DNA of 64,000 nucleotides. Origin: Streptomyces ardesiacus (GTDB lineage: Bacteria; Actinomycetota; Actinomycetes; Streptomycetales; Streptomycetaceae). A program made the position numbers and the translations under genes. The stretch is taken from positions 186,001 through 250,000 of the forward strand of contig NZ_BEWC01000009.1 in NCBI RefSeq assembly GCF_003112575.1. Direction: 5' to 3'. This document shows positions 1 through 64,000 of the stretch, piece after piece. The number at the start of each line of letters is the position of its first letter. The first letter of the stretch is position 1. Under the pieces are notes generated by a model. That model worked only from the letters and a program-made list of their open reading frames with translations. It had not been told where the DNA came from and did no database searches.

Positions 1-1752
1 GACCCCGACCGGCACGCCTGGCACCTCGCCGCCGCCACCTCCGGGCCGAGCGCGGCGGTCTCGGCCCGACTCGAAGGCGGCGCGGACCGGGCACGCCACC
101 GCAGTGGCCACGCGGCCGCCGCCCACATGCTGGAACGGGCGGCCGACCTGCACCCCGACCGGGACGAGAGCACCCGGCTGCTGGGCGCCGCGACCCGTGC
201 GGCGGTCCTGACCGGCCGGCTCGACTCCGTCGAACGGCTGGCCGCACGCGTCCGCGCCGCCACCGACGACCCGACGGCCGCGGCCCTCGCCGCCCTCCAG
301 GTCGGCCGGCTCATGCTGCTGACCAGCTCGCACAACGCCTCCTTCGGACACCTGATGCGCCCCGCTGCCGTCCTGGCCGGCACCGATCCGGCGGCGGCCG
401 CGGAGGCCCTGGCCGCCGCCGCCGTGGTGCGCTTCTACTCCGGTGACGCGGCCCAGTTGCACGAGATCGAACGCCTGCTGCCCCGGGCCTCGCCGCCCGA
501 CGGCCACCGGCTCGGAGAGCGGGGGGCGTTCCTGGCGGCCTGGGCCGGGGTCGTCGCGCATCCGGAGGCCGCCGACGCGCGCTTCGCCCTGGGGCTGCCC
601 GCCCTGGCCGCGGCCGCGGCGGAGGAACCGCGGACGCTGATCCTGCTCGCCACCGCGGCCTGGCTGCTGGACGAGACGGAACTGGCCGCGCGTACGTACG
701 ACGCGGCCTTCGCCGCGCGGACCGCGCAGGGGCCGCTGCCGGACGGCCTCGCCGGGGTGGCCGCCCTCGCCTTTCTGGACCAGGGCCGGTGGGCCCGTGC
801 GCAGACGGCCTGCGCCGAGCTGGCGGCCGTCGCGTCGTCGGCCGGTCTCGATCACGCCACGGCCTGCGCCGCCGCGACGGAGGCGCTGTTGTGCGCACTG
901 CGCGGCGACGTGGCCGGGGCCCGCACGCGGGCGCGGTACGCCCTGTCTCTCGTCGACCCGCGGGAGAGCCGTTCCGTCCTCGTCCTCGCCCACCGCGCGC
1001 TGGGCACCGCCGCCACCGTGGAGGGCGATCACCGGACCGCCTTCCAGCACTACCGTGCGCTCTTCGACGACCGGGGCAACCCCACGCACTACCACCTCTC
1101 CCACCCGGCGCTGCCCGGACTGGCGGCTGCCGCGGTGCGGGCCGGCCGTCACGAGGACGCCAGCCGCATCGTGGACGGAGTCGAGCGGTCCCTGGCGGAA
1201 GCGGGCGCGTCGGCGCCGCGCAGGGCCGCGCTGGTCCGTCTGAGCCGGGCGGTGCTCGCCCCCGCCGAGGAGGCCGAGCACCACTTCACGGCGGCCCTGG
1301 AGAATCCCGCGCTCGCCCGCCGGCCCTTCGAGCGGGCCCAGGCGCTGCTCGCGTACGGGGAGTGGCTGCGCCGCCGTCGGCGTATCTCGGATGCGCGTCC
1401 GCCCCTGGTCGAGGCCGACGCCGTCTTCCGTCGGCTGGCCGCGCAGCCCTGGGTGGCGCGCGCCCAGTCCGAACTCAGGGCCGCCGGCGCCCGGACCGGC
1501 GCCGCGAAACCGGACGCCTTCGACGGCCTCACCCCGCAGCAACAGCAGATCGTGCGGCTGGCGGCGCGCGGGCTGACCAACCGTGAGGTGGCCGAGAGGC
1601 TGTATCTGTCCCCGCGCACCGTCGGCTCGCACCTCTACCGGGCGTTTCCCAAGCTGGGCATCACCGTGCGCTCCCAACTGAGGCACGTCGTCGACGGCAT
1701 GGCCGCTGAGGCGGGCGCGGGCCGAGACGCCGACGCGAGGGGCGGTGCCTGA
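1..1752 (+). CDS. LuxR-family (LAL-type) transcriptional regulator, C-terminal part
   Basis: Partial gene: the frame is open from base 1, and the residues before the first in-window ATG (127) read DRHAWHLAAATSGPS, a sequence typical of large ATP-binding LuxR regulators, so the gene starts left of the window. What remains is an alpha-helical, Ala-rich TPR-like region and, at the C-terminus, a LuxR helix-turn-helix (LTPQQQQIVRLAARGLTNREV, then LSPRTVGSHLYRAFPKLGI). The missing N-terminus should hold the AAA ATPase with Walker A. DNA-binding activator or repressor; its target is not evident. It converges on the xylanase gene, with a strong hairpin over its stop codon. Nothing links it functionally to xylan use. 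Confidence 0.9.
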   Translation, partial: DPDRHAWHLAAATSGPSAAVSARLEGGADRARHRSGHAAAAHMLERAADLHPDRDESTRLLGAATRAAVLTGRLDSVERLAARVRAATDDPTAAALAALQVGRLMLLTSSHNASFGHLMRPAAVLAGTDPAAAAEALAAAAVVRFYSGDAAQLHEIERLLPRASPPDGHRLGERGAFLAAWAGVVAHPEAADARFALGLPALAAAAAEEPRTLILLATAAWLLDETELAARTYDAAFAARTAQGPLPDGLAGVAALAFLDQGRWARAQTACAELAAVASSAGLDHATACAAATEALLCALRGDVAGARTRARYALSLVDPRESRSVLVLAHRALGTAATVEGDHRTAFQHYRALFDDRGNPTHYHLSHPALPGLAAAAVRAGRHEDASRIVDGVERSLAEAGASAPRRAALVRLSRAVLAPAEEAEHHFTAALENPALARRPFERAQALLAYGEWLRRRRRISDARPPLVEADAVFRRLAAQPWVARAQSELRAAGARTGAAKPDAFDGLTPQQQQIVRLAARGLTNREVAERLYLSPRTVGSHLYRAFPKLGITVRSQLRHVVDGMAAEAGAGRDADARGGA

Positions 1753-1767
1753 GCGCCGCCCCTCGCG
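1734..1767. terminator. Hairpin terminator overlapping the LuxR stop codon
   Basis: A perfect 12-bp inverted repeat (CGCGAGGGGCGG / CCGCCCCTCGCG) with a 10-nt loop that contains the TGA of the regulator gene. It lies between two convergent genes, so it probably acts for both. No U-tract, as is common in Streptomyces. Confidence 0.65.
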
Positions 1768-1799
1768 AAAGGCACGGCGCTCGTGCGCGGCAGGTCCCC

Positions 1800-5108
<3,309 letters not shown>

Positions 5109-5123
5109 CCTTCCCGGGCGGGC

Positions 5124-6311
5124 TCACGTCGACGACGCCGGTTCGGGAGGAGGCGCGGACGCCGGTGCGCCGCTCACCCGTCGCGGTGAGCGGCGCACGG
5201 CCAGGACCGCCAAGTCGTCCTGCTGTGCTCCCCCGGTGAAGGTGTGGACGTCCTCGACGAGCGCGTGGGTGAGGCGGTCCGCGGTGATGTCGATGCGGCC
5301 CGCGAGGTGAGTCTCGAGCGGGTAGAAGGTGCCCGCGGGGGAGCGGGCCTCGGTGAGGCCGTCGGTGCACAGCAGCAGCGTCGCACCGGCGGGGAAGGGG
5401 AACCAGGACACCCTGCGCGGCTCGTCGACGAGGTCCGCCAGGCCGAGCGGCGCGTGCTCCGTCCCCCGGCCCACGGCGGTGACGGCCCCGTCGTGCAGCA
5501 GGTAGGGCGGGATGTGGCCGCACGTGACGAACTGGGCCTCGGTACCGGCGTCCACCGCCAGGACGACGGCGGTGACGAACCGTTCCGGCTCGCCGCGCTG
5601 TTCCGCGTACCCGTTGTGGCGCACCACCGCCGCCTCCAGCGAGTCCACGAGCGCGGTCACCGTCGGTTCGCGGTGGGCGGCCTCACGGAAGGCGCCGACC
5701 ACGTCGATCGCCATGCCGATGGCGGCGAGTCCCTTGCCCTGGACGTCGCCGATCAGCACCCGGGTGCCCCAGGGCGTGGCCGCCACGTCGTAGATGTCGC
5801 CGCCCACGAGTTTGTCCTGCTGCACCGGCTCGTACACGCCGTCCACGAGTACGTCGTCGGTGAGCAGCGGCAGCGGACGCAGGATCTGCCGTTGCATCGC
5901 GGCGGCGGTCGACCGCAGACGGACCAGCGCCCCCTCGCGCGTGATGCGCACCCAGGAGCCGTAGACGGCCAGCGCGCCGAAGCCGAGGGCGAACAGGGCC
6001 AGGACCACACGGTCGGCGACCCGCTCCGCCGACAGGGCCACCGGCACGATGACGAGGACGCTCACCCAGGCGGAGATCAGCGCCGTCTGGCGCGGGGTGC
6101 ACAGCGCGGCGGCGAACGCGGGGAGGAACACCAGCAGCCCCAGCAGGAGCACGGCGGTACCGGTCAGCGTCCCCAGGGCGAGCGTGAGCACCGTCGCCGC
6201 GACCGTCACCAGCACGACGGCGCCCGTGGGGGGCGTGCGGATCGTGGCGCCGTCGTCCCGTTCCGCACGGTCCTGCGCGGGGACCGGCGTCGCACGCGAC
6301 GAACCGAACAT
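5124..6311 (-). CDS. Membrane-anchored PP2C-type (SpoIIE domain) serine phosphatase
   Basis: 395 residues. About four hydrophobic segments fill residues 30-120 (VVLVTVAATVLTLALG, AVLLLGLLVFLPAFAAAL and following). A SpoIIE/RsbU-type PP2C domain occupies about 150-370, with the metal-binding GGDIYD and GDVQGKG motifs and a late QQDDLAVLAV motif. Such enzymes usually dephosphorylate anti-anti-sigma factors in partner-switching systems; no partner gene is adjacent. GGAGG lies 9 bases before the ATG. It converges with abfB, only 15 bases between them, and follows modC on the same strand after 163 bases, so it probably has its own promoter. Confidence 0.88.
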   Translation of the reverse strand: MFGSSRATPVPAQDRAERDDGATIRTPPTGAVVLVTVAATVLTLALGTLTGTAVLLLGLLVFLPAFAAALCTPRQTALISAWVSVLVIVPVALSAERVADRVVLALFALGFGALAVYGSWVRITREGALVRLRSTAAAMQRQILRPLPLLTDDVLVDGVYEPVQQDKLVGGDIYDVAATPWGTRVLIGDVQGKGLAAIGMAIDVVGAFREAAHREPTVTALVDSLEAAVVRHNGYAEQRGEPERFVTAVVLAVDAGTEAQFVTCGHIPPYLLHDGAVTAVGRGTEHAPLGLADLVDEPRRVSWFPFPAGATLLLCTDGLTEARSPAGTFYPLETHLAGRIDITADRLTHALVEDVHTFTGGAQQDDLAVLAVRRSPRRVSGAPASAPPPEPASST

Positions 6312-6474
6312 GCGAGCATCCTCCAGCGGCGGGGTGATCGGGCGGTGCGCATGCCGGATGCCGCGACCGGCGGGCGGCCTCGGTCATCCAATCCGCTTGG
6401 CATACCGAACGGAGGGAGGCTGGCCGCCACCCGTGCCGGAGTGCCTCCGCCCGGGTGATCGACGGAGGCGCGGC

Positions 6475-7583
<1,109 letters not shown>

Positions 7584-7587
<4 letters not shown>

Positions 7588-8435
7588 GAGGCGGTCATCC
7601 AGCGGTCGCGCAGTCCGGCGAGTACGGCGATGGACACGGCCAGCAGCACCAGGCTGAGCGCGACGGCCGCCTCCGGGTCGCTCTGCAGGGCGAGGTAGAC
7701 GGCCAGCGGCATGGTCTGGGTGCGGCCGGGGAAGTTCCCGGCGAAGGTGATCGTCGCCCCGAACTCGCCGAGCGCCCGCGCCCAGGCCAGGACGGCGCCC
7801 GCGGCGATGCCCGGCGCGATCAGCGGCAGGGTGACCCGGCGGAAGGCGGTGAAGCGGGACGCGCCGAGGGTGGTGGCCGCCTCCTCGTAGCGGGGGTCGG
7901 CGGCGCGCAGGGTGCCCTCGACGCTGATGACGAGGAACGGCATCGCCACGAACGCCTCGGCGAGGACGACGCCGGTGGTGGTGAACGGCAGGGTGAGGCC
8001 GAACCAGGAGTCCAGCCAGCGCCCGACGACGCCGTTGCGGCCCAGCGCCATGAGCAGGGCGACACCGCCCACCACCGGCGGCAGGACCAGCGGCAGCGTC
8101 ACCAGGGCCCGGACGAGACCGCGTCCCGGGAACTCCACCCGGGCCAGCAGCCAGGCCAGCGGCACGCCGATCACCATGCTCACCGCGGTCGCCGCCGTGG
8201 CGCAGATCAGCGACAGCCGGAGCGCCTGCCACACCTCGGTACTGGTCAGCAGTTCGGGCATGCTCGTCCACGGGGCCCGGACCAGCAGGGCGACGAGGGG
8301 GAGCACCAGGAACGCCAGGCCGATCAGCGCAGGCACGAGCAGCGGCAGGGGAGCACCGCCCCGGAGCGGGCGGGGGCGCCGCGGCCCGCCCGTGCGGGGG
8401 CCGGCCGCGGCACCGGTCTCGGGCGAGGCGGTCAC
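7584..8435 (-). CDS. modB: Molybdate ABC transporter, permease
   Basis: 283 residues with about five to six membrane segments and the binding-protein-dependent permease loop EEAATTLGASRFTAFRRVTLPLI (the EAA motif that docks to ModC). It starts at GTG 8435, overlapping the modA stop as GTGA, and its own stop overlaps modC. The N-terminal 25 residues are Pro/Gly/Arg-rich and cytoplasmic. Forms the transmembrane channel of the molybdate importer. Confidence 0.95.
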
Positions 8436-9259
8436 GGCGCGGTGAACCCGGCCTCGGTCAGGACCTTCCGGCCCTCGGCGGACCGCACCAGCTCGATGAA
8501 CGCCGTGCCGACCGCGGCGTTGGGCGCGTCCTTGAGCAGGGTGATCGGATAGTCGTTGACGGCGTCGGCCGCTTCGGGGAACTCCACGCCCTCCACCTTG
8601 TCACCGGCCGCCCGCACGTCCGTCCTGTACACGACCGCGGCGTCGGCCTCCTTGAGGACGACCTTGTTGAGGGCCGACTTCACGTCCTCCTCGTAGGAGA
8701 CCGGGGTGAGCTTGAGGTCTGCGGCGGTCAGCGCCTTCTGGGCGGCGGCTCCGCACGGCACCGTCTTGTCGCACAGCACGACCTTGAGGTCGTCCCCGGT
8801 GAGGTCCGCGAGGGAGGCGACCTCGTCCGGGTTGCCGGGCAGGGTCGCGATCTCCAGCCGGTTGCGGACGAAGGTGGCCGGCGTGCCCGCGGCGTCCCCG
8901 GCGTCGGTGACGACCTTCATCGTCCTGGGGCTGGCTGAGGCGAACACGTCGGCGGGCGCACCGCTGGTGATGCCCGCGGCGAGCGAGTCGCTGCCGCCGA
9001 AGTTGAAGACGACCTTGGTGCCGGGGTGCCGCTCCTCGAAGTCCTTGCCCAGCTGCGTGAAGCTCTCGGTCAGCGAGGCCGCGGCGAAGACGTTCACCGT
9101 CCCCGACAGCTTGTCCGGACCACCGGCCGACGAGGAGGCGCCGGCCTTGCCGCCGGAGTCCTCGCCGGAGGAGGAGCAGGCGCTCAGGGCTAGCAGCGCT
9201 GCGGCGCCGGCGCCGGTCGTCCGAAGCATCCGGCGGGTCCGGCGCGCGGAACGGGTCAT
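8432..9259 (-). CDS. modA: Molybdate-binding lipoprotein
   Basis: Extracellular solute-binding protein of the importer. 275 residues: signal peptide with lipobox LSAC (Cys28), a Ser/Gly-rich spacer, then a ModA fold with NVFAAASLTESF and PADVFASAS, family motifs that include the oxyanion-binding serines. ATG 9259 is preferred over an upstream in-frame start at 9451 because it gives a proper lipoprotein signal and has GAGGAG 10 bases upstream; a GTG one codon earlier is also possible. First gene of modABC. Confidence 0.95.
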   Translation of the reverse strand: MTRSARRTRRMLRTTGAGAAALLALSACSSSGEDSGGKAGASSSAGGPDKLSGTVNVFAAASLTESFTQLGKDFEERHPGTKVVFNFGGSDSLAAGITSGAPADVFASASPRTMKVVTDAGDAAGTPATFVRNRLEIATLPGNPDEVASLADLTGDDLKVVLCDKTVPCGAAAQKALTAADLKLTPVSYEEDVKSALNKVVLKEADAAVVYRTDVRAAGDKVEGVEFPEAADAVNDYPITLLKDAPNAAVGTAFIELVRSAEGRKVLTEAGFTAP

Positions 9260-9412
9260 CACGGGTGCACTCCTCAAGGTCCTGAACGACACGTCTCCGG
9301 ATCCCGGCCGTGGGCCGCGAGGGCCGCCCGGGGACGATCCGGCGGCTCCCGGAGGCGGCCGCGCCCTCCATCCGGTAGGTGTGCTTACGTCGAGCATACT
9401 GCCGCAGGTGCG

Positions 9413-9427
9413 AGGAGAAAGTCTCCT
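9413..9427. promoter_or_regulatory. Palindrome upstream of modABC, candidate operator
   Basis: AGGAGA-AAG-TCTCCT is a perfect 6-bp inverted repeat with a 3-nt centre, about 155 bases before modA. On the minus strand a loose promoter (TTGATC, 17 nt, CAGGAG) overlaps it. The HTH-TOBE gene at 9651-10046 is transcribed toward modABC and is an obvious candidate for its reader. The remainder of 9260-9650 shows no supported gene. Confidence 0.3.
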
Positions 9428-9650
9428 GTTGGTTCGCATGAGCCGGATCAAGGTTTCTTTTGCCTGGCATGTGCGTTTGTACTGCCCGGCCGGCCGGGTA
9501 CGGTTCCGGCGGAGGTGACAGCCCGTGAGTCAGTCCCTCGCGGCCTCCGGTGCGGCGGCCGGCCCACCGGCCGGGATCACCACCGTCACCGGCGACCCGG
9601 GCCGGCCGGCCCGGCCGACGGCGGCCGACCTGCGGGCCCGGTCCGCCCGC

Positions 9651-10046
9651 TCAGACGCGGTCGACGTGCACGTTCGTCGACTTCACGCGGGCGGTGGCCT
9701 CCATCCCGACCTCCAGCCCCAGTTCCTCCACCGCCTCCCGGGTGAGCAGGGAGACCAGCCGGTGGGGTCCGGCCTGGATCTCCACCTGGGCCGCGACGTC
9801 ACCGAGCTTGACGGCGGTGACGATGCCGGGAAAGGCGTTGCGGACCGAGGTGTGGGAGGTGTCCTCGTCGCCGCTCCCGCCCTGGGCGAGTTCCGTCGAG
9901 AAGGCGGCCAGGTCCTTCCCGTGGATGAGCCGCTTCCCCGTCTCGTCCCGGTGGGTGGCCACCCGTCCCGCGTCCGCCCACCGGCGTGCCGTGTCCGGAC
10001 TCACGCCGAGGAGCCGTGCTGCCTGGCCGATCGTGTATGACTGCAT
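9651..10046 (-). CDS. Molybdenum-binding HTH-TOBE protein
   Basis: 131 residues. The N-terminal half is a MerR/excisionase-like helix-turn-helix (YTIGQAARLLGVSPDTARRWADAGRV). The C-terminal half is a TOBE/Mop domain (NAFPGIVTAVKLGDVAAQVEI and REAVEELGLEVGMEATARVKSTNVHV) of the kind that binds molybdate. Likely a molybdate-sensing regulator or storage protein for the adjacent modABC, which lies 391 bases downstream on the same strand. ATG 10046 is chosen; a TTG three codons earlier is possible and no strong ribosome site is seen. Confidence 0.88.
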   Translation of the reverse strand: MQSYTIGQAARLLGVSPDTARRWADAGRVATHRDETGKRLIHGKDLAAFSTELAQGGSGDEDTSHTSVRNAFPGIVTAVKLGDVAAQVEIQAGPHRLVSLLTREAVEELGLEVGMEATARVKSTNVHVDRV

Positions 10047-10163
10047 GAGCGCCAAGATAGATCCGCCGGCGGGAGACGCGTGCGCCGGCGACGCGTGCCC
10101 GGCTCGGCGCCGGTCGGCCGGTCCCCGCCCCGCGGGCCGGACCGGCCTCGTTACCCTTCAGGC

Positions 10164-11144
10164 ATGGCGGAGACGCACGGGGTTGCCGTACTGGCCTTCG
10201 ACGGCATGGCTCCCTTCGAACTGGGCGTGGTGGTGGAGGTCTTCGGCCTGTCCCGGCCCGAACTGGGGGAGCTGCCCTGGTACGAGCTGCGGGTGTGCGC
10301 CGAGGAACCCGGCCGGGACCTGCGGGCGGTCGGCGGGTTCACGCTGTGTGCCGAGTACGGTCTGGACGCGCTGGCCGCCGCGGACACGGTGATCGTCCCG
10401 GGGGTGGCCGAGACCGCGGGGGAGGTCCCGCCCGCCCTGGTGGACGCGCTGCTGCGGGCCCACGCGCGCGGGGCCCGCCTGGTGTCGATCTGCTCGGGGG
10501 CGTTCGCCCTGGCCGCGACCGGCCTGCTGGACGGCCGGCGTGCCACCACGCACTGGCGCTACGCCCGTGCGCTCGCCGAACGGCATCCCGCGGTCGAGGT
10601 CGACCCCGACGTGCTGTACGTCGACAACGGCGACGTCCTCACCAGCGCGGGCAGCGCGGCCGGCATCGACCTCTGCCTCTACCTGGTCCGGGCCGATCAC
10701 GGTGCCGCCGTCGCCAACGCGGTGGCGCGCCGCTTCGTCGTCTCCCCGCACCGCGAGGGCGGGCAGGCCCAGTTCATCGAGGCGGCGGTCGGAGACATCG
10801 ATCCCGGGGACGACGGCGTCACGCGGAGCATGGACTGGGCGCTGCGCCATCTGCACACCCCGCTGTCCGTGCCCGCCCTGGCCGGTGCCGCGCGCATGTC
10901 GGAACGTTCGTACGCGAGGCACTTCACCCGCCGCAACGGCGTGAGCCCCATGCGCTGGGTCGTCGCCCAGCGGGTGGCGGCGAGCCTGCCGCTGCTCGAG
11001 TCCGGCGAGGGCACCGTGGACGAGGTCGCCGCCGCCGTCGGCTTCGACAGCACCGCGACGTACCGGCACCACTTCACCCGCCGGATGCGTACGACGCCGA
11101 CGGCCTACCGCAAGACGTTCACCCGCGCCCCCGCACCCCCGTAG
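10164..11144 (+). CDS. GATase1-like AraC-family transcriptional regulator
   Basis: 326 residues. A DJ-1/PfpI (class I glutamine amidotransferase-like) domain fills about 1-190, with the nucleophile-elbow Cys in LVSICSGAFALA and the following ATTHWRYA. A C-terminal AraC double helix-turn-helix follows (LSVPALAGAARMSERSYARHF; TVDEVAAAVGFDSTATYRHHF). Such proteins are often activators of catabolic or stress genes. The rhodanese gene 170 bases downstream on the same strand may be its target, though this is inference from position only. Confidence 0.92.
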   Translation: MAETHGVAVLAFDGMAPFELGVVVEVFGLSRPELGELPWYELRVCAEEPGRDLRAVGGFTLCAEYGLDALAAADTVIVPGVAETAGEVPPALVDALLRAHARGARLVSICSGAFALAATGLLDGRRATTHWRYARALAERHPAVEVDPDVLYVDNGDVLTSAGSAAGIDLCLYLVRADHGAAVANAVARRFVVSPHREGGQAQFIEAAVGDIDPGDDGVTRSMDWALRHLHTPLSVPALAGAARMSERSYARHFTRRNGVSPMRWVVAQRVAASLPLLESGEGTVDEVAAAVGFDSTATYRHHFTRRMRTTPTAYRKTFTRAPAPP

Positions 11145-11314
11145 GGGGCCCGGGGACGGGCTGGCGGAATCTTGGAGATCGCTGGCGTTCACGCCACTCG
11201 CGGGGCGGGCCGCGGGCGCGGAGGATCGAGTCGTCGCCGGCCGGGACATCCGGCACGGCAGGCGAGTCCCCCGTCCTGACCCCCGACTTGACAGCGCGAA
11301 GAAGAGGTTCCTCC

Positions 11315-11812
11315 ATGTCTCCCACTACGTCCGCGTCCGCCTCCGCCGGGACCACCGGCGCCGTCCTGAGCGTGCCCCCCGCCGCACCGGCCGTGGCCGC
11401 GGCCCACTACGCCGCCCGTCTCGCCTTCGAGGCGGACGTCTCCGACGTCCACGCCGACCTGGAGTCCGGTGCCCCCGGGATCGTGGTGGTCGACACCCGT
11501 GGCGACGCGGGCTGGGAACAGGGACGCGTCCCGGGCGCCCTCCACATCCCGACCGCGCGGATCGCCGACGTGGCCCCGCGGCTCGTCGACCCGGCCCTGA
11601 CCGTGGTCACCTACTGCTGGGGCCCCGGCTGCAACGGGGCGACCCGTGCGGCGCTGGCCTTCGCCCGCCTCGGCTACCGGGTCAAGGAGATGCTCGGCGG
11701 CTTCGAGTACTGGGTGCGGGAGGGCTTCGCCTTCGAGTCCGCCGCCGGTGCCCGGCGGCGTCCGGTCGACGACCTCACCGCGCCGCGTTCGGGCATCTCC
11801 TGCGCCTGCTGA
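11315..11812 (+). CDS. Rhodanese-like sulfurtransferase domain protein
   Basis: 165-residue single-domain rhodanese. After an Ala/Ser-rich N-terminus (about 35 residues) come DLESGAPGIVVVDTRGDAGWEQGRVPGALHIP and an active-site loop CNGATR with catalytic Cys106, six residues as in sulfurtransferases. The C-terminus ends in SGISCAC, with two extra cysteines. Probably moves sulfane sulfur or detoxifies thiols; substrate unknown. A purine-rich AAGAAGAGG lies before the ATG. Confidence 0.88.
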   Translation: MSPTTSASASAGTTGAVLSVPPAAPAVAAAHYAARLAFEADVSDVHADLESGAPGIVVVDTRGDAGWEQGRVPGALHIPTARIADVAPRLVDPALTVVTYCWGPGCNGATRAALAFARLGYRVKEMLGGFEYWVREGFAFESAAGARRRPVDDLTAPRSGISCAC

Positions 11813-11967
11813 AACCTTCGGGGGCGGCAACGCCACGTCGTCAGGTGTCCGACGCGGCGCTGCGCGCCCCCGCCGGGGCCCCGGAGCCGGCCGCGTCGAC
11901 GTGGGGCGGCATGGCCCGACGGCGGGGAGACGGCCGGACTGTCGGACCCCGTCCGTAGGGTGCACCC

Positions 11968-12414
11968 ATGACGCAGTTCACCGACTTCAACTTCAAGCTC
12001 CTGGTCATCGAGCGGCTCATGTACGCCGACGGGACCCTCACCCCCAGGTTCGACCTGGGCTCCCACCTCGTGGAGCAGGGTCTGATCGAGGACGACGGCG
12101 ACCCCGCGTACACGTACACCGTGCGGAACGGCCTGAGCCACCAGGTGGTGCCCGCCGCCCGGGAGTACTTCGAGGCCCTGGAGATATCTCCGGAACTGCT
12201 CGCCTCCGTGGAGGAGTTGGTGCTCGACGGCGGGCTTCGGGTCTACTTCCACTGCTCCCCGGTCTGGGACGGCGAGGACGACCTCTACGACGTCCGCTCC
12301 CTGGACGACCTGCCGCTCCTGCCCCACCTCAAGCGGATCAGGGGCGCCGACGACTTCTGGCCGCCGGAGTTCCTGGAGGTCCTGCGGAAGCGGGGCACGG
12401 CGACGGACGGCTAG
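11968..12414 (+). CDS. Conserved hypothetical protein (DUF6892-like)
   Basis: 148 acidic residues starting MTQFTDFNFKLLVIERLMYADGTL. No signal peptide or membrane segment. The pattern of LPLLPHLKRI and DFWPPEFLEVL near the end resembles a family of small actinobacterial proteins of unknown role that I remember as DUF6892; the assignment is tentative. Stands alone between the rhodanese and the NudK-like gene. Function unknown. Confidence 0.7.
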   Translation: MTQFTDFNFKLLVIERLMYADGTLTPRFDLGSHLVEQGLIEDDGDPAYTYTVRNGLSHQVVPAAREYFEALEISPELLASVEELVLDGGLRVYFHCSPVWDGEDDLYDVRSLDDLPLLPHLKRIRGADDFWPPEFLEVLRKRGTATDG

Positions 12415-12462
12415 CCGGGCACGGTCGGGGCGGCGGGCCTCCGGGCGGTCGCCGCCGTGGAG

Positions 12463-13131
12463 TCACCGAGAGACCGAGAAGGGGCCGTCCAGGGCCGCCC
12501 ATTGCAGGAGCAGCACGGTCTTGCCGTCGGTGATGCGGCCGTCGCGGGTCATCGCGAGGGCTTCGGCGAAGGGCAGTTCAAGGACTTCGATGTCCTCGCC
12601 CTCCGCCTCCACGCCTCCGCCGTCTCCGGTGCGGTCGGCGGGCGTGTAGGGGGCGGCGAAGAAGTGGAGGCGTTCGGTGACGGAGCCGGGGCTCATGTAG
12701 GCGTCGAGGACGTGGGTGAGGGCGCCGAGGGTGACGCCGAGTTCCTCGGCCGCCTCGCGGCGGACGGCGGCCACCGGGTCGTCCGCGTCGAGCAGTCCGG
12801 CGGCCGCCTCGACGAGCATGCCGTCGGGATGGTCGTTGACGTAGGCCGGGTAGCGGAACTGGCGGGTGAGCAGGACGCGGCCGCGTGCCGTGTCGTAGGG
12901 GAGGACGACGGCGCCGTTGCCGCGGTCGTACGTCTCGCGGACCTGCGTCTCCCAGCGTCCGTCGCGGCGGCGGTAGTCGAAGGTGGTGCGGCGCAGGACG
13001 TGCCAGCCCCGGGAGGTCAGCTCGACGTCGCGGACCCGGACGGCGGGGTTGCGGTCGAGGCCGCGCCCGGCCCGGTCGAGCCCGGTCCGGCCGCGGTGGT
13101 CCGGGGTGTCCACGCCGGGCCGGGGCTTCAC
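12463..13131 (-). CDS. NUDIX hydrolase, NudK-like (GDP-mannose pyrophosphatase family)
   Basis: 222 residues. The NUDIX signature AAAGLLDADDPVAAVRREAAEELGV and the ending GEDIEVLELPFAEALAM...GKTVLLLQWAAL match the NudK/YffH branch, which hydrolyses GDP-mannose and other nucleotide sugars to sugar phosphate and NMP. Mg2+ would be held by the Glu residues of REAAEE. The GTG start at 13131 overlaps the stop of a 41-codon ORF (13128-13253) as GTGA, which points to translational coupling; the frame continues open upstream but lacks family similarity there. Divergent from a DeoR regulator. Confidence 0.85.
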   Translation of the reverse strand: MKPRPGVDTPDHRGRTGLDRAGRGLDRNPAVRVRDVELTSRGWHVLRRTTFDYRRRDGRWETQVRETYDRGNGAVVLPYDTARGRVLLTRQFRYPAYVNDHPDGMLVEAAAGLLDADDPVAAVRREAAEELGVTLGALTHVLDAYMSPGSVTERLHFFAAPYTPADRTGDGGGVEAEGEDIEVLELPFAEALAMTRDGRITDGKTVLLLQWAALDGPFSVSR

Positions 13132-13253
13132 GCGGCGCCCTGCCGGTCGAGGGCCGGGGTCTCGGCGACGCCGTGGCAGACGGGCAGGGCGATCCACTCC
13201 CCGATGACGGGAAGGTGCCCGGCGGCGAGGACGAGCACGGGTGTGTCGGTCAT
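13128..13253 (-). CDS. Small ORF coupled to the NUDIX gene
   Basis: 41 codons, MTDTPVLVLAAGHLPVIGEW..., ending in a TGA that overlaps the NUDIX GTG start. Its ATG lies 42 bases from the divergent DeoR start, so the NUDIX transcript almost certainly includes it. I do not recognise the peptide. It may be a real small protein or simply a leader that carries ribosomes to the NUDIX start. Confidence 0.4.
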   Translation of the reverse strand: MTDTPVLVLAAGHLPVIGEWIALPVCHGVAETPALDRQGAA

Positions 13254-13295
13254 GGGCGCTACGATACATGCAGAAACGTGCAACAACAGGAGAGA
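13254..13295. promoter_or_regulatory. Short divergent control region with spaced TGCA repeats
   Basis: Only 42 bases separate the small ORF/NUDIX unit from the DeoR gene. ATGCA (13268-13272) and GTGCA (13278-13282) are direct repeats 10 bp apart, one helical turn, and could be a site for the DeoR protein itself. Promoters must lie partly within the coding ends. Confidence 0.3.
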
Positions 13296-14090
13296 ATGCG
13301 GATGCTGGCTGCTGAACGACGCGACCACCTGCTGGACCTGCTCGCCCGGGAAGGCAAGATCGTCGCCAAGGACGTGGCCGCCGGGCTGCGCATCTCCGAG
13401 GACACGGTGCGGCGGGACCTGCGCGACCTCGCGAACGAGGGGCTGTGCCAGCGGGTCTACGGCGGGGCGCTCCCCGTCTCACCGGCCGTGGTGGACTACG
13501 GAGCCCGGCAGACCGTGGCCCCGGACGGCAAGCGGAAGGTGGCCTCGGTGGCCGCCGGACTCGTGCGGCCCGGCGGCGTCGTGATCCTCGACGGCGGCAC
13601 CACCGCCCTGGCCGTGGCCCACGCGCTCCCGCGGGACCTGGCCTGCACCGTGATCACCCACAGCCCGCCGGTCGCCGTCGCCCTGCTCGACCATCCGCAG
13701 GCCGAGGTCCTCGTGCTGGGCGGCCGCCTCTTCAAGCACTCGGCGGTCACCTGCGGCGCGGCCGCCGCCGAGGCCGCGCGGAACGTCTCCGCCGACCTCT
13801 TCCTCCTCGGCGTCACCGGGGTGCACCCCGAGGCGGGCCTCACCACCGGGGACGCCGAGGACGCCGCGATGAAACGCGCCCTGGCGGCCCGGGCCGCGGA
13901 CACCTACGTCCTCGCCTCCTCCGAGAAGATCGGCACCGCATCCCGGTACCGCGTCCTGCCCTGGGAGGAGATCAGCGGACTCGTCACGGACGAGCCGGCG
14001 CACAACCCGGTGATCGAGCAGCTCACGGCAGCCGGGGTCGACGTGCTGCCGGCCGGCGCACCCTCACCGTCGTCCGAGGTCAGCGCCTGA
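13296..14090 (+). CDS. DeoR-family transcriptional regulator
   Basis: 264 residues: N-terminal DeoR winged HTH (ERRDHLLDLLAREGKIVAKDVAAGL, then EDTVRRDLRDLANEGLCQRVYGGA) and a C-terminal DeoRC sensor domain with ILDGGTTALAVA and the LGVTGVHPEAGLT motif that binds phosphorylated sugars. Usually a repressor of sugar or nucleoside genes. AGGAGA lies 5 bases before the ATG; a second ATG two codons later is possible. Divergent from the NudK-like gene, which may be its target since both involve sugar metabolites (inference). Its 3-prime end overlaps the convergent DUF1264 gene by 11 bases. Confidence 0.92.
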   Translation: MRMLAAERRDHLLDLLAREGKIVAKDVAAGLRISEDTVRRDLRDLANEGLCQRVYGGALPVSPAVVDYGARQTVAPDGKRKVASVAAGLVRPGGVVILDGGTTALAVAHALPRDLACTVITHSPPVAVALLDHPQAEVLVLGGRLFKHSAVTCGAAAAEAARNVSADLFLLGVTGVHPEAGLTTGDAEDAAMKRALAARAADTYVLASSEKIGTASRYRVLPWEEISGLVTDEPAHNPVIEQLTAAGVDVLPAGAPSPSSEVSA

Positions 14091-14868
14091 AGTCCGTCTC
14101 CTCCAGCCGGGTCTGCACCGTCCGGCCCGACTCCCACGCGTTGGCGCCCGGTGCCACGTCCGGCACGGGGATGTCCGCGCGGTGCTCGCGCTTGCGGGCC
14201 GTGGAGAGGCCGAGTCTGTCGTCACGGGCCCGGATCATGTCGTCCGACGCCTGTCCGTCCTCGGTGAAGCCCATCATGAGCCGGGGGATGCCGTACGGGA
14301 AGTCGTCGCGGTCGTACTGCCAGGTGTGGAAGGTCTTGCCGTACGTGGTGACGAGGTCCTCGAAGTAGGCGTGCTCGGCCAGGTCCGGGATGCCGGGGGC
14401 GGTGAGGATGCCGGACGTGACCTCGTAGTGGTGACTGTGCCAGAGGCGTTTCTCGTCCTCGGGCAGGGCACGGAAACGCTCCTCGCTGATGATGTACTCG
14501 ATGCCGATCAGACGGGCGTCGGGCGCGTTGCGGTCGAAGATGACGCACTGGTGCAGGTCGTGCTGGAGGTGGATGCACAGGTGCGTGGCCTCCACCTGGC
14601 GGCCCATGTCGTCGGCGTACATGTGGAAGCCGTTGAGATACGTGCTCATCGCCTCCAGCGGGTACTTCCGCTGGATCGAGCCGGCCGCCAGGTCCAGCGC
14701 GCGGTGCTTGAGCGGATGCCCCTTGCCGATCCTGCCGACCGTGGCCGCCTTGCGGCCCAGCAGGAGACCGGCCGCCGCCGTGACGCCCGCCGCGGCGCCG
14801 ATGCCGATGCTCGCGGCCGCCCCCGGGCCGGAGCCGCGTCCGCCCTGTGTGCCCCGTGTGAATGCCAT
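14080..14868 (-). CDS. DUF1264 / oil-body-associated-protein-like protein
   Basis: 262 residues. Residues about 15-40 are Gly/Ala-rich and hydrophobic (GAAASIGIGAAAGVTAAAGLLLG), a possible membrane anchor. The rest matches the DUF1264 family shared with plant oil-body-associated proteins: FHMYADDMGRQVEATHLCIHL, DARLIGIEYIISEERF, LWHSHHYEV and YGKTFHTWQ. Biochemical role unknown. ATG 14868 is preferred; a GTG at 14904 is in frame. Stands alone, convergent with deoR. Confidence 0.85.
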   Translation of the reverse strand: MAFTRGTQGGRGSGPGAAASIGIGAAAGVTAAAGLLLGRKAATVGRIGKGHPLKHRALDLAAGSIQRKYPLEAMSTYLNGFHMYADDMGRQVEATHLCIHLQHDLHQCVIFDRNAPDARLIGIEYIISEERFRALPEDEKRLWHSHHYEVTSGILTAPGIPDLAEHAYFEDLVTTYGKTFHTWQYDRDDFPYGIPRLMMGFTEDGQASDDMIRARDDRLGLSTARKREHRADIPVPDVAPGANAWESGRTVQTRLEETDFRR

Positions 14869-15070
14869 GGGCGGCGAGTCCCCCGGGCCGGGCGGCCGTA
14901 ACACCCGTCGCCGGTCGGCGACCCGCCTCCGCCCCCTACCCCGGTAGCACTCCCGCCTTGGCTCCCCGGTATGACGCCCGGCGCACCGGCGTCACCGCAC
15001 TCTGCCTCCCGTCACCCCAGGGACGGCCGTACCACTCGCGGACGGCGCCCGCACGGACGAGGAGGCGGAG

Positions 15071-15139
15071 ATGACGACCCGACGGGAAGTGCACGACACC
15101 GGTGAAGCGGCCGGTACGAGCGCGGCCGGACGCTCATGA
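15071..15139 (+). CDS. Leader ORF ahead of the MFS/monooxygenase operon
   Basis: 22 codons (MTTRREVHDTGEAAGTSAAG, RS) with a strong GGAGGCGGAG before the ATG. Its TGA overlaps the ATG of the transporter gene at 15136, which itself has no good ribosome site. Translation of the transporter therefore probably depends on this leader. No obvious attenuator or drug-stalling motif is visible. Confidence 0.5.
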   Translation: MTTRREVHDTGEAAGTSAAGRS

Positions 15140-16536
15140 CCACCACCGTCCCGGCGCCCCCGGCCCGCGTCGGGAAGGCCGCGGTCGGGGCCCTCGGCCT
15201 GCTGGCGCTGTCCACCGGCGCCCTGGAGTCGGTGGTGTCGCCGACGATCCCGCTGCTGGAGCGCGAACTGGACATGAGCCAGTCCGAGGGGGCGCTGCTC
15301 AGCATCGTCCTGCTCATCACCGGCGCGCTCGTCACCCCGCTGGCGGGCAAGTTCGGCGACCGCTGCGGCGGGAAGCGGGTCCTGGTCCTGCTGATGGCGG
15401 TGGTGTCGGCCGGCGGCACGGTCTCCGCGCTGGCCCCCAACCTGCCCGTGCTGCTGCTCGGCCAGGTACTGCAGGGCGCGATGGTGGGCGCGCTGCCCCT
15501 GTCGTTCGTCGTGGTCCGCCGGCACCTGCCCGCGGGCGAGTCCAAGGTCGCCATCGGCGTCGTCAGCGGGCTCTTCGTCGGGGGCGGCATGGTCGGCATG
15601 CTGTGCGCCGGGCCGGTGGCCGAACAGCTCTCCCGGCACTGGATGTTCGCCCTGCCCACCCTCGCGGTCGCCGGGGCCACCCTGCTCGTGCACCGGATCA
15701 TGCCGGACGACCCGCCCGGGCGGGCGGACGGTGCCGGGATCGACTGGCCCGGCCTGCTGCTCCTGAGCGGGATGCTGGTCACGCTCATGCTCGTCCTCGC
15801 GCTGGCGCCCGAGGCGGGCTCGCAGCCGCTCGTCCTCGGCTGTCTCGTCGCGCTGCTGGCCGCCCTCGTCGCCGGATGGGTGAGGGTCGAACGGCGCGCC
15901 GCCGCTCCCATGGTCGACCTGCGCATGCTCGCCCGCCCCGCGATGTGGAAGGCGTGCGTGCTGACGTTCGTGATCTGCCTCGGCACCGCCATGGCGGTCT
16001 ACCTCGTCCCGCAGTTGCTCGACGAGCGCGGCGAGGGCTACGGGTTCGGGGCGAGCGCCACGGAGATCGGCTTCTTCCTGCTGCCCGGCGCGATCGCCGC
16101 GACGCTGGCGGGACCGCTCGGCGGAATCGGCGACCGGCGCTTCGGCTCGCGGGCCGTGGTCGGCACCGGCGTCGTCGTGATGGCCCTCTCCCTGGTCGCC
16201 CTGGCCGCCGTGCACAGCGAGATCTGGCACCTCGTCGTCGGCAAGGCGCTGATCGCGCTGGCCAACGGGCTGTGCGTCACGGCGCTGATGACCAGCACCG
16301 CCACCGCCGTCGACCGGGACGACACGGGCATCGCCACCAGCCTGATCCTGGTCAGCCGGGTCCTCGGCTACGCCGTCGGCGGCCAGCTCGGCGGCGCGCT
16401 CCTCACCGCCGGAACCCCTGCCGGGTCGCAGGCCGCCGCCGAGTCGGCCTACGTCACCGGATTCGTCATCGCCGGAGCCGTCGTCTCGACGGCCCTGTTC
16501 GTCACCCGCACCCTGCGCAAAGGAGCCACGGCATGA
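15136..16536 (+). CDS. MFS drug-efflux-type transporter
   Basis: 466 residues with about 12-14 membrane segments. Resembles the EmrB/QacA (DHA2) branch: GKFGDRCGGKRVLVLLM between segments 2 and 3 and FVVVRRHLPAGE after segment 4. Proton-driven exporter; substrate unknown. The ATG overlaps the stop of a 22-codon leader, and the gene's own TGA overlaps the start of the FAD monooxygenase (ATGA). The coupled monooxygenase suggests a modify-and-export resistance or a detoxification pair. Confidence 0.9.
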   Translation: MTTTVPAPPARVGKAAVGALGLLALSTGALESVVSPTIPLLERELDMSQSEGALLSIVLLITGALVTPLAGKFGDRCGGKRVLVLLMAVVSAGGTVSALAPNLPVLLLGQVLQGAMVGALPLSFVVVRRHLPAGESKVAIGVVSGLFVGGGMVGMLCAGPVAEQLSRHWMFALPTLAVAGATLLVHRIMPDDPPGRADGAGIDWPGLLLLSGMLVTLMLVLALAPEAGSQPLVLGCLVALLAALVAGWVRVERRAAAPMVDLRMLARPAMWKACVLTFVICLGTAMAVYLVPQLLDERGEGYGFGASATEIGFFLLPGAIAATLAGPLGGIGDRRFGSRAVVGTGVVVMALSLVALAAVHSEIWHLVVGKALIALANGLCVTALMTSTATAVDRDDTGIATSLILVSRVLGYAVGGQLGGALLTAGTPAGSQAAAESAYVTGFVIAGAVVSTALFVTRTLRKGATA

Positions 16537-17666
16537 CCCGCACCACACCCCGGCCCACGGTCCTCGTCTCCGGGGCGAGCATCGCCGGACCCGCCCTCGC
16601 CCACTGGCTCAACCGCCACGGATACGCGGTCACCGTGGTGGAGAAGGCCCGCACGATCCGCAGCGGCGGCTACCCCGTGGACGTCCGCGGCACCGCACTG
16701 GACGTCGTGGAGAAGATGGGCCTCCTGCCCCGACTGCGGGACGCGCACGTCGACCTGCGCCGGCTCACCTTCCGCGACGCGGACGGCGGCGAGGTCGCCT
16801 CACTCCACCCGCACGCCGTCACCGGCGGGGCCACCGGCCGCGACCTGGAGATACGGCGCGGGGACCTCACGGACGCTCTGTACGCGGCGGTCCGGGACGA
16901 CGTGGAGTTCCTGTTCGACGACTCGGTCGACACCCTCGACCAGTCCGGGCACGGGGTCGACGTCGTCTTCCGGAGCGGCCGAAGCCGTACGTTCGACCTG
17001 GTCTTCGGCGCGGACGGCATGCACTCGCGCACCCGGGGGATGGTGTTCGGCCCCGAGGAGCGCTTCCACCGCTACCTCGGTCACTGCTTCGCGGTGTTCC
17101 CCATGCGCAACACCCTCGGCCTCTCCCACGAGACGGTCGTCTGGAACACCCCGGGCAGGACCGCCGCCCTCTACGCCGTGGAGGACGACGACGAGGTGCA
17201 CGCCTTCCTGAACTTCGCCCAACCCGCCCCGCCGCGCGAGTTGTTCGGGGACAAGCAGGCCCAACGCGACCTGATCGCGGACGTCTTCGCCGACGCCGGC
17301 TGGGAGGTCCCCGGCATCCTGGCCGCCCTCCGCGACGCGGACGACGTGTTCTTCGACGCGGTCGGCCAGATCCGCATGCCCCGCTGGTCCAGCGGCAGGG
17401 TCGCGCTGCTGGGCGACGCCGCGTACGCCCCCTCGTTCCTGACCGGCCAGGGCACCAGCCTCGCCCTCGTCGGCGCGTACCACCTGGCCGGTGCCCTGGC
17501 CGCCGGGGGCCACGCGGAGGGCTTCGCCGCCTACGAGCGCGGTACGCGTGACGTCGTGACCCGGACGCAGGACCGGGTCGGGGAGGGCGGCGGCACCCTC
17601 TTCCCGACCACGGCGGCAGCCCTGGAGCGTCGCAACGAACGGCTGCGGAGCCTCAGCGGCCGATGA
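16533..17666 (+). CDS. FAD-dependent aromatic monooxygenase
   Basis: 377 residues of the group A flavoprotein hydroxylase family (PHBH/TetX-like). FAD-binding GxGxxG variant VSGASIAGPALAHWLNRHG at the N-terminus, the ADGMHSRTR motif mid-protein and GRVALLGDAAYAPSFLTGQGTSLA near residue 290. Uses NAD(P)H and O2 to hydroxylate a ring; substrate unknown. Resemblance to TetX/rifampicin-type monooxygenases is general. Translationally coupled to the upstream MFS exporter. Overlaps the convergent DUF397 gene by 14 bases. Confidence 0.9.
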   Translation: MTRTTPRPTVLVSGASIAGPALAHWLNRHGYAVTVVEKARTIRSGGYPVDVRGTALDVVEKMGLLPRLRDAHVDLRRLTFRDADGGEVASLHPHAVTGGATGRDLEIRRGDLTDALYAAVRDDVEFLFDDSVDTLDQSGHGVDVVFRSGRSRTFDLVFGADGMHSRTRGMVFGPEERFHRYLGHCFAVFPMRNTLGLSHETVVWNTPGRTAALYAVEDDDEVHAFLNFAQPAPPRELFGDKQAQRDLIADVFADAGWEVPGILAALRDADDVFFDAVGQIRMPRWSSGRVALLGDAAYAPSFLTGQGTSLALVGAYHLAGALAAGGHAEGFAAYERGTRDVVTRTQDRVGEGGGTLFPTTAAALERRNERLRSLSGR

Positions 17667-17901
17667 ACCCGGCCCACGCGTCGCGCGAGACGCGGATGAC
17701 GGGACCGGGGACGGCCTTGGAGTCCCGGACGAGCACGGCGTGCGTGCCTGCGGCTATTTCGACGCATTGGCCGCCCTCGGTTCCGCTGTAGCTGCTCTTG
17801 ACCCAGGCGACTTCGACGCAGTCGCCGCCTTCGGCCCCGCTGTAGCTGCTTTTGAACCAGGTAAGTTCGGGCATGACGGCCGAGGGATCAGCGGTGTTCA
17901 T
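17653..17901 (-). CDS. DUF397 protein with a duplicated motif
   Basis: 82 residues. The DUF397 signature occurs twice in tandem (WFKSSYSGAEGGDCVEVA, then WVKSSYSGTEGGQCVEIA), followed by the usual VLVRDSK and a WAGFI end. DUF397 proteins pair with XRE regulators across Streptomyces. Here the ATG overlaps the stop of the XRE gene (ATGA), so the two are made together. Thought to act as a toxin- or effector-like partner; the role is not firmly known. Confidence 0.9.
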   Translation of the reverse strand: MNTADPSAVMPELTWFKSSYSGAEGGDCVEVAWVKSSYSGTEGGQCVEIAAGTHAVLVRDSKAVPGPVIRVSRDAWAGFIGR

Positions 17902-18716
17902 AGGTCTCCCAGCAACCTCTCGATGAACGCCAGTGACTCTCGCGGAGTGAGAGCCTGTGATCGGATGATCCCATAACGGGCGGCTGCGAGCGCCGCCTGT
18001 TGCGGGTCCGTCTGCAGGCTGCTGGTTCCCTGAGCCTCTGTATAGGCGAACTTCTTGCCGTCTTCCCGGGTGACGACCGTGAACGGTCCGTCCACACCGG
18101 CACTTTCCTCACAGGCGAGCGGCATGATCTGGATCTCGACGTTGCGCCGCTGCCCCGCCAGCAGCAAGTGCTCCAGTTGGCCCCGCTGCACGGCCTTTCC
18201 ACCGAGCGGACGTCGCACCACCGACTCGTCCATCACGAAGCTCAGCAGAGGGGCGGGTTGTCGATCGAACACGCTTTGCCGGGCGAGTCGGGCCGCCACC
18301 CGTTGCTCCACCGTGTCCTGGTGAAGGGGCGGTCGGCGCATGGTGAGCACCGCTCTCATGTAGTCCTCGGTCTGCAGAAGGCCCTTGACCACCAGAGTGT
18401 CGTACGCGAGCAACTCGATGGCCTCCTTCTCCAACGACGCCATCCCCTGGAAGAACACCGGATACTGCGCCCGCTCCACCTGCTCCTTCCACACCGTCAG
18501 CAACCCGCCCGCGTCCAGGACCTCGTCCGCCCGCTCGATGGTCCTGGGCGACGGGATGCGCCGCCCCTGCTCGTACGACGCGACCGTGGCCGCCGAGTAG
18601 CCGATCCGCCGGCCGAACTCCTCGCGTTCCAGGCCCGCCCGCACCCGCAGCGTCTTCATCGTCTGGCCGAACGCGACGACCACCGTCTGCCCGGACGTGT
18701 CCGCACCCTCACTCAT
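17898..18716 (-). CDS. XRE-family regulator with DUF5753 domain
   Basis: 272 residues. N-terminal helix-turn-helix (FGQTMKTLRVRAGLEREEFGRRIGYSAATVASYEQG) followed by a DUF5753 domain from about 95 to the end, with EKEAIELLAYDTLVVKGLLQTEDYMRAVL. ATG 18716 has GGGAGG upstream and is preferred over an upstream in-frame start in Arg-rich non-homologous sequence. Operon with the DUF397 gene; an HATPase gene is divergent 144 bases away, the common three-gene set in this genus. Confidence 0.93.
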   Translation of the reverse strand: MSEGADTSGQTVVVAFGQTMKTLRVRAGLEREEFGRRIGYSAATVASYEQGRRIPSPRTIERADEVLDAGGLLTVWKEQVERAQYPVFFQGMASLEKEAIELLAYDTLVVKGLLQTEDYMRAVLTMRRPPLHQDTVEQRVAARLARQSVFDRQPAPLLSFVMDESVVRRPLGGKAVQRGQLEHLLLAGQRRNVEIQIMPLACEESAGVDGPFTVVTREDGKKFAYTEAQGTSSLQTDPQQAALAAARYGIIRSQALTPRESLAFIERLLGDL

Positions 18717-18860
18717 CGGCACCGCCTCCCTGCCCCAACGCCGTCCCCGCGCACCCGTTACGCCGCGCGGCGCGTACCCGCGGCGCCCCCGCGCGTACAC
18801 CCGGCCGCGTCGGTGCGTCACCACTGGTCACGCTACGCGGCCGGCGTCACCGTTGTCGGC

Positions 18861-19313
18861 ATGACCAGCCAACCCGCCGTCGCCGACGGCAACGTGACGC
18901 GCGCCTTCGAGATGCGCTTCACCTCGACCCCGCGCGGCGCCCGTCTGGCCCGCCGACTGGGCGCGCACCGACTGGACGCCTGGGGCATCCCGTACGGCAC
19001 CCGCCCGCACGAGGAGATCGTGCTCGTCCTGGGCGAGCTGACCGCCAACGCCGTGCGCCACGGCCATGTCCCCGGCCGGGACTTCCACCTGCTCCTGCGC
19101 GTGCTCACGCCCTCCGGCCGGGTGCGGATCGAGGTCACCGACAGCCGGGGCGAACGCCTGCCGCCCTCGCCGGAGGAACTGCCCGCGCCCGACGACGGGG
19201 ACACGGGCGGCCGGGGTCTGCTCCTGGTCGCCGCACTCGCCGAGCGCTGGGGCCGGCACCCGCGGTCCGGGGGGCCGGGCAAGACGGTGTGGGCGGAGTG
19301 CGCACCCGGTTGA
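18861..19313 (+). CDS. Anti-sigma-type ATP-binding protein (HATPase_c)
   Basis: 150 residues with the GHKL ATPase signs: ELTANAVRHGH (N box), IEVTDSRGE (G1) and GGRGLLLVAALAERWG (G2). RsbW/SpoIIAB-like serine kinases of this size usually bind and inhibit sigma factors or anti-anti-sigma factors. Start ATG 18861; upstream open frame is antisense to the XRE gene. Divergent from the XRE-DUF397 operon. Its stop codon is part of the -35 hexamer of the chitinase promoter. Confidence 0.88.
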   Translation: MTSQPAVADGNVTRAFEMRFTSTPRGARLARRLGAHRLDAWGIPYGTRPHEEIVLVLGELTANAVRHGHVPGRDFHLLLRVLTPSGRVRIEVTDSRGERLPPSPEELPAPDDGDTGGRGLLLVAALAERWGRHPRSGGPGKTVWAECAPG

Positions 19314-19338
19314 CGCATTGGTCCAGACCTTCTACGTT
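19310..19338 (+). promoter_or_regulatory. Chitinase promoter with DasR-type operator in the spacer
   Basis: TTGACG (19310-19315), a 17-nt spacer and TACGTT (19333-19338) form the promoter. The spacer holds TTGGTCCAGACCTT, close to the Streptomyces dre palindrome (consensus ACTGGTCTAGACCACT) read by the GlcNAc regulator DasR, and to the 12-bp repeat of known chitinase promoters. Binding would block polymerase directly. Confidence 0.75.
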
Positions 19339-19411
19339 GTGGGCGCTCCACTCCCTCACGCGCGCACGGTTCACCTCACCCCTGTACCACCCCACCACCA
19401 CAGGGAGAGCC

Positions 19412-21709
19412 ATGTACCCCAGGCGCAGACCACCCACCGGGTTCGGGGCGCGGATCGCCGCCCTGCTGACCGCACTGCTGCTGCCGCTGGCGGCGCTCAC
19501 CGCGCTGGCGACGCCCGCCCGGGCGGCCGGGACGCTCACGGCGACCTTCACCACCCAGACCAACGGGTCGGGCTGGACGGGCAAGTACGTCGTCCACAAC
19601 AACGGCACGGCCGCCTCCGACGGCTGGACCCTGGAGTTCGACCTGCCGCCCGGCGTGTCCGCGAGCGGGCACCTCTACGGCGAGGCCACGGTCTCCGGCC
19701 GCCACGTGACCGTCAAGAACGCCTACTACAACGGCAGGGTCCCGGCCGGCGGCACCACCGAGCCCTACAGCTACCAGTTCTCGGCGACCGGCCCCGTGGG
19801 CACCCCGACCGGCTGCACCGTCAACGGCGACAAGTGCGACGGCACCCCCGACGTGCCGCCGGCCGCTCCCGGCACGCCGGAGGCGACCGCGGTCACGGCG
19901 CACACGGTCGCGCTGAAGTGGGCCGCGGCCAAGCCCGGTGACCACCCCGTCACCTCCTACGAGGTGCTGAAGGGCACGGACACCGTCGCCACCACCGGCG
20001 GCACCTCCGCGACCGTCACCGGCCTGACTCCGGCGACGCGTTACACCTTCACCGTCCGGGCCACCGACAAGCGCGGCAACGTCGGACCGGCGAGTCAGCC
20101 GCTCACCGTCGCGACCGTGGACCCGTCCACCGACCCGACGCCGCCGACCGCGCCGGGCAACCCGCGCAGTACCGGTAAGACGGCCACCACCGTCGCCCTC
20201 GCCTGGGACAAGTCCACCGACAACGTGGCCGTGGCCGCGTACGACGTCTACCGCGGCACCACCCTGGCCAAGACCGTCGGCGCGGACACCACCACGGCCA
20301 CGGTGGACGGGCTCTCCCCGGCCACCGCCTACACCTTCACCGTCAAGGCCCGGGACACGGCCGACAACTCCTCGGCGGCCTCCGCGGCCGTGAAGGTGAC
20401 CACCGACGACGTGGCCGGACCGGGGAAGCAGCTCAAGGTCGGGTACTTCGTGCAGTGGGGCATCTACGGACGCCAGTACTTCGTGAAGAACCTCGACACG
20501 TCCGGCGCCGCGAAGCAACTGGACGTCGTCAACTACGCGTTCGAGAACCTCGATCCGACGGCCCTCACCTGCCGGGCGGGCGTCACCAAGGGCACCTCCG
20601 GCAATCCGCAGGACCCCGACGAGGGCACCGGCGCCGGGGACGCGGACGCCGACTACGCGCGGCCCATGTCCGCCGCGCAGTCGGTCGACGGCGTCGCCGA
20701 CGACGGCTGGGGCAAACTGCGCGGCAACCTCAACCAGCTCAAGAAGCTCAAGGCCAAGTACCCGCACCTGAAGGTCGTCGTGTCCCTCGGCGGCTGGACG
20801 TACTCGAAGTTCTTCTCGGACGCAGCCGCCACGCCCGAGTCCCGGAAGAAGTTCGTCGAGTCCTGCATCGACGTGTGGATCAAGGGCAACCTGCCCGTCT
20901 ACAACGGCGCGGGGGGCCCGGGCACGGCCGCGGGCATCTTCGACGGCATCGACATCGACTGGGAGTGGCCGGGCGCCGAGGGCCACCCGGGCAACCACTA
21001 CGGCGCCCAGGACAAGGGCAACCTGACCGCCCTGCTCGCCGAGTTCCGCAAGCAGCTCGACGCGCTCGGCGGCGAGCACAAGCTGCTCACCGCGTTCACC
21101 CCGGCCGACCCGGCGAAGATCGAGGCGGGCTGGGACCTCGGCAGGATCTTCGCGTCCCTCGACTACGCCAACGTGCAGGGGTACGACTTCCACGGCGCGG
21201 GCAGCGACAACTCCTGGGAGCCCAAACGGACCGGACACGCGTCCAACCTGTACGCGGACGCGGAGGACCCCTACCCCTTCCACTTCAGCGTCGAGAACGC
21301 CATCCAGACGTACCTCGACGCGGGGGTCAACCCGCGCAAGCTGACCGTCGGTTTCCCGTTCTACGGGCGCGGCTGGCAGGGTGTCGCCGAGGGCGGCGCG
21401 GCCGGTGAGTGGCAGGACGCGAACGGTGCGGCGCCCGGCCAGTTCGACACGGAGGCCGGGGTCCGCGGGTACAACAACCTGATCGCGAGCTTCCCGGCCA
21501 TGACCGTCCGCCACGACGAGGCGTCCGTGTCGACGTTCGGTTACACCGGCCCCGGCGGTCAGTGGTGGTCCTTCGACGACACCTGGTCGATCGGGAAGAA
21601 GACCGACTGGGTCAGGTCCAAGGGCCTGCTCGGCGGATTCGTCTGGGAGATGTCCGGAGACACCCCGGACGGCCGGCTGATGACCGCGCTGGACACCGGA
21701 CTGAAGTGA
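19412..21709 (+). CDS. Secreted GH18 chitinase with CBM2-like and two FnIII domains
   Basis: Cuts chitin outside the cell. 765 residues: twin-Arg-free signal peptide ending TPARA|AG near residue 39, a CBM2-type carbohydrate-binding domain (about 40-145, WTGKYVVHNNGTAASDGW), two fibronectin type III domains (about 147-240 and 245-335), and a GH18 barrel from KQLKVGYFVQWG to the end. The catalytic DGIDIDWEW holds acid Glu518; SLGGW is the second GH18 motif. GGGAGAG precedes the ATG. Controlled by a DasR-type operator and followed by a 21-bp-stem terminator, so it is a single-gene unit. Confidence 0.96.
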   Translation: MYPRRRPPTGFGARIAALLTALLLPLAALTALATPARAAGTLTATFTTQTNGSGWTGKYVVHNNGTAASDGWTLEFDLPPGVSASGHLYGEATVSGRHVTVKNAYYNGRVPAGGTTEPYSYQFSATGPVGTPTGCTVNGDKCDGTPDVPPAAPGTPEATAVTAHTVALKWAAAKPGDHPVTSYEVLKGTDTVATTGGTSATVTGLTPATRYTFTVRATDKRGNVGPASQPLTVATVDPSTDPTPPTAPGNPRSTGKTATTVALAWDKSTDNVAVAAYDVYRGTTLAKTVGADTTTATVDGLSPATAYTFTVKARDTADNSSAASAAVKVTTDDVAGPGKQLKVGYFVQWGIYGRQYFVKNLDTSGAAKQLDVVNYAFENLDPTALTCRAGVTKGTSGNPQDPDEGTGAGDADADYARPMSAAQSVDGVADDGWGKLRGNLNQLKKLKAKYPHLKVVVSLGGWTYSKFFSDAAATPESRKKFVESCIDVWIKGNLPVYNGAGGPGTAAGIFDGIDIDWEWPGAEGHPGNHYGAQDKGNLTALLAEFRKQLDALGGEHKLLTAFTPADPAKIEAGWDLGRIFASLDYANVQGYDFHGAGSDNSWEPKRTGHASNLYADAEDPYPFHFSVENAIQTYLDAGVNPRKLTVGFPFYGRGWQGVAEGGAAGEWQDANGAAPGQFDTEAGVRGYNNLIASFPAMTVRHDEASVSTFGYTGPGGQWWSFDDTWSIGKKTDWVRSKGLLGGFVWEMSGDTPDGRLMTALDTGLK

Positions 21710-21721
21710 GGCAGGGCGCCA

Positions 21722-21770
21722 CCGGCCGAGGCCGCCTCGCGCGAGGGATGCGCGAGGCGGCCTCGGCCGG
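21722..21770 (+). terminator. Very long perfect hairpin after the chitinase
   Basis: A perfect 21-bp stem (CCGGCCGAGGCCGCCTCGCGC and its complement) with a 7-nt loop GAGGGAT, starting 12 bases after the chitinase stop. It separates the chitinase from the TetR gene on the same strand. Confidence 0.85.
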
Positions 21771-21851
21771 CCGCCCTCCCGCCCGCCCCGTGCCAGAATG
21801 GACCTCCCGTGCCCCCAGCCCAGCCCCGCACCGTCCCGCACCGAGGTTCCC

Positions 21852-22499
21852 GTGACCAAGCCCGTCGCCCGTGAGCCGCAGCGACGCAACGCGCGGTCCA
21901 ACCGGGCGCGCATCCTGGCCACCGCCCGCCGGGAACTGGGCCGCAATCCGGACACCACGCTGGAGGAGCTGGCCCGGGCGGCCGGGGTCGTACGGCGTAC
22001 CCTCTTCGGCCACTTTCCGGGGCGCTCGGCCCTGCTCGAAGCCCTCGCCGAGGAGGCGTCCGAGACGCTGCGGGAGGCGATGGCCCACGCGGCCGGGGCG
22101 TCCGAACCGGCCGACCGGGCGCTCGCGCACTTCACGCTGCTGATGTGGCCCGTGGGCGACCGCTACCGCATGCTGCTGGCCCTGGCCCGGCACGACCTGG
22201 GCGCGGAGCGGGTGTCCGAGATCCTGGCCCCGGCCCGCGCGGAGGTCACCGCCATCCTGGAGCGCGGCCAGCGGGACGGGGTCTTCCCGGCCCACCTGCC
22301 GCCCGTGGCGCTGAGCGCCGGGCTGGAGGCGATGATCGTCGCCCTGCTGGAGCAGGTCAACACCGGCGCCCTGGAGGACGACGGCACCCGGGCCGCCGTC
22401 GCCACGCTCATCGCGGCCGGAGTGCCGGAGCGGCGGGCCGGGGCCGTCGTCGAGGCCGTCGCCCCGGCGGCGTTCGCGCAGTCCGTCGCGGCCGAGTAG
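21852..22499 (+). CDS. TetR-family regulator
   Basis: 215 residues. N-terminal HTH (ARILATARRELGRNPDTTLEELARAAGVVRRTLFGHFPGRSALLEAL) and an all-helical ligand domain. GTG 21852 with GAGG 6 bases upstream is chosen over ATG 21798, whose extra residues are Pro-rich and unlike the family. It lies just upstream of, and co-oriented with, an MFS efflux gene whose leader carries two palindromes; it probably represses that exporter, and perhaps senses its substrate. Confidence 0.9.
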   Translation: MTKPVAREPQRRNARSNRARILATARRELGRNPDTTLEELARAAGVVRRTLFGHFPGRSALLEALAEEASETLREAMAHAAGASEPADRALAHFTLLMWPVGDRYRMLLALARHDLGAERVSEILAPARAEVTAILERGQRDGVFPAHLPPVALSAGLEAMIVALLEQVNTGALEDDGTRAAVATLIAAGVPERRAGAVVEAVAPAAFAQSVAAE

Positions 22500-22557
22500 A
22501 ACCCCCTCACCCCACCAGGAGATCAGCCACGCCCGAGGCGTGGCCGTGTCGCCGTAT

Positions 22558-22612
22558 TTGCACACCCGTGTGCAACAAACTAATCTGCTCTTGTCTGCAC
22601 ACCCATGGGCAA
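22558..22612 (+). promoter_or_regulatory. Tandem TetR-type operators over the MFS promoter
   Basis: TTGCACACCCGTGTGCAA (22558-22575) is a perfect 8-bp inverted repeat with a CC centre. CTGCACACCCATGGGCAA (22595-22612) is an imperfect second copy, 37 bases on. A promoter TTGCAC-17-TAATCT (22558-22563, 22581-22586) overlaps the first copy, so repressor binding would cover the -35. This stretch is also less GC-rich than its surroundings. Confidence 0.75.
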
Positions 22613-22648
22613 TTAAGTAGCCCTCGCTCGTTCCCCGGGAGCCCTCCC

Positions 22649-24271
22649 ATGTCCCTACTGGCCACCACCCCCGTCGAGAAGATGTCCGGGCCCTACGCCC
22701 GGCGCTGGTGGGCTCTCCTCGTGCTCTGCCTGAGCCTGCTGATCGTCGTCATGGCCAACACGTCCCTGATCGTCGCCGCCCCGGACATGACGGCCGACCT
22801 GGGGCTGAGCAGCAGCGACCTGCAGTGGGTCATCGACGGCTACACCGTCCCGTACGCCGCGCTGATGCTGGTGCTCGGCGCGATCGGCGACAAGTACAGC
22901 CGCCGCGGCGCCCTCGTCGCCGGTCTGGTGATCTTCGCGGGCGGTTCGGTGATGGGCAGCCTCGTCCACGAGACGGGGCTGGTCGTCGCGGCCCGCGCGA
23001 TCATGGGCGTCGGCGCCGCCGTCGTCATGCCGGCCACGCTGTCCCTGCTGGTCGCGGTCTTCCCGAAGGGGGAGCGGGCCCGCGCCATCACGGCCTGGAC
23101 CGCCACCTCGGGACTCGCCATCGCCGTCGGGCCGCTGGTCGCCGGCCGGCTGCTCGAAGACCACGCCTGGGGCTCGACCTTCCTCGTCAACGTCCCCATC
23201 GCGGTCCTCGCCGTCGCCGGCGCGCTGATCCTCGTACCGCCGTCCAAGGCGGCCGGCATGGGCCGCATCGACTACGTCGGCGGCCTGCTCTCCATCGTCT
23301 CCGTCGGCAGCCTCGTCTACGCGACCATCGAGGGCCCGCACTTCGGCTGGGGCGCCGGTCCCGTCGTCGCCGCCGTCGTCGCGGGGGTCGGGCTGGTCGC
23401 CTTCGTGGCCTGGGAGCTGCGCCACCCGCACCCCATGCTGGACGTGCGGCGCTTCCTGCTGCGGCCCTTCAGCGGCTCCATGCTGGCGGTGCTGTTCTTC
23501 TTCTTCGGCACCTACGGCGCCATCTACTACGCCACGCAGTTCCTGCAGTTTGTGCTCGGCTACGGCGCGCTGGAGACCGGCGTACGGCTGCTGCCGCTGG
23601 CCGGTGCCGTCTTCGTCGGCGCCGCGGCGACCGGGCGGCTGACCCCGAGGCTCGGTGTGAAGGCGATGGTCGGCTCCGGCATGGCGATCGGCACCGTCGG
23701 CGTCTTCCTCCTGGTCCTGATCGACCAGGGCTCCACCTACGCCGACTTCCTCGCCCCGATGCTGCTGCTCGGCCTCGCCATCGGCCTCAGCGTCTCCCCG
23801 GCCACCGACACCATCATGGGCTCCTTCCCGGAGAGCGAACTCGGCGTCGGCGGCGGCGCCAACGACACCGCCCTGGAACTCGGCGGCTCGCTCGGCATCG
23901 CCGTCCTGGGCTCCCTGCTCGGCACCTCCTACCGGGACGAGCTCTCCGGCCTCGTCGGCGACCGGCTCCCGGCAGCAGCCCTCGACACCGCCCAGGACTC
24001 CGTGGGCGGGGGACTGGCCGTCGCCGAGCGGCTCGCCACCAACCCGGCCGCCGGACCGGAGCAGGCACAGGCCCTCGCCGACGCCGTGAACAAGGCCTTC
24101 GCCCACGGCGTGTCGACGACCAGCCTCGTCGGCGGCATCATCATGGCCGCCGGTACGGCCCTCGTCCTCGCCGTCCTGCCCGGCCGCCGGTCCCGCCGCG
24201 CCGCCGAGGCCGAATCCGAGCAGGACACGACGCGGGAGCCGGACGCCGAACTCAGCCGTTCCCGGGACTGA
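22649..24271 (+). CDS. MFS multidrug exporter, DHA2 (EmrB/QacA) family
   Basis: 540 residues with 14 predicted membrane segments. Family motifs: LQWVIDGYTVPYAALMLVLGAIGDKYSRRGAL (motif A region) and GVGAAVVMPATLSLL (motif C region). Cytoplasmic C-terminus is charged (ESEQDTTREPDAE). Proton-driven export of an unknown hydrophobic compound. Preceded by the TetR gene and its double operator, followed by a hairpin terminator. Confidence 0.93.
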   Translation: MSLLATTPVEKMSGPYARRWWALLVLCLSLLIVVMANTSLIVAAPDMTADLGLSSSDLQWVIDGYTVPYAALMLVLGAIGDKYSRRGALVAGLVIFAGGSVMGSLVHETGLVVAARAIMGVGAAVVMPATLSLLVAVFPKGERARAITAWTATSGLAIAVGPLVAGRLLEDHAWGSTFLVNVPIAVLAVAGALILVPPSKAAGMGRIDYVGGLLSIVSVGSLVYATIEGPHFGWGAGPVVAAVVAGVGLVAFVAWELRHPHPMLDVRRFLLRPFSGSMLAVLFFFFGTYGAIYYATQFLQFVLGYGALETGVRLLPLAGAVFVGAAATGRLTPRLGVKAMVGSGMAIGTVGVFLLVLIDQGSTYADFLAPMLLLGLAIGLSVSPATDTIMGSFPESELGVGGGANDTALELGGSLGIAVLGSLLGTSYRDELSGLVGDRLPAAALDTAQDSVGGGLAVAERLATNPAAGPEQAQALADAVNKAFAHGVSTTSLVGGIIMAAGTALVLAVLPGRRSRRAAEAESEQDTTREPDAELSRSRD

Positions 24272-24284
24272 GCCCCGGGCACTC

Positions 24285-24310
24285 GGCGCCGGCGTCACTC
24301 CGCCGGCGCC
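24285..24310 (+). terminator. Hairpin terminator after the MFS gene
   Basis: GGCGCCGGCG and CGCCGGCGCC form a perfect 10-bp stem with loop TCACTC, 13 bases past the MFS stop, before the convergent K+ channel gene. Confidence 0.6.
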
Positions 24311-24405
24311 GCCGGCTCCTCCGCCGTACGCGGACCCCTCGCCGAGCCGGCCAGCAGCCCCCGTGCCCGCAGCAGCCCCGCCGCCGCGCGGCCTCCGAGG
24401 GCACG

Positions 24406-25005
24406 TCAGCGGGACCGGCCCCGCTCGGGACGCCGGACCACCATGTCCCGCATCCGGGTGGTCAGCGCGGTCGCGGCGGCGGTGAGGAAGACGAAGCTGT
24501 ACGTGATCTGGAGGACGGCCACCACGCGTGCGGCCTGTCCCCGCGGCGTGATGTCGCCGTACCCGACGGTGGCGAGCGTCACCACGGTGAAGTACAGCGC
24601 GTCGATCTTGGTGTGCAGCCCGTTGAACTCGCCGGGCTGCTTGGCGAGGGCGTAGTACCCGGCCGAGAAGACGTGCACGGACAGGACGATCAGCAGGGAG
24701 ATGACCACCCCGGGCCGGGTGTCCGGACGGTTGAGGAGGACGTGCCGGATCTGCCGGAGCAGCGCCACGGCCACGGCGGTGAGCAGCACGGCGAACAGCG
24801 CCCAGCTCAGCACGGGCCGCTGCGGGCCCAGTTGGTCGAGGGGAAGCAGGAAGTAGGCCACGACCACGGCGGCCGCGATCCCGGTCCGGACGAGCCAGGG
24901 CCGGACGGCGGCCCACCCGGCGGCCCACCCGGTGGGGCGGGGCGCTTCGCTGTCGTGGGGCGGGTCGGCCGGGTCCGGGGGCGTGGGGCCCGTCCGGCCG
25001 GTCAC
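24406..25005 (-). CDS. Two-TM-type potassium channel
   Basis: 199 residues. Four hydrophobic stretches, the last two framing a pore loop ALYFTVVTLATVGYGDITPRGQ with the K+ selectivity filter TVGYGD. No RCK or cyclic-nucleotide domain follows. GTG 25005 overlaps the stop of the ClC gene (GTGA), so the K+ channel and Cl- transporter are translationally coupled, an arrangement suited to electroneutral KCl movement or membrane-potential control (inference). Confidence 0.9.
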   Translation of the reverse strand: MTGRTGPTPPDPADPPHDSEAPRPTGWAAGWAAVRPWLVRTGIAAAVVVAYFLLPLDQLGPQRPVLSWALFAVLLTAVAVALLRQIRHVLLNRPDTRPGVVISLLIVLSVHVFSAGYYALAKQPGEFNGLHTKIDALYFTVVTLATVGYGDITPRGQAARVVAVLQITYSFVFLTAAATALTTRMRDMVVRRPERGRSR

Positions 25006-26345
25006 CGCTCCGCCCCCGTCGCCGGCGCCTTCCTCGTGCCCGCCCCGTCCCGGCGCACCACTTGGGCCACGACGAAGGAGACGACCGACGCCATGACGAT
25101 CAGCGGCATCTGGTCGTGGGCGTCCCGGCCCATCAGCAGCACCGCCAGGACCGCGCTGCCCAGCGGCAGCCCGGTCACCGCCGCCGCGGCGGCCGAGATG
25201 CCGAGGGCGAGGGCCGGGGTCGTGCCGAACCCGGGCAGCCCGGAGCAGGCCAGGGCGGTCGCCGCGCCCAGCAGTACGGACGGGAAGATCGGGCCGCCGC
25301 GCAGGGACCCCAGCGCGATGCCCCAGGCCAGCCCCTTGCACGCGACCAGCGCGACCAGCGCCCCCACGGACCAGGCGTGCGGGTGCGCGGCGAGCTGGGC
25401 GAGGGTGGCCTGGCCGGACAGCGCGGCCTCGGCCGGGTTGCGGCCGGTGATCAGCGCGTACGCGGCGACGCAGACGCCGACCGCGGTGGCGCAGGCGACG
25501 GTGCGGGCGGCGGTGCGGTGCCGCGTCCAGGTGACGGTGCGGCGGCCCAGCGCGCGGGCCAGCGTGACCAGGACGGCGATCAGGGCGGCCGTGGGCAGTC
25601 CCCACAGGAAGTCGCCCGCGTCGGGACCGGCCTGCGGCGGCAGGTCGGGCAGGGACAGCGCGCCGATCTTCAGCCCCGTCCACTGCCCGAAGCCGGTGAA
25701 GACCAGGGCGCCCGTCGCGCTGGCCAGCAGACAGGGCAGCAGCAGGGCGACGAGCTGGGTCCCGGCGAGCCCCGCCCCCTCGATGAGCAGGACCGCCGCC
25801 GCGATCGGGCCGCCGAGGATGGTGGAGATCGCGGCGGTGGAACCGGCCGTGGCGAGGATCGCGCTCGCCCGCTGATCCACGCCCGTCCGCCGCCGCACCG
25901 CCAGCAGGGCGAGCCCGCTGCCGACGGCCATGAGCGGGGCCTCGGGGCCCAGCACCACGCCGAGCGGCAGCGTCGCCAGCGCGGCGAGCACCGCGCCGGG
26001 CAGGGCACGGGGGCCGACGGGCGCGCCGCCCAGGCCGTCCACCGGGAGGTGGCCGCCGCCGCCCGGCATCCGGGTCACGATCGGCGCCAGGACCAGCCCG
26101 GCGAGCACCAGCGCGGGCAGCGGCCACCACCAGGGCGGGGTGTCGTACCCGACCGCCTCGGGCAGCGAGGTCCACACCCAGTGCTGCAGCTCGTGCTGGA
26201 ACCCGACGAAGAAGAAGCAGGCCAGCGCGACGGGAACACCCAGCAGCACGCAGAGCAGCAACAGCCGCCGGTACCCGGGGCTGAGCAGCGTCTGCCGCAG
26301 CGACTGCTCGGCCCGCTCCGGCACGGCGTCGGCGGGCGCGGTCAC
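25002..26345 (-). CDS. ClC-family chloride channel/antiporter
   Basis: 447 residues, about 10-12 helices. The family motif GREGP appears as LGPEAPLM, the next motif as LRGGPIFPS, and TAGSTAAISTILGGPIAAAVL is the third conserved region. The GSGIP motif that contributes the selectivity serine is degenerate here (MPGGGGHLPVDG), and the gating Glu position holds Glu in GPEAP. No CBS domains. GTG start at 26345. First gene of a two-gene unit with the K+ channel. Confidence 0.88.
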   Translation of the reverse strand: MTAPADAVPERAEQSLRQTLLSPGYRRLLLLCVLLGVPVALACFFFVGFQHELQHWVWTSLPEAVGYDTPPWWWPLPALVLAGLVLAPIVTRMPGGGGHLPVDGLGGAPVGPRALPGAVLAALATLPLGVVLGPEAPLMAVGSGLALLAVRRRTGVDQRASAILATAGSTAAISTILGGPIAAAVLLIEGAGLAGTQLVALLLPCLLASATGALVFTGFGQWTGLKIGALSLPDLPPQAGPDAGDFLWGLPTAALIAVLVTLARALGRRTVTWTRHRTAARTVACATAVGVCVAAYALITGRNPAEAALSGQATLAQLAAHPHAWSVGALVALVACKGLAWGIALGSLRGGPIFPSVLLGAATALACSGLPGFGTTPALALGISAAAAAVTGLPLGSAVLAVLLMGRDAHDQMPLIVMASVVSFVVAQVVRRDGAGTRKAPATGAER

Positions 26346-26658
26346 GGAACCCGCGCGTGCGGCCCGCGCCGGGACAGCGCCCCCCGTCGGGACAGCGGCC
26401 GACTCCTCACGCGCCCTCCTTCTTCCGCACCGGTTCCCGCTCGCGCCCGCGCTCCGTCGGTCACCCGCGGTCGTGGGTGGCCTCAGTCAACGCGAGTTCA
26501 CGGGCACCCGCACGCGCACGGCCGGCGCGTGGCTCACCCGTTCGGTGGGCCCGCGTGGCCGGGGAGCGCGGCGGCCCGCACGCTCGTACAGACCTGTCGG
26601 TGCCGTTCGCGCCGGTGGGGAGTTGCCCCGTACGGGGGACACAGAAAGGACTCCGCTC
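26346..26658. other. Intergenic region between divergent clc and DUF7144 genes
   Basis: 313 bases. Open frames here are Arg/Pro-rich with no family character, so no gene is called. Promoters for both flanking genes must lie here; no hexamer pair is convincing. The stretch near 26625-26645 (TTGCCCCGTACGGGGGAC) contains CCCCGTACGGGG, a perfect palindrome just ahead of the DUF7144 start. Confidence 0.4.
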
Positions 26659-27123
26659 ATGAGCCAGCACGCCGAATCCCCTTCCGGCCGGCCGTCGCAC
26701 GGCGGCGACCCCTCCTGGGCCCGGCGTCCGGACGACCGCACCAGCGGCTGGGTGACCGGCGGTGTCGTCTTCGCGGGCGTCCTGCTCCTGCTGAGCGGCG
26801 CCCTCACCATCCTGCAGGGCATCGCGGCCATCGCCGAGAACGACGTGTACGCGCATATCGGCGCCTACGTCTACAAGATGAACCTCACCGGCTGGGGGAT
26901 CGTCCACGTCGTCCTCGGCGCCCTCGTGCTCGTCACCGGGTACAGCCTGCTCAGGGACATGACCTGGGCGCGCATCACGGGCATCGTCCTCGCCTCGCTG
27001 AGCCTGATCGCCCAGTTCCTGTTCCTGCCGTACTCGCCCGTCTGGTCCGTGGTCATGATGGCGATCGACGTGTTCGTCATCTGGGCCCTGGCCAGCCGGC
27101 AGGAGCACGCGTCCCGCGTCTGA
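26659..27123 (+). CDS. Small four-helix membrane protein (DUF7144-like)
   Basis: 154 residues. A polar N-terminus of about 30 residues is followed by four hydrophobic helices (TGGVVFAGVLLLLSGALTIL, GWGIVHVVLGALVLVTGYSLL, ITGIVLASLSLIAQFLFL, MMAIDVFVIWALA). Common actinobacterial family of unknown function. AAAGGA lies about 10 bases before the ATG. Single-gene unit closed by a hairpin. Confidence 0.85.
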   Translation: MSQHAESPSGRPSHGGDPSWARRPDDRTSGWVTGGVVFAGVLLLLSGALTILQGIAAIAENDVYAHIGAYVYKMNLTGWGIVHVVLGALVLVTGYSLLRDMTWARITGIVLASLSLIAQFLFLPYSPVWSVVMMAIDVFVIWALASRQEHASRV

Positions 27124-27133
27124 CGCCCCGTCC

Positions 27134-27155
27134 CCCCCGGCCCGGCGGCCGGGGG
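27134..27155. terminator. Bidirectional hairpin between convergent genes
   Basis: CCCCCGGCC and GGCCGGGGG form a perfect 9-bp stem with loop CGGC, 11 bases after one stop and 1 base before the other, so it can serve both genes. Confidence 0.7.
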
Positions 27156-27156
27156 C

Positions 27157-30100
27157 TCAGCGGCGGCGCAGGCTCCGGGCCAGGACCGACGCCGCGCCCG
27201 CCGTCCCCAGTGCGGCGGCCGCCGCGCCCGCGAGGGCCAGGACCCGGGCCCGGCGGCCCGGGACCGCCGGACGGGCGCCCGGCGCGGTGCCGTACGCGCT
27301 GCCCGCGGCCCCGGGGCCGCCCGGCAGGGCCGAGGCCAGCAACTCCGCGAGGTGCACGCCCTCGTGGCCGCCGCTGTCGAACTCGTGGATCTGGGTGCGG
27401 CAGCTGAACCCGTCCGCGAGGACGACGGTCGACTCGTCCTCCGCCCGCAGCCGGGGCAGCAGCACCCGCTCCGCGCAGGCCTCGCTGACGTCCAGGTGAC
27501 CGCGCTCGAAGCCGAAGTTGCCGGCCAGCCCGCAGCAGCCGGAGTCCAGCCGCTGCGCGTCCACACCGGCCCGGCGCAGCAGCTCCCGGTCGGCCTCCCA
27601 GCCCAGTACCGCGTGCTGGTGGCAGTGCACCTGGGCCAGCGCACGCGCGGAGCGCTCGGGCACCCTCGGCGGCTCGTAGCCGGGGGAGTGCTCGGTGAGC
27701 AGCTCCGAGAGGGTCACCGTCTGACCGGCCAGCCGCAGCACGTCCTGGTCGCCGGGGAAGAGTTCCGCCGCGTCCGCCCGGAACACGGCCGTGCAGCTCG
27801 GCTCCAGCGCCACGACCAGGCCGCCGGCGCGGACGTGCCCGGCCAGGGCGCGCACGGTCCGGGTGAGGACCTTCTCCGCCGTGCCGAGCTGCCCCGTGGA
27901 GATCCAGGTCAGCCCGCAGCACAGCGGCTCCTCGGGCAACCGCACCCGCCAGCCCGCGTGTTCGAGGACCCGTACGGCCGCCCTGCCGATGTGCGGGTGG
28001 AAGTGGTTGGTGAAGGTGTCCGGCCACAGCAGCACGGACCCGCGGTGCCCGTCGCCCTCCGGTTCGTGGTCCGCGAACCACTGCTCGAACGTCCGCTCCG
28101 CGAACAGCGGCACCTCCCGGTCCGCCACCCCCGCCGCCCACACCGCCGCCTTCGACAGCAGCGGGGCGTGCGTGAGCGCGTTGACGACCGGCCCCAGCCG
28201 GGTGCGGCCCACCACCTGGGCGAGGGCCGGCAGCCAGCCCATCGACCAGTCCGAACGCGGCCTGCGCCACGGCCGGCCCGCGTAGTGGTGGGAGAGGAAC
28301 TCCGCCTTGTAGGTGGCCATGTCCACGTCCGCCGGGCAGTCCTTCTTGCAGCCCTTGCAGGCCAGGCACAGATCCAGGGCGTCCTTGACGGCCTCCGAGC
28401 GCCAGCCGTCCCGGATCGCGCCGTCCCCGTGCCCGTCGAGCATCTCGAACAGCAGCCGGGCCCGCCCCCGCGTCGAGTGCTCCTCCTCCCGGGTCACCTG
28501 GTACGACGGGCACATCACCGTGCCGTCACTGGTGTGCTGGCGGCACTTGCCGACGCCCACGCAGCGGTTGGCCGCCTGCGCGAACGAACCCCCGTCGTGG
28601 GGGAACCGGAAGTGCAGGTCCCGGGGCTCGAACGGGGCCCAGTCACCGCCGAGGCGCAGATTCTCGTCCAGCCCGTACGGCGCGACGACCTTCCCCGGGT
28701 TCATCCGGTTGTCCGGGTCGAAGACGGCCTTGAGCCGCCCGAACGCCTCCACCAGCCGGTCCCCGAACATCCGGGAGAGCAGCTCGCCCCGGCTCTGCCC
28801 GTCCCCGTGCTCGCCGGAGAGCGAACCGCCGAACTCGACGACGAGATCGGCCGCCCGCTCCATGAACCGCCGGTACGCCGCCACCCCGTCGGCGGTGTAC
28901 AGGTCGAACGGGATCCGGGTGTGCACGCAGCCCTGGCCGAAGTGGCCGTACAGGCTCGGACCGGTGTCGCTCAGGTACCCGAACTCCTCGAACAGGGCGC
29001 GCAGCCGCCGCAGGTAGTCGCCCAGCCGGTCGGGGGAGACCGCCGAGTCCTCCCAGCCCTCGAAGGTGTCGGGCTTGCCCGGGATGTGCGCGGTGGCGCC
29101 GAGCCCGGCCTCCCGGACCTGCCACAGGTCCTGTTCGTGCGCCGGGTCGTCCAGGAACGCGCAGTCGGCATCGTGCTCGGAGCGGTGCACGGCCTCCAGC
29201 AGCCGGTGCGCCCGGGAGTCGGCCTCCTCGACGGTGTCCCCTCCGAACTGCACCATCAGGTAGGCGTTTCCCTCGGGCATCTGGGCCAGCGCCCGCGGGT
29301 TGAGGTGCTTGATCCGCTCGTCGCGGACCAGCCGGGCGTCGACGCCCTCCAGCGCGATCGGCTCGTGCGGCAGGATGTCGGGCACCGCGTCGGCGGCCTT
29401 GTCGATGCTGTCGAACCCCAGCACCAGCAGGGAGCGTTCCTTCACCACCGGCACCAGTTCCAGCTCCGCCCGCACCACGGTGACCAGCGTCGACTCGCTG
29501 CCCACCAGCAGTCCGGCCACGTCGAAGCCGTACTCCGGCAGCAGCGAGTCCAGGTTGTAGCCCGAGACCCGGCGCGGAACGTCGGGGAACCGGCGGCGGA
29601 TCTCGTCCCCGTAGGTGTCACGCAGCGCGCGCAGCCGCCGGTAGACGGTCGCCCGCAGATCGCCCTGCCGCTCGATCTCGGCGTACTCCTCGTCGCTGGT
29701 CTCCCCGCACCAGAAGCGGGTGCCGTCGTACAGCAGCACCTCCAGGCGGGCGATGTTGTCCACGACCTTGCCGTGCGCCTGCGCGGTGGCGCCGCAGGAG
29801 TTGTTGCCGATCATGCCGCCGAGGGTGCAGTTGGCGTGCGTGGCGGGCTCGGGACCGTAGCGCAGGCCGTACGGCGCGAGCTGCCGGTTCAGGTCGTCCA
29901 GCACGATCCCGGGCTGGACGACGCAGGTGCGGGCGTCGGCGTCCACCGACTCCACCCGCGTGCAGTACTTCGACCAGTCGAGGACCACACCCGCGTTGGT
30001 GCACTGCCCGGCCAGGCTCGTCCCGCCGCCGCGCGAGAGCACGGGCGCGCCGAACTCCCGCGCCACGGCCACCGCCTCGGCGCCGGCCTCCGGGGTGCGC

Positions 30101-30288
30101 GGGACGACCACGCCGAGGGGCGTCTGCCGGAAGTTCGACGCGTCCGTGGAGTAGGCGGCCCGGCTCCCGGCGTCGAAGCGGATCTCCCCGTCCACCCGGT
30201 CGTGCAGGGCCGCCTGCAGCGCGGCGGTGTCGACGGGCGCAGGTGCCCCTTCGCGCGTGACGGGCTCGGGCAGATCCAGCGCACCCAT
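27157..30288 (-). CDS. Fused FAD-linked oxidase / Fe-S dehydrogenase (D-lactate/glycolate dehydrogenase type)
   Basis: 1043 residues, a GlcD-GlcF-like fusion. FAD-binding PCMH domain about 40-270 (VLSRGGGTSLAGQCTN, MIGNNSCGA), FAD-oxidase C domain to about 590 (GHFGQGCVHTRI, SGEHGDG), then 4Fe-4S ligands (CVGVGKCR...MCPSY and CLACKGCKKDCP) and two CCG domains (EPLCCGLTWIS, DSGCCGLAGNFG). A hydrophobic segment at the very C-terminus (ALAGAAAAALGTAGAASVLA) may anchor it to the membrane. Likely oxidises a 2-hydroxy acid and passes electrons to quinone. ATG 30288 has GGAGGAG before it. Confidence 0.93.
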   Translation of the reverse strand: MGALDLPEPVTREGAPAPVDTAALQAALHDRVDGEIRFDAGSRAAYSTDASNFRQTPLGVVVPRTPEAGAEAVAVAREFGAPVLSRGGGTSLAGQCTNAGVVLDWSKYCTRVESVDADARTCVVQPGIVLDDLNRQLAPYGLRYGPEPATHANCTLGGMIGNNSCGATAQAHGKVVDNIARLEVLLYDGTRFWCGETSDEEYAEIERQGDLRATVYRRLRALRDTYGDEIRRRFPDVPRRVSGYNLDSLLPEYGFDVAGLLVGSESTLVTVVRAELELVPVVKERSLLVLGFDSIDKAADAVPDILPHEPIALEGVDARLVRDERIKHLNPRALAQMPEGNAYLMVQFGGDTVEEADSRAHRLLEAVHRSEHDADCAFLDDPAHEQDLWQVREAGLGATAHIPGKPDTFEGWEDSAVSPDRLGDYLRRLRALFEEFGYLSDTGPSLYGHFGQGCVHTRIPFDLYTADGVAAYRRFMERAADLVVEFGGSLSGEHGDGQSRGELLSRMFGDRLVEAFGRLKAVFDPDNRMNPGKVVAPYGLDENLRLGGDWAPFEPRDLHFRFPHDGGSFAQAANRCVGVGKCRQHTSDGTVMCPSYQVTREEEHSTRGRARLLFEMLDGHGDGAIRDGWRSEAVKDALDLCLACKGCKKDCPADVDMATYKAEFLSHHYAGRPWRRPRSDWSMGWLPALAQVVGRTRLGPVVNALTHAPLLSKAAVWAAGVADREVPLFAERTFEQWFADHEPEGDGHRGSVLLWPDTFTNHFHPHIGRAAVRVLEHAGWRVRLPEEPLCCGLTWISTGQLGTAEKVLTRTVRALAGHVRAGGLVVALEPSCTAVFRADAAELFPGDQDVLRLAGQTVTLSELLTEHSPGYEPPRVPERSARALAQVHCHQHAVLGWEADRELLRRAGVDAQRLDSGCCGLAGNFGFERGHLDVSEACAERVLLPRLRAEDESTVVLADGFSCRTQIHEFDSGGHEGVHLAELLASALPGGPGAAGSAYGTAPGARPAVPGRRARVLALAGAAAAALGTAGAASVLARSLRRR

Positions 30289-30496
30289 GGGCACTCCTCC
30301 GTGTGACGGTGTACGTCCGCCGGCGCACCGGTGGCACCCGCCGGGCGCGGCGGCCGTCGCTGAGTACCCCGCCCCGCGCCGCGCAACCACCGGACACGGA
30401 GCGTCGCCAACCGTGTCGCTGTTGGGCCGAACGGGTGACTTGGCGTAAGAATTGGCTGGTGCACGCAATGAAGGCGAGTGGAATCGGGGGGAGCCG

Positions 30497-30889
30497 GTGA
30501 ACAGCCACGACGTCACCGATGAACAGTGGGAAGGGCTCGCCCAGGTCGTTCCCTTGCGCGGACGCGATGCCTGGCCCTCTTCGGTCGGCCACCGGGCGAT
30601 GCCGGAGGCGGAGACGGAGCGGCGCCGCCGGTTCGTCGTCCTGCGGGTCAACGTGTTCGCGGACGCCCGGGAGGTCGCCGAGACCCTGATGTCGGGCATC
30701 CCGGTCCTCCTGGACCTGACCAGTGCCGAGGGCGAGGTCGCCAAGCGGGTCCTGGACTTCAGCACCGGCGTCGTCTTCGGCCTGGCCAGCGGGATGCACC
30801 GGGTCGACCGCAACGTCTTCCTGCTGACCCCGGCGGGGACCGAGGTGAACGGGCTGATGGAGGGCGCGGTGGGGGTCACCGGCATGTGA
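30497..30889 (+). CDS. SepF-like cell-division protein
   Basis: 130 residues. The C-terminal half (FADAREVAETLMSGIPVLLDLTSAEGEVAKRVLDFSTGVVFGLASGMHRVDRNVFLLTP) is the SepF fold, which bridges FtsZ to the membrane in Gram-positives. The N-terminal part is short and lacks a clear amphipathic membrane helix, so it is probably one of the SepF paralogues that Streptomyces carry rather than the dcw-cluster copy. GTG 30497 with GGGGGAG is chosen as start. Confidence 0.85.
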   Translation: MNSHDVTDEQWEGLAQVVPLRGRDAWPSSVGHRAMPEAETERRRRFVVLRVNVFADAREVAETLMSGIPVLLDLTSAEGEVAKRVLDFSTGVVFGLASGMHRVDRNVFLLTPAGTEVNGLMEGAVGVTGM

Positions 30890-30985
30890 CGGCCGCCCGG
30901 CGGCCCCGGCCGCCGGGTCCCCCGATCGTAGGAAAGCCGTCCCGGCAAAACGGTTCGCCGCCCGGCGGAGCCCTACGGTCCGCAT

Positions 30986-32236
30986 ATGGCAGCGTCACCT
31001 GCGTCCTCCGCGTCACCGGCATCCCCCGGCTTACCCGGGTCCTCCGCGTCGGCGGCGTCCGCCGTGGCGCTCGCCGGCCGTCCCCGCGTCACCCAGCTGA
31101 GGCTGGCCGCCTACGCCGGGCACCGGCGCGCGGTGCTGCGGCTAGGGCCGCTCACCCTGCTCGCCGGGCCCAGCGGCAGCGGCAAGACCAGCGCGCTCAG
31201 GGCCTACGACGCCCTGGCACGGCTCGGCGGCGGTGCGGAACTCGCCGCGGTGTTCCCGGACCCGGGGGCCTGCGTGCCCGAGCGGTCCCGGCCCGACGCG
31301 CAGCGCCGCCGGGGCTTTCGCATCGGCTGCACGGCCGACGGAGCCGAGGGGCCGGTGCACCTGGACGTCGCCGTGCAGGCCGAGCCCGAACTGCGCATCG
31401 TGGGGGAGCGGCTGTCGGCCGACGGCGTCGTGCTCCTGCAGACGGCCCTGCGCGACCCGGGCCGCCGCACCGTGCAGGCGGCCTGGCACACGGCCGGATC
31501 GGCGCCCGTCACCCGCGCCCCCCTGCCCGACGACCGGCTCGGCACGCCGCTGCTGCCGCTGCGGGTGGCCGGCAAGACGGACGGGCAGCGCAGGGTGCTG
31601 GCGGCGGCCGAGCAGATGGTGGTGGCCCTGCGCTCCGTCTTCGCCTGCGACCCGCGGCCGGGCCGGATGCGCGAGCCCGTGCCCAGCGGCTCCGGGCGGC
31701 TGCTCGGCGGCTGCGACAACCTCGCCGACGTGCTGTGGCGCACCCGCGCCGAGTGCGGCCGGCGGCACGCGCAGTTCGTCGCGGCGGTGCGCACCGGATG
31801 CGCGGGCGCCGTCGAGGACGTCCTGGCCGAACCGGACCTCGGCGGCGTGGTCCGCGCGCTGATCGACCGGGGCGACGGCACCCGCACCGGCCTCGCCCGG
31901 CTCGGCTACGGCGAACTGCGCTACCTCGCCCTCACGCTGGTGCTGTTCACCGGACCCGGGGTGCTGGAGGTCGACCCGGCCGGGGAGGTGCCCGCCGCGC
32001 TGCAGACGCTCACCGTCCTCGCCGACGGCTTCGACCGCGGGCTGGACCCGCACCAGCGCGCCGAACTGCTCCGGCTGGCGGCGCGGATGTGCGACCGGGG
32101 GCACATCGGCTTCGTCGGGGCGGTCGCCGACGCGTCGTGGGCGGCGGACGCGGTCGGGGAGGCGGGGACGCCGGGCGGGGACGGGGCGGGCGGCGTCACG
32201 GTGGTACACCTGGACCGTGACCGATCATCCCCGTGA
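30986..32236 (+). CDS. P-loop ATP-binding protein (AAA/ABC-like ATPase)
   Basis: 416 residues. After an Ala/Ser-rich N-terminus comes Walker A GPSGSGKTS in LGPLTLLAGPSGSGKTSALRAY; the arrangement PRVTQLRLAAYAGHRRAVLRLGPLTLLAG is that of single-chain AAA-21/SMC-like ATPases. A late LRYLALTLVLF followed by VLEVDPA... resembles a degenerate signature and Walker B. No transmembrane or DNA-binding segment is seen. Overlaps the start of the MazG-like gene by 20 bases, suggesting an operon. Role unknown. Confidence 0.82.
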   Translation: MAASPASSASPASPGLPGSSASAASAVALAGRPRVTQLRLAAYAGHRRAVLRLGPLTLLAGPSGSGKTSALRAYDALARLGGGAELAAVFPDPGACVPERSRPDAQRRRGFRIGCTADGAEGPVHLDVAVQAEPELRIVGERLSADGVVLLQTALRDPGRRTVQAAWHTAGSAPVTRAPLPDDRLGTPLLPLRVAGKTDGQRRVLAAAEQMVVALRSVFACDPRPGRMREPVPSGSGRLLGGCDNLADVLWRTRAECGRRHAQFVAAVRTGCAGAVEDVLAEPDLGGVVRALIDRGDGTRTGLARLGYGELRYLALTLVLFTGPGVLEVDPAGEVPAALQTLTVLADGFDRGLDPHQRAELLRLAARMCDRGHIGFVGAVADASWAADAVGEAGTPGGDGAGGVTVVHLDRDRSSP

Positions 32237-32579
32237 CCTCGCGGCCCTGCGGCGCAGACTGGCCGAGTTCGCCGCCGCCCGCGACTGGCAGCCGTACCAC
32301 ACCCCCAAGAACCTGGCCGCGGCCCTCAGCGTGGAGGCCTCCGAACTGCTGGAGATCTTCCAGTGGTTGACCCCGGAGCAGTCGGCCCGTGTGATGACCG
32401 ACCCGGACACCGCCCACCGGGTCCGGGACGAGGTCGCCGACGTCCTGGCGTACCTGCTCCAGTTCTGCGAGGTGCTCGGCGTCGACCCGCTGGCCGCGCT
32501 CGCGGCGAAGATCGAGCGGAACGAGTCCCGGTTCCCCGTGCCGGGCGCGTCCCCCGCGACGGGCGAACCGGAGGGCTGA
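32217..32579 (+). CDS. MazG-like nucleotide pyrophosphohydrolase
   Basis: 120 residues, the compact all-helical MazG/RS21-C6 (dCTPase-type) form. Metal-binding Glu/Asp: NLAAALSVEASELLEIFQWL (ExxE) and RVRDEVADVLAYLLQFCEVLG (ExxD). Hydrolyses non-canonical or excess (d)NTPs to monophosphates. GTG start lies within the upstream ATPase gene in another frame, an overlap of 20 bases. Confidence 0.9.
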   Translation: MTDHPRDLAALRRRLAEFAAARDWQPYHTPKNLAAALSVEASELLEIFQWLTPEQSARVMTDPDTAHRVRDEVADVLAYLLQFCEVLGVDPLAALAAKIERNESRFPVPGASPATGEPEG

Positions 32580-32761
32580 GGCGGAGGAGTCAACCACTCC
32601 GTTATCACTCTCCGCAGTCGCTATCCGGCCACAATTCACCACGGTGTCCGAAGATTTCCGCCTTCCTCTGGCTTTTCGTCCCACACACCTTCACTCTGGG
32701 TAGTGGACAACGGAGTTCGGGCGGACGCGCCACGGGCGCGTCGGACAGACGGGGGCAGCGC

Positions 32762-33232
32762 ATGGACGCTGTGCGGCTCATCGTGACGAGTGGGCGTGCC
32801 CTGGCCGCCGGCGGCGAGGTGCCGGTGGTCCTGACGGAGGTGTGGCAGGTGCAGGCCCTGGCCCAGGCGATCGGCAGTCGGCTGGCGGTGTACGGCCCGC
32901 CCGAACTGCGGGGCGAGGCCATGGGGTTGACCGAGCTGGCGGGCCGCGGCTGCGGGGTGCTGCGCACCCCGGAGCTGGCCCCGGGCGAGCTGCGCGCCGC
33001 CCAGCTCACCGAACTGGGCGACGCCCGGCAGGCCCTGATGCGCCTGGGCACCCTGCTCGGCGAGACCGGCATCGCCCTGGTGGGCGTCGCCTGCGCCGCC
33101 GCCGACGAGGCGACGTACTGGCAGTGCATGGAGGCCATCGACGCGGCCGACGAGTCCCGGGACCGGGTCCTGGAGATGCTGCGCAAACTGACGGACCGCG
33201 AGGCGCACTTACCGGAGCGGGAGGCGGGGTAG
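32762..33232 (+). CDS. Conserved actinobacterial protein (DUF6099-like)
   Basis: 156 residues, mostly helical, starting MDAVRLIVTSGRALAAGG. No signal peptide or known catalytic motif. I remember similar Streptomyces proteins filed as DUF6099; function unknown. Preceded by GGGGG and by a 182-base gap less GC-rich than its surroundings (around 32590-32720) that probably carries its promoter. Confidence 0.75.
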   Translation: MDAVRLIVTSGRALAAGGEVPVVLTEVWQVQALAQAIGSRLAVYGPPELRGEAMGLTELAGRGCGVLRTPELAPGELRAAQLTELGDARQALMRLGTLLGETGIALVGVACAAADEATYWQCMEAIDAADESRDRVLEMLRKLTDREAHLPEREAG

Positions 33233-33302
33233 GTCCCGCGTCCCGCGCGCCGCGAGCGGAGCCTGTGCCGGACACCCGTGCCGAGCAGGCAGGATGGTGG
33301 GC

Positions 33303-34226
33303 ATGGATCTCCGTATCTTCACCGAGCCCCAGCAGGGGGCGACCTACGACACCTTGCTCACCGTGGCCAGGGCGACCGAGGACCTCGGCTTCGACGCCTT
33401 CTTCCGCAGCGACCACTACCTCCGCATGGGCGCCGTGGACGGCCTCCCCGGCCCCACCGACGCCTGGATCACCCTCGCCGGCCTCGCCCGCGAGACCAAG
33501 CGCATCCGCCTGGGCACCCTCATGACCGCGGGCACCTTCCGGCTGCCCGGCGTCCTCGCCATCCAGGTCGCCCAGGTCGACCAGATGTCGGGCGGCCGCA
33601 TCGAGCTGGGCCTGGGCTCCGGCTGGTTCGAGGAGGAGCACAAGGCGTACGGCATCCCCTTCCCGAAGGAGAAGATGGGCCGCCTGGAGGAGCAGCTCGC
33701 GATCGTCACCGGCCTGTGGGCCACCGAGACCGGCAAGACCTTCGACTTCCACGGCACGTTCTACGACCTGACCGACTCGCCCGCGCTGCCCAAGCCCGCG
33801 CAGGCCAAGGTGCCCGTGCTCATCGGCGGCCACGGCGCCACCCGCACCCCGCGGCTGGCCGGCCAGTACGCCGACGAGTTCAACATGCCGTTCGCCTCCC
33901 TCGAGGACACCGAGCGCCAGTTCGGCCGGGTACGGGCCGCCGCCGAGGCGGCCGGCCGGGCGGCCGACGCCCTCACCTACTCCAACGCGCTGGTCGCCTG
34001 CGTCGGCAAGGACGACGCCGAGGTCGCCCGCCGCGCCGCCGTGATCGGCCGCGAGGTCGAGGAGCTGAAGGCCAACGGCCTCGCGGGCTCCCCGGCCGAG
34101 GTCGTCGAGAAGATCGGCCGCTACGCCGAGGCCGGCGCCCAGCGGATCTACCTCCAGATCCTGGACCTCGACGACCTGGACCACCTGGAGCTGATCTCCT
34201 CCCAGGTCCAGTCGCAGCTCTCCTGA
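33303..34226 (+). CDS. LLM-class F420-dependent oxidoreductase
   Basis: 307 residues of the luciferase-like fold: MDLRIFTEPQQGATYDTLL, FFRSDHYLRMG, the conserved RIELGLGSGWFEEEHKAYGIPFP and the VPVLIGGHG motif. Uses coenzyme F420 (or FMN) for hydride transfer; substrate unknown. ATG 33303 is preferred to an ATG three codons earlier, from family N-termini. Ends before a clear hairpin. Confidence 0.92.
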   Translation: MDLRIFTEPQQGATYDTLLTVARATEDLGFDAFFRSDHYLRMGAVDGLPGPTDAWITLAGLARETKRIRLGTLMTAGTFRLPGVLAIQVAQVDQMSGGRIELGLGSGWFEEEHKAYGIPFPKEKMGRLEEQLAIVTGLWATETGKTFDFHGTFYDLTDSPALPKPAQAKVPVLIGGHGATRTPRLAGQYADEFNMPFASLEDTERQFGRVRAAAEAAGRAADALTYSNALVACVGKDDAEVARRAAVIGREVEELKANGLAGSPAEVVEKIGRYAEAGAQRIYLQILDLDDLDHLELISSQVQSQLS

Positions 34227-34303
34227 CGCACCGGCACCGCGACGCGAATAACCGAAGGCGCCGGTCACCCGCCCTGTGCGATCGTGTGACCGTCGTTCCG
34301 CCG

Positions 34304-34332
34304 GAGCCCTCGGGGTACCGCCCCGGGGGCTC
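34304..34332 (+). terminator. Hairpin between the LLM gene and hen1
   Basis: GAGCCCTCGGGG and CCCCGGGGGCTC form a 12-bp stem with one G-T pair and a TACCG loop. It ends the LLM transcript and lies 57 bases ahead of hen1. Confidence 0.65.
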
Positions 34333-34388
34333 TCGCGCGCACGGCCCAGCAGTCGTCCGTCGCACCGCCGACCCGGCCGGAGAGGCCC

Positions 34389-35867
34389 ATGTTCCTGACC
34401 GTCACCACCACCGGTACCCCCGAGCACCCCGCGACCGACCTCGGTTTCCTGCTGCACAAGCATCCCGGCAGGGCGCAGGCGTTCTCCACCTCCTTCGGCA
34501 CGGCCCACGTGCTCTACCCCGAGGCGGAGGAACAGCGCTGCACGGCGGCGCTGCTGCTGGAGGTCGATCCGGTGGCGCTGGTCAGGCGTGGCAAGGGCAA
34601 GGGCCGCGGCGGCGCCCCCGACGCGGCCCTCGCGCAGTACGTCAACGACCGTCCGTACGCGGCCTCGTCCCTGCTCGCCGTGGCGCTGCGCACCGTGTTC
34701 TCCAGCGCGATGCGCGGCGTGTGCAAGGCCCGGCCCGAGCGCGCCGCCCGGCCGCTCCCGCTGCGCGTCGAGATCCCGGCGCTGCCCGCCCGGGGCGGTC
34801 CCGGCCTCGTACGCCGCCTCTTCGAGCCGCTCGGCTGGACGGTCGCCGTCGACGCCGTGCCGCTGGACACGGAGTTCCCCGAGTGGGGCGACTCCCGTTA
34901 CGTCCGGCTCGTGCTGGAGTCCGGGACGCTCACCCTCTCCGACGCCCTGCGCCACCTGTACGTCCTCCTGCCGGTGCTGGACGACGCCAAGCACTACTGG
35001 GTCTCCCCGGACGAGGTCGACAAGCTGATGCGGGCCGGTGCGGGCTGGCTGCCGGGCCACCCCGAGCAGAAGCTGATCACCAGCCGCTACCTCTCCCGGC
35101 GCTGGTCCCTGACCCGCGAGGCGATGGACCGGCTGGAGCTGATCCGGCTGGCCGAGACCGACGACAGCGAGGTCGAGGAGATCGACAACGCCGTCGAGGC
35201 GGAGGCCGAGCAGGAGGCCAGGCCCACCCCGCTCGCCGTGCGGCGCCGCGAGGCGATCCTCACGGCGCTGCGCGACCACGCCGCCGCCCGCGTCCTCGAC
35301 CTCGGCTGCGGCGAGGGACACCTGGTGCGCGAACTGCTCCAGGAGCCGCGCTTCACCGAGATCGTCGGCGTGGACGTGTCGGTGCGCGCCCTGACCATCG
35401 CCTCCCGGCGGCTCAAGCTGGACCGCATGGGCGAGCGGCAGGCCGCCCGCGTCCAGCTCCTCCAGGGCTCCCTCGCCTACACCGACAAGCGCCTCAAGGG
35501 CTACGACGCGGCCGTGCTGAGCGAGGTCGTCGAGCACGTCGACCTGCCGAGGCTGCCCGCCCTGGAGTACGCCGTCTTCGGCTCGGCCCGCCCCCGCACC
35601 GTCGTCGTCACCACGCCCAACGTCGAGTACAACGTGCGCTGGGATACCCTCCCGGCCGGGCACGTCCGCCACCGCGACCACCGCTTCGAGTGGACCCGCC
35701 AGGAGTTCCGCACCTGGGCCGGCCGGGTCGCCGAACGGCACGGCTACGCGGTGGAGTTCCGCCCCGTCGGTGACGACGACCCCGAGGTGGGGCCGCCCAC
35801 CCAGCTCGCCCTGTTCACCCTGACCACTCCCGCGACCCCGACCGAGAAGGAGGCGAAGGCCGCATGA
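34389..35867 (+). CDS. hen1: 3-prime-terminal RNA ribose 2-prime-O-methyltransferase
   Basis: 492 residues, the usual bacterial Hen1 length. The N-terminal Hen1-L domain (about 1-245, MFLTVTTTGTPEHPATDLGFLLHKHPGR) is specific to the bacterial RNA-repair form. The C-terminal SAM methyltransferase has motif I VLDLGCGEGHL and the metal-ligand set around SEVVEHVDLPRL and RHRDHRFEWTRQEF. It methylates the 2-prime-OH at the break so that the repaired RNA resists re-cleavage. The stop overlaps the pnkp start (ATGA). Confidence 0.96.
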   Translation: MFLTVTTTGTPEHPATDLGFLLHKHPGRAQAFSTSFGTAHVLYPEAEEQRCTAALLLEVDPVALVRRGKGKGRGGAPDAALAQYVNDRPYAASSLLAVALRTVFSSAMRGVCKARPERAARPLPLRVEIPALPARGGPGLVRRLFEPLGWTVAVDAVPLDTEFPEWGDSRYVRLVLESGTLTLSDALRHLYVLLPVLDDAKHYWVSPDEVDKLMRAGAGWLPGHPEQKLITSRYLSRRWSLTREAMDRLELIRLAETDDSEVEEIDNAVEAEAEQEARPTPLAVRRREAILTALRDHAAARVLDLGCGEGHLVRELLQEPRFTEIVGVDVSVRALTIASRRLKLDRMGERQAARVQLLQGSLAYTDKRLKGYDAAVLSEVVEHVDLPRLPALEYAVFGSARPRTVVVTTPNVEYNVRWDTLPAGHVRHRDHRFEWTRQEFRTWAGRVAERHGYAVEFRPVGDDDPEVGPPTQLALFTLTTPATPTEKEAKAA

Positions 35868-38422
35868 GCACCACCGGCAGCAGCCGCACCCCCGTGCGGG
35901 CCCGCGCCCTGCCCGTCACCGACCTCTCCCTCGTCGTGCTGATCGGCGCCTCCGGCTCCGGCAAGTCCACGTTCGCCCAGCGCCACTTCACGCCGACCGA
36001 GGTCATCTCCTCCGACTTCTGCCGGGGCCTGGTCGCCGACGACGAGAACGACCAGAGCGCCAGCCGCGACGCCTTCGACGTCCTGCACTACATCGCCGGC
36101 AAGCGGCTCGCCGCCGGCCGTCGCACCGTCGTCGACGCGACCAACGTGCAGCAGGACGCCCGGCGTCAACTGATCGACCTGGCCCGCAAGCACGACGTGC
36201 TGCCCATCGCCGTCGTCCTGGACGTGCCCGAGCAGGTCTGCGCCGAGCGCAACGCCGGCCGCGCCGACCGCGCCGACATGCCCCGCCGCGTCGTCCAGCG
36301 CCACACCCGCGAACTCCGCCGCTCCCTGCGCCACCTGGAGCGCGAGGGCTTCCGCAAGGTGCACGTGCTGCGCGGCGTCGCGGAGGTCGAGCACGCCACC
36401 GTCGTCACCGAGAAGCGCTTCAACGACCTCACCCACCTCACCGGCCCCTTCGACATCGTCGGCGACGTCCACGGCTGCGCCACCGAGCTGGAGACCCTGC
36501 TCGCCAAGCTCGGCTACACCGACGGCGTCCACCCCGAGGGCCGCACCGCCGTCTTCGTCGGCGACCTCGTCGACCGCGGCCCGGACAGCCCCGGCGTGCT
36601 GCGCCGCGTGATGTCCATGGTCAGGTCGGGCAACGCCCTGTGCGTCCCCGGCAACCACGAGAACAAGTACGGCCGCCACCTGAAGGGCCGCAAGGTCCAG
36701 CTCACCCACGGGCTCGCCGAGACCGTCGCGCAGATGGAGCGGGAGAGCGAGGAGTTCCGCGCCGAGGTGCGGGACTTCATCGACGGCCTGGTCAGCCACT
36801 ACGTCCTCGACGGCGGCCGGCTGGTGGTCTGCCACGCCGGTCTGCCCGAGAAGTACCACGGCCGCACCTCGGGCCGGGTCCGCGGCCACGCCCTGTACGG
36901 CGACACCACCGGCGAGACCGACGAGTTCGGCCTGCCCGTGCGCTACCCGTGGGCCGAGGACTACCGGGGCCGTGCGGCCGTCGTCTACGGACACACCCCC
37001 GTCCCGGGGGCGACCTGGCTGAACAACACCCTCTGCCTGGACACCGGCGCCGTCTTCGGCGGCCGGCTCACCGCGCTGCGCTGGCCGGAGCGGGAGATCG
37101 TCGACGTACCGGCCGAGCGGGTCTGGTACGAGCCGGTCAAGCCGCTGCGCACCGAGGCCCCCGGCGGCCACGACGGCCGCCCGCTGGACCTGGCCGACGT
37201 CCGGGGACGCCGGGTGGTGGAGACCCGGCACGCCGGGCGGATCACCGTACGCGAGGAGAACGGGGCGGCGGCCCTGGAGGTCATGAGCCGCTTCGCCACC
37301 GACCCGCGCCTGCTGCCGTACCTCCCGCCGACCATGGCACCGACCGCCACCTCCGGCGTGGACGGCTACCTGGAGCACCCGAGGGAGGCCTTCGCGCAGT
37401 ACGCGGCGGACGGCGTCGCGCGGGTCGTGTGCGAGGAGAAGCACATGGGTTCGCGGGCGGTGGTCCTGGTCTGCCGCGACGCGGAGGCGGCCCGCGACCG
37501 CTTCGGCGTGGAGGGCGTCACGGGCTCCCTCTACACCCGTACCGGCCGTCCCTTCCTGGACGACGCGTCGGTCACCGAGGAGATCCTCGACCGGCTGCGC
37601 ACCGCCGCCGGCGAGGCCGGCCTGTGGGACGAACTGGCCACGGACTGGCTGCTGCTGGACGCCGAGCTGATGCCGTGGTCGCTCAAGGCGGCCGGACTGC
37701 TGCGCTCCCAGTACGCCGCCGTGGGCGCCGCCTCCGCGGCCGTGTTCCCCGGCGTGCTGGGCGCGCTGGAGGGCGCCGCGGCGCGCGGCGTCGAGGTGCA
37801 CGACCTCCTCGACCGCCAGCGCGCCAGGGCCGCCGACGCGGCCGCCTTCACCGACGCCTACCGCCGCTACTGCTGGCCCACCGACGGCCTGGACGGCGTC
37901 CGCCTGGCCCCGTTCCAGATCCTCGCCGTCCAGGGCCGAAGCCTCGCCGCGCTGCCGCACGACGAGCAGCTCGGGCTCCTCGACCGGCTCGTCGAGCACG
38001 ACGGCAGCGGCCTGCTGCAGACCACCCGCCGGCTGTACGTCGACACCGGCGACCCGGAGTCGGTGGCGGCCGGGACCGACTGGTGGCTGGAGATGACCGG
38101 CCGCGGCGGCGAGGGCATGGTCGTCAAGCCTCTCGGCGCGCTGGTGCGCGACGACAAGGGCCGTCTGGTGCAGCCCGGCATCAAGTGCCGGGGCCGGGAG
38201 TACCTGCGGATCATCTACGGCCCCGAGTACACCCGCCCCGACCACCTCGCCCGCCTCAGGCACCGGTTCCTGAACCACAAGCGGTCCCTGGCCGTCCGCG
38301 AGTACGCCCTCGGCCTGGAGGCCCTGGACCGCCTCGCGGACGGGGAGCCGCTGTGGCGGGTGCACGAGGCGGTGTTCGGGGTGCTGGCCCTGGAGTCGGA
38401 GCCGGTGGACCCCCGGCTGTGA
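35864..38422 (+). CDS. pnkp: Polynucleotide kinase-phosphatase-ligase of bacterial RNA repair
   Basis: 852 residues with three catalytic modules in order: 5-prime kinase (P-loop GASGSGKST, residues 28-36), metallophosphoesterase 2-prime,3-prime phosphatase (GDVHGC at about 200, then VPGNHENKYG), and a nucleotidyltransferase-like ligase domain with the adenylation Lys526 in EEKHMGSR and a late GGEGMVVKP motif. It heals and, with Hen1, seals RNAs cut by ribotoxins. Translationally coupled to hen1; GGAGG precedes the ATG. Confidence 0.96.
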   Translation: MSTTGSSRTPVRARALPVTDLSLVVLIGASGSGKSTFAQRHFTPTEVISSDFCRGLVADDENDQSASRDAFDVLHYIAGKRLAAGRRTVVDATNVQQDARRQLIDLARKHDVLPIAVVLDVPEQVCAERNAGRADRADMPRRVVQRHTRELRRSLRHLEREGFRKVHVLRGVAEVEHATVVTEKRFNDLTHLTGPFDIVGDVHGCATELETLLAKLGYTDGVHPEGRTAVFVGDLVDRGPDSPGVLRRVMSMVRSGNALCVPGNHENKYGRHLKGRKVQLTHGLAETVAQMERESEEFRAEVRDFIDGLVSHYVLDGGRLVVCHAGLPEKYHGRTSGRVRGHALYGDTTGETDEFGLPVRYPWAEDYRGRAAVVYGHTPVPGATWLNNTLCLDTGAVFGGRLTALRWPEREIVDVPAERVWYEPVKPLRTEAPGGHDGRPLDLADVRGRRVVETRHAGRITVREENGAAALEVMSRFATDPRLLPYLPPTMAPTATSGVDGYLEHPREAFAQYAADGVARVVCEEKHMGSRAVVLVCRDAEAARDRFGVEGVTGSLYTRTGRPFLDDASVTEEILDRLRTAAGEAGLWDELATDWLLLDAELMPWSLKAAGLLRSQYAAVGAASAAVFPGVLGALEGAAARGVEVHDLLDRQRARAADAAAFTDAYRRYCWPTDGLDGVRLAPFQILAVQGRSLAALPHDEQLGLLDRLVEHDGSGLLQTTRRLYVDTGDPESVAAGTDWWLEMTGRGGEGMVVKPLGALVRDDKGRLVQPGIKCRGREYLRIIYGPEYTRPDHLARLRHRFLNHKRSLAVREYALGLEALDRLADGEPLWRVHEAVFGVLALESEPVDPRL

Positions 38423-38425
38423 CCG

Positions 38426-39748
38426 TCACTCACCTCGTCCCGGTCCCTCGACACCGCCCTCGGCCGCCGCGTACGGCTGCGGGGCGGTGGCGGGGACCGG
38501 CGCCGCGGGGCGGTCGCGTGCCGCGAGGCGGCGCGTCAGCACGAGGAGCGGCTGGGTCAGGAGGGTCGTGGCGAGCGCCATGAACACCAGGACCGTGTAG
38601 AGCGGCGCGCTGACCAGCCCCGCCTCCAGGCCGGCGTTGAGGGCGATCAGCTCGGTCAGACCCCGGGCGCTGAGCAGCACCCCGACGGTACGGGCGTCGT
38701 GCCGGTCCAGGCCGCCGAGCCGGGCCGACACCAGCCCGCTGCCGACCTTCGTGGTGACCGCCAGCACCGTCACCGCCAGCAGCACCGCCCACCCGGTGCC
38801 GGACATGCTGTCGAGGGCCACGGACTGCCCCGAGAGGACGAAGAAGAACGGCAGCAGCAGGGAGCCGACCTCGTGCAGCGGGCGCAGCAGGTCCGGGTCC
38901 AGGGTGCCGCCCTCCTCCCGGGGCGTCACCAGCCCCGCGAGCAGCGCTCCGAAGATCACGTGCAGTCCGAGCCAGTGCGTCACCCAGGCCGACCCGAGGG
39001 CGAAGCCGATGAGCAGCGCCAGCCGTAGCGAGGGTTCCAGACGCGTGCGCCACAGCAGCCTGCGCAGCACCGGCCGGGCCGCGAGCGCCATGACGGTGAC
39101 GAAGCCGACGGCGAGCGCCGCGCGCCAGGGCCAGGCCAACGCCGCCTCGCCCGCGCCGCTGTTGAGCATCGTGCCCGCCAGCACCGTCCAGCACACGGCG
39201 TCGAGGATCCCGGCCGCCGAGACCGCCACCACCCCGGGCACGGTGCGGGTGAGGCCGTTCTCCCGCACGATCGCGGTCAGCACGGGCACCGCCGTTATCG
39301 ACAGGGCGATGCCCGCGAACACCACCGCGGCGGCCGGCAGTTCCCGCCCGCCGCCCAGGTCGCGCAACGTGTCCCGGAAGAGCAGGGCGGCGCCGCACCC
39401 CACCGTCATCGGCACCACGAACGAGGCCAGCGCCACGGTCACCGAGACGCGCGCCCGGTCACCGAGGATCGCCAGGTCCAGCTCGTACCCCACCGCGAAC
39501 AGGAACACCACCAGGGAGAACTGGGAGAACCCGGTCAGCGCCGGGCCGATGGCCGCCGGGAAGAGGTCGTCGTAGGCCCGGGGGGCGAGGGCGCCGAGGA
39601 GGGAGGGGCCGAGGGCGATGCCCGCCGCCAGTTGGCCCACGATGTAGGGCTGCCCGAGCCGCCGGGCCAGCCCGCCGCCCGCATGCGCGGCGACCAGGAT
39701 CAGAGCCGATGCGCCCACGAGGTGGGCGATCAACGCGTCAGGACTCAA
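38426..39748 (-). CDS. Cation:proton antiporter, CPA2 family
   Basis: 440 residues with 12 or so membrane helices (Na_H_exchanger domain): GQPYIVGQLAAGIALGPSLLG, FLFAVGYELDL, GLHVIFGALLAGLVTPRE and SARGLTELIALNAGLEAG. Lacks a RCK/TrkA-N tail. TTG 39748, with GGAGA 5 bases upstream, gives the normal N-terminus; the frame is open further upstream but reads Arg/Pro-rich and unlike the family. Proton-coupled Na+ or K+ exchange. Often found in secondary-metabolite clusters too, but here it stands alone, convergent with pnkp by 3 bases. Confidence 0.88.
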   Translation of the reverse strand: MSPDALIAHLVGASALILVAAHAGGGLARRLGQPYIVGQLAAGIALGPSLLGALAPRAYDDLFPAAIGPALTGFSQFSLVVFLFAVGYELDLAILGDRARVSVTVALASFVVPMTVGCGAALLFRDTLRDLGGGRELPAAAVVFAGIALSITAVPVLTAIVRENGLTRTVPGVVAVSAAGILDAVCWTVLAGTMLNSGAGEAALAWPWRAALAVGFVTVMALAARPVLRRLLWRTRLEPSLRLALLIGFALGSAWVTHWLGLHVIFGALLAGLVTPREEGGTLDPDLLRPLHEVGSLLLPFFFVLSGQSVALDSMSGTGWAVLLAVTVLAVTTKVGSGLVSARLGGLDRHDARTVGVLLSARGLTELIALNAGLEAGLVSAPLYTVLVFMALATTLLTQPLLVLTRRLAARDRPAAPVPATAPQPYAAAEGGVEGPGRGE

Positions 39749-40037
39749 GGTGTCTCCGCACGCTCCGGGGTCCGGTGCCGGCCCCGTCGTGAGCCGGGCG
39801 GCACTGCCAACCTCCACAGGATGGGCGCGCCCCCGCGTCGCATCGCAGGTCGTACACCCGACCCGGGCCGGGGCACGGGAAGCACGCGGGGCGGTCGTCC
39901 CCGTCCCGTGCCCCGGCCCGCGCACCGCGGGCCTCGTCGCGACCGAGGGGCGCCTCCCGCCCGGGGCGTAGGGCAGGAGCGCTCGGGGGTCCGCGAAAGC
40001 GGGGGTGAACGGGCGCCGGAGTGGTCAGGATGAAGAC

Positions 40038-41261
40038 ATGGGATTCCACGTCGACTCCGAAGCCGGGCGGCTCACCCGCGTCATCCTGCACCGGCCGGAT
40101 CTCGAGCTCAAAAGGCTCACCCCCAGCAACAAGGACGCCCTTCTCTTCGACGACGTGCTGTGGGTGCGCCGGGCGCGCGCCGAGCACGACGGGTTCGCCG
40201 ACGTGCTCCGCGACCGCGGGGTGGCGGTGCACCTCTTCGGCGACCTGCTCACCGAGACCCTGGACGTCCCGGCCGCCCGGCGGCTGGTCCTGGACCGGGT
40301 CTTCGACGAGAAGGAGTACGGAGTGCTGGCCACGGACCACCTCCGGGCCGCCTTCGAGAACCTGCCCGCCTCCGAGCTGGCCGAGTGGCTGGTCGGCGGG
40401 ATGACCAAGCGGGAGTTCCTGGACGCGCACCCGGAGCCGACCTCCGTGCGCTTCCACGCCATGGAACTGGACGACTTCCTGCTCGGGCCCCTGCCCAACC
40501 ACCTCTTCACCCGGGACACCTCGGCCTGGATCTACGACGGCGTCTCCATCAACGCCATGCGGCTGCCCGCCCGGCAGCGCGAGACCGTCCACTTCGAGGC
40601 GATCTACCGGCACCACCCGCTCTTCCGCGACGAGACCTTCCACCTCTGGTCCGAGGGGCAGGCCGACTACCCCTCCACCATCGAGGGCGGCGACGTCCTG
40701 GTCATCGGCAACGGCGCCGTGCTCATCGGGATGAGCGAGCGCACCACGCCCCAGGCCGTGGAGATGCTCGCCCACAAGCTGTTCGCCGCCGGTTCCGCCC
40801 GGACGATCGTGGCCCTCGACATGCCCAAGCGGCGTGCCTTCATGCACCTGGACACGGTGATGACGATGGTCGACGGCGACACCTTCACCCAGTACGCCGG
40901 GCTCGGCATGCTGCGCTCCTACACCATCGAACCGGGTGCCGGGGAGAAGGACCTGAAGGTCACCGACCACCCGCCGGAGCACATGCACCGCGCGATGGCC
41001 GCGGCCCTCGGGCTCGGCGAGATCCGGGTCCTGACCGCGACCCAGGACGTCCACGCCGCCGAGCGCGAGCAGTGGGACGACGGGTGCAACGTCCTGGCCG
41101 TCGAACCGGGCGTCGTCGTCGCCTACGAACGCAACGCCACCACCAACACCCACCTGCGCAAACAGGGCATCGAGGTGATCGAGATCCCGGGCAGCGAACT
41201 GGGCCGGGGCCGGGGCGGGCCCCGCTGCATGAGCTGCCCGGTGGAACGGGCGGCGGTGTAG
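40038..41261 (+). CDS. arcA: Arginine deiminase
   Basis: 407 residues. Converts L-arginine to citrulline and ammonia, first step of the ADI pathway. Motifs: [35 protein letters not shown] (catalytic His) and the C-terminal catalytic Cys397 in PRCMSCP. ATG 40038 ([12 protein letters not shown]) is chosen over an upstream in-frame ATG. Followed after 110 bases by ornithine carbamoyltransferase, the second enzyme; no carbamate kinase gene is in the window. Confidence 0.96.
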
Positions 41262-41292
41262 GGAGAGGGGGGCGGAGGGCGTCCCGGAGCGG

Positions 41293-41310
41293 ACTGTATA
41301 TAAATTCAGA
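41293..41310 (+). promoter_or_regulatory. ARG box (ArgR/AhrC operator) upstream of ornithine carbamoyltransferase
   Basis: ACTGTATATAAATTCAGA fits the 18-bp consensus WNTGAATWWWWATTCANW at 17 of 18 positions and is a strikingly AT-rich island in this genome. A second, weak half-site (about 41313-41330) follows, and a TATA-like -10 is embedded. It implies control by the arginine repressor. Confidence 0.75.
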
Positions 41311-41371
41311 AGCTCGTATACACTTCCAGGAATCCGTTTCCCTGTCCCTGTATGTACCTCTGGAGCGCCCC

Positions 41372-42379
41372 ATGGCGACAGTCCCGACCGCCCTCGCCGG
41401 CCGCCACCTCCTCAAGGAGCTCGATCTCACCGAGGAGGAGTTCCGCGGCCTGGTCGAGCTGGCCGCCGAGCTGAAGGCCGCCAAGCGGGCCGGGACCGAG
41501 ACCCGGTACCTCACCGGCCGGAACATCGCCCTGATCTTCGAGAAGACCTCGACCCGCACCCGCTGCGCCTTCGAGGTCGCCGCCGCCGACCAGGGGGCCT
41601 CGACCACCTACCTCGACCCGGCGGGCTCGCAGATCGGCCACAAGGAGTCGGTCAGGGACACCGCCCGCGTCCTCGGACGGATGTTCGACGCCATCGAGTA
41701 CCGCGGCGACAGCCAGGCCAAGGTCGAGGAGCTGGCGGCCTGCGCCGGCGTCCCCGTCTACAACGGCCTGACCGACGACTGGCACCCCACCCAGATGCTC
41801 GCCGACGTGCTGACCATGACCGAGCACAGCGACCGCCCCCTGCGGGAGATCACCTTCGCCTACCTCGGCGACGCCCGCTTCAACATGGGCAACTCCTACC
41901 TGGTCACCGGCGCCCTGCTCGGCATGGACGTGCGCATCGTCGCCCCGAAGGCCTACTGGCCCGCCCAGGAGATCGTCGACCGGGCGCACGAGCTGGCCGG
42001 GACCAGCGGGGCGCGCATCACCCTCACCGAGACCGTGGCCGAGGGGGTGCGCGGCGCCGACTTCGTCGTCACCGACGTCTGGGTCTCCATGGGGGAGCCC
42101 AAGGAGGTCTGGGCGGAACGGATCGAGGCCCTCGCGCCCTACGCCGTGACGATGGACGTCCTGCGCGCCACCGGCAACCCGGACGTCAAGTTCCTGCACT
42201 GCCTGCCCGCCTTCCACGACCTGGGCACCAAGGTCGGCCAGGAGATCTTCGAGACCCACGGGCTCGACTCCCTGGAGGTCACGGACGAGGTCTTCGAGTC
42301 CGCGCACTCGGTCGTCTTCGACGAGGCGGAGAACCGCCTGCACACCATCAAGGCCGTCCTCGTGGCCACCCTCGCCTGA
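41372..42379 (+). CDS. argF: Ornithine carbamoyltransferase
   Basis: 335 residues. Motifs for carbamoyl phosphate ([11 protein letters not shown]) and ornithine ([18 protein letters not shown]). Beside arcA it probably works in the catabolic direction (citrulline plus phosphate to ornithine and carbamoyl phosphate), as ArcB; the symbol depends on which direction dominates. The ARG box 60 bases upstream suggests arginine control. Next gene is an amino acid permease. Confidence 0.94.
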
Positions 42380-42510
42380 CTCCGTCACACGGCCCTCTCC
42401 CCCCACCAGGCCCTATGCTGACCGGCGGCTCCGGAGCCACCCCTTCCGGCGCCGCCGGCCGCGACCACCGTCGCGCCCCCCCGCACCACCAGAAACGAGC
42501 ACCACCCGCC

Positions 42511-43947
42511 ATGCCCGTCTCCCGCGTCAAGTCCCCCCACCTGCTGGTCGCCGAATCCGGCGCCGACCGCGAAGGCCACGGCCTGAAGCGCACGATGGGC
42601 CTGTTCCAGCTCGTCTGCTTCGGCGTCGGCGCGATCGTCGGTACCGGCATCTTCGTCGGCCTGTCCGACTCCGTCGCCGAGGCCGGGCCGGCCGTCGTCG
42701 TCTCCTTCGTCCTGGCCGCGATCACCTGCGTGTTCACCGCGTTCTCCTTCGCCGAACTGGGCGGCGCGATCCCGGTCTCCGGGTCCTCGTACTCCTTCGC
42801 CTACGCCGGACTCGGCGAACGCACCGCCTTCCTCGTCGGCTGGTGCCTGCTCCTGGAGTACGGCGTGTCGGTCTCGGCGGTCGCCGTCGGCTGGAGCCAG
42901 TACGTCAACGAACTGCTCGACAGCGTCCTCGGCGTCCAGCTCCCGCACGCGCTCTCCGCGGGCCCCGGCGACGGCGGCGCCGTCAACCTCCCCGCGGTGA
43001 TCGTCATCGCGCTCGCCTCGGTCCTGCTGGTGCGCGGCGTGCGCGAGAGCGCCCGCGCCACGGCCGCCATGGCCGTCCTCAAGCTCGCCGTCCTGCTCGC
43101 CTTCTGCGCCATCGGCTTCTACGCCTTCCAGGACGGCAACCTGACCCCGTTCTCCCCGGCGGGGCTCGGCGGCATCGGCGCCGGCACCACGGCCGCCTTC
43201 TTCTCGTACATCGGCTTCGACGCGATCACCACGGCCGGCGAGGAGGCCAAGAACCCGCGCCGGGACATCCCCGTCGCCATCCTGGTCTGCATCGGCGTGG
43301 TCACCCTGCTCTACTGCGCGGTCGCCGTCGCCGCGATCGGCGCCGTCGGCGGCGACCAGGTCGGCAACCGGCCCGCCGCGCTCTCCTACGTCGTCGACCG
43401 GGTCACCGGCTCGGCGATCGGCGGCGGCGTGGTCGCCTTCGGCGCGGTCGTCGCCATCGCCTCGGTGGTGCTCGCCGTGATGTACGGCCAGACCCGCATC
43501 CTGATGTCGATGTCCCGGGACGGTCTGATCCCCCGGGTCTTCGAGAAGGTCTCCCCGCGCACCGCCACCCCCGTCGCCGGCACCCTGATCGTCGGCGTGG
43601 TCTTCGCCCTCCCGGCCGCCTTCGCCCCGCTCGACGCGGTGGTCAACCTGTGCACCATCGGCACCCTCGCCACGATGGCCGCCGTCAACCTCTCGGTGCT
43701 CACCCTGCGCCGGCGCGAGCCGGACCTCGCCCGGTCCTTCCGGGTCCCGCTGTACCCGGCGACGCCCCTGCTCGGGATCGGCTTCTGCCTGTACCTGATG
43801 TACGAGACGGGCGGCGCCACCTGGCTGCAGTTCGCGGTGTTCCTCGCGGTGGGCCTGCTGGTGTACACGGCCTACGGGCGCCGGCACTCCCGCCTGGCCG
43901 CCGGCGTCAGCGCGGCCGACGCTGAGCGGGCACCGCGGGGAGCCTGA
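42511..43947 (+). CDS. Amino acid permease (APC family, cationic amino acid type)
   Basis: 478 residues, 12 or more membrane helices. Starts with a cytoplasmic LKRTMGLFQLVCFGVGAIVGTGIFVGL, the consensus of APC helix 1 that binds the substrate, and FFSYIGFDAITTAGEEAKNPRRDIP, typical of the CAT (cationic amino acid) branch. Position after arcA-argF suggests arginine uptake or arginine/ornithine exchange. ATG 42511 has only a weak GAG upstream; earlier open frame is not family-like. Confidence 0.9.
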   Translation: MPVSRVKSPHLLVAESGADREGHGLKRTMGLFQLVCFGVGAIVGTGIFVGLSDSVAEAGPAVVVSFVLAAITCVFTAFSFAELGGAIPVSGSSYSFAYAGLGERTAFLVGWCLLLEYGVSVSAVAVGWSQYVNELLDSVLGVQLPHALSAGPGDGGAVNLPAVIVIALASVLLVRGVRESARATAAMAVLKLAVLLAFCAIGFYAFQDGNLTPFSPAGLGGIGAGTTAAFFSYIGFDAITTAGEEAKNPRRDIPVAILVCIGVVTLLYCAVAVAAIGAVGGDQVGNRPAALSYVVDRVTGSAIGGGVVAFGAVVAIASVVLAVMYGQTRILMSMSRDGLIPRVFEKVSPRTATPVAGTLIVGVVFALPAAFAPLDAVVNLCTIGTLATMAAVNLSVLTLRRREPDLARSFRVPLYPATPLLGIGFCLYLMYETGGATWLQFAVFLAVGLLVYTAYGRRHSRLAAGVSAADAERAPRGA

Positions 43948-44347
43948 ACCAGACCGCCTTGCCCGCCCCCGTGGACCGGTGACCGCAGGAGGAGCTGAGG
44001 GCGCGGATCAGCAGCAGACCGCGTCCGCCCTCGCGCCACGGGTCGGGCGGTTCCACGTCCGGCCGGGTGAGGTCGGCGGGCGGCGACGGGTCCGGGTCGT
44101 GCACCTCGACCTGGCAGCCGGTCGGCCGCAGCTCCACCACCAGCTCGATCGGCGTCCGGCCGACGGAGGTGTGCTCCACGGCGTTGGCGACCAGTTCCGC
44201 CGTGAGCAGCTCCGCGGTGTCGCCGTCGGCCGTGTGATCCAGCTCGGCCAGGGCGTTGCGCACCAGGGCACGCGCCACCGGCACCGCCGCGGCGGAGTGC
44301 GGCAGTGCGATGCGCCAGGAGGCGGGTGCGGGGGAGTGATCGTGCAC
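43907..44347 (-). CDS. Anti-sigma-type ATP-binding protein (HATPase_c)
   Basis: 146 residues. GHKL ATPase motifs: LLTAELVANAVEHTS (N box), VEVHDPDPSPP (G1) and GGRGLLLIRALSSSCG (G2). Probable serine kinase acting on an anti-sigma antagonist; no partner nearby. GTG start at 44347. Its last 41 bases overlap the convergent permease gene. Confidence 0.87.
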   Translation of the reverse strand: MHDHSPAPASWRIALPHSAAAVPVARALVRNALAELDHTADGDTAELLTAELVANAVEHTSVGRTPIELVVELRPTGCQVEVHDPDPSPPADLTRPDVEPPDPWREGGRGLLLIRALSSSCGHRSTGAGKAVWFRLPAVPAQRRPR

Positions 44348-44491
44348 GGCGGGTCCGTTTCGTGGAGCAGGGTGTCCTGTCCTGCTTTCAACCTTATGAA
44401 TGGTACGGCGCCGCCCGGCAGAGCCGTTCGACGGGCACCCCCGGGACCTTCGGCCCTCGACACCGACGCCTCCGTCCGCCTTGTAGCGGAC

Positions 44492-44509
44492 CCGTGACGA
44501 CAGTCACGG
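44492..44509 (+). promoter_or_regulatory. Palindromic operator candidate, copy A
   Basis: CCGTGACGACAGTCACGG is a perfect 7-bp inverted repeat (CCGTGAC/GTCACGG) with a GACA centre, 22 bases before the enoyl-CoA hydratase start. Its core 13-mer GTGACGACAGTCA recurs exactly at 51406-51418 in the divergent CoA-ligase/acyl-CoA dehydrogenase promoter, so both operons may answer to one regulator, most simply the PaaX protein encoded between them. Confidence 0.7.
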
Positions 44510-44531
44510 AACGGTGATAACTTCGAGTGTC

Positions 44532-45359
44532 ATGAGTCCCTTCACCGGCTCCGCCGCCCCCACCCCCGACTGGCGGCACCTGCGCGTCGAGACCACCGAC
44601 GGCGTCGCCACCGTCACCCTCGCCCGCCCCGACAAGCTCAACGCCCTCACCTTCGAGGCCTACGCCGACCTGCGCGACCTGCTCGCCGAGCTGTCCCGCC
44701 GGCGGTCCGTGCGGGCCCTGGTGCTGGCCGGCGAGGGGCGCGGCTTCTGCTCCGGCGGCGACGTGGACGAGATCATCGGCGCCACCCTCTCCATGGACAC
44801 CGCGACGCTGCTCGACTTCAACCGGATGACGGGCCAGGTGGTGCGGGCGGTACGGGAGTGCCCGTTCCCGGTGATCGCCGCGCTGCACGGGGTCGCCGCC
44901 GGCGCGGGCGCCGTCCTCGCCCTCGCCGCCGACTTCCGCGTCGCCGACCCCTCGGCCCGCTTCGCCTTCCTCTTCACCCGCGTCGGCCTCTCCGGCGGCG
45001 ACATGGGGGCCGCCTACCTGCTGCCCCGCGTCGTCGGCCTCGGCCACGCCACCCGTCTGCTGATGCTCGGCGAGCCGGTGCGCGCCCCGGAGGCCGAGCG
45101 GATCGGCCTGATCAGCGAACTGACGGAGGAGGGCCGAGCCGACGAGGCCGCCCAGGCCCTCGCCCGCCGCCTGGCCGACGGCCCGGCCCTGGCCCACGCC
45201 CAGACCAAGGCCCTCCTCACGGCGGAACTGGACATGCCGCTGGCGGCGGCGGTGGAACTGGACGCGTCCACGCAGGCCCTGCTGATGACGGGCGAGGACT
45301 ACGCGGAATTCCACGCGGCCTTCACGGAAAAACGGCCCCCGAAGTGGCAAGGGAGGTAG
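44532..45359 (+). CDS. Enoyl-CoA hydratase/isomerase family protein
   Basis: 275 residues of the crotonase fold: VTLARPDKLNALTFEAY, GRGFCSGGDVDEI (oxyanion hole) and AALHGVAAGAGAVLALAADFRVAD. Acts on a CoA-bound ring-opened or ring-reduced intermediate, by context of the aryl-CoA pathway downstream. ATG 44532; four bases separate its stop from the monooxygenase-reductase start, so it is one operon. Behind operator copy A. Confidence 0.92.
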   Translation: MSPFTGSAAPTPDWRHLRVETTDGVATVTLARPDKLNALTFEAYADLRDLLAELSRRRSVRALVLAGEGRGFCSGGDVDEIIGATLSMDTATLLDFNRMTGQVVRAVRECPFPVIAALHGVAAGAGAVLALAADFRVADPSARFAFLFTRVGLSGGDMGAAYLLPRVVGLGHATRLLMLGEPVRAPEAERIGLISELTEEGRADEAAQALARRLADGPALAHAQTKALLTAELDMPLAAAVELDASTQALLMTGEDYAEFHAAFTEKRPPKWQGR

Positions 45360-45363
45360 GACG

Positions 45364-47820
45364 ATGCCGTCGACGCGGGGGAGTGTGCCGGACCCGGGGG
45401 CGCCGGGAGGTGCCGATCAGCGGCTCCGCCGCGGGGCGCGGGCACCCGCACCGCACCCGCACGCGCCGGACGACCGCGGCCGCCCCCACCGCATCGCGAT
45501 CGTCGGCGGGGGCCCCGGCGGCCTCTACACCGCCGCCCTCCTCAAACGCCTCGCCCCCGACCGCGAGGTCACCGTCTACGAGCGCAACGCCCCCGACGAC
45601 ACCTTCGGCTTCGGCGTGGTCCTCTCCGACGAAACCCTCGGCGGCATCGAACACGCCGACCCCGCCGTCCACGAGGCCCTCAAGGCGCACTTCGTCCGCT
45701 GGGACGACATCGACATCGTCCACCGGGGCATCCGCCACACCTCAGGAGGACACCGCTTCGCCGCCCTCGGCCGTCGCCGCCTCCTCGGCATCCTCCACGA
45801 CCGCTGCCGCGACCTCGGCGTGGACCTCCGCTTCCGCACCGAGGCCCCGCCCTCCGACCGGCTCGCGCGGACCCACGACCTCGTCGTCGCCGCCGACGGC
45901 GTGCACAGCGCCGTCCGCGAGGCCCACCGCGACGTCTTCCGCCCGCACGTCACCTACCACCGCTGCCGCTACATCTGGCTCGCCGCCGACTTCGCCTTCG
46001 ACGCCTTCCGCTTCGAGATCGCCGAGACCGAGCACGGCGTGATGCAACTGCACGGCTACCCCTACTCCCGCCCGTCGCCCGACCAGCAGCCGTCAACGAG
46101 GCCCCGCGGGCCGCAGCACGAAGCCGCGTCGACCGTCATCGTCGAGATGCGCGAAGAGGTCTGGCGGGCGGCCGGCTTCGACGCGCTCGACGAAACGGAA
46201 TCCACCGCCCGGTGCGCCAAGATCTTCGCCGACGCCCTCGGCGGGCGGCCGCTGCGCTCCAACAACTCGGCGTGGACCACCTTCCGCACGGTCGTCAACG
46301 CACGCTGGTCGCACGGCAACGTCGTCCTGCTCGGCGACGCCGCCCACACCGCGCACTTCTCCATCGGTTCCGGCACCAAACTCGCCGTGGAGGACGCCCT
46401 CGCGCTCGCCGCCTGCCTGGAGGAGCGGCCCACCCTCCGGGAGGCGCTCGGCGCGTACGAGGAGGAACGGCGCCCCGTCGTCGCCTCCACGCAGCGGGCG
46501 GCCCGGGCCAGCCTGGAGTGGTTCGAGGACCTGGGCCGGTACGTCGGCCAGCCGCCGCGCCGGTTCGCCTTCAACCTGCTCACCCGCAGCCGCCGGGTCA
46601 CCCACGGCAACCTGCGGCTGCGCGACGCCGGCTTCACCGACTCCGTCGAGCGCGAGTTCGGCTGCCCGCCCGGCACGCCCCCGATGTTCACACCGTTGCC
46701 ACTGCGCGGCCTGACCCTGCGCAACCGCGTCGTCGTCTCCGCGATGGACATGTACTCGGCCGACGACGGGGTCCCCGGCGACTTCCACCTGGTCCACCTG
46801 GGCGCCCGGGCCCTGGGCGGTGCCGCCCTGGTCATGACCGAGATGGTGTGCGTCAGCGCCGAGGGCCGCATCACGCCCGGCTGCACGGGCCTCTACACCG
46901 GCCGCCAGGGCGGGGCATGGCGGCGGATCACGGACTTCGTGCACGACAGCGCGCCCGGCACCGCGATCGGCGTGCAGCTCGGGCACAGCGGCCGCAAGGG
47001 CTCGACCCGGCTGATGTGGGAGGGCATGGACGAACCGCTGCCCGACGGCAACTGGCCCCTCGTGGCCCCCTCCCCGCTGCCGTACCGGCCCGGCAGCCAG
47101 ACCCCGCGCGAGCTGACCCGGGCCCAACTGACCGACGTACGGCAGCAGTTCCGGGCCGCGGCCGAGCGGGCCGCCCACGCCGGGTTCGACCTGCTCGAAC
47201 TGCACTGTGCCCACGGCTACCTGCTCTCCGGCTTCCTCTCCCCGCTCACCAACCACCGCACCGACGCCTACGGCGGCTCACTGGAGCGACGCCTGCGCTT
47301 CCCGCTGGAGGTCTTCGACGCCGTACGCGAGGTGTGGCCCGCCGAGCGGCCCATGACCGTACGCGTCTCCGCCACCGACTGGGCCGAGGGCGGCACCAGC
47401 GGAGAGGATGCGGTCCGCATCGCCCGGGCCTTCGCCGCGCACGGCGCCGACGCCATCGACGTGTCCACGGGGCAGGTCGTCGCCGAGGAGCGGCCGGAGT
47501 TCGGCCGGTCGTACCAGACGCCGTACGCGGACCGCATCCGGCACGAAGCGGGCGTCCCGGTGATCGCGGTCGGCGCCATCTCCTCCTGGGACGACGTCAA
47601 CTCGCTGATCCTGGCCGGACGTGCCGATCTGTGCGCGCTGGGCCGCCCGCACCTCTACGACCCGCAGTGGACGCTGCACGCCGCCGCCGAACAGGGCTAC
47701 GACGGACCGGGCGCCCCCTGGCCGGCGCCGTACCGGGCGGGCAGCCGTCCGCCGCGCACCGGACGCACCGACGCCCCCAGGCCGAGGCTGACCCTGCACG
47801 GCCCGCGTCAGGACGTGTAG
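45364..47820 (+). CDS. Bifunctional salicylyl-CoA 5-hydroxylase / 2-aminobenzoyl-CoA monooxygenase-reductase type
   Basis: 818 residues, fusion of two flavoproteins. Residues about 40-430 are a group A FAD monooxygenase (RIAIVGGGPGGLYTAALLKRL, DLVVAADGVHSAVR, NVVLLGDAAHTAHFSIGSG). About 440-790 are an Old Yellow Enzyme (PMFTPLPLRGLTLRNRVVVSAM, AAHAGFDLLELHCAHGYLLSGFLSPLTNHR). This layout is known for SdgC-type salicylyl-CoA hydroxylases and for the Azoarcus 2-aminobenzoyl-CoA monooxygenase/reductase, which hydroxylates then reduces the ring. The nearby CoA ligase, acyl-CoA dehydrogenase and RidA favour an anthranilate route. GGAGG precedes the ATG. Confidence 0.92.
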   Translation: MPSTRGSVPDPGAPGGADQRLRRGARAPAPHPHAPDDRGRPHRIAIVGGGPGGLYTAALLKRLAPDREVTVYERNAPDDTFGFGVVLSDETLGGIEHADPAVHEALKAHFVRWDDIDIVHRGIRHTSGGHRFAALGRRRLLGILHDRCRDLGVDLRFRTEAPPSDRLARTHDLVVAADGVHSAVREAHRDVFRPHVTYHRCRYIWLAADFAFDAFRFEIAETEHGVMQLHGYPYSRPSPDQQPSTRPRGPQHEAASTVIVEMREEVWRAAGFDALDETESTARCAKIFADALGGRPLRSNNSAWTTFRTVVNARWSHGNVVLLGDAAHTAHFSIGSGTKLAVEDALALAACLEERPTLREALGAYEEERRPVVASTQRAARASLEWFEDLGRYVGQPPRRFAFNLLTRSRRVTHGNLRLRDAGFTDSVEREFGCPPGTPPMFTPLPLRGLTLRNRVVVSAMDMYSADDGVPGDFHLVHLGARALGGAALVMTEMVCVSAEGRITPGCTGLYTGRQGGAWRRITDFVHDSAPGTAIGVQLGHSGRKGSTRLMWEGMDEPLPDGNWPLVAPSPLPYRPGSQTPRELTRAQLTDVRQQFRAAAERAAHAGFDLLELHCAHGYLLSGFLSPLTNHRTDAYGGSLERRLRFPLEVFDAVREVWPAERPMTVRVSATDWAEGGTSGEDAVRIARAFAAHGADAIDVSTGQVVAEERPEFGRSYQTPYADRIRHEAGVPVIAVGAISSWDDVNSLILAGRADLCALGRPHLYDPQWTLHAAAEQGYDGPGAPWPAPYRAGSRPPRTGRTDAPRPRLTLHGPRQDV

Positions 47821-48719
47821 CCCCAGGCCGCGCACATCGGGCGCAGCCGCTCGGGGATCTCGTCCTGCGGGGGCAGCGCCCGCCCCGGCTGGACGGTGCC
47901 GGTGCGGATGTTCTCGCGCCAGTCGCCCAGGCCCCTGACCAGCTCGGCGTTGCCCTTCTTGCCGTAGTGCAGCATCTGCGGCGCGTAGTCGACGCCGAGG
48001 TACGCGCACAGGCGGCGCATCTCGCGCTCGGGGTCGGCGGTGATGTCCTCGTAGCGCACGGTGAAGCCGTCGGCGTCCGCCGCGCGGGCCTCCTCGACGG
48101 CCGTCACGTACCGCAGCACGTCCGTGACGGCCCTCTCGTGCGGCCGCTTGACGGGGTCGCTTTCGTGCCAGGAACGGGCGATCGACGCGGGGTGGCGCAG
48201 CAGGAAGACGAAGCGGGCGTCGGGCCAGCAGTCCCTCAGGCGCCGGTACATGTACGCGTTGGCCGGTGTCTTCTCGACCACGAAGTCCTTGCCGGACCGG
48301 ATGAGTTCACGGTGCAGGACGCGGTCCCACAGCAGGTGCTCCAGGTCGCCCCGGCGCAGGCCGAGTTCGCCCATCGCCCGCTCGGAGTGCCAGGTGGCGC
48401 AGGCGACCTCCAGCTTGCCGATGTGCAGTTCGTGCGGGGCGTGCAGCCGCGGGTGGGCGCCCGTCATCATCCGCAGCAGGGTGGAGCCGGAGCGGATGGA
48501 GGAGATGATGAAGACGGGCCGCCGCAGCAGCCGTTCGGCCGGCTGTTCCTCGGCCGTCGGACATCGGTAGGCGGCCGTCGGCCGCGCCGCGGGCCCGGCG
48601 GCGGGGGACTTCGCGGCGGGCCTCCCCTTCGGTTTCCCCTTGGCCGCCTGGGGCGCTCTGCGGACCTGCAGGCCGGTGGTGACGGTGAGGGCACGGTTCA
48701 AGTTGCGCGCGAGACTCAT
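47808..48719 (-). CDS. Sulfotransferase family protein
   Basis: 303 residues. PAPS-binding 5-prime-phosphosulfate loop FIISSIRSGSTLLRMM and 3-prime-phosphate region FVFLLRHPASIARSW; the rest matches the Sulfotransfer_1/3 fold. A basic Lys/Arg/Pro-rich N-terminus of about 60 residues precedes the domain. Transfers sulfate from PAPS to an unknown acceptor. It interrupts the aryl-CoA island on the opposite strand, overlapping the fused flavoprotein by 13 bases, and need not belong to that pathway. Confidence 0.88.
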   Translation of the reverse strand: MSLARNLNRALTVTTGLQVRRAPQAAKGKPKGRPAAKSPAAGPAARPTAAYRCPTAEEQPAERLLRRPVFIISSIRSGSTLLRMMTGAHPRLHAPHELHIGKLEVACATWHSERAMGELGLRRGDLEHLLWDRVLHRELIRSGKDFVVEKTPANAYMYRRLRDCWPDARFVFLLRHPASIARSWHESDPVKRPHERAVTDVLRYVTAVEEARAADADGFTVRYEDITADPEREMRRLCAYLGVDYAPQMLHYGKKGNAELVRGLGDWRENIRTGTVQPGRALPPQDEIPERLRPMCAAWGYTS

Positions 48720-48802
48720 GCGTCCGCACGGTAGGAGGGAAACCTGAGAAGAGGATCTGAGCGGGCTGAGGGTTCACTGATCCCGTGCGGATGTGACGCG
48801 AC

Positions 48803-49660
48803 TCACTGCTCGGGCGGTGCGGCCGGTCCCGGGAGGGGGCCCAGGGCCGCGTAGTGCGCGCCCGCGTCGCGCAGCCGCTCGTGCAGCGCCCGGAAGACCG
48901 CCGCCGAGCGCGTGCCGGGCCAGTCCCCGGGCAGCAGCCCGGCGGGCAGCCCCGGGTCCGTGTAGGGCAGGTGCCGCCAGGAGTCCAGGGCGAGGAGATA
49001 GTCGCGGTAGGCCTCCTCGGGCGGGGTGTCCGTCCGCCGTTCCCAGGCGTGCAGGACGCGCGCGTGCCGGTCGAGGAACGCCTCGTGCTCCTTGGCGATC
49101 GCGGCCAGGTCCCACCAGCGGGCCACCGCCTCGGCGGTCGGCGTGAAACCCAGGTGCTCCCCGCGGAAGAAGTCCACGTAGGAGTCCAGGCCGAGGCGGC
49201 CCAGCGCGTGCCGGGTCTCCTCGTACAGCCGGGCCGGGGCGATCCACACGCCGGGGGCCGCGGTGCCGAAGCCGAGACCGGCCAGGCGCGAGCGCAGGAC
49301 GTGCCGCTTCTGCCGCTCCGACTCGGGCACGGAGAACACGGCGAGCACCCAGCCCTCGTCCTCGTGGGGCGCGGTGGCGTAGACGCGCCGGTCACCGTCC
49401 TCCAGCAACTGGCGGGCCTCGTCGGAGAGTCCGTAACCGGCCGCGCCCTCGGCCGTACGGGCGGGCAGCAGCAGCCCGCGCCGCTTCAGCCGGGACACCG
49501 ACGAGCGCACGGAGGGCGCGTCCACCCCCACCGCCGCCAGCAGCCGGATCAGCTCGGCGACGGGCACCGGGCCCGGCGCGAAACGGCCGTAGGCGCCGTA
49601 GAGCGTGACGATGAGGGACCGCGGGGCGTGCTGTACGTGCTGGTCGGACACGTTGATCAT
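48803..49660 (-). CDS. PaaX-family transcriptional repressor
   Basis: 285 residues: N-terminal winged HTH (PVAELIRLLAAVGVDAPSVRSSVSRLKRRGLL), central PaaX domain (GWVLAVFSVPESERQKRHVLRSRLAGLGFG) and C-terminal PaaX_C. PaaX proteins repress aromatic acid catabolism and are released by the aryl-CoA made by the ligase. Here it follows an aryl-CoA ligase gene by 15 bases, so the regulator is co-transcribed with the maker of its likely inducer. Its probable operators are at 44492 and 51405. Confidence 0.93.
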   Translation of the reverse strand: MINVSDQHVQHAPRSLIVTLYGAYGRFAPGPVPVAELIRLLAAVGVDAPSVRSSVSRLKRRGLLLPARTAEGAAGYGLSDEARQLLEDGDRRVYATAPHEDEGWVLAVFSVPESERQKRHVLRSRLAGLGFGTAAPGVWIAPARLYEETRHALGRLGLDSYVDFFRGEHLGFTPTAEAVARWWDLAAIAKEHEAFLDRHARVLHAWERRTDTPPEEAYRDYLLALDSWRHLPYTDPGLPAGLLPGDWPGTRSAAVFRALHERLRDAGAHYAALGPLPGPAAPPEQ

Positions 49661-49675
49661 CTTATGTCGTCGGCG

Positions 49676-51352
49676 TCAGGCCCGGCCGCCCAGGGGATCC
49701 GGCCGGGCCCCGGGAGGGGCGGCGGGGGCGGCGTCGGCGGGATCCAGGAGCCGGTGGCGCTGGAGCTTGCCGGTCGCCGTGCGCGGCAGCGCGTCCAGGA
49801 AGACGATCTCCCGCGGACACTTGTACGGCGCCAGCTCCGACCGCAGGAACGCGCGCAGCGCGTCGGCGTCCCGGCCGGCCCCCTCGCGCAGCACGGCGTG
49901 CGCCACCACCACCTGCCCCCGGCGCCCGTCGGGCCGGCCCACCACCGCCGCCTCCACGACGTCGGGATGGCGCAGCAGCGCGTCCTCCACCTCCGGACCG
50001 GCGATGTTGTACCCGGCGGAGATGATCATGTCGTCGGCACGGGCCACGTACCGGAAGTACCCGTCGGGCTCGCGGACGTAGGTGTCCCCGGTGACGTTCC
50101 AGCCGTCGCGCACGTACTCGCGCTGGCGCGGGTCGGCGAGGTAGCGGCACCCGACCGGCCCGCGCACCGCCAGCAGCCCCGGCTCCCCGTCGGGCACCGG
50201 CCTGCCCCGTTCGTCCTGCACGCGTGCCTGCCACCCCGGCACCGGTACACCCGTCGTGCCGGGCCTGATGGCGTCGTCCGCCGCCGAGACGAAGATGTGC
50301 AGCAGCTCGGTGGCGCCGATGCCGTTGATCACGCGCAGGCCGGTGCGCTCGTACCAGGCGCGCCAGGTGGCCGCGGGCAGGTTCTCGCCCGCCGAGACGC
50401 AGCGCCGGAGGCTGCCCAGGTCGTAGCCGTCCAGCTCGTCGAGCATCGCGCGGTAGGCGGTCGGCGCGGTGAACAGCACCGACACCCGGTGCTCGGCGAC
50501 GGCCGGCAGGAGCTGCCGGGGGCCCGCCCGTTCGAGCAGCAGGGCGCTCGCACCGGCCCGCAGGGGGAAGACCACGAGCCCGCCGAGCCCGAAGGTGAAG
50601 CCGAGCGGCGGACTGCCCGCGAAGAGGTCGTCGGAGCGCGGCCGCAGCACGTGCTCGGAGAAGGTGTCCGCGATCGCCAGCACGTCGCGGTGGAAGTGCA
50701 TGCAGCCCTTGGGCCGCCCGGTGGTGCCGGACGTGAACGCGATCAGCGCCACGTCGTCGGCGGCCGTGTCGACGGCCCGGTACGGCGTGCCGGGCGCCGC
50801 ACCCGACGCCGTACGGCGGCGCAGGTCGTCCGGCGCGTCCCCGCCGAACGGCGTGATCGCGAGGCCCGCGACGTCCGCCCGGGCGAGGTCGTCGACGGAC
50901 CGGACGTCGCACAGCGCGTGCCGCACCCGGGCGGTCTCGCAGATCGCGCGCAGCTCGTGCGGGCGCTGCTGGGCGAGCACCGTGACCGCCACCGCGCCCG
51001 CCTTCAGCACCGCCAGCCAGCACGCGGCCAGCCACGGGGTGGTGGGGCCGCGCAGCAGCACCCGGTTGCCCGGGACGACACCGAGGTCGCCGGTCAGCAC
51101 GTGCGCGATCCGGTCGACGCGCTCGCGGAGCCCGCCGTAGGTCCAGGTGTCCCCGGACACGGTGCGGAAGGCGGGGCGGTCGTCGGGCGGGCCGGCGAGC
51201 AGCTCGGCGGCGCAGTTCAGCCGGGCCGGGTAGCGCAGCCGGGGCAGCTCGAAGAGGAGCTGCGGCCACTGCTCGGGGGGCGGCAGGTGGTCGCGCGCGA
51301 AGGTGTCGACATGGGCGGAGCGGTGCGGGTCCGCGTGGCGCGCATCGGCCAT
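49676..51352 (-). CDS. Aryl-CoA ligase, 2-aminobenzoate/benzoate type
   Basis: 558 residues of the ANL superfamily. AMP-binding motif AFTSGTTGRPKGCMHFHRD, adenylation motif INGIGATELLHIF and YVRDGWNVTGDTY, catalytic Lys near the end in RTATGKLQRHRL. The spread fits benzoate/2-aminobenzoate-CoA ligases: it activates an aromatic acid with ATP to the CoA thioester, the entry reaction of the pathway. Divergent from the acyl-CoA dehydrogenase, with operator copy B between. A 15-base gap precedes paaX. Confidence 0.92.
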   Translation of the reverse strand: MADARHADPHRSAHVDTFARDHLPPPEQWPQLLFELPRLRYPARLNCAAELLAGPPDDRPAFRTVSGDTWTYGGLRERVDRIAHVLTGDLGVVPGNRVLLRGPTTPWLAACWLAVLKAGAVAVTVLAQQRPHELRAICETARVRHALCDVRSVDDLARADVAGLAITPFGGDAPDDLRRRTASGAAPGTPYRAVDTAADDVALIAFTSGTTGRPKGCMHFHRDVLAIADTFSEHVLRPRSDDLFAGSPPLGFTFGLGGLVVFPLRAGASALLLERAGPRQLLPAVAEHRVSVLFTAPTAYRAMLDELDGYDLGSLRRCVSAGENLPAATWRAWYERTGLRVINGIGATELLHIFVSAADDAIRPGTTGVPVPGWQARVQDERGRPVPDGEPGLLAVRGPVGCRYLADPRQREYVRDGWNVTGDTYVREPDGYFRYVARADDMIISAGYNIAGPEVEDALLRHPDVVEAAVVGRPDGRRGQVVVAHAVLREGAGRDADALRAFLRSELAPYKCPREIVFLDALPRTATGKLQRHRLLDPADAAPAAPPGARPDPLGGRA

Positions 51353-51388
51353 GGCGGTTCGCCCCCTTTGTCGTGGTGGGCTCGCGCC

Positions 51389-51422
51389 ACGAGCGTATCG
51401 TGTCGGTGACGACAGTCAACGG
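51389..51422. promoter_or_regulatory. Operator candidate, copy B, in the divergent ligase/dehydrogenase promoter
   Basis: GGTGACGACAGTCAACGG (51405-51422) contains the 13-mer GTGACGACAGTCA found in copy A, with TGAC/GTCA arms about GACA. Two further small inverted repeats overlap it (ACGA...TCGT 51389-51401 and TGTCG...CGACA 51401-51414). The site lies about 35-70 bases from the ligase start and 60-90 from the dehydrogenase start. Confidence 0.65.
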
Positions 51423-51480
51423 GGCGCGATAGCCTCGGCCGTGGACCCGGAGGGCAGGACGGCAGGGGAAGGGACCGGCG

Positions 51481-52731
51481 ATGACCGCATTCTCGCTCGA
51501 ACCGGCACACGTCACCTGGTGCGAAGAGCTGCGCGCCCTCGCCGCCCAACGGCTGCGCCCGCTCGCGGAGAAGGGCGAGCCGGGCCGCGTCAACCGTGCC
51601 CTGGTCGCCGAACTGGGCGCCCTCGGCCTGCTGTCCCGCCTGTTCACGTCCGGCGCGCTCGACCTGTGCCTGATGCGCGAGTCCCTCGCCCGTGCCTGCA
51701 CGGAGGCCGAGACCGCCCTCGCCCTCCAGGGCCTCGGCGCCCACCCCGTGCACACCCACGGCACCGAGGCCCAGCGCGCCCGCTGGCTCCCCCGCGTGAG
51801 CGACGGCACCGCGGTCGCCGCCTTCGCCCTCAGCGAGCCCGGCGCGGGCTCGGACGCGGCGGCGCTGTCCCTGCGCGCGGAACCGGACCCCCGGCCGGGC
51901 GGCCACCCCTCCGCCTGGCGGCTCACCGGGGAGAAGTGCTGGATCTCCAACGCCCCCGAGGCCGACTTCTACACCGTGTTCGCCCGCACCACCCCCGGCG
52001 CCGGCGCCCGCGGCGTCACCGCCTTCCTCGTGCCCGCCGACCGTCCCGGCCTCACCGGCAGCGCGCTCGACATGCTCTCGCCGCACCCCGTCGGCGCCCT
52101 CTCCTTCGACGCCGTGCCCGTCACCGCGGACGACGTCCTGGGCGCACCGGACGAGGGCTTCCGGGTGGCCATGGGCACCCTCAACCTGTTCCGCCCCAGC
52201 GTCGGCGCCTTCGCCGTCGGCATGGCGCAGGCCGCCCTCGACGCGACCCTCGCGCACACCACCGTCCGCGACGCCTTCGGCGGCACGCTGCGCGACCTCC
52301 AGGCCGTCTCCCACCAGGTCGCCGAGATGGCCCTGCGCACCGAGGCGGCCCGCCTGATGGTGTACGCGGCGGCGACGGCGTACGACGCGGGCGCCCCGGA
52401 CGTCCCGAAGCGCGCCGCGATGGCGAAGCTCCTCGCCACCGAGACCGCCCAGTACGTCGTCGACCGCGCCGTCCAGCTCCACGGCGCCCGCGCCCTGCGC
52501 CGCGGCCACCTCCTCGAACACCTCTACCGCGAGGTGCGCGCCCCCCGCATCTACGAGGGCGCGAGCGAGGTGCAGCGCGGCATCGTCGCCAAGGAGCTGT
52601 ACCGCACGTACCACCCCGACGCCACGACGACAGAGACGACAGAGACGACAGAGACGACAGAGACGGCCGAGACGGCCGAGACGACCGAGACGGCCGAGAC
52701 GACCGAGACGACCGAGGAGACCGGAGCATGA
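51481..52731 (+). CDS. Acyl-CoA dehydrogenase with a repetitive C-terminal tail
   Basis: 416 residues. FAD-dependent dehydrogenase of CoA thioesters: AFALSEPGAGSDAAALS, WISNAPEADFYTVFART, the hallmark QLHGARALRRGHLLEHLYREVR and YEGASEVQRGIVAKELY, which holds the catalytic-base Glu region. Residues 383-412 are ten copies of T-(T/A)-E, beyond the normal family end at about 382. Likely oxidises a CoA-bound intermediate of the aryl-CoA pathway. The stop overlaps the RidA start (ATGA). Confidence 0.92.
   Translation: MTAFSLEPAHVTWCEELRALAAQRLRPLAEKGEPGRVNRALVAELGALGLLSRLFTSGALDLCLMRESLARACTEAETALALQGLGAHPVHTHGTEAQRARWLPRVSDGTAVAAFALSEPGAGSDAAALSLRAEPDPRPGGHPSAWRLTGEKCWISNAPEADFYTVFARTTPGAGARGVTAFLVPADRPGLTGSALDMLSPHPVGALSFDAVPVTADDVLGAPDEGFRVAMGTLNLFRPSVGAFAVGMAQAALDATLAHTTVRDAFGGTLRDLQAVSHQVAEMALRTEAARLMVYAAATAYDAGAPDVPKRAAMAKLLATETAQYVVDRAVQLHGARALRRGHLLEHLYREVRAPRIYEGASEVQRGIVAKELYRTYHPDATTTETTETTETTETAETAETTETAETTETTEETGA
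52627..52716 (+). repeat. Ten tandem 9-bp repeats in the dehydrogenase tail
   Basis: Units ACG-RCM-GAG (ACGACAGAG four times, then ACGGCCGAG and ACGACCGAG mixed) run in frame and encode (T-T/A-E)10. The first four are identical, which suggests recent slippage. The number probably varies between strains without breaking the frame. Confidence 0.95.
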
Positions 52732-53126
52732 CCGCCGAACGGATCAACCCGCCCGAACTGTCCCCGCCCACCGGTTTCTCCCACGCCGTCGTCGCCACCG
52801 GCACCCGCGTCGTCCTCCTCGCCGGGCAGACCGCCCTCGACAGCGACGGCGCGATCACCGGCGACACCCTCCCCGCCCAGTTCGAACGGGCCCTCACCAA
52901 CCTCCTCACCGCCTTGCGCGCCGCCGGGGGCACCCCCGCCGACCTGGCCCGCGTCACCGTCTACGCCACCGACGTCGCCGCCTACCGCACCCACGCCGCC
53001 GACCTGGGCCGCACCTGGCGCGAGCTGGCCGGCCGCGACTACCCGGCGATGGCGGTCGTGGAGGTCGTACGGCTCTGGGACGAACGGGCGCTGGTGGAGC
53101 TCGACGGCTTCGCCGTACTGCCGTAG
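52728..53126 (+). CDS. RidA-family enamine/imine deaminase
   Basis: 132 residues of the YjgF/RidA family: FSHAVVATGTRVVLLAGQTALDSDGAI, QFERALTNLLTALRAAGGTPADLARVTVYATD, and WRELAGRDYPAMAVVEVVRLWDERALVELDGFAV. The usual Arg near the end of strand 6, typical of deaminating RidA, appears shifted (VVRLWDE), so activity cannot be taken for granted. Coupled to the dehydrogenase stop. In an anthranilate-CoA pathway it would hydrolyse the enamine left after ring reduction. Confidence 0.88.
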   Translation: MTAERINPPELSPPTGFSHAVVATGTRVVLLAGQTALDSDGAITGDTLPAQFERALTNLLTALRAAGGTPADLARVTVYATDVAAYRTHAADLGRTWRELAGRDYPAMAVVEVVRLWDERALVELDGFAVLP

Positions 53127-53153
53127 CGGGCGCGCGGCCCCTACGCTTCCGGC

Positions 53154-54924
<1,771 letters not shown>

Positions 54925-54960
54925 TCCCGCCCGGCGGCCTCCGGGCCCGCCCGCACACAC

Positions 54961-55028
54961 GGCCGGGACCGACTTCCGCATTCCTTTTCCCGCGCACCTC
55001 CGGGAATGCACGGAAGCCCGGTCCGGCC
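54961..55028. terminator. Long bulged hairpin between convergent genes
   Basis: GGCCGGGACCG pairs with CCGGTCCGGCC (one bulge), enclosing CTTCCGCATTCC against GGAATGCACGGAAG (two-base bulge). It lies 36 bases past the DUF6299 stop and 18 before the DUF2637 stop, so it can end both. Confidence 0.55.
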
Positions 55029-55046
55029 ACTTCCAGAAGCTCCGGT

Positions 55047-55940
55047 TCAGATTCTTTTCCCGGGGCGCGGGCCCGGCCGTGACGAGCGCGGATGATTCTG
55101 CCGCTGCTGCGGAAGGGACACCGCGTCGGAGGCCGCCCGGCCCGACGGGTCGTCACCCGGAGTGACCGTGGCGCGCTGCCGGTGCCGCGGCACCGCCCGC
55201 CGGGGCGGACGGGTGAGCGTGATCTGCCGGACGACCTGCTGGAAGCAGACCAGCGAGGCCAGGCCGGGCAGGGCGGCCGCCGCGCCGTCGCTGACCGTCC
55301 GCGGCGCCTCCGCGACGCACAGGAACATCGCGATGGCGGAGAACAGCAGGACGACGGCCCAGGAGTGCACCGCCCGGCGCTGGTGCAACGCGGCCCTCAG
55401 CACCGCCAGCGAGGCCACCAGCCAGGGTCCGTAGACCAGCAGCGGCCACCAGGACACGACGCTGCCCCGGGTCCGGGTCACGGCCGCCAGCCGCAGCGGT
55501 TCGTAGGCCACCATGCCGCCGAACAGGCTCACGGAGGCGGCGATGACCGCGGCGAGCGCGGCGACGAACAGGCTCGCCGCACGCAGCCGGCTCACCTTTC
55601 TCCCTCTGCGGACCCTGCGGTGACTCGTCGGGGACTCCCTCAACGGGGGCAGTTCCGCCGTGATCTCCTGGAGATTGCTCAGCGGTGTGCCCGGGGCGGG
55701 TGCGAGCGCCGAAGGGTCGGGGGAAAAGGGGGCGCCGGTCTGCTGCTCCATCGCGTCCTGGAGCAGGAACGCCAGCTCCTCGGCCGGGTCCCAGCCGGGC
55801 TCCGGCGGCACCAGGGTCTCCTGGAAGGCCTGCTCGGGCGCCCGGTGCCGGCCCGTGCCCGTACCGGTGGCGTGGAACGAGCCCTCGCCGTACGGCATGG
55901 GGGGATGGGTGTGCCAGGGGTGAGTGTGTTCTTCGTACAC
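55047..55940 (-). CDS. DUF2637 membrane protein
   Basis: 297 residues. A His/Pro-rich cytoplasmic N-terminus (about 1-115), then four hydrophobic helices (about 120-250: AASLFVAALAAVIAASVSLFGG, LLVYGPWLVASLAVLRAAL, SWAVVLLFSAIAMFLCVA, AALPGLASLVCFQQVV) and a basic tail. DUF2637 proteins occur near plasmid-transfer and sporulation genes in Streptomyces; the role is not settled. GTG start; no strong ribosome site. The following 259 bases (55941-56199) contain no supported gene. Confidence 0.82.
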   Translation of the reverse strand: MYEEHTHPWHTHPPMPYGEGSFHATGTGTGRHRAPEQAFQETLVPPEPGWDPAEELAFLLQDAMEQQTGAPFSPDPSALAPAPGTPLSNLQEITAELPPLRESPTSHRRVRRGRKVSRLRAASLFVAALAAVIAASVSLFGGMVAYEPLRLAAVTRTRGSVVSWWPLLVYGPWLVASLAVLRAALHQRRAVHSWAVVLLFSAIAMFLCVAEAPRTVSDGAAAALPGLASLVCFQQVVRQITLTRPPRRAVPRHRQRATVTPGDDPSGRAASDAVSLPQQRQNHPRSSRPGPRPGKRI

Positions 55941-56199
55941 GAGGTGCCGGTCACTCCGCCCCGGTGCGCAGGCGCCGCAGGACCGGGGTGGTCGCGCGGA
56001 GAGCGACGGGGCGCCCGCCTCTGGTCAGAGTTCTGCCGCCCGGTGACGGACAGTGATCTCTGCCGGGCCTGCAGGCATACGGGCCAAGCGCCGTCGGTTC
56101 CCCGTTTTCCTCGGTCATATCCGAAGTAACGTCTGCCTAGTCCGTCGGATGCGCGGCAGTCGAGTGAACGATTTCTGCGATCCTTACCCAATCCCGAAT

Positions 56200-57009
56200 T
56201 CACACCGGTCCGGTCGCGGAGGCGGATGTGCCCAAGGGACAGGTGGCCGTGCGCTCCTCGACGTACCTCTCGATCCCGTCGAGCAGCCGCTGGAGTCCGA
56301 ACTCCAGGTCGTGCGTCGTGCCTTCGCCCGGACCCGCGCCCGGCCGGAAGGCGCCCGCCGCCACCACCCGGGTCAGCGTCGGGAAGCGGTCGGTGTCCAG
56401 CACGCGCTCCAGGATCTGCGCGTAGTCCGCGCCGACCCGCTCGGCGGGCACGCCGGTGTGCGCGGCGGTCTGGGCCGCGGCGGTGGAGTGCCGGGCGAGG
56501 CCGGTCGCCGCTCCGTTGAGGAAGAGGCTCACGAACAGCATCTCCTCGGCGGTGAGGCCGGTGCCGTCCAGTGCGGAGAGCGAACTCTCCAGCCACGCGA
56601 GCTGGTTGGGGCCCAGGGGCGGGCCGCTCGCCTGCACCTGGAGCATCCACGGGTGCTGCTGGTAGCGCACCCACAGGGCCTGCACCCACCGCTCGATCCG
56701 GTTGCGCCACCCCTCGGCGGCGGGCAGCTGCGGCGGCGGGCCCGAAGCCGCGTCCATCATCGCGTCGACGAGCTGGTCCTTGCCGGGCACGTACCGGTAC
56801 AGCGACATGGTGGTGAAGCCGAGCCGGCCGGCCACCTGCTGCATCGACAGGCCGTCGATGCCCTCGGCGTCGGCGATCTCGATCGCCGCGCGCACGATCT
56901 TCTCCAGGCTGAGCGCGGGCTTGGGGCCGCGGCTCGGTTTGTCCTTGGAGCCCCAGAGCAGATCCAGACTGCGGCTCAGCCGGTCGGCCCCGTCGTGCTC
57001 CGCTGCCAT
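56200..57009 (-). CDS. TetR/AcrR-family repressor of the divergent ABC exporter
   Basis: 269 residues. HTH at about 35-80 (SLEKIVRAAIEIADAEGIDGLSMQQVAGRLGFTTMSLYRYVPGKDQLVDAM) and a TetR_C ligand domain rich in aromatic residues (WVQALWVRYQQHPWMLQVQ). This form commonly guards drug-export ABC genes. It is divergent from such genes, with a large inverted repeat between. Confidence 0.93.
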   Translation of the reverse strand: MAAEHDGADRLSRSLDLLWGSKDKPSRGPKPALSLEKIVRAAIEIADAEGIDGLSMQQVAGRLGFTTMSLYRYVPGKDQLVDAMMDAASGPPPQLPAAEGWRNRIERWVQALWVRYQQHPWMLQVQASGPPLGPNQLAWLESSLSALDGTGLTAEEMLFVSLFLNGAATGLARHSTAAAQTAAHTGVPAERVGADYAQILERVLDTDRFPTLTRVVAAGAFRPGAGPGEGTTHDLEFGLQRLLDGIERYVEERTATCPLGTSASATGPV

Positions 57010-57043
57010 CCCGTGTACCCCTCGTCGGTCCCGTTGCCGTCTG

Positions 57044-57103
57044 TTGACCGCCTCATTGTAACTGTGTATAGGATACGCGGGTCAGTGTGTGACGTACACA
57101 GTT
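57044..57103. promoter_or_regulatory. Exporter promoter with inverted-repeat operator
   Basis: AACTGTGTA (57060-57068) and TACACAGTT (57095-57103) are perfect 9-bp inverted arms 26 bases apart. The rightward promoter reads TTGACC (57044-57049), 19-nt spacer, TAGGAT (57069-57074), so the left arm abuts the -10 and the right arm lies just past the start site. A good TetR-family target. Confidence 0.65.
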
Positions 57104-57116
57104 GTGGAGTCGACCT

Positions 57117-58142
57117 GTGGCCAACAGCTATGCGATCGAGATCTCGGGTCTCACCAAGTCCTATGGGGACGTGCATGTCCTCAAGGGCGTGGACCTCCAG
57201 GTCGAGCGTGGCACCATGCTCGCCCTCCTCGGGCCGAACGGAGCGGGCAAGACGACCCTGGTCCGGATCCTGAGCACCCTCATCGGCCCGACCGGCGGCA
57301 CCGCCGTGGTCCACGGGCACGACGTGGTCCACCAGGCCGCCGGCGTGCGCCGGTCCATCGGGCTGGTCAGCCAGTTCATGGCCCTGGACTACGTGCACAG
57401 CGGCCGGGAGAACCTGGTCATGCTGGGCCGCCTCCAGCACCTGCGGGCCCCGGCCGCCCGCCGCCGGGCGGAAGAACTGCTGGAACAGTTCGACCTGGTG
57501 GAGGCCGCGGACCGGCCGGTGAAGACCTACTCCGGCGGTATGCGGCGCCGCCTCGACCTCGCCATCAGCCTGATCACCGCGCCGCCGGTGCTCTTCCTCG
57601 ACGAGCCGACCGTCGGGCTCGACCCGCGCAGCCGCCGGACCCTGTGGGGGGTCATCCGGGAACTGCTCGCCAAGGGCTCGACGATCCTGCTGACCACGCA
57701 GTACCTGGAAGAGGCCGACCAGCTCGCGGACCGGGTCGCCGTGATCGACGAGGGACGCATCGCCGCGCAGGGCACGGCCACCGAGCTCAAGCAGCGCATC
57801 GGCGCCGAGCGGATGCAGGTGACCTTCGACACCGACGAGGACTTCCTCAAGGCCGACGCCCTGAGCCGGGCCGGGGACGAGCACCTCCAGTGGGACCGCG
57901 AGACGCGCACGGTGAGCGTCGCCACCGACGACCTGGAGCTGCTCGTCCGGACGCTGGACGAGCTGCGGCGGTCGGGGGCGCGGATCGGCTCCCTGGATGT
58001 GGCCAGACCGTCGCTGGACGACGTCTTCCTCACTCTCACCCAGCACACCTCCGCCACCGGGCAGCCCGGCACCCGGAGCGTCAACCCGCCCGCCGCGTCC
58101 GCGGCGGCCGGCGCCGAAACGGTAGGAAGCAGGAGCGAATGA
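57117..58142 (+). CDS. ABC exporter ATPase, DrrA type
   Basis: 341 residues. Walker A LLGPNGAGKTT, signature YSGGMRRRLDLA, Walker B VLFLDEPTVGLD, and a C-terminal DUF4162-like region typical of daunorubicin-resistance DrrA proteins, then a Pro/Ala-rich end. Powers export through the coupled permease. GTG 57117 with GGAG 8 bases upstream is chosen; the start overlaps no other gene. Stop overlaps the permease start (ATGA). Confidence 0.93.
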   Translation: MANSYAIEISGLTKSYGDVHVLKGVDLQVERGTMLALLGPNGAGKTTLVRILSTLIGPTGGTAVVHGHDVVHQAAGVRRSIGLVSQFMALDYVHSGRENLVMLGRLQHLRAPAARRRAEELLEQFDLVEAADRPVKTYSGGMRRRLDLAISLITAPPVLFLDEPTVGLDPRSRRTLWGVIRELLAKGSTILLTTQYLEEADQLADRVAVIDEGRIAAQGTATELKQRIGAERMQVTFDTDEDFLKADALSRAGDEHLQWDRETRTVSVATDDLELLVRTLDELRRSGARIGSLDVARPSLDDVFLTLTQHTSATGQPGTRSVNPPAASAAAGAETVGSRSE

Positions 58143-58954
58143 CGACCGCCACCACCTACGAGGAGGCCGTCCGCCCGTGCGGCGGGGGCTCCAGGATCGC
58201 CTGGGCGTTCAGCGACGCCCGGGTCCTCGCAGGGCGCTACGTGCGCCACATCCTGCGCCAGCCCGAGGAGATCGCGACCGCGGTCCTGATCCCCACCGTG
58301 CTCATGCTGATGTTCCGCTACATGCTCGGCGGCGCCGTCGACGCGGGCGGCTCCTCCTACGCCAACTTCCTGGTGCCGGGCATCCTGGCCATCGGTGTCA
58401 CCCTCATCTCGGTCTCCACCACCGTGGGGGTCTTCCTCGACATGCAGGAAGGGTTCGTCGACCGGCTCCGGTCGATGTCCACCCTCGCCACCTCGGTCGT
58501 CATCGGGCACATCGTGGCGGCGGTGATGCGCGCCCTCATCGGCCTGGTGGTGCTCACCGCCATCGGATTCGCCGTGGGCTTCCGCCCCTCGGCCGGCGTC
58601 CTGCAGTATCTGGCCGCGTTCGCGCTGCTCATGCTCTTCGCCGTCGCCGTCGGCTGGATCTCCGCGCTCTTCGGGCAGCTCGCCAGGAGCACCGAGGGGG
58701 CCAGCGGCCTGGCCCTGACCCTGACCTTCCTGCCTTACGCGAGCAACGTGTTCGCGCCGACCGAGACCATGTCGCCCGGTCTGCGGGTCTTCGTCGAGCA
58801 CCAGCCGGTCACCGCGGTCATCGACGCCGTGCGGGCGCTCCTGCTCGACCAGCCGGTGGGCAACGCGGCCTGGATCGCGGTGCTCTGGTGGGGCGGCATC
58901 ATCGCCCTCGCCGTGCCGCTGTCCAACCGGCTCTTCCGGCGCCGGTTCTCCTGA
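58139..58954 (+). CDS. ABC-2 type permease, DrrB type
   Basis: 271 residues, six membrane segments, with the ABC-2 stretch IPTVLMLMFRYMLGGAVD and the DMQEGFVDRLRSM motif near the cytoplasmic loop. Partner of the DrrA-like ATPase; likely exports the product of the adjacent cluster and confers self-resistance. AGGAG precedes the ATG, which overlaps the ATPase stop. Confidence 0.92.
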   Translation: MTTATTYEEAVRPCGGGSRIAWAFSDARVLAGRYVRHILRQPEEIATAVLIPTVLMLMFRYMLGGAVDAGGSSYANFLVPGILAIGVTLISVSTTVGVFLDMQEGFVDRLRSMSTLATSVVIGHIVAAVMRALIGLVVLTAIGFAVGFRPSAGVLQYLAAFALLMLFAVAVGWISALFGQLARSTEGASGLALTLTFLPYASNVFAPTETMSPGLRVFVEHQPVTAVIDAVRALLLDQPVGNAAWIAVLWWGGIIALAVPLSNRLFRRRFS

Positions 58955-59025
58955 GCCCGAGCCGTGACACGGGGCTCGCTCGCCGGGCAGGGCCCACGCA
59001 CCGAACCGTCAGGAGCACCGCACCG

Positions 59026-60390
59026 ATGAGTCGCTTTCTCGCTGGTCCCTTCGCCCCGGTCGACGAGGAGGTCACCGCCTTCGACCTCCCCGTCACCGGC
59101 CGTGTCCCCGGCGAGCTGGCCGGCCGCTACCTGCGCATCGGGCCCAACGCCCTCGGCGTCGAGGACCCCGCGGCCCACCACTGGATGTCGGGGCCGGGCA
59201 TGGTGCACGGTGTCCGCATCCGCGACGGGCGCGCCGAGTGGTACCGCAATCGCTGGGTCCGCTCGGAGCAGGTGCGTGGCCTGCTCGGCGAGCCGTCCGG
59301 CGGCGCCGCTTGCGAGATCGGGATCGACTTCGCCTGCAACACCCACGTCATCGGCCACGGCGGCCGCACCCTGGCGCTGATGGAGGACTGGGCCTGCCCC
59401 CAGGAGCTGACCGCCGAGCTGGACACCGTCGGGCCGTACGCGCTCGGCGGTGTCCGACCCGGCTTCACCATGGGCGCCCACACCAAGCTCGACCCCCTGA
59501 CCGGTGAACTGCACGGCCTGGCCTACCTCAGCGGGCGTCGGACGGCCAGGCACCTGGTGGTCGACGGGGCCGGCCGGCTCGTCCACGAGGCGGAGATCCC
59601 TCTCGACGGCAACCCGATGATGCACGACTTCGCCCTCACCGAGCGGTGGGTCGTCGTCTACGACTCCCCGGTGGTGTTCTCTCCCGAGGCGATGAGCACC
59701 GGCGCGAGGACGCCGTACACGCGTGACCCGCGGCGGCCGTCCCGCGTCGGGGTGCTGCCGCGTGCGGGGGGCGGTGTGCGCTGGTTCGAGGCGCCGGACG
59801 CCTTCGTCTCCCACACGCTCAACGCCTACGACGACGGCGAACGCGTCGTCCTCGAACTGGTCACGCTGCCCGCCGACTTCGACATCGCCGCCATGCGCAT
59901 GAGCCGGTACGGCACCCTCGACCGGTGGACCGTCGACCTGTCGGCCGGCACGGTGTGCGAGCAGCGGCTGGACGACCGGCCACAGGAGTTCCCGAGGATC
60001 GCCGACACCGTCGTCTCCCGGCCGCACCGCTACGGCTACACCGCGGCCACGGCCGCCATGTACCAGGCGTACGTGCCCGCCGGGGACGGGTCGCTGCCCG
60101 ACGAGGCCTTCGTCAACGCCCTGATCAAGCACGACACCGTACGCGGGACCAGCGAGGTCCACACCTTCGAGCGGGACGCCGCGGCCGGCGAGGCCGTGTT
60201 CGTGCCGGCGGCCGGCGGCCGGGCCGAGGACGACGGATACGTCATGGGGTACGTCCATGATCCGCGGCGGGGAGCGGCGGACCTGGTGATCCTCGCCGCT
60301 CAGGACTTCACGGCCGAGCCAATCGCGCGCATCCACCTGCCGCGCAGGGTGCCGCTGGGGCTGCACGGGAGCTGGCTGCCCGACCGGTGA
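59026..60390 (+). CDS. Carotenoid oxygenase family (CCD/RPE65-like) non-haem iron enzyme
   Basis: 454 residues of the seven-bladed-propeller CCD family. The four iron-binding histidines are visible: H152 (GAHTKLDP), H200 (MMHDFALTER), H263 (SHTLNAY) and H447 (LHGSWLP). It cleaves a C=C bond with O2; substrates range from apocarotenoids to lignostilbenes. Without carotenoid genes nearby it may act on the polyene or stilbene part of the cluster product (inference). AGGAG lies 10 bases before the ATG. Follows the exporter on the same strand. Confidence 0.93.
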   Translation: MSRFLAGPFAPVDEEVTAFDLPVTGRVPGELAGRYLRIGPNALGVEDPAAHHWMSGPGMVHGVRIRDGRAEWYRNRWVRSEQVRGLLGEPSGGAACEIGIDFACNTHVIGHGGRTLALMEDWACPQELTAELDTVGPYALGGVRPGFTMGAHTKLDPLTGELHGLAYLSGRRTARHLVVDGAGRLVHEAEIPLDGNPMMHDFALTERWVVVYDSPVVFSPEAMSTGARTPYTRDPRRPSRVGVLPRAGGGVRWFEAPDAFVSHTLNAYDDGERVVLELVTLPADFDIAAMRMSRYGTLDRWTVDLSAGTVCEQRLDDRPQEFPRIADTVVSRPHRYGYTAATAAMYQAYVPAGDGSLPDEAFVNALIKHDTVRGTSEVHTFERDAAAGEAVFVPAAGGRAEDDGYVMGYVHDPRRGAADLVILAAQDFTAEPIARIHLPRRVPLGLHGSWLPDR

Positions 60391-61697
60391 ACCGCCACCA
60401 GCCGCTCCACCTGTGGCACGACGGCACGCGGCGACGGCGTGGCGTGCAGCTCCCGCCGGACGGCGTGCGCCGCGCTCCGGAACGACGGCTCGCCGAGCAG
60501 CCGGGCCACTCCTGCCCGCAGCACCTCGGCCGACGCCTCCCGCGGGTCCACGAGCAGTCCGGCGCCGCGTGCCTCGATGTGGCGGCCCAGGTCGGTCTCG
60601 TCCCACCAGGGCGCGGGGACGGTGATGCTGGGCACGCCGTGGGTGAGGACGTTGCCGACGGTGCCGAAGCCGCCGTGGTGGATGACGGCCGCGCAGGTCG
60701 GCAGCAGGTCGTTGAGCGGCACGAAGTCGACGGCCCGGACGTTGTCCGGCAGCCCGGAGACCGCGGCGAGCTGGTCCTTGCTCAGCGTCACCACCAGTTC
60801 GATGTCGAGCTCGGCCAGCGTGCGCAGCAGCACCGAGACGGGCGGCTCGGCCGACGCCCCGTCACCGATCGACATCTGGTCCCGGCCCAGCAGCTCACGG
60901 CCCGACATGCCCAGCGACATGCACACCCGGGGACGCCGGGGCCGCTCCAGCACCCAACCGGGCACCGTGGACGGGCCGTTGTACGGGACGTAGCGCATTG
61001 GCAGCAGAGGGACGCCCACGGGCAGCTGCATCCAGGCAGGGGTCGGGTCGATGGTCCACTGGCCCGTCATCATCTCCACGGCGTCCTCCGGCTCGAACGG
61101 GAGGCCGTAGCGGGCGAGCCGTCCGGTGAGCCAGTCCGACAGCGGGTCGTCACGGGTCTGCGGCGGCTGTGCGGACAGCAGGTCGGCGTAGGCGCCGAGC
61201 ATGTGCGCGTTGTAGTCCACGCCGAACAGCACCCGCGCGTGGGCGGCCCCGCAGGCCCGGGCCGCGACCGGGCCGACGAAGGTGAGCGCGTCCCAGAGCA
61301 CCAGGTCGGGGCGCCAGGCGCGGGCGTGCTCCACCAGGTCGTCCATCATCGACTGGCCCGCCATGTGTTCGTACTCCATGGAGCAGCCGATGGTGTAGGT
61401 GCCCAGCACGTAGTTCCAGGTGAGCTTCTCCGGACGGGTCTCGGTGACCCCGCTCAGGCGCTGCCACACACCGCCCTGCTCCGCGCCCGCCCGGTCCTCG
61501 CCGGGGCGGAAGGAGGCCGACAGGTTCAGCTCGTCGCCGACGGGCACCGCGGTCAGCCCGGCCCGGGTGATGGCGTCGGTGACGTCCGGCTGACTGGCGA
61601 CGCGCACTTCGTGGCCCGAGGCACGCAGCGCCCATGCGAGCGAGATGAGGTTGTACAGGTGCGGCTTGGCCGCGAACACGGTCAGCAGGACGCGCAT
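60300..61697 (-). CDS. UDP/TDP-sugar glycosyltransferase, macrolide/aglycone type (copy 1)
   Basis: 465 residues of the GT1 family as found in antibiotic clusters (EryCIII/DesVII-like). N-terminal MRVLLTVFAAKPHLYNLISLAWALRASGHEVRVASQ; donor-binding PLNDLLPTCAAVIHHGGFGTVGNVLTHGVPSI. Attaches a deoxysugar to an aglycone. No DesVIII-like helper is in the window. GGGAG precedes ATG 61697. Tandem paralogue of the next gene; its end overlaps the convergent oxygenase by 91 bases. Confidence 0.92.
   Translation of the reverse strand: MRVLLTVFAAKPHLYNLISLAWALRASGHEVRVASQPDVTDAITRAGLTAVPVGDELNLSASFRPGEDRAGAEQGGVWQRLSGVTETRPEKLTWNYVLGTYTIGCSMEYEHMAGQSMMDDLVEHARAWRPDLVLWDALTFVGPVAARACGAAHARVLFGVDYNAHMLGAYADLLSAQPPQTRDDPLSDWLTGRLARYGLPFEPEDAVEMMTGQWTIDPTPAWMQLPVGVPLLPMRYVPYNGPSTVPGWVLERPRRPRVCMSLGMSGRELLGRDQMSIGDGASAEPPVSVLLRTLAELDIELVVTLSKDQLAAVSGLPDNVRAVDFVPLNDLLPTCAAVIHHGGFGTVGNVLTHGVPSITVPAPWWDETDLGRHIEARGAGLLVDPREASAEVLRAGVARLLGEPSFRSAAHAVRRELHATPSPRAVVPQVERLVAVHRSGSQLPCSPSGTLRGRWMRAIGSAVKS
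60581..60753 (-). repeat. Near-identical glycosyltransferase tract, copy 1
   Basis: 173 bases matching 61968-62140 with about six differences by eye (over 96 percent), far above the rest of the two genes. It encodes the conserved donor-sugar site and suggests gene conversion or recent exchange. Confidence 0.85.
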
Positions 61698-61749
61698 GGG
61701 CCGGCTCCCTTCGGGCGTGGGCACGGACGGGGGCACCGCGACACGGACG

Positions 61750-63036
61750 TCACCGGTCCCCCTGGCGGGTGCGGTACGAACGGGCCCGTCGCTCCAGCTC
61801 CGGTACGAGGTCGTGGGGGCTCGGCGTGGCGAGCAGGTCCGCGCGGACGTCGGCTGCCCGGGCGGTGAAGGACGGGTCGTCGAGGAGGCGCCGCAGGTGG
61901 TCGCGGAGCGCGTCGAGATCCGGCCGGTGCGGGTCCATGAGGAACCCGGCGCCGCGTGCCGCGATGCGGCGGCCGAGGTCGGTCTCGTCCCACCAGGGCG
62001 CCGGGATGGTGATGCTGGGCACGCCGTGGGTGAGGACGCTGCCGACGGTGCCGAAGCCGCCGTGGTGGATGGCGGCCGCGCAGGTCGGCAGCAGGTCGTT
62101 GAGCGGCACGAAGTCGACGGGCCGGACGTTGTCCGGCAGCGCCGACGTACCGGCGAGCTGTCTGCTGTCGAGGGTGGCGACCAGCTCGATGTCGAAGTCG
62201 GCGAGCGCGTCGAGCAGGTCCCCGATGGACAGCAGGTCGCCGCCCAGCTGGTCCCGCCCGGACATGCCGAGGGACAGGCACACCCGGGGCCGGGCCGCCG
62301 GCTCGCGCACCCAGTCCGGCGCGGTGGTGGGCCCGTTGAACGGGACCAGCCGCACCGGAAGGTACGGCAGCGGCAGGCGGAACTGCATCCACGACGGCGT
62401 CGGGTCGATCGTCCACTGGCCGGTCAGCATCTCCAGCGTGTCCTCGGGCCCGGACTTCACCCCGTACCGGGCGAGCCGGCCCGCCGTCCACTCCGTGACG
62501 GGGTCCTCCCGCCGCTCGGGCGGCTGGGCGGCGAGGAGTTCGGTGTAGCGGCCGTACATCCGGGCCACGTAGTCCATCCCGAACAGCATCCGGGCGTGGG
62601 CGGCCCCGCAGGCCCGGGCCGCGACCGCGCCGGTGAAGGTGAGCGCGTCCCAGACCACCAGGTCGGGCTGCCACGCCTGGGCGAACTCCACCAGGTCGTC
62701 CATGACCTGGAGGCCCGCCAGGTACTCGTACTGCACCGAGCAGGCGACCGTGAAGGTGCCCAGGACCCGCTCCCAGCTCGGGTCGTCGGACGGGTCCTCG
62801 ACCATGCTGCCGCTGACGCCCTGGAACGTCTGGGTGGTGGGCCCCTTGCCCGCGCCCCCCATGGAGAGCGGATCGCCGACGGGCACGGCGGTCAGGCCGG
62901 TACGCGTGATCGCCTCGGCGAGGTCGGGGTGACTCGCCACGCACACCTCGTGGCCGGCCGCCCGCAGCGCCCAGGCCAGCGGCACCAGGTTGTACATGTG
63001 CGTCTTGACTGCGAACACGGTGAACAGGACCCGCAT
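61750..63036 (-). CDS. UDP/TDP-sugar glycosyltransferase, macrolide/aglycone type (copy 2)
   Basis: 428 residues, clear paralogue of the preceding gene: MRVLFTVFAVKTHMYNLVPLAWALRAAGHEVCVAS and the donor site PLNDLLPTCAAAIHHGGFGTVGSVLTHGVPSI. It lacks the roughly 35-residue insert and C-terminal tail of copy 1. GGAGAG precedes ATG 63036; 52 bases separate it from copy 1. Two enzymes imply two sugar transfers, or one acting on different positions. Confidence 0.92.
   Translation of the reverse strand: MRVLFTVFAVKTHMYNLVPLAWALRAAGHEVCVASHPDLAEAITRTGLTAVPVGDPLSMGGAGKGPTTQTFQGVSGSMVEDPSDDPSWERVLGTFTVACSVQYEYLAGLQVMDDLVEFAQAWQPDLVVWDALTFTGAVAARACGAAHARMLFGMDYVARMYGRYTELLAAQPPERREDPVTEWTAGRLARYGVKSGPEDTLEMLTGQWTIDPTPSWMQFRLPLPYLPVRLVPFNGPTTAPDWVREPAARPRVCLSLGMSGRDQLGGDLLSIGDLLDALADFDIELVATLDSRQLAGTSALPDNVRPVDFVPLNDLLPTCAAAIHHGGFGTVGSVLTHGVPSITIPAPWWDETDLGRRIAARGAGFLMDPHRPDLDALRDHLRRLLDDPSFTARAADVRADLLATPSPHDLVPELERRARSYRTRQGDR
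61968..62140 (-). repeat. Near-identical glycosyltransferase tract, copy 2
   Basis: Partner of 60581-60753; see that entry. A second region of high match lies around 62600-62670 and 61230-61310. Confidence 0.85.
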
Positions 63037-63092
63037 GGAACTCTCCACGGCATGGTGCGTGCCCCAGCGGCACGGCTCGGACGGGGCACGCC

Positions 63093-64000
63093 TCAGACGA
63101 TGTGGACCTCGGGCACGTAGAGGATCCAGCGCCCTCCGGCGTCGCGGAAGGCCTGTTCCTTGGCCATGATCTCCTCGGCGTGGTTCCAGGCGAACAGCAG
63201 TGCGTAGTCCGGGTAGGGGTCGCGGAACGCGGTGTCCGGGCGTACCGGGATGTGCATGCCGGGTGTCAGCTTTCCCTGCTTCGACGGAGTCGTGTCGCAG
63301 ACGTAGGGCACGAGGTCGGGGCCGATGCCGCAGAAGTTCGTCACGGTGGAACTCTTGGCCGTGGCGCCGTAGCCGGCGATCCGGTGGCCCTGCGCCGTCA
63401 GGTCCCGCAGCAGGGCGACCAGGTCCCGGCGGACGGTGTGCACGGCCGCGCCGAACCGGTCGAGGCCGGCCGCCTCCCCGATGCCGCGGGCCGCCTCCTC
63501 GGCCAGCAGTTCGGCGACGGCCGCCGTGGGCGTGCGCCGGCCCGCCCGTGCGAGGGTGTAGCGGATCTGGCCGCCGTGCACCGGCAGCCGCTCGACGTCG
63601 ACGAGCTGGAAGCCGAAGCACGCCGCCATGGAGGCCACCGAGCGGGCGGTGAAGAAGAAGACGTGCTCGTCGTAGATCTGGTCGAAGCTGGTCCGGGCCA
63701 GGATCTCGCCCAGGTACGGGTCCTCGAAGACGAACACCCCGTCGGGCGCCAGCAGGATGTCGGCGCCCTCGAAGACGGCGCCGAGACCGGGGATGTCGCA
63801 CAGGGTGTTGGCGGAGTACACCACCTGCGCCGGTCCCTCGGCGGCCCGCACCTCGGCGGCCGACTCCGCGTCGAAGAAGGCGCTGTGCACCCGGCCCCCG
63901 GCGACCCCCGTCGGCTCGAAGGCGAGATGGCGCACCCCCGCGTCGGCGACGGTGCGCAGGGTGACGCCGTCGTTGCAGCCGATCTCCACGAAGAACGGGT
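63093..64000 (-). CDS. NDP-hexose C-methyltransferase (TylCIII-like), N-terminus beyond the window
   Basis: The frame is open to the last base, so the start lies right of the window. SAM motif I reads VEIGCNDGVTL; the C-terminal Methyltransf_14 part has HRIAGYGATAKSSTVTNFCGIGPDLVPYVCDTTPSKQG and HIPVRP. Family members add a C-methyl group to a TDP-deoxyhexose (as in mycarose or nogalose pathways); the missing N-terminus should hold a zinc-binding Cys cluster. With the two glycosyltransferases it implies a branched-chain deoxysugar on the product. Confidence 0.92.
   Translation of the reverse strand, partial: PFFVEIGCNDGVTLRTVADAGVRHLAFEPTGVAGGRVHSAFFDAESAAEVRAAEGPAQVVYSANTLCDIPGLGAVFEGADILLAPDGVFVFEDPYLGEILARTSFDQIYDEHVFFFTARSVASMAACFGFQLVDVERLPVHGGQIRYTLARAGRRTPTAAVAELLAEEAARGIGEAAGLDRFGAAVHTVRRDLVALLRDLTAQGHRIAGYGATAKSSTVTNFCGIGPDLVPYVCDTTPSKQGKLTPGMHIPVRPDTAFRDPYPDYALLFAWNHAEEIMAKEQAFRDAGGRWILYVPEVHIV

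Follow-up and report, generated by a model that had tools for sequence, protein, structure and literature searches.

A candidate PaaX-controlled island for anthranilate degradation through CoA thioesters in Streptomyces

Introduction

The breakdown of anthranilate through CoA thioesters is in itself a known pathway. In Azoarcus evansii a MarR-type regulator and a transport protein reportedly lie in one operon, which is duplicated, and Schuehle et al. 2001 are said to have listed a 'putative translation inhibitor' for this organism, taken here as a Rid protein. A further system is carried by plasmid pAL1 of Arthrobacter Rue61a, whose regulator MeqR2 is said to bind anthraniloyl-CoA. The excerpted text of PMC3534580 describes a pAL1 ligase that acts on anthranilate and a role for two PaaX-related pAL1 regulators in the control of quinaldine degradation, with Arthrobacter carrying the pAL1 type able to grow on anthranilate, but not on salicylate or gentisate. 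According to the same excerpts the CoA ester formed by cells grown on anthranilate corresponds to C7H8O4, and no anthraniloyl-CoA was detected in cells grown on oxoquinaldine. A plasmid-free strain still grows on anthranilate via chromosomal paralogues (PMC3534580), so these findings in Arthrobacter cannot be assigned to pAL1 alone. Proteomic and genetic work on a Cupriavidus strain is reported to have proved a 2-aminobenzoyl-CoA cluster vital for anthranilate breakdown, as far as the excerpted text goes (PMC6221969).

The island described here lies in a window, the whole stretch of DNA that was analysed, of 64,000 nucleotides from Streptomyces ardesiacus (contig NZ_BEWC01000009.1, positions 186,001 to 250,000). 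A search of the open-licence literature found no publication on this Streptomyces cluster, nor any test of its substrate or its PaaX ligand. The island probably encodes an aerobic route for anthranilate by way of CoA thioesters, repressed by PaaX and fed mainly by tryptophan breakdown, a reading to which a probability of about 0.82 is given.

Gene content of the island

The six genes of the preliminary description (ligase, fused enzyme, crotonase, dehydrogenase, Rid and PaaX) are all found where it placed them, in two rightward operons plus a divergent promoter, with one sulfotransferase gene that it had overlooked:

44532-45359, + strand: crotonase-fold enzyme of the Asp type, putative ring-opening hydrolase or isomerase (NF006107, above cut-off)
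45364-47820, + strand: fused FAD monooxygenase/OYE-type reductase, putative 2-aminobenzoyl-CoA monooxygenase/reductase (NF006101)
47808-48719, - strand: sulfotransferase gene within the island span
48803-49660, - strand: PaaX-family repressor (PF07848, PF20803 and PF08223, above cut-off)
49676-51352, - strand: aryl-CoA ligase, benzoate-CoA-ligase-like, putative anthranilate-CoA ligase (TIGR02262, below cut-off)
51481-52731, + strand: acyl-CoA dehydrogenase, predicted first beta-oxidation step after ring opening (Pfam domains above cut-off)
52728-53126, + strand: Rid-fold protein, putative enamine deaminase on a CoA thioester (PF01042, above cut-off)

The start of the Rid gene overlaps the stop of the dehydrogenase gene by ATGA. 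The sulfotransferase was dropped as a member of the pathway since a counterpart is found in just 3 of 69 close loci. PaaX is found in 65 of the 69, some of these loci being cut short, and scores 137 bits against the phenylacetate-specific model, for which the cut-off is 264.6. In proteobacterial clusters the fused enzyme usually has a short-chain dehydrogenase as its neighbour; none was found among the eight proteins scanned across the island and at its end, and only 1 of the 69 close Streptomyces loci has one. This enzyme was not counted as defining the pathway, and pAL1 has none annotated beside its fused enzyme.

The closest solved relatives of the dehydrogenase are 5idu and 5jsc, and that of the crotonase is 3g64 (567 bits). 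The crotonase had been labelled a hydratase, which is wrong at the level of residues, as Val128 and Phe148 occupy the positions of the two catalytic glutamates (Glu144 and Glu164 in hydratase numbering). Neither position holds a Glu in any of the 82 sequences read, therefore the enzyme cannot be filed as a standard hydratase. Asp157 is invariant in the same 82, and a crotonase paralogue elsewhere in the genome keeps both glutamates.

Operators, putative promoters and proposed control by PaaX

The preliminary description noted one 13-mer, GTGACGACAGTCA, in front of both rightward operons. This has held up, as in the genome of 7,849,994 bases there are exactly two forward copies and no reverse copies (reversed-pattern control 0), and within the window the two operator sites are the only ones. 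Both coincide with -35-like boxes:

44494-44506, + strand: operator 1, GTGACGACAGTCA (44495-44506 forming the core TGAC-N4-GTCA), upstream of the operon for crotonase and fused enzyme
51406-51418, + strand: operator 2, GTGACGACAGTCA, in the gap that separates ligase-PaaX from the divergent dehydrogenase-Rid unit
44494-44523, + strand: putative promoter 1, GTGACG (44494-44499), 18 nt, TAACTT (44518-44523)
51392-51419, - strand: putative ligase-PaaX promoter, TTGACT (51419-51414), 16 nt, TACGCT (51397-51392)
51406-51435, + strand: putative dehydrogenase-Rid promoter, GTGACG (51406-51411), 18 nt, TAGCCT (51430-51435)

The operators are shared well beyond this strain, operator 1 being kept in 36/36 Streptomyces sites (with at most 3 mismatches) and operator 2 in 35/35 (at most 2). 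The pattern RTGACGRNRGTCA occurs 68 times across 35 other Streptomyces loci (653,281 bases in total), with at least 67 of these occurrences at the two operator sites, compared to 2 for the reversed-pattern control in the same search, so it is apparent that conservation of the operator is above chance. The looser pattern RTGACGNNNGTCA gave 34 forward and 38 reverse matches across the whole genome (control 5 and 5), and the idea of a genome-wide regulon was dropped as these 72 matches are unspecific. Nor is the kynurenine operon a likely member of the regulon, being rejected because TGAC-N4-GTCA is absent from the 13 kb around it. A count of 19 in 25 pAL1-type loci with the operator (at most 1 mismatch) is given no weight, as it is uncontrolled and includes sites that are probably irrelevant (the second in L043 and that in L201).

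The promoter boxes are defined by cross-species conservation alone; a strict sigma-70 consensus scan of the region found no promoter, and an inverted-repeat search, at the settings used, found no arms centred on the operators. For promoter 1 a TAnnnT is present at the same offset in 36/36 sites, and for the ligase-PaaX promoter both TTGACT and TAnnnT are present in 35/35. The dehydrogenase-Rid promoter is weaker than the other two, with TAnnnT at the offset in only 19/35. It is envisaged that PaaX would occupy TGAC-N4-GTCA over the -35 region of all three promoters and would be released by an aryl-CoA, probably anthraniloyl-CoA, and with PaaX at all three it is proposed that a single ligand could open every unit. 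One candidate repressor-binding sequence thus appears to switch the parts of the island together.

Anthranilate or salicylate as the substrate

The fused enzyme scores 1219 bits against NF006101 (cut-off 1078), with PF01494 and PF00724 also matched, and is 64% identical to the pAL1 enzyme and 52% to the enzyme of Ruegeria pomeroyi. The database name of NF006101 is bifunctional salicylyl-CoA 5-hydroxylase/oxidoreductase, a name that favours a salicylate route, in which the ligase would form salicylyl-CoA, the fused enzyme would form gentisyl-CoA and gentisate cleavage would follow. The ligase leans slightly the same way, being 59-61% identical to gentisate-type ligases and 54% to the assayed pAL1 ligase, hence it failed as a means of discriminating the substrate. 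It scores 316.9 bits against TIGR02262, where the subfamily cut-off is 375, and its best solved relatives are the benzoate-CoA ligase 2v7b (259 bits) and the anthranilate-CoA ligase 4wv3 (251 bits). A further point for the salicylate route is the single gentisate-dioxygenase-like gene in the genome, which lies on a different contig and scores under the cut-off of its family. In favour of the CoA route for anthranilate, no match to anthranilate dioxygenase was found in this genome.

The neighbourhoods of the fused enzymes speak against salicylate, where linkage is taken as lying within 9 kb of the fused enzyme. Related fused enzymes are found near a gentisate dioxygenase in 15 loci, and among the 115 loci of the family with 6-kb flanks Rid is present and gentisate dioxygenase absent in 93, the reverse holds in 14, none has both and 8 have neither, although the loci are related by descent and such counts are of non-independent events. 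None of the 93 Rid-type loci with full flanks has a gentisate dioxygenase within 9 kb, and a full-length gentisate-dioxygenase-like match is absent from 56 of the 84 Streptomyces genomes that encode the window-type enzyme.

The reductase half of the enzyme also differs between the two groups. In the window enzyme the triad H614/H617/Y619 (His/His/Tyr), residues that presumably have the catalytic roles assigned in OYE work, is intact, as it is in all 108 Rid-type enzymes read (one of the 109 loci was left out, its best enzyme piece falling under the filter of more than 600 residues) and in 19/19 unassigned enzymes, compared to 0/15 of the gentisate type. The gentisate-type enzymes are unlike the window enzyme in that 14 of the 15 form their own clade and all 15 have altered reductase residues. 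Given that Rid and gentisate dioxygenase exclude each other and that the triad is intact, salicylate was rejected as the main reading and is considered very improbable. These two features, with tryptophan 2,3-dioxygenase (TDO) and kynureninase present in the genome, support anthranilate over salicylate, which is in keeping with the 2-aminobenzoyl-CoA type of pathway first suggested for the island, and if this is right the annotation of the fused enzyme as a salicylate enzyme is misleading.

Distribution and the probable supply of anthranilate

The window-type fused enzyme is found in 84 of 101 Streptomyces genomes, kynureninase in 99 and TDO in 100. With this island most of the Streptomyces sampled can very probably degrade anthranilate, the first step being the attachment of CoA. 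In S. ardesiacus the genes for TDO and kynureninase adjoin one another, and in 6 of 143 loci, none of the gentisate type, one or other lies within 9 kb of the fused enzyme, with the count for TDO resting on a Ruegeria TDO query. Seven of the 8 Streptomyces with the pAL1 type are without the window type, compared to 17/101 overall (P = 8e-6 without tree correction), so in Streptomyces the pAL1 type seems to stand in for the window type. This counts for anthranilate as the substrate, given the growth on it of Arthrobacter carrying the pAL1 type.

Many anthranilate derivatives are made by Streptomyces, and the same chemistry might serve a substituted anthranilate (hydroxy-, halo- or methylated) or another ortho-amino aryl acid from secondary metabolism. 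Aryl-CoA ligases are often broad in their specificity, according to the excerpted text of PMC8388817, which would allow this. Such a substrate is nevertheless improbable, as the presence of the fused enzyme and the kynurenine genes in most Streptomyces fits a housekeeping substrate better than one specific to a strain.

The Rid protein

Removal of the amino group was attributed by the preliminary description to RidA, and here the support is divided; the Rid fold and the coupling to the dehydrogenase gene stand, the absence of Arg105 and the position of Rid outside the island in one subclade do not agree with it. An AlphaFold2 model (pLDDT 96) has the RidA fold, with a TM of about 0.85 to RidA structures. 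Met108 takes the place of RidA Arg105, and in the set of 110 Rid proteins this position is Met in 105 and Arg in none, whilst Glu124 is invariant (110/110). In the excerpts of the published work Arg105 is a predictor of deaminase activity and different functions are predicted for the subfamilies in which it is absent, therefore this Rid cannot be filed as a standard RidA. Loss of Arg105 is not special to the cluster, as 8 of the 10 other Rids in the genome, judged by eye, also do not have it and two do.

It is possible, with the odds against it, that Rid takes no catalytic part in the pathway, with the enamine hydrolysing spontaneously and Rid acting as a chaperone, a CoA-ester pocket protein or a regulator. 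The loss of Arg105 is consistent with this, as is the acid-unstable product of the A. evansii enzyme, for which hydrolytic deamination is reported in the excerpted text (PMC3534580 citing Langkau). The linkage argues for a role in the pathway, with Rid no more than 9 kb from the fused enzyme in 25/25 pAL1-type and 54/59 window-type loci (7-kb flanks) and in 0/15 of the gentisate type, the last figure agreeing with the earlier view that a salicylate route has no need of Rid. The five window-type loci without Rid belong to one Streptomyces subclade and also count towards a non-enzymatic Rid, yet in each of the four searched a Rid that is 59-65% identical, with Met at the key position, is found elsewhere in the genome; at three further loci Rid is missing merely as they are cut short. 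The four relocated genes were rejected as members of the regulon since no TGAC-N4-GTCA is found at their loci. The invariance of Glu124, the second active-site residue, is a further point for catalysis. It is proposed that Rid is a deaminase adapted to thioesters, and that the crotonase is a ring-opening hydrolase.

The proposed pathway

The gene set, the operators, the intact two-domain enzyme and their conservation can be read directly from the DNA, and the anthranilate pathway that may be built on them is as follows. Anthranilate would come from tryptophan via TDO and kynureninase and be converted to anthraniloyl-CoA by the ligase. The fused enzyme would then hydroxylate C5 and hydrogenate the ring to give 2-amino-5-oxocyclohex-1-ene-1-carbonyl-CoA, and Rid would accelerate the hydrolysis that turns this enamine into 2,5-dioxocyclohexane-1-carbonyl-CoA, a predicted product that agrees with the CoA ester of C7H8O4 formed by Arthrobacter on anthranilate. 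It is proposed that the Rid pocket has lost its carboxylate-binding Arg because the carboxyl of the substrate is a thioester. The Asp-type crotonase would open the beta-keto ring to 4-oxopimeloyl-CoA in the manner of BadI, a 2-ketocyclohexanecarboxyl-CoA hydrolase that reportedly opens its ring. The acyl-CoA dehydrogenase would begin beta-oxidation, for which the hydroxyacyl-CoA dehydrogenase and thiolase would come from elsewhere.

A wider reading is offered tentatively, with the chances somewhat against all of its parts holding together, in which there are two unrecognised catalytic types, a fused-enzyme family that has split and a default outlet for tryptophan set by the operators. In this reading a Met-for-Arg subfamily of Rid would deaminate an enamine CoA thioester, an Asp-type crotonase would open a 1,4-diketone ring and so complete the lower anthranilate-CoA pathway, the reductase half would have decayed in lineages that turned to gentisate, and the island, with operators overlapping three promoters, would be the default outlet for the tryptophan carbon of Streptomyces.

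If true, anthranilate, a hub that links tryptophan to many antibiotics, would in most Streptomyces have an outlet of its own that does without a ring-cleaving dioxygenase. The exclusion between Rid and gentisate dioxygenase, along with the state of the triad, offers a cheap rule for separating the two substrates from sequence, with the substrate possibly readable from three residues and many 'salicylyl-CoA 5-hydroxylases' then to be renamed. Removal of the amino group and opening of the ring become steps that are directly testable. Overall the interpretation in the preliminary description is partly supported.

Comparison with known systems

The salicylate route of the salicylyl-CoA 5-hydroxylase SdgC shares an aryl-CoA ligase followed by FAD-dependent 5-hydroxylation, whereas the gentisate-route loci have no Rid, altered reductase residues and a gentisate dioxygenase. 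RidA imine deaminases and 2-aminomuconate deaminase share the fold and conserved Glu of the island Rid, which differs by its Met for Arg105. The cluster of Ruegeria pomeroyi DSS-3, on a megaplasmid, shares the fused enzyme, crotonase, acyl-CoA dehydrogenase, ligase and Rid and has TDO alongside, but differs by a MarR regulator, a short-chain dehydrogenase and a cupin. Another Cupriavidus also has the crotonase, dehydrogenase, ligase and Rid near its fused enzyme. The 2-aminobenzoate pathway of A. evansii shares the ligase, fused monooxygenase/reductase and beta-oxidation enzymes, as given in the excerpted text of PMC4539516, and in contrast the Streptomyces island has PaaX, two operators and no short-chain dehydrogenase. 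Plasmid pAL1 shares PaaX-type regulators, RidA, the ligase, the fused enzyme and a TGACGNNCGTCA-type site upstream of PaaX, and so the combination of PaaX control with RidA, at first thought to be little described, was already to be found in Arthrobacter. The lower pathway of pAL1 is different, with a thioesterase, a cupin and an FAH-type hydrolase where the island has the crotonase and acyl-CoA dehydrogenase.

Composition of the island

The island is likely to encode an anthranilate-CoA pathway (probability about 0.8), and gene calls in the window bear out the gene set and arrangement that the preliminary description had proposed. A clear rule separates this type of island from a gentisate branch, and for two of its enzymes, the Rid protein and the crotonase, the residues are at odds with the assigned roles.

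Genes of the island (positions in the window, strand, content)
44532-47820, +, crotonase and fused FAD monooxygenase/OYE-type reductase (gene calls and profile matches)
48803-51352, -, PaaX and ligase (gene calls and profile matches)
51481-53126, +, acyl-CoA dehydrogenase and Rid (two genes overlapping by ATGA)

A sulfotransferase gene (47808-48719) lying between the fused enzyme and PaaX was left out of the island, as only 3 of 69 close loci have a counterpart of it; at this position the gap is also lengthened in several further loci. Near the end of the acyl-CoA dehydrogenase gene, a 9-base unit repeated in tandem about 10 times (52626-52716) extends the C-terminus of the protein by a Thr/Glu-rich tail. 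Upstream, an amino-acid permease and an ATPase-domain gene (42415-44347) are conserved neighbours in many Streptomyces loci, the latter starting about 150 bases from the first operator and pointing away.

Conservation in Streptomyces

Among 101 sampled genomes of the genus, tallied from the match table, 84 carry the window-type fused enzyme (81 with an identity of 75% or higher across 700 residues or more, and 3 split or truncated by contig ends). Another 8 have only a 65-67% relative, and 9 have neither. Forty stretches around such genes were retrieved, and in all 35 that are window-type (L044-L078) the order is crotonase, fused enzyme, reversed PaaX and ligase, then dehydrogenase, within the limits of the stretches, with Rid following the dehydrogenase in most. 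In a quick-method tree of 143 rows, the window falls in a clade of 69 Streptomyces rows (support 100). L165, a named relative, has its Rid-dehydrogenase-ligase-PaaX block on the opposite side, and in L232 (Streptomyces G021) the usual island is replaced by a 65% relative accompanied by crotonase, dehydrogenase, Rid and a short-chain dehydrogenase.

A candidate shared operator

The 13-mer said to precede both rightward operons (core TGAC-N4-GTCA) is exact at 44494-44506 and 51406-51418 and occurs nowhere else in the 7.85-Mb genome. The candidate operator is found in 35/35 crotonase upstream regions and in all 34 ligase-dehydrogenase intergenic regions obtained, L067 having yielded none. With the window included, mismatches to the 13-mer number 0 in 12, 1 in 16, 2 in 7 and 3 in 1 on the crotonase side (n=36), and 0 in 17, 1 in 12 and 2 in 6 on the intergenic side (n=35). 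The 35 Streptomyces loci contain RTGACGRNRGTCA 68 times, at least 67 of these at the two operator sites, and its reversed control twice.

No promoter came up in a strict sigma-70 scan, thus the promoter scheme rests on conservation: a TAnnnT box at a fixed distance from the operator on the crotonase side (36/36), TTGACT-16-TAnnnT on the ligase side (35/35) and GTGACG/ATGACG-18-TAnnnT on the dehydrogenase side (19/35). From this we infer that the operator consists of the -35 boxes themselves, so PaaX on two sites would block three promoters.

Rid or gentisate dioxygenase

The 143 loci (L041-L088, L141-L220, L222-L236) were classified by the genes within 9 kb. Of the 115 flanked by 6 kb or more on each side, 93 have Rid only, 14 gentisate dioxygenase only, none both and 8 neither, an exclusion with Fisher P = 9e-13, uncorrected for related loci; the remaining 28, with shorter flanks, divide into 16, 1 and 11 (Rid only, gentisate dioxygenase only, neither). 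Three of the 8 (L152, L178, L216) have a Rid match at the cut end or slightly past 9 kb, the others being L062, L065, L067, L068 and L190.

The reductase triad (H614/H617/Y619 in the window) follows the same division, with His-His-Tyr in 108/108 Rid-type enzymes read (109 loci) and 19/19 unassigned enzymes, and in 0/15 of the gentisate type (QHH in 12; QHQ, HHF and HHH in one each). Fourteen gentisate-type rows form one clade of the quick-method tree (support 100), the fifteenth, L194, being placed elsewhere. A gentisate route would not need ring reduction, and from the changed triad this type seems to have lost it, whilst the window enzyme seems to retain it. The reductase domain is still present in the gentisate-type loci (L081-L083, L192, L194, L198, L207, L222-L229) despite the changed residues.

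Where a window-type locus is flanked by 7 kb or more on each side, Rid is within 9 kb in 54 of 59 cases, and the five exceptions (L062, L065, L067, L068, L190) are one small Streptomyces clade. No Rid match was found in about 9-11 kb past the dehydrogenase in longer stretches of four of them (L251-L254), nor in 1.9 kb in L190. The same four genomes each have a single 59-65% identical Rid elsewhere (L257-L260), with Met kept at the key place; two control genomes, with island Rids at 85% and 77%, have no second Rid above 43%. No TGAC-N4-GTCA was found within the 3.4-kb loci of the four Rids. We interpret this as relocation that kept the protein and not the shared operator.

Roles of the Rid protein and the crotonase

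The naming of a RidA holds as to fold, which a structure model gives with high confidence; the model supports the fold and says nothing of activity. Membership of the Arg105 deaminases fails, as the aligned residue in 110 cluster Rids is Met in 105, Val in 2, Leu in 2, Thr in 1 and Arg in none, and Met also aligns onto that Arg against solved Arg-bearing Rids. In two published sources, RidA Arg105 is a predictor of deaminase activity and is said to bind the substrate carboxylate (PMC5619798, PMC4433059). A CoA thioester has no free carboxylate for such an Arg to bind. The active-site Glu is present in 110/110, and the cluster Rid may still work like a deaminase. Arg is also absent, judged by eye, from 8 of the 10 other Rids of the genome, which counts against a special meaning of the Met.

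The supposed hydratase is a crotonase in which Val128 and Phe148 occupy the hydratase Glu positions; Asp157 is present in 82/82 read. A solved, near-identical relative, 3g64, presumably from S. coelicolor, is named just 'putative enoyl-CoA hydratase'. On chemical grounds, the crotonase may be a BadI-like hydrolase.

Supply and other routes

Candidate suppliers of ANTHRANILATE are kynureninase, present in 99 of the 101 Streptomyces genomes, and tryptophan dioxygenase, present in 100; their genes adjoin in the window's own genome. Being near universal, the kynurenine genes do not follow the distribution of the island: among the 9 genomes lacking such a fused enzyme altogether, 8 have kynureninase and 9 tryptophan dioxygenase. 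The large subunit of anthranilate dioxygenase passed the cut-off in 0/101 genomes, with weaker family matches in 67 and no match at all in the window's own genome. Elsewhere in that genome lies another relative of the monooxygenase half, this one unfused (L004 1237-2757, 381 bits), beside a gene resembling an aldo/keto reductase. The genome also has a gentisate-dioxygenase-like gene under the family cut-off (G000:C1:857812-858861), with weak FAD-monooxygenase matches about 1.5-11 kb away on the same contig.

Comparison with pAL1

Lower pathways of two types occur among the loci. One is that of the window; the other, the pAL1 type, has a thioesterase and a cupin and in most cases an FAH hydrolase (25 loci, Rid in 25/25). 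Arthrobacter Rue61a carries the pAL1 type. According to the published account, its ligase forms anthraniloyl-CoA; anthranilate supports its growth, whereas salicylate and gentisate do not, and it is only on anthranilate that CoA esters of C7H7NO3 and C7H8O4 are seen. A plasmid-free mutant grows too, via chromosomal paralogues, so growth of Rue61a does not prove a role of the plasmid copy (PMC3534580).

Of 8 Streptomyces with the pAL1 type, 7 are without the window type, against 17/101 overall (P = 8e-6, uncorrected for kinship), whereas all 11 in the sample that have the gentisate type carry the window type too. We read this as one anthranilate route replacing another, and as the window type coexisting with a salicylate route. 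The kind of pathway is already known, and the island is a Streptomyces-wide variant of it with PaaX.
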